From an uncultured Fibrobacter sp. (GTDB lineage Bacteria > Fibrobacterota > Fibrobacteria > Fibrobacterales > Fibrobacteraceae): a stretch of 11,814 nt of DNA. Below the pieces are notes generated by a model. It saw only the letters and a list, made by a program, of their open reading frames with translations. It had not been told where the DNA came from and searched no databases. The position numbers were made by a program, and so were the translations under genes. The stretch spans positions 1 through 11,814 of the forward strand of contig CAMZFJ010000025.1 in NCBI GenBank assembly GCA_947306025.1, in the 5' to 3' direction. This document shows, in pieces, positions 1-11,814 of the stretch (the first letter of the stretch is position 1; every line of letters begins with the position of its first letter).

Positions 1-2
1 TG

Positions 3-1187
3 TATTCAGATTTCGAACGCGGCGTCGGTCTGTATGGCGATATTACCGTTGTTGCAAGCGATGACGGCATCAAGGGCAAGGGCAGTCTCGAAATTTCGGG
101 CGGTACCTTGAACATCACCGCTAAGGCTGGTGACGGCCTCGAAAGCGATGAATGCGTGGAAGATAACAGAGGCGCCTTCAAGGACACAGTGGCCGGCAAG
201 GGCTATGTCGAAATCTCTGGCGGCAACATCACCATCAAGGGACACAAGAGCGGCATCAAGGCGGCCAACTACATTCTCGTAAGCGATTCCACCGAGGCTT
301 CAACCATCAAGATTGAATCCCCCAACAAGGGTATCTCTGCCGAAAAGTACATCTATGTCAACGGCGGCACCATTGACGTGAAGTCGGATTCTTCCGCCAT
401 TCGTACCAACTGGCGCGTTTACATGAACGGCGGTGACGTGACCATCTCGACAAAGAAGAAGGGCATCCACGCGGATTCCGCTTTGTACTTGAGAGGTTCC
501 ACGATCAACGTTGTTACGTCTCTCGAAGCGATTGAGGCTTACCAGATTTTTGCCGAGGGCGGTATCACTTCTGTGTTTGGGACTAACGACGGTTGGAACG
601 GCGGTGGCGGCCCCAAGAACCCCAATAGTTCCATGGCCATGTTCAGTGAAAGCAGTGGCTATATCACCATCAGCGGTGGATACCATTACATTAGCGTGAA
701 GGGCAACATGGTTGACGGGTTAGATGCTAACGGTACTGCAAAAATGACTGGCGGCGTGGTGATTGTTGAAATCACGGGCCAGAGCTACGAAAACGGCATG
801 GGTGGCGGTGGCTTTAACTTCGGCGGCGGTGGCGGCTGGGGTGGAGGCGGCGGCATGGGCGGCTTCCCGGGCATGGGCGGTCAGCAAGGCGGAAACAATT
901 GCGGCGCCTACAACTTTGCCGGTGGTCTCATCGATACCGATGACGGATTTACAATTACCGGCGGCGTTCTCCTCGCGTTTGGCAACTACACGATGGATGT
1001 TCCTGGGTGCACGGCAATGACCTACAACAGCAATAGCTACTACGGTTCCGACAAGGCTGCATTCAAGCCGACATACCAAGGCAATTATATCCTTTACGGT
1101 GGCGAAGTGAAGTCTGTGGCTCAGGTGCAAACCAGTGGCATGAAGGAAATCAAGTTCCCGAATGGGACAAGCTACATGTACAAGTAA
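3..1187 (+). CDS. Carbohydrate-binding beta-helix protein (Cthe_2159/DUF4353-like), 5' end outside the window
   Basis: The frame is open from the first bases and ends at TAA 1185-1187, giving 394 residues of a longer protein. It is built from short repeated strands of the type 'GGNITIKG', 'NGGTIDVKS', 'NGGDVTISTKK', with regularly placed Asp and Gly and the phrases 'DDGIKGKG', 'DGLESDE' and 'KGISAEKYI'. This is the pattern of the Cthe_2159-like carbohydrate-binding family, whose characterised member is a calcium-binding right-handed beta-helix that binds pectic and cellulosic polysaccharide. A glycine-rich insert (about bases 795-892) interrupts the helix, followed by more strands and a short C-terminus ending SYMYK. 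The signal peptide, if any, lies upstream of the window. It is probably exported and binds plant cell-wall glucan or pectin, which fits the nearby xylanase. The family call rests on pattern recognition; the ligand is inferred. Confidence 0.8.
   Translation, partial: YSDFERGVGLYGDITVVASDDGIKGKGSLEISGGTLNITAKAGDGLESDECVEDNRGAFKDTVAGKGYVEISGGNITIKGHKSGIKAANYILVSDSTEASTIKIESPNKGISAEKYIYVNGGTIDVKSDSSAIRTNWRVYMNGGDVTISTKKKGIHADSALYLRGSTINVVTSLEAIEAYQIFAEGGITSVFGTNDGWNGGGGPKNPNSSMAMFSESSGYITISGGYHYISVKGNMVDGLDANGTAKMTGGVVIVEITGQSYENGMGGGGFNFGGGGGWGGGGGMGGFPGMGGQQGGNNCGAYNFAGGLIDTDDGFTITGGVLLAFGNYTMDVPGCTAMTYNSNSYYGSDKAAFKPTYQGNYILYGGEVKSVAQVQTSGMKEIKFPNGTSYMYK
795..892 (+). repeat. Glycine-rich low-complexity segment inside the beta-helix gene
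   Basis: About 33 codons, mostly GGC/GGT Gly with interspersed Met, Phe, Trp, Pro and Gln (for example GGGGFNFGGGGGWGGGGG, then MGGFPGMGGQQGG). It is in frame and lies between two beta-helix segments, so it is probably a flexible loop rather than a sequencing artefact. Similar Gly-rich loops are common in this family. It creates long open antisense and +1 frames that should not be annotated as genes. Confidence 0.85.
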
Positions 1188-1360
1188 TTTGTATATTTGA
1201 GCTACAACCTTTAACTCGGAGTTGGATGCTCAATATCCAAAATTGGTTCATTGTTTAATGCAGGTTGCATCGAGTGATGTGGCCTGCCCTTCTGTGAAAC
1301 TCCCGCAAAATGCGGAAAAACAAAAGGTGGGAACCTTTTAGAGGTGACCAAAAAATAAAC
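1188..1360 (+). other. Intergenic leader with several hairpins before the GNAT gene
   Basis: No gene is visible here. Dyads found: TTGGAT/ATCCAA (1222-1227 with 1235-1240); a 28-nt hairpin at 1260-1287 that pairs over 12 positions in RNA (three are G-U) around a GAGU loop; CCGCA/TGCGG (1303-1315); and AAAAGGT/ACCTTTT around GGGA (1322-1339), just before the ribosome-binding site GAGGTGACC (1341-1349). None has a long T tract, so a strong terminator for the upstream gene is not evident. The last hairpin has four T after the stem and lies close to the ribosome-binding site, so it could end transcription weakly or affect initiation. Confidence 0.4.
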
Positions 1361-2008
1361 ATGAACAAACATTCTGAAATCATTATCAGGCAGGAAACCT
1401 CTGCCGACTTTTTTGCTGTTGAAAATTTAACCCGTGAAGCTTTCTGGAACGTCTACCGTCCCGGTTGCGAAGAGCATTATGTGCTTCATTGCTTCCGCGA
1501 CCGCCCGGATTACATTCCCGAACTTTCGCTTGTGATGGAATGCGTCTTGGATGACGGCTCCCGCGAACTTATCGCACATGTGATGTTCGCGTGGTCCGAA
1601 ATCATGGTCGATGGTGAACCGCCGCATGCCTTGCGCATGGTGACGTTTGGACCCATCAGCGTGCGACCGGACTTGCAACGCATGGGCTATGGCAAACGTT
1701 TGCTGGATTATGCGATGGAACGCGCCCGTGAAATGAACGGCGGTTGCGTTGCCATGTGCGGCAACATCCAGTTCTATGGAAAGTGCGGTTTTGTCGTGGC
1801 GACTTCCAAGGGAATCCGCTATGCCGACGATCCGGACGGCGATGCTCCTTATTTCTTAATCAAGGAACTCACGCCCGGATTCCTCGACGGGATTACCGGA
1901 AGATATCGCGACCCGGCGGGCTACTTTATCGACAAGGCGGCTTGCGAGGAATTCGATAAGCAATTCCCGCCAAAGGTGAAGCTGAAGCTTCCGGGACAGC
2001 TCGTGTAA
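1361..2008 (+). CDS. GNAT family N-acetyltransferase (YhbS-like)
   Basis: A 215-residue member of the GCN5-related N-acetyltransferases, which transfer acetyl from acetyl-CoA to an amine. The N-terminal 'IIIRQETSADFFAVENLTREAFW' region is the usual strand 1/helix 1. The acetyl-CoA pyrophosphate loop (motif A) is 'VRPDLQRMGYGKRLL' at residues 101-115, with Q106-R-M-G-Y-G111. Motif B is 'GNIQFYGKCGF' at 134-144, with the Tyr that usually acts as general acid. The layout resembles YhbS (COG3153); the substrate cannot be read from sequence. I chose ATG 1361 because GAGGTGACC lies upstream with suitable spacing and the protein then starts at the domain boundary. An in-frame ATG at 1310 would add 17 residues unlike the family and lacks a ribosome-binding site. 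Likely cytosolic and monocistronic. Confidence 0.9.
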   Translation: MNKHSEIIIRQETSADFFAVENLTREAFWNVYRPGCEEHYVLHCFRDRPDYIPELSLVMECVLDDGSRELIAHVMFAWSEIMVDGEPPHALRMVTFGPISVRPDLQRMGYGKRLLDYAMERAREMNGGCVAMCGNIQFYGKCGFVVATSKGIRYADDPDGDAPYFLIKELTPGFLDGITGRYRDPAGYFIDKAACEEFDKQFPPKVKLKLPGQLV

Positions 2009-2018
2009 AAAAAAGGAA

Positions 2019-2056
2019 TGTCCGCCTATGGTCTCTGAGGCTTGGCGGTGGACGTT
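2019..2056 (+). terminator. Imperfect hairpin after the GNAT gene
   Basis: AATGTCCGCC (2018-2027) can pair with GGCGGTGGACGTT (2044-2056) if two bases (TG) bulge out, and TTTT follows. It starts about 10 bases after the GNAT stop. It is a plausible weak terminator for that gene; the stronger one is at 2091-2135. Confidence 0.35.
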
Positions 2057-2090
2057 TTGTGCGGCTGAAAACCGCGAAATCGCGAAAATG

Positions 2091-2135
2091 TGCTACCAAA
2101 TGCGGTGAAAATCGTTGTTTGGTAGCATTTTTTTT
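2091..2135 (+). terminator. Rho-independent terminator
   Basis: Perfect 10-bp stem TGCTACCAAA (2091-2100) / TTTGGTAGCA (2118-2127) with a 17-nt loop, followed by eight T (2128-2135). It is clear on the + strand, after the GNAT gene. On the - strand the stem is followed only by CATTTTC, so it may also weakly end transcription from the HAD gene. Confidence 0.8.
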
Positions 2136-2147
2136 GAAAATGTACGG

Positions 2148-2166
2148 AATGTCATTATATGACATT
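2148..2166. promoter_or_regulatory. Dyad (possible operator) before the 19-residue ORF
   Basis: AATGTCA (2148-2154) and TGACATT (2160-2166) form a perfect 7-bp inverted repeat around TTATA. The right arm overlaps a -10-like TATAAA at 2166-2171, and the small ORF starts 43 bases further on. There is no convincing -35. This arrangement would suit a repressor covering a promoter, but no regulator is known. Confidence 0.3.
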
Positions 2167-2213
2167 ATAAAATCGTAAATTGAAGTTGTAGCGTCGTACT
2201 TTTTGGAGGCTTT

Positions 2214-2273
2214 ATGTGTTCGTTGTTTTGTGCTGTTATAATTACGGCGATTCTTTGCATTTTCTATGTGTAG
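2214..2273 (+). CDS. Possible 19-residue hydrophobic peptide
   Basis: ATG at 2214 is preceded by GGAGG (2205-2209), the best Shine-Dalgarno match in the left half of the window. The reading frame gives MCSLFCAVIITAILCIFYV and stops at TAG 2271-2273. The peptide is almost wholly hydrophobic with three Cys, long enough for one membrane span, as in type I toxin peptides and other small membrane proteins. It sits between the GNAT terminator and the convergent HAD gene, with a dyad and a TATAAA upstream. No homologue is recalled. The strong ribosome-binding site is the main reason to list it; a chance ORF remains possible. Confidence 0.35.
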   Translation: MCSLFCAVIITAILCIFYV

Positions 2274-2279
2274 AATCGT

Positions 2280-2894
2280 TTAAATTCCGAGTTCTCTGAC
2301 CCAGTCTACATCAGGCGTAACCGTCAGCGTTTGCAGTCCGCAGGAGGCTGCCGCAGCGGTGTTCACGGCGCTATCGTCAAGGAAAATTGTTTCGGCGGGG
2401 GAGGCTCCGAGTTCGCGGATGGCGGTTTTGAAAATTTCGGGATCCGGTTTTTGCAGGTGCAGTTCCTGGCTCAAGAAAATGCGGTCGAAAAAGTCTTCTG
2501 GTTTATTGCCGTTTGCGTTGAACCAATTTTTGCAGCAATATTCCCAATGCAATTCGTTGGTGTTGCTCAAGAGTGAAATGCTTGCGACACCTTCTGTTTT
2601 ACGCAGGCGGCGGAGCGCTTCTAACTTGCGTTCGGCAATGTTGACGCAAATGGAGTTCCATGCCTGTTCAATGTCGTTGAGCGTTGTTCCCGGCAAGCAT
2701 TTCTCCGCGACCAACTTGCAAAAATCCTGCGTGCTCACCCGGCCGAGCTGGTAATCTTCTGCCAGCTTGTAGATGCTTCCGCCTTCCGTAAGCTCTGTGC
2801 TGGGCAAGCCTAATTCCATAAATTGCTTGTTGACGTTTTGAATGCAGAGGTCTAAGAGGACTCCGCCCAAATCAAAAATGTAGTTCTTGAGCAT
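2280..2894 (-). CDS. HAD-superfamily phosphatase (YihX-like, subfamily IA)
   Basis: A 204-residue haloacid dehalogenase-type hydrolase, probably a cytosolic phosphatase for sugar phosphates or a related small metabolite. All four motifs are visible: motif I 'FDLGGVLLD' with nucleophile Asp8; motif II Ser110 in 'SLLSNTN'; motif III Lys149 in 'LQKPDPEIF'; motif IV Asp173-Asp174 in 'FLDDSAVN'. Residue +2 after the nucleophile is Gly, as in YihX-type glucose-1-phosphate phosphatases. The helical cap lies between motifs I and II (about 16-100). ATG 2894 puts motif I at the N-terminus as expected; a longer frame reaching 3047 would overlap the upstream gene and add unrelated sequence. No clear Shine-Dalgarno is seen, and the start lies 22 bases after the EI24 gene's stop, so translation is probably coupled. 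Substrate uncertain. Confidence 0.88.
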   Translation of the reverse strand: MLKNYIFDLGGVLLDLCIQNVNKQFMELGLPSTELTEGGSIYKLAEDYQLGRVSTQDFCKLVAEKCLPGTTLNDIEQAWNSICVNIAERKLEALRRLRKTEGVASISLLSNTNELHWEYCCKNWFNANGNKPEDFFDRIFLSQELHLQKPDPEIFKTAIRELGASPAETIFLDDSAVNTAAAASCGLQTLTVTPDVDWVRELGI

Positions 2895-2916
2895 ATTGCA
2901 AAAATAGAAAAATGAA

Positions 2917-3714
2917 TTACGCCTGCTTTTCTCTAAATTCAATCTGCGAAATCGTTGCAGCGACTGCCGAAACGCCACCGATAAAAGCAGCGATGAATGT
3001 TCCGCAGAAAAGGTAAAGCGGTAATGAATATACAGCTCCGTTTGCAAACGCTATGTACTTTAATTTGTGTGTTTCCTTGCGGCTTTCTTTGGGTGATAAA
3101 CGCCAGCGCTCATAAGTGTAATCCATAAAACCGTAACCGAAGTAGTAAGCGTTGATGATGAAAATCAGGATGAGCGAAATAACGCTTCCGACGACAGGTA
3201 TAAAATTCAAGAGCAGGCAAAGCGCAATGAGGAATAGTTGCTTTATCGTATTTCTCAGGACGATGATGATTGCTCTCAAAACATCCTTTAGCGTTTGTTT
3301 GAAATCAAACGGAAATTCTTTTCCGGTAAGAATCGTTTCTGTCTTTTCTGAAAGGAGCGTATAAATAGGCGACATCAAAATGTTGACAATCGTTCCGCCG
3401 ATGAAAATGAAGAGCGCAAAGAAAACGATGGGGAGGATAATCTTGATGCCAATCATCGCCGCGTGAATCCAGCCGTTCATGTTTTCGACACTACGCTCGA
3501 TGATGCCGTTAATCCAGTCGCCAATGCCAACGCCCGAAAATACGAGTGCCACAACAACGATGATATTCAAGAGAACTGGAATCAGTAAATATCTAACGAG
3601 ATGATTCGCCCAAATAAGGCGCAGCGCCTTGATATAAGAGGAAAAGCCTGTTTTGATTTGCTGTGATGTAGGAATGTTTGTTTTTGGCATATCGACTTTC
3701 TTTTGCATGTTCAT
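2917..3714 (-). CDS. EI24 domain membrane protein (CysZ-like)
   Basis: A 265-residue inner-membrane protein with hydrophobic stretches at about 43-63, 86-112, 158-190 and 228-255. Family hallmarks are 'SPIYTLLSEKTE' (115-126) after the second span and 'NFIPVVGSVISLIL' (170-183). EI24/CysZ proteins include the E. coli sulfate transporter CysZ; many bacterial members have no proven substrate, and no cysteine-biosynthesis gene is nearby, so sulfate transport is not claimed. It is the first gene of a unit with the HAD phosphatase. The start is uncertain: ATGs at 3714, 3708 and 3690 are all possible and none has a strong ribosome-binding site. Confidence 0.85.
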   Translation of the reverse strand: MNMQKKVDMPKTNIPTSQQIKTGFSSYIKALRLIWANHLVRYLLIPVLLNIIVVVALVFSGVGIGDWINGIIERSVENMNGWIHAAMIGIKIILPIVFFALFIFIGGTIVNILMSPIYTLLSEKTETILTGKEFPFDFKQTLKDVLRAIIIVLRNTIKQLFLIALCLLLNFIPVVGSVISLILIFIINAYYFGYGFMDYTYERWRLSPKESRKETHKLKYIAFANGAVYSLPLYLFCGTFIAAFIGGVSAVAATISQIEFREKQA

Positions 3715-3790
3715 AAAAAGTGTGCTGTAATAGCTCTTTACTGGAATTCGGTGTTGTTAATATAAAATTTTTATTCGCAATAAACGCGAA

Positions 3791-3815
3791 AAAGGCGGTA
3801 TGCATGACCGCCTTT
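3791..3815 (-). terminator. Terminator of the xylanase gene
   Basis: Perfect 9-bp stem AAAGGCGGT (3791-3799) / ACCGCCTTT (3807-3815) with a 7-nt loop. Read on the - strand it is followed by a T run (five T counting the stem end) and lies 54 bases after the xylanase stop. Confidence 0.8.
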
Positions 3816-3868
3816 GATATTATCGGTGTGGGTTGACTTATGATATTGAAACTTTTTGTGTTGAAGCC

Positions 3869-4861
3869 TTATTTGGCAACAACTTTTTTCATGGCGCTTC
3901 CTTGCTTGACCATGTAGATGCCGGTACTATGGAACTTGTTCTTAATTGCCGCGCTTAAGCTAGAGCCTTGCGTGATGCTAACTGTTCCAAGCAACTTGCC
4001 TTGCATATCGAAAACTTGTAAATTTTGATTTGATGTTGCCGCAAATTTCGGAGCGTGCAATGCTGTGCTTGCTTCGCCGGTGTAGACCTTTGCGTAAGCG
4101 AAATCGATAGTGCCAGAAGCGTTACCGTTTTCGGGGTATTGGCCGGCTTCGCCAAGGACCTTTGCTTCGTACATGGAATTGCCGAGTTCGAGTCCGAGAC
4201 TCTTCCAACCGTCAAAATGTGCCGTGATGTCGATGGTTCCGCAAGAACGCTTACTCTTGCGCACGCTAAAATATTGCGTGAACGGAGTGTTGTCGCCTTC
4301 GATGGAACCGCGCTGGACCTTGTCGACGTAGACTTCGTATGTGGCGCCGTCAACTGTGATTGTTCCGCGCAGACCGCATTCGTCACAGTTTGCCGTGGAT
4401 TTGCCGATCCAGTTCGGGCGATACGGACTCCAGTTATCGACGATATACCATTCGATGAGCGGATCCTGCGACCAGCCATAAACGCCAATGTAGGAGTAAG
4501 TCACGTTGGAGTAAGTTGAAAATTTGGGGTCGGTCAACTTGAAGTCTGCGAAAAGATGGCCGAGGTCAGTGTACTTGAGCCCGCTATTCATGCCGTAGCG
4601 GATTCCTTCACGGCAAAGATAATCGTTCACGTTGCTGAATTCGCAAGAGAACGAACCGTCTGTGTAGAACGTGGCGGAATTGTCGCCGATGTCTGCCCAC
4701 AATTCGTAATTGTAGTTTCCAATATCGTTAATGCCGTTGCTCGTGACGGTAATGCTTTCACCGCTGTGCGTTGCGGTGTTGCAAAAATCCTGAGCAAAAG
4801 CGCCCGTGGCGAAAACGCCAAACAGACCCAATGCGAAAAGGGTACGAAAACCAAACATCAT
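3869..4861 (-). CDS. GH11 endo-1,4-beta-xylanase with C-terminal sorting domain
   Basis: A 330-residue secreted enzyme that cuts beta-1,4 bonds in xylan with retention. Residues 1-23 form a signal peptide (cleavage after AFA). The GH11 jelly roll spans about 33-262. The nucleophile is Glu137 in 'YGWSQDPLIEWYIVDNW'; the acid/base is Glu238 in 'AKVLGEAGQ', after 'HFDGWKSLGLELG', the usual pre-strand motif. Residue Asp80 ('FSNVNDYL') aligns with the position that is Asn in alkaline-type and Asp in acidic-type xylanases. The C-terminal part (about 279-330, 'LQVFDMQGKLLGTV … GIYMVKQG … KKVVAK') resembles a T9SS type A sorting domain, so the enzyme is probably sent across the outer membrane. Only one catalytic domain is present, unlike the tandem-domain XynC of Fibrobacter succinogenes. 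AGGAG lies 5 bases before ATG 4861 (8 before the second ATG). Confidence 0.95.
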   Translation of the reverse strand: MMFGFRTLFALGLFGVFATGAFAQDFCNTATHSGESITVTSNGINDIGNYNYELWADIGDNSATFYTDGSFSCEFSNVNDYLCREGIRYGMNSGLKYTDLGHLFADFKLTDPKFSTYSNVTYSYIGVYGWSQDPLIEWYIVDNWSPYRPNWIGKSTANCDECGLRGTITVDGATYEVYVDKVQRGSIEGDNTPFTQYFSVRKSKRSCGTIDITAHFDGWKSLGLELGNSMYEAKVLGEAGQYPENGNASGTIDFAYAKVYTGEASTALHAPKFAATSNQNLQVFDMQGKLLGTVSITQGSSLSAAIKNKFHSTGIYMVKQGSAMKKVVAK

Positions 4862-4918
4862 ATACGCTCCTGTTATGCCCCAAAAGTAACATTTAGAGTG
4901 AAAATTTGGAAACTTCAG

Positions 4919-4936
4919 TTTGCGTTTAAATGCAAA
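4919..4936. promoter_or_regulatory. Near-perfect dyad upstream of the xylanase
   Basis: TTTGCGTTTAAATGCAAA is an 18-base palindrome with one mismatched pair, located 58-75 bases upstream of the xylanase start. It is a candidate operator or activator site. The regulator is unknown. Confidence 0.3.
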
Positions 4937-4972
4937 AGTGTAGTAAGTGTTTTTACTGTGGCTCGCGCGATT

Positions 4973-5012
4973 GTATAATTATACTGAATTCGGTACAATT
5001 AACATTGTTAAT
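4973..5012. promoter_or_regulatory. AT-rich palindromes between the xylanase and the GNAT remnant
   Basis: GTATAATTATAC (4973-4984) is a perfect palindrome carrying TATAAT on both strands; on the - strand it could be the -10 box of the xylanase, about 115 bases before its start, but no good -35 accompanies it. ATTAAC/GTTAAT (4998-5012) is a second 6-bp dyad immediately after the GNAT remnant. Confidence 0.3.
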
Positions 5013-5020
5013 CGCTTCAC

Positions 5021-5289
5021 TCATAGTGCGGGTGAAGAAAGAGTTTTTTTCATACTCCAGCTTCCGATTTTCCGGCCATTATGCTTGATTTCGCATTCGT
5101 GAAAAACTTTGTAGCCGCGTTTGCTGTAAAAAGCGAGGTTTTCCCGTGAATTGGTAAATAAGGCTAACTGCTTGCCGCCACGCTCTTGTACGTATTCCTG
5201 TATATAAGTTAAAAATTCCGAAACGACGCCCTGGCCATAATCGCTCCCGCTTCGTCGAGTTCCTCGCGAGTCTGTAATCCGAATTCAAT
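5021..5289 (-). pseudogene. GNAT acetyltransferase remnant with internal deletion
   Basis: Two parts of one GNAT protein remain in two frames. The N-terminal part (5289 down to 5227) reads IEFGLQTREELDEAGAIMARA, a typical GNAT first helix. The C-terminal part (5236 down to 5021) begins GQGVVSEFLTYIQEY, which is the acetyl-CoA loop and following helix, continues through 'SRENLAFYSKRGYKVFHE' (motif B) and ends at TGA 5021-5023. The roughly 80-100 residues normally between them are absent. Bases 5227-5238 can be read in both frames (IMARA or GQG), so the deletion probably occurred at a short shared sequence. No ATG begins the N-terminal part: the codon after the GGAG-like site is ATT. A 69-residue frame through the same DNA reads nonsense. 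The gene is dead unless the C-terminal fragment is translated alone. Confidence 0.8.
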
Positions 5290-5437
5290 TTCTCCGTCAG
5301 TTTGGAAAATAAATTTTTTTAGCAAAATGCGTTGCGCAAAATGAAAAAAACATCGCCCGATTGTTCGTCAACTTTCAAATCTTGAAGAATTCAAGAATTT
5401 CAAGGTTCAGGCTAAAAAATTTTGCTTTTTGAAAATG
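5290..5437. other. Intergenic AT-rich segment
   Basis: No gene is seen. The segment contains homopolymer A/T runs and a small hairpin, CTTGAA/TTCAAG (5381-5395). It separates the GNAT remnant from the viperin operon terminator and may hold the decayed promoter of the former. Confidence 0.4.
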
Positions 5438-5460
5438 CCCCCAAGCCCTGCGCTTGGGGG
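5438..5460 (-). terminator. GC-rich hairpin after the viperin gene
   Basis: CCCCCAAGC (5438-5446) pairs with GCTTGGGGG (5452-5460), 9 bp with a 5-nt loop. On the - strand it lies 31 bases after the viperin stop and is followed by CATTTTC; on the + strand by AGGTTTTC. It is a probable terminator of the viperin operon with a short T tract. Confidence 0.65.
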
Positions 5461-5491
5461 AGGTTTTCTTGGTCGTTAAGCGTATTGCTGA

Positions 5492-6451
5492 TTATATGAA
5501 ATTGAAAATTGAATCTAAATCTGAAGTAGGGTCTGCAATATTGAAAAATTTCTTCATGGAATTGACTGCTTCCCAAGTGTAACTACCGTCGTAACGTCCG
5601 TCGAATTTGCTTTCGTTGAACTTGATGTCGTTAAGGGCTTCGGCAAAGGACACTTCCGTCAGCGGGCGGCTGTAGCTGTATTCAGCACTCCCGTTCTGGA
5701 ACAGGCGACCGTCCGGAGAAATCATCAGGTAGCTCTCTGTCATGGCGTTGTTGTCTTCAATGGCTATTTCGCAGTTGCCATTGTGATACTTTGGCTCCTT
5801 GTAATTATTGCAGATAAACGAATAAAATTTGAAGTCAGAAATGCCATTGTTTTCGCCAAACGGCATCTGTCGTAATATTTTCCACTTGTAGGGCTTGAGA
5901 GCAAGAACCGAATACAGCATTTCTTCGGAGAAATTGTACTTGTTGACAACCGTGTTGACCTTGATTTTGAGTTTCGGATTGATTTCTTGAACAAACTTGA
6001 TTTTTTCCTTGATGTCTTCGAAAGACGATGTTTTGCTGTTGCTGGCGCGACCGATTTTCAAGTTCGTTTCGTGATTAAAGGAATCAATCGAAATCCCGAC
6101 TGCAGAAATCATGTGGGCGAACGGACGGATGACCTCAAGTTGGCTTCCGTTGGTAATCATCGAAACTTCGGCGCCGTGATTCTTTGCCGTTTTTACGATA
6201 TTCCAAAGTTTTTCAGGATGCATCGCCGGTTCTCCGCCAACGATGTTGAGGCGAAAATGCTTGGGAATCATAGGTGTCGCTTCGACGTAATCTGCAATGT
6301 TTTTGACAATGTGTTCGACTTGATCGAAATCATCCCATGCTTCGTGTTGCTTGCCCCATTTGGCGAAACAGTGCTTGCAGCTGTAATTGCAGGTCTCGGT
6401 AACGTGCCAGTTGACGCATATGGGGATGGCGGCTTCTGTGTAGCTAGACAT
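5492..6451 (-). CDS. Prokaryotic viperin (pVip), antiviral radical SAM enzyme
   Basis: A 319-residue radical SAM protein. The [4Fe-4S] ligands are Cys21, Cys25 and Cys28 in 'NWHVTETCNYSCKHCFAKW', and 'GGEP' at 72-75 is the SAM-binding loop. Viperin features follow in order: 'VSMITNGS' (96-103), 'VGISIDS' (118-124), 'KIKVNTVVNKYN' (162-173, matching the FKINSVINRFN nucleotide-site strand of animal viperin), 'KPYKWKILRQMP' (186-197) and a C-terminal block 'ESYLMISPDGRLFQN' to 'YTW' (239-293). Viperins abstract the 4'-H of a nucleoside triphosphate to give 3'-deoxy-3',4'-didehydro nucleotides that stop viral RNA polymerases; bacterial members protect against phage. Which NTP this one uses cannot be told. 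AAGGAG lies 6 bases before ATG 6451. A longer frame to 6655 runs over the upstream gene and is rejected. It is the second gene of an operon, 19 bases after the small HicA-like gene. Confidence 0.93.
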   Translation of the reverse strand: MSSYTEAAIPICVNWHVTETCNYSCKHCFAKWGKQHEAWDDFDQVEHIVKNIADYVEATPMIPKHFRLNIVGGEPAMHPEKLWNIVKTAKNHGAEVSMITNGSQLEVIRPFAHMISAVGISIDSFNHETNLKIGRASNSKTSSFEDIKEKIKFVQEINPKLKIKVNTVVNKYNFSEEMLYSVLALKPYKWKILRQMPFGENNGISDFKFYSFICNNYKEPKYHNGNCEIAIEDNNAMTESYLMISPDGRLFQNGSAEYSYSRPLTEVSFAEALNDIKFNESKFDGRYDGSYTWEAVNSMKKFFNIADPTSDLDSIFNFI

Positions 6452-6470
6452 AAATTTCTCCTTGTTGGTG

Positions 6471-6713
6471 TTAAGCGATGATGACGCCAGTTGCGATGAG
6501 GAATTGGCGGATGTAGCGGTTATAATCTCTCCTAAAGTTGGCGTAAGCCCTGGGATCGCTTGGCGTACAGGGAACGATGAAGAATTTGGTTGCCCCTTCA
6601 GTCTGGTGTCGTAGAATCGGGTGTTTGGCGTGTCTTGCCAGGACCCAGCAACCACTTTTCAGCATCGTGTTACACATTTCGTTGATTTTGGAGTCGTTGG
6701 AGAGGTTTGACAT
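6471..6713 (-). CDS. Small HicA-like protein upstream of viperin
   Basis: An 80-residue basic protein not recognised with certainty. The layout is helix (about 5-20), three strands ('CWVLARHA', 'HPILRHQ', 'KFFIVPC'), then a long helix ('DPRAYANFRRDYNRYIRQFL', 53-72). This is the alpha-beta-beta-beta-alpha order of the HicA/dsRBD-like fold. The phrases 'KHPILRH' and 'VPCTPSDPRAYANFRRD' recall small HicA-related proteins of phages and bacteria, with a conserved His before strand 2. HicA toxins bind and cut mRNA; no HicB antitoxin is adjacent, so toxin activity is not assumed. Start ATG 6713 is supported by AAAGGA upstream; an extension to 6797 would cross the promoter region. It is first in the operon with pVip and may be a co-factor, regulator or separate module. 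Confidence 0.6.
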   Translation of the reverse strand: MSNLSNDSKINEMCNTMLKSGCWVLARHAKHPILRHQTEGATKFFIVPCTPSDPRAYANFRRDYNRYIRQFLIATGVIIA

Positions 6714-6750
6714 AGCTTTTAGTCCTTTTTTTAAATGAAGAAGTACACCG

Positions 6751-6801
6751 CCCATTCGGTCAAAATGGGCTCTACTGCCTATTGTTAATTTTGTCAATAG
6801 G
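6751..6801 (-). promoter_or_regulatory. Putative promoter and operators of the HicA-like/viperin operon
   Basis: On the - strand a perfect -35, TTGACA (6792-6797), is followed after exactly 17 bases by TAGAGC (6769-6774), a weak -10. Two dyads overlap it: CCTATTG/CAATAGG (6778-6784 and 6795-6801) covers the -35 and spacer, and CCCATT/AATGGG (6751-6756 and 6764-6769) covers the start-site region. A good -35, poor -10 and overlapping dyads suggest a controlled promoter, but no regulator gene adjoins it except possibly the HicA-like protein. Confidence 0.45.
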
Positions 6802-6876
6802 AAAGGAACTTTTTTAGGGAGAAAATGCTACATTGGAATGTATTAGATGTACTTGCGTTAGACAATGATTCACCAA

Positions 6877-6904
6877 GCAACAGAAAGCGGCCCTTTTCTG
6901 TTGC
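6877..6904 (-). terminator. Hairpin after the 47-residue gene
   Basis: Perfect 10-bp stem GCAACAGAAA (6877-6886) / TTTCTGTTGC (6895-6904), 8-nt loop, 18 bases after the small gene's stop on the - strand. No T tract follows on either strand, so it may be an RNA-stabilising or attenuating hairpin rather than a classical terminator. Confidence 0.5.
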
Positions 6905-6921
6905 CCGGCAAAATCAATGAA

Positions 6922-7065
6922 TTACTTTTTCTCTCCTTGGTAAAGCTTGTTGTTGGGATTCAGTTGGTTGGCATGGTTGTCCATGCGGGCTTGGTACTGG
7001 TAGTTGTTCGGGTTCATCTGATCTGCATGATGGTTAAGATTCGCTTGGGATTGATTCGATTTCAT
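6922..7065 (-). CDS. 47-residue Asn-rich protein with duplicated H-A-x-Q-x-NPNN motif
   Basis: ATG 7065 follows AAAAGGA with good spacing; the frame stops at TAA 6922-6924. The protein is hydrophilic (about a quarter Asn, many Gln and His) and consists largely of two copies of one unit: 'HADQMNPNNYQYQ' (13-25) and 'HANQLNPNNKLYQ' (31-43), linked by ARMDN and ending GEKK. From memory, NHANQxNPNN-type motifs occur in many very short uncharacterised bacterial proteins; no function is known to me. There is no signal peptide or membrane segment. The duplicated unit, the ribosome-binding site and the following hairpin support a real gene. It lies between the ankyrin gene and the viperin operon on the same strand, separated from both by hairpins. 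Confidence 0.75.
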   Translation of the reverse strand: MKSNQSQANLNHHADQMNPNNYQYQARMDNHANQLNPNNKLYQGEKK

Positions 7066-7157
7066 AGAGATTCCTTTTGTTTGTTTACTTCAACATCGAA
7101 GTATTAAGAAACTAGATTTTCTTCTTCCCAAACTCAATATGACAAAGACAGCGAGTT

Positions 7158-7174
7158 ACTCCCAAAAAATGTTT
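7158..7174. repeat. 17-bp direct repeat, copy 1
   Basis: ACTCCCAAAAAATGTTT is identical to 9627-9643. It lies after the ankyrin gene's terminator and 93 bases upstream of the 47-residue gene; the other copy lies 70 bases upstream of the ankyrin gene's preferred start. It could be a shared promoter or leader element, or the trace of a duplication or recombination site. Confidence 0.6.
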
Positions 7175-7178
7175 GAGC

Positions 7179-7207
7179 AAAAAAGCCATGGTGTATGAAC
7201 CACGGCT
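7179..7207 (-). terminator. Terminator of the ankyrin gene
   Basis: On the - strand a 9-bp stem (7199-7207 with 7184-7192, one G-U pair) is followed by six T (7184-7179). It lies 25 bases after the ankyrin gene's stop. Confidence 0.75.
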
Positions 7208-7232
7208 ATGACTTTTTAGGGAGACTTATTTC

Positions 7233-9557
7233 TTACTTGAATCGATCTCGATTTTCTTCAAGATACTTGAGAATAGAATTTGACTTCCAATAATATGCTA
7301 TTTCCCAGCATGAAATTGTAGAACTATATGGACCTGTGTTTCGTGCGGTTTGGTTTGGATTTCCGCCATGCTTTATCATTAATTCAAATAGATCAATTAA
7401 ATTCTTTTCTGCCGCCATCATAAGGGGGGTGTAACCAATAAGGCCATTGACGTTGTGTCTTTGATTTGGGTCCGCACCATTCTCCAAAAGTACTTTGGCG
7501 ATAGAGAACATTTTCTCTTTAGATAAACATTTTTGTCGCTGTTCTTTGAAATATTGAGCCACCCACTGTTTAGCCTGTTCTAACATGGGGTTGTTTTTTT
7601 GCAAAAGCATAGAACGATAAACCTCTTCATTTGTCATATTTCTAAAGAACTCGTTTCCTCGTCTTATGCCATCTAACATTTCGGGAGTCCAGGAACGCAG
7701 ATTTTGAAAATGTTTAATTATATTCGGCATAGCACTATATTGAATTGTCCTATAAAGGGGACTCTGTTGATCTGTTGATTGAATCTGGTTTACGTCGGCT
7801 CCCATTTCAATTAGTTTTTGAACGACATCAACTTCTCCTGTCAATATAGCTTGACCGAGACAGGTTAATTTCTTTTTGTTGGTTGGGGTAAGGAGAGTCT
7901 TTCGATCATGGGGATGAGAGACTATCAAATGGAAAATTTCCTTGCCTTCCTTAGGTTTAAATGGAATTGTGTTATAAACCATGCTCTCGATGGCGAACAA
8001 CAGAGCTGATTCTCCAGATGATGATAGCGCATTGACATCGACTTTCGCATCAAGCAAGATTTTTACTGCATCAACATCATTCATTTGTGTAAACCATACT
8101 AACTGCGGATAAGTCTTCCATGATATTTTAAATGGCGCTTTGTAGGGCTTTACAGGAACTTTAGGCTCTTTTCCCTCCTCAATGAATAATGGCAAATGAA
8201 CATCTGTTTTCTTGTCTTTTATTGATTCAATGTTTTTTACATCTTTTTCTGAAAAAAGAATAAAAAAGTCATTTGCCCATTGTTCAACTTCCCAATCTTC
8301 TACTATATTATCTTTGCTTCGTGAGCCCTTGTTTACATATGGAACATTGTTATAAGATTCTTTGAGAATATCCATCGGTTTTCCGAATAATCCAAAGACT
8401 ATGCCGTAGGTTTTCATCATTTTTAAGAAGGGGCGGTCTTCACAAATAGCTCCTAAGGCTAGGGCAACACGGAAAAAACTACAACTAGTCTTTTTTTCGG
8501 TGTCTATTACATAAATAGCTGCACGAACTATATCAGTTGTATAAAAAAGGTTTGGCATAACGGTCTTGAGCGTTTCTAATGCCTCATCAAATTGTCCTTC
8601 ATAAATTAAGGACAATACCCAAAGGAGATTAAATCGCCATTCTACGGCAATACTGTTGATTTGCAGTGTTGCACAAACTCTTGCGAATTGCTCTAAAGCA
8701 AAAAGCGTTGTTGGAGGGTTTTGTTGTGCGCAATATCGCACGCCATCTTGCGCACAAATAAAGTGTTTTTGTAGTAGAGAACATTTTCCAAGATGAATAT
8801 TGTCATACTTGAAATCATCGTTATTTGAAGGGGAACCCTCAATTAGTGAGTTGAAATAATCTTGAATCTTGTATACCGGTTCAGCATTTTCGGCTGTTTT
8901 TTGCAGAAGTTGCGAAGCAAATGCAATTTCACAGCATTGTATGTAATGATTTCCAAGAACATCCTTTGCCTTATTGATGACGTCAAACAGATTTCTCATA
9001 TTGGGAAGTTGCTTGCCCGCAAGCCATCGCTGGACTTTATCTCGTTCTGTATTGTGAAAACAATCGATAAACTGCGGACATTTCTTCGAAATGACATTGA
9101 GTCCGTATTGAAGAGGGTTTTCCGTCAAAAGGATTCCATTTGTAAAATTATCATCCTTGAATAGCCTTTTGACAAAGGCATAAATCGTTCCGCAGATAAA
9201 GGGGATAAAAGATTTATACAATTCATTTCTATTAGGGAAGGTTTCAGGAGTCCATCCATTAATATTTTCTTGATTGATAGTGAAAAAGTCTTCCTTCAAC
9301 TGTTGAATGAATTCCTCGCAAATGTTATAGGAAGAAACGATAGAGCCGGAACAAACTTTTGGATACTCAAACGGTAATTTAAACACTTGCTCTATTGCGT
9401 CAATCAGAGAATCAAGATTGATGCTCGAATCATTGGCTAGATGTTCTAGTTTTTTAGTGATGCCAGGGGCGGAGTCTGTGTCTAATACTTGAGCTATGAT
9501 TTGTAGTTGCCGCCCCAGAGTAGGGTAAGGTGGGTTAAATTTCATTCGTATTTTCAT
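7233..9557 (-). CDS. Ankyrin-repeat protein with unrecognised N-terminal half
   Basis: A 774-residue cytosolic protein (no signal peptide or membrane span). The C-terminal part has ankyrin repeats: about 484-512 ('VDAVKILLDAKVDVNA'), 515-548, 564-592 ('GEVDVVQKLIEMGADVNQ'), 683-703 ('AKVLLENGADPNQ'), 708-737 ('GYTPLMMAAEKN…IKHGGNPNQ') and a partial last unit to 774. The run is interrupted by an insert at about 600-680. Residues 1-470 match no family I know. Within them, 'VQRWLAGKQLPNMRNLFDVI' (175-194) resembles the recognition helix region of a Cro/C1-type HTH, and 'LLWVLSLIYEGQFDEALETL' (311-330) resembles one TPR hairpin. The start is ambiguous: ATG 9557 has AAAGGAC; ATG 9620 has TGGGAG and would add 21 residues. 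I prefer 9557. Its place beside viperin suggests accessory or defence use, but function is unknown. Confidence 0.75.
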   Translation of the reverse strand: MKIRMKFNPPYPTLGRQLQIIAQVLDTDSAPGITKKLEHLANDSSINLDSLIDAIEQVFKLPFEYPKVCSGSIVSSYNICEEFIQQLKEDFFTINQENINGWTPETFPNRNELYKSFIPFICGTIYAFVKRLFKDDNFTNGILLTENPLQYGLNVISKKCPQFIDCFHNTERDKVQRWLAGKQLPNMRNLFDVINKAKDVLGNHYIQCCEIAFASQLLQKTAENAEPVYKIQDYFNSLIEGSPSNNDDFKYDNIHLGKCSLLQKHFICAQDGVRYCAQQNPPTTLFALEQFARVCATLQINSIAVEWRFNLLWVLSLIYEGQFDEALETLKTVMPNLFYTTDIVRAAIYVIDTEKKTSCSFFRVALALGAICEDRPFLKMMKTYGIVFGLFGKPMDILKESYNNVPYVNKGSRSKDNIVEDWEVEQWANDFFILFSEKDVKNIESIKDKKTDVHLPLFIEEGKEPKVPVKPYKAPFKISWKTYPQLVWFTQMNDVDAVKILLDAKVDVNALSSSGESALLFAIESMVYNTIPFKPKEGKEIFHLIVSHPHDRKTLLTPTNKKKLTCLGQAILTGEVDVVQKLIEMGADVNQIQSTDQQSPLYRTIQYSAMPNIIKHFQNLRSWTPEMLDGIRRGNEFFRNMTNEEVYRSMLLQKNNPMLEQAKQWVAQYFKEQRQKCLSKEKMFSIAKVLLENGADPNQRHNVNGLIGYTPLMMAAEKNLIDLFELMIKHGGNPNQTARNTGPYSSTISCWEIAYYWKSNSILKYLEENRDRFK

Positions 9558-9626
9558 AATTGTCCTTTTTTTATAAAAAATACCTTCAAATTGTTTTTTT
9601 GTGGAGATTGGACGGTCCATCGTTTC

Positions 9627-9643
9627 ACTCCCAAAAAATGTTT
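9627..9643. repeat. 17-bp direct repeat, copy 2
   Basis: Identical to 7158-7174. Here it is followed on the + strand by TGGCTTTTTTAGGCA (9644-9658); near the other copy a related ACTTTTTAGGGAGA occurs at 7211-7224, and another ACTTTTTTAGGGAGA at 6808-6822. On the - strand its end supplies the TGGGAG ribosome-binding site for the alternative ankyrin-gene start at 9620. Confidence 0.6.
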
Positions 9644-9953
9644 TGGCTTTTTTAGGCAATTTTCGCTAATTTTTAGCAAGTGCGGATTCTATTGGTAATA
9701 CAAAAAAGAGAGACGTTCCTTACGAACCACGCCCACAAATTACCTCGCGCCATCAGATAGCACAATTTTTATGCCGTTCAATGACAATTTGTTTTATAAG
9801 GCGCCTACTGTTTTGCTCCTTAATGGCATGTTTCCATGCATTTCAAGGTCATTCACTTGATAATCAATCCAGACAGCGGGTTTTACAATTTCTGTGAAAT
9901 TTTTCCCCAACCTCGTAACGCCACTCCACCACTTTTTTCATATATACCCTAAC
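9644..9953. other. Intergenic region without a supported gene
   Basis: Contains a small dyad GCTAA/TTAGC (9666-9678) and the upstream region of the NYN fragment (ATATATA about 9940-9946). On the - strand a frame ending at TAA 9794-9796 reads partly protein-like (…EIVKPAVWIDYQVND…), with no start or ribosome-binding site; it may be a gene remnant or chance. Confidence 0.4.
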
Positions 9954-10085
9954 ATGGAAAAGAAAATAGCCCTTATTATCGACTGCGACAACGCCAAGGC
10001 GGACGCCATCTATGGCATCATGGAAGAGCTTTCCAAATTCGGTGAGACAAGCATTCGCTGGGCTTACGGCAACTTTTTTCGATAA
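9954..10085 (+). pseudogene. N-terminal stub of a NYN-domain (LabA/DUF88-like) protein
   Basis: From ATG 9954 the frame reads 'MEKKIALIIDCDNAKADAIY', then 'GIMEELSKFGETSIRWAYGN', then FFR and stop: 43 residues. This is the opening of a NYN-domain RNase: the strand with the catalytic Asp ('IIDCDNA'), helix 1 and the second strand ('IRWAYGN'), which family members continue with further acidic residues and often OST-HTH/LOTUS domains. All of that is missing. Homology stops at about 10074, and the remainder is not found elsewhere in the window. An in-frame ATG at 9894 adds sequence unlike the family. The break lies about 75 bases before the operator array of the ATPase gene, so insertion or deletion linked to that gene probably truncated it. 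The fragment lacks a complete active site. Confidence 0.75.
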
Positions 10086-10149
10086 GTAGGTGTGTCGAGA
10101 AATCCCAAAAACCTTGTTTTCTCCTCAAAAATAATGTATATTGTTTACC

Positions 10150-10184
10150 AAATCACGATTTACTAAATCACGATTTGATAAATC
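10150..10184. promoter_or_regulatory. Alternating AAATC/GATTT half-site array (operator or iteron)
   Basis: Five half-sites alternate: AAATC 10150-10154, GATTT 10157-10161, AAATC 10165-10169, GATTT 10172-10176, AAATC 10180-10184, with spacers 2, 3, 2 and 3. Thus AAATCACGATTT occurs twice with a 15-base period, and each adjacent pair is also an inverted repeat. The array ends 21 bases before the ATPase ATG. It most likely binds a regulator cooperatively, possibly the ATPase protein itself. Confidence 0.6.
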
Positions 10185-10205
10185 TGGCTTTCGCAGCGAG
10201 GTGAT

Positions 10206-11660
10206 ATGTTTATCGGCAGAAAACAAGAATTGCTTTTTTTGGAAGACAAGTACAAATCTAAAGGTGGACAACTTGTGGTTTTGTACGGTCGCAGGCGCGT
10301 TGGCAAGACAGAAACTCTCCGGGAGTTCTGCAAAGGGAAACCGCACGTTTTCTTCTCTTGCCGTGAGGTGTCGGACAAGCTCCAGCTTCGCAGTTTTTCT
10401 GAAAAAATGCTGCATGAGAAAATTCCTGCCTCCAATTATATTACCGAATTCGCTGACTGGGAATCTGCTTTTAAGAGCGTAATCGACTTGCCGTATAAAT
10501 CGGCCAAAAGACTGCTCGTTATTGATGAATTTCCCTACATGTGCAAAAACAACGAGAGCGTTCCCTCCATATTGCAAGTCCTTTGGGACGAATTGTTCAA
10601 AGACGAAAACGTCATGATTGTGCTTTGCGGAAGCGCCATGAGTTTCATCGAGAACGAATTACTTGCCGAGAAAAACCCGTTGTATGGCAGGGCCACCGGT
10701 ATTTATAAAATGGAAGCGATGAATTTTTACGAGGCCGCTCAGTTTTTTCCGAAATACTCAGCTCGCGATAAAATTATTGCTTATTCCATTCTTGGCGGTA
10801 TTCCGCATTATCTGCGACAATTCGATCCTGCTCTATCGCTTGACGAGAACATCAAAAGGAATATTCTTACCAAAGGTTGTGCCCTTTATAGCGAAGTGGA
10901 ATTTTTGCTGCGGCAAGAACTTCGAGAAACTCTTTTGTATAACTCGATTATAGAATCCGTAGCTTTAGGAGCGACCAAACTCAACGATATCAGTCAAAAG
11001 TCGATGATTGATGATACGTCAAAAACAAGCGTTTATCTGAAAAATCTTATCGAACTTGAAATCATTGAACGAGAATTCTCTGTTGATGAAGGAATAAAGA
11101 ATCTGGGCAATCGTAATCGCGGCTTGTATCGATTGACCGATAATTATTTTCGATTTTGGTATGCCTTCGTGTTTGCTAACTATTCTGATCTTGAAGGAGG
11201 CGACGTGAATGGGGTTTACGATTACGTAATCAAGCCCAAGTTGCATGAGTTTGCCTCTTTAGCATTTGAAACCGTTTGTCGGGAATATGTCAAGGAATCA
11301 CAGAAAATCGGAAGTTTGCCTTTCCGCTATAAACGAATGGGGCGTTGGTGGGGGAAAACAACCGTTCGTCGCAATGACAAAAAAGAAATTCAGGAAACTG
11401 AAATCGACTTGCTGGCCATCTCTGACGATTCAAGTAAATACCTAGTCGGTGAATGCAAGTTTAAAGGCAAGCCGTTTGATTATGGTGAATATCTTGATAT
11501 GGTCGCCAAATTTCAACCGCAAAAAGCAAATGCGGACATATACTATTATCTTTTTTCGGAATCTGGATTTGCAAAAAATCTTGTCGCTGAAGCAAAAAAG
11601 AATAATAATATAAAGCTAGTGGACATTGAAGAAATTGTCTTCCCCGCAAAAATGAGTTGA
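10206..11660 (+). CDS. AAA+ ATPase with DUF234 and PD-(D/E)XK-like C-terminus
   Basis: A 484-residue protein of the archaeal-type ATPase family (PF01637-like). Walker A is 'GRRRVGKT' (28-35), Walker B 'LLVIDE' (103-108), sensor 1 'IVLCGSAMS' (138-146), and 'GRATG' (161-165) holds a possible arginine finger. A winged-helix region follows at about 225-320 ('LLRQEL', 'SVYLKNLIELEIIER', 'YRLTDNYFRFWYAF'). The C-terminal domain has a nuclease-like set of residues: Glu355, Asp401 in 'EIDLLA' and Glu416-x-Lys418 in 'VGECKFKG', matching PD-(D/E)XK in DUF234-type members. These proteins are common, often multi-copy, in anaerobes; their role is unproven, with mobile-element or defence functions suspected. 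GAGG precedes ATG 10206 by 4-5 bases, and the half-site array lies just upstream. Probably monocistronic and cytosolic. Confidence 0.9.
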   Translation: MFIGRKQELLFLEDKYKSKGGQLVVLYGRRRVGKTETLREFCKGKPHVFFSCREVSDKLQLRSFSEKMLHEKIPASNYITEFADWESAFKSVIDLPYKSAKRLLVIDEFPYMCKNNESVPSILQVLWDELFKDENVMIVLCGSAMSFIENELLAEKNPLYGRATGIYKMEAMNFYEAAQFFPKYSARDKIIAYSILGGIPHYLRQFDPALSLDENIKRNILTKGCALYSEVEFLLRQELRETLLYNSIIESVALGATKLNDISQKSMIDDTSKTSVYLKNLIELEIIEREFSVDEGIKNLGNRNRGLYRLTDNYFRFWYAFVFANYSDLEGGDVNGVYDYVIKPKLHEFASLAFETVCREYVKESQKIGSLPFRYKRMGRWWGKTTVRRNDKKEIQETEIDLLAISDDSSKYLVGECKFKGKPFDYGEYLDMVAKFQPQKANADIYYYLFSESGFAKNLVAEAKKNNNIKLVDIEEIVFPAKMS

Positions 11661-11674
11661 TTGTTTACTCAAAC

Positions 11675-11690
11675 TGTCAAAAATTTGACA
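11675..11690. promoter_or_regulatory. Perfect dyad TGTCAAA-AA-TTTGACA
   Basis: A 7-bp inverted repeat with a 2-base centre, 15 bases after the ATPase stop. A 2-base loop makes it poor as an RNA hairpin, and TATATT follows at 11702-11707, so it looks like an operator for what begins to the right. TTGACA inside it is too close to TATATT (11 bases) to be a normal -35/-10 pair. Confidence 0.4.
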
Positions 11691-11710
11691 CTTTCTTTTG
11701 CTATATTCAC

Positions 11711-11814
11711 TAGACCCCCGAACGGGGTGTCTGGCTGCGGTTGTTGCCAGGCGTGTATCACGAGGGCCGTGCGGGCTGTGCTATCCAATCAAGGGTGTAT
11801 GGCTCGGTGGACCC
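11711..11814 (+). other. GC-rich, hairpin-forming segment of unknown nature (runs off the window)
   Basis: The composition switches abruptly from AT-rich to GC-rich. Local pairings include AGAC-CCC/GGGG-TGTCT (11712-11731, with a bulge) and CTGGC/GCCAG (11731-11750). Plus-strand frames are open but short, without a start plus ribosome-binding site, and none reads like a known protein. It may be the 5' end of a structured RNA or of an unusual gene. I tested it by eye against tRNA, tmRNA, RNase P, SRP and 6S RNA hallmarks and found none in the 104 bases available. Confidence 0.3.

What the first reader, a model, noticed from the sequence alone, without database searches (positions are those of the whole stretch)
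5492..6451. Prokaryotic viperin in a fibre-degrading gut bacterium
Radical SAM cluster CNYSCKHC plus the viperin-specific downstream blocks (KVNTVVNKYN, WKILRQMP, ESYLMISPDGRLFQN, YTW) identify a pVip rather than MoaA or a peptide-maturing SAM enzyme. No nucleotide kinase accompanies it here, so its substrate may be drawn from the free NTP pool. The family and chemistry are established; the activity of this copy is inferred.
Basis: partly seen in the sequence, partly recalled or inferred. Interest (0 to 1): 0.75.

Follow-up and report, generated by a model that had tools for sequence, protein, structure and literature searches.

The report
Bacterial viperin paired with HicA-like protein
A Fibrobacter-like gut bacterium carries a genuine bacterial version of the human antiviral enzyme viperin, and its gene sits behind a small HicA-like gene that in related bacteria leads other, partly viperin-derived, enzymes instead.

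Summary
The reported gene is real. It lies on the minus strand (ATG 6451 to TAA 5492, 319 aa) and is a prokaryotic viperin (pVip): NCBIfam NF038283 295 bits against a cut-off of 180, the 30 best PDB fold matches all viperins, a tree that splits it from MoaA, and viperin-type site residues kept. No nucleotide kinase was found in the window.

Nineteen bases upstream, same strand, is an 80-aa HicA-like gene. HicA beside pVip is published (Gerdes 2024, classes 9 and 10). A HicA-like gene adjoins 40 of the 80 pVip loci examined.

New here: in Fibrobacteraceae the HicA-like gene also leads other operons. A 3.3-kb block (ankyrin-repeat gene, small ORF, leader, most of hicA; 87.6% identical) is followed by pVip in the window but by another radical-SAM gene in genome G035. 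In three genomes the slot holds a viperin descendant that lost its cluster and SAM motifs yet evolves under constraint, followed by that radical-SAM gene. The window's island fills a xylanase-tex gap that seven relatives leave empty.

Nothing was assayed. Antiviral activity, RNase activity of the HicA-like protein and their cooperation are inferred.

The parts
5492..6451 (-). pVip, 319 aa, radical-SAM nucleotide dehydratase (viperin family)
   Evidence: NF038283 295 bits; PADLOC PDLC02903 292 bits; AF2 model pLDDT 84.8, pTM 0.84; PDB fold matches ranks 1-30 all viperin; trees; site residues
6471..6713 (-). HicA-like small protein, 80 aa, stop codon 19 nt before the pVip start
   Evidence: PADLOC PDLC02910 HicA-like 50.1 bits, E 4.5e-14; no Pfam or NCBIfam match at E 0.1; 21 database relatives; AF2 pLDDT 94.2, alpha-beta-beta-beta-alpha; HicA-like beside pVip in 40 of 80 genome loci
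6778..6801 (-). Inverted repeat CCTATTG-N10-CAATAGG in the hicA leader, possible operator
   Evidence: Sequence; kept in L115, imperfect in L113. Function inferred only; no consensus promoter was reported in this leader
6922..7065 (-). Small ORF, 47 aa, with repeated NPNN motif
   Evidence: Similar ORFs near HicA-like genes in L110, L113, L115, L122, L140 and beside the ankyrin gene in L198, L199; no PHROG or Pfam match
7233..9659 (-). Ankyrin-repeat protein, 774 to 808 aa depending on the start codon
   Evidence: Pfam Ank_2 E 8.5e-16; PADLOC Ankyrin PDLC02908 35 bits; shared with L115 inside the 87.6% block; a relative, 29% identical over 386 columns, lies directly behind a HicA-like gene in a pseudomonadote; but in G028 and G066 it occurs without HicA-like
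4956..11671 (.). Approximate extent of the inserted island between GH11 and tex
   Evidence: In 7 of the 9 GH11-ortholog loci fetched (L181-L186, L188) the conserved stretch window 11672-11814 lies 165-205 nt from the end of the GH11 match; the next gene there is tex-like by my reading
3869..4861 (-). GH11 xylanase, left flank of the island
   Evidence: PF00457 E 9.8e-37; 98% identical to the copy in G088
11672..11814 (+). Conserved right flank, promoter and leader of the tex-like gene
   Evidence: 89-96% identical in L181-L186, L188 and L130; followed by a 796-aa tex-like ORF in L181

Best explanation
The gene encodes a prokaryotic viperin, read from a presumptive two-gene operon hicA-like/pVip on an inserted defence island of a Fibrobacter-like genome. 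pVip should cleave SAM at its [4Fe-4S] cluster and use the 5'-deoxyadenosyl radical to turn an NTP into a 3'-deoxy-3',4'-didehydro-NTP, which ends phage transcripts (inferred from the family). The HicA-like protein most likely binds or cuts RNA, and pVip works beside it or keeps it in check (inferred from gene linkage). The slot behind hicA is exchangeable between genomes (shown by sequence).
For: Family, fold, trees and site residues. HicA-like gene 19 nt upstream. HicA-like adjacent in 40 of 80 pVip loci by a domain-distance test, 34 of 80 by a stricter ORF test. In 299 sampled pseudomonadote genomes HicA-like was found at 3 places: one beside an intact pVip, one beside a broken pVip, one beside an ankyrin-repeat gene. 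Exchange: window 6495-9787 is 87.6% identical to L115 (G035) and the homology ends at the 3' end of hicA, where pVip (window) or another radical-SAM gene (L115) follows. That radical-SAM gene is in 10 of 111 Fibrobacteraceae genomes, 9 of which have HicA-like within 1.6 kb upstream on the same strand. Empty insertion sites.
Against: Nothing was assayed. HicA-like is in 31 of 111 Fibrobacteraceae genomes but pVip in only 10, and a subgroup (L123-L129) has no convincing co-directional gene behind it, so HicA-like is no obligate pVip partner. 5 of the 10 Fibrobacteraceae pVip genomes have no adjacent HicA-like gene. Fold matches of HicA-like to HicA structures are weak. No consensus promoter was reported upstream of hicA, and the hairpin behind pVip was scored as a terminator only on the opposite strand.
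Confidence: 0.8

Rival explanations
1. Toxin-antitoxin reading: HicA-like is the toxin, and pVip (or the cluster-less viperin descendant) is its antitoxin or keeper, so that phage attack on pVip or on nucleotide pools frees the toxin.
For: No HicB-like gene was seen in the window. A viperin descendant without cluster and SAM motifs is kept behind HicA-like in three genomes with dN/dS 0.13-0.30, which suggests a role without catalysis. In Proteobacteria the two genes mostly overlap by 4 nt.
Against: HicA-like also occurs with no viperin behind it (L115, L121, L132, L137) and apparently alone (L123-L129). Toxicity was not tested, and the cluster-less protein might serve the radical-SAM protein instead.
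Confidence: 0.25
2. Solo pVip: the viperin acts alone, and the HicA-like gene is merely a co-travelling island gene.
For: Half of the 80 loci and half of the 10 Fibrobacteraceae pVip genomes have no adjacent HicA-like gene. Solo pVips were shown to protect E. coli (recalled, Bernheim 2021; not held).
Against: HicA-like is rare (2 of 299 pseudomonadote genomes) yet adjoins 40 of 80 pVips, in both gene orders.
Confidence: 0.2
3. Not a viperin but MoaA or a peptide-maturing radical-SAM enzyme.
For: Shares the radical-SAM core; MoaA structures appear from Foldseek rank 33.
Against: MoaA model 58.6 bits against a cut-off of 284; tree split with SH-aLRT 100; no SPASM match reported by Pfam; MoaA C-terminal cysteine positions are not cysteine here.
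Confidence: 0.01

Closest known systems
Prokaryotic viperins (pVip; NF038283)
   Same: Full-length family match over cut-off, CxxxCxxC, viperin-specific residues, viperin fold
   Different: Not assayed; nucleotide product unknown; C-terminal tail of about 30 residues beyond the model, mostly low confidence
HicA class 9: hicA upstream of a pVip gene (Gerdes 2024, PMC10865869; passages seen)
   Same: Gene order hicA then pVip, adjacent
   Different: The passages seen do not mention Fibrobacter, an ankyrin-repeat gene, or exchange of the pVip for other genes; its supplementary tables were not available to me
PDC-M51A of PADLOC-DB (candidate defence protein)
   Same: L115's radical-SAM gene in the same slot matches it with 225.6 bits
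   Different: It is not in the window; PADLOC's other M51 components were not seen; no paper holding 'PDC-M51' was found
Mouse and Trichoderma virens viperins with bound CTP and SAM/SAH (6q2p, 9dgw)
   Same: Fold (TM 0.69-0.71 by query length) and site residues
   Different: About 25% identity; no membrane-anchoring segment apparent in this 319-aa protein (by reading)

Membership tests
Prokaryotic viperin (pVip) | Curated family model over cut-off | tested here: met
   NF038283 295.1 bits, cut-off 180
Prokaryotic viperin (pVip) | CxxxCxxC cluster motif and GGEP SAM motif | tested here: met
   C21, C25, C28 and G72-G73-E74 in 69 of 69 viperin rows; P75 kept in the window and 57 of 69
Prokaryotic viperin (pVip) | Viperin-specific residues distinct from MoaA | tested here: met
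   N14, H16, N173, K191, S240, Y241, R286 in 69 of 69, different in 5 of 5 MoaA rows
Prokaryotic viperin (pVip) | Placement in a tree with a MoaA outgroup | tested here: met
   MoaA split SH-aLRT 100; window among Fibrobacter pVips
Prokaryotic viperin (pVip) | Viperin fold | tested here: met
   Foldseek PDB ranks 1-30 all viperin, best E 6.5e-18
Prokaryotic viperin (pVip) | Makes a ddhNTP and protects against phage | not testable with these tools
   Needs enzyme and phage assays
HicA class 9 (hicA upstream of pVip) | HicA-domain gene adjacent and upstream of pVip | tested here: met
   6471-6713 minus, 19 nt gap; PADLOC HicA-like 50.1 bits
HicA toxin | HicA fold and sequence family | tested here: inconclusive
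HicA toxin | Conserved histidine between strands 1 and 2 | tested here: met
   H31 invariant in 20 of 20 aligned rows, between strands 23-27 and 33-36; that this is HicA's catalytic position is recalled
HicA toxin | RNase activity or toxicity | not testable with these tools
   Needs expression
Kinase-linked viperin | Adjacent or fused nucleotide kinase | tested here: not met
   No kinase match among the window proteins scanned; a P-loop kinase-like ORF lies behind pVip in G005, G013 and G017 instead (by motif only)

The most novel reading that the evidence does not exclude
A modular defence family headed by a TPSD-type HicA-like protein, in which one slot behind hicA is filled interchangeably by an active viperin, by a B12-type radical-SAM protein (PDC-M51A), by a catalytically dead viperin descendant plus that radical-SAM protein, or by a helicase. 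The dead viperin implies that viperin has a second, non-catalytic role here, perhaps holding HicA-like in check or scaffolding it.
Probability: 0.35. Interest if true: 0.75.

Novelty: new variant of a known kind. Interest (0 to 1): 0.5.

Why it matters
pVips are studied mainly as single enzymes or with kinases, and why a HicA-like gene so often sits beside them is open (Gerdes 2024 asks it). The Fibrobacteraceae loci offer natural swaps: the same ankyrin-HicA-like head with a live viperin, another radical-SAM enzyme, or a viperin that has lost its catalytic motifs. Comparing them would show whether HicA-like is a toxin, an RNA-binding helper or a passenger, and whether viperins have a role beyond making chain terminators.

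Full report
IDENTITY. The ORF at 5492-6451 is on the minus strand, 319 aa. It scores 295.1 bits with NF038283 (cut-off 180) and 58.6 bits with MoaA TIGR02666 (cut-off 284.05); PADLOC's best model is 'Viperins not associated with kinases', 291.9 bits. Solved relatives by sequence are viperins of T. virens, N. vectensis and mouse at E 2e-23 or better, with two distant radical-SAM enzymes far below. An AlphaFold2 model from 20 sequences has pLDDT 84.8 and pTM 0.84; residues 1-5 and 308-319 are poorly predicted. Foldseek against the PDB lists viperin chains at ranks 1-30 (best E 6.5e-18); MoaA first appears at rank 33.

PLACEMENT AND SITE. A tree of 74 rows (53 of the 80 genome loci, thinned by me, plus 5 Fibrobacteraceae loci, 9 database proteins, the window, one fungal viperin, 5 MoaA) puts the window among Fibrobacter pVips; MoaA splits off with SH-aLRT 100 (quick method; the fungal row has a very long branch). 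A careful tree of 34 rows pairs it with P0022, 97% identical. Fifteen non-cysteine site positions are the same in 69 of 69 viperin rows (68 distinct), and seven of them differ in all 5 MoaA rows. Their role in binding the nucleotide is recalled, not computed.

HOW TIGHT IS THE LINK. Among 80 pVip loci of genome contigs (best 80 of 92 relatives), a HicA-like gene lies within 400 nt on the same strand in 40 (34 by a stricter ORF test). In Proteobacteria it mostly follows pVip with a 4-nt overlap; in most Fibrobacter loci it precedes. In 299 evenly drawn pseudomonadote genomes the PADLOC HicA-like model was found at 3 places in 2 genomes: beside an intact pVip (L189), beside a broken pVip (L191), and beside an ankyrin-repeat gene (L190/L192). 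Of 111 Fibrobacteraceae genomes, 10 have pVip over the cut-off. HicA-like precedes it in G001, G004, G030 and G059, follows it in G002, and is absent nearby in G003, G005, G013, G017 and G026; G005, G013 and G017 have a P-loop kinase-like ORF behind pVip (motif only). HicA beside pVip, in both orders, was described by Gerdes 2024 (PMC10865869; abstract, outline and passages seen), who also says that others had noted it; so the pairing itself is known.

AN EXCHANGEABLE SLOT. HicA-like is in 31 of the 111 genomes (35 places), mostly without pVip. Behind it I found pVip (window, L113, L120, L130, L141); a 417-422 aa radical-SAM protein, directly (L115, L121) or after other ORFs (L109, L110, L116, L138); a 299-aa viperin descendant followed by that radical-SAM protein (L111, L112, L134); a helicase-like protein (L132, L137); other genes (L114, L131, L135, L136); or nothing convincing (L123-L129). 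The radical-SAM protein matches PADLOC candidate PDC-M51A with 225.6 bits and Pfam Radical_SAM; its B12-binding part is only weakly recognised (E 0.0046, below cut-off) and its best NCBIfam models are methylcobalamin-type enzymes, below cut-off. It is in 10 of 111 genomes, and 9 of these have HicA-like within 1.6 kb upstream on the same strand; G028 has none. The sharpest case: window 6495-9787 and L115 (G035) are 87.6% identical over 3295 columns, covering the ankyrin gene, the NPNN ORF, the leader and nearly all of hicA; the similarity then ends and pVip or the radical-SAM gene follows.

A VIPERIN WITHOUT ITS CLUSTER. The 299-aa protein of G026, G063 and G080 aligns with pVip along its length, but CNYSCKHC reads as DSLGFSLC-like (one of three cysteines left) and GGEP is replaced. 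Its only NCBIfam match is NF038283, 54.2 bits, below cut-off. Pairwise dN/dS is 0.13-0.30, so it is not decaying freely. In a careful tree it sits inside the Fibrobacter clade that holds the HicA-linked pVips (99/97), on a very long branch, so its exact place is unsure. It was found in 3 of 111 genomes. This suggests that a viperin scaffold can be useful behind HicA-like without radical chemistry; whether it acts on HicA-like or on the radical-SAM protein is open.

THE ANKYRIN GENE. The 774-808 aa gene upstream has close relatives in G035, G028 and G066 (87-92%) and distant ones in G024 and G105 (38-39%). It comes with the NPNN ORF in G035, G028 and G066; G028 and G066 have no HicA-like match, so ankyrin and HicA-like are not inseparable. 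A relative (29% over 386 columns) is directly behind a HicA-like gene in a pseudomonadote. PADLOC has models named Ankyrin and HicA-like with accessions close to its pVip models; I could not see its system rules.

THE ISLAND. GH11 copies at 85% identity or more occur in ten genomes. In 7 of the 9 loci fetched the window's right flank lies 165-205 nt from the GH11 match, that is, the 6.7 kb between are absent; the next gene is tex-like by my reading. L130 (G030) holds its own hicA-pVip insert in this gap. In L187 (G088, GH11 98% identical) another island with a different HicA-like gene starts at the same side. In L180 the right flank was not found. The window's pVip is thus cargo of an insertion hot spot.

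MECHANISM. Shown: gene, family, fold, residues, pairing, exchange, empty sites. Inferred from the viperin family: ddhNTP formation and chain termination of phage RNA. Inferred from linkage: joint action with HicA-like. Whether HicA-like is a toxin held by pVip, an RNase that aids it, or an RNA-binding helper cannot be decided here.

NOVELTY. A pVip in Fibrobacter is not new: database names already call relatives viperin in Fibrobacter, and S85 has one (P0090). hicA-pVip is published. Searches for 'pVip' with 'Fibrobacter' (none), 'viperin' with 'HicA' (2 papers), 'PDC-M51' (none), HicA with ankyrin and anti-phage (1 paper on P. gingivalis phages, listing only) and HicA, radical SAM, phage defense (65 with two of three terms, 12 listed) showed no account of the exchange or of the cluster-less viperin; the library holds open-licence papers only.

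Noticed in passing
L111:6775-7674, L112:8096-8995, L134:6890-7789: Viperin descendant lacking two of three cluster cysteines and the GGEP motif, conserved in three Fibrobacteraceae genomes (dN/dS 0.13-0.30), between HicA-like and a PDC-M51A-type radical-SAM gene.
   Followed up: partly
window 6922-7065: 47-aa ORF with NPNN repeats, about 98% conserved in DNA neighbourhood shared with L115 by eye; similar ORFs recur near HicA-like or ankyrin genes. A different small hydrophilic ORF (53 aa) precedes HicA-like in L192.
   Followed up: partly
window 4955-11671: Insertion hot spot between GH11 xylanase and a tex-like gene; empty in seven relatives, filled with other islands in L130 and L187.
   Followed up: yes
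window 9954-10085: Short ORF end beginning MEKKIALIIDCDNAKADAIYGIMEE, looks like the start of a truncated NYN-type protein (by eye); matching stretches of about 120-150 bp occur in L110, L116, L124, L125 and L134.
   Followed up: no
window 5020-5330, minus: Pieces resembling a GNAT acetyltransferase C-terminus in more than one frame behind pVip, probably a decayed gene (by eye).
   Followed up: no
window 10206-11660: AAA ATPase with DUF234 (PF01637, PF03008), PADLOC candidate PDC-S27 (205 bits).
   Followed up: no
L191: A second pVip beside a HicA-like gene in the genome that also holds L189; its reading frame is broken in this record.
   Followed up: partly
L081, L082: Two of five full-length pVip hits in the viral collection also carry an adjacent HicA-like gene; whether these contigs are truly viral was not checked.
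   Followed up: no
P0090: The cultured F. succinogenes S85 has a pVip (52% identical to the window's); close relatives L003 and L107 have no adjacent HicA-like gene.
   Followed up: partly
L199:6905-9723: In G066 the same ankyrin-NPNN head is followed by a 73-aa ORF and a helicase-like gene of the kind that follows HicA-like in L132 and L137.
   Followed up: no
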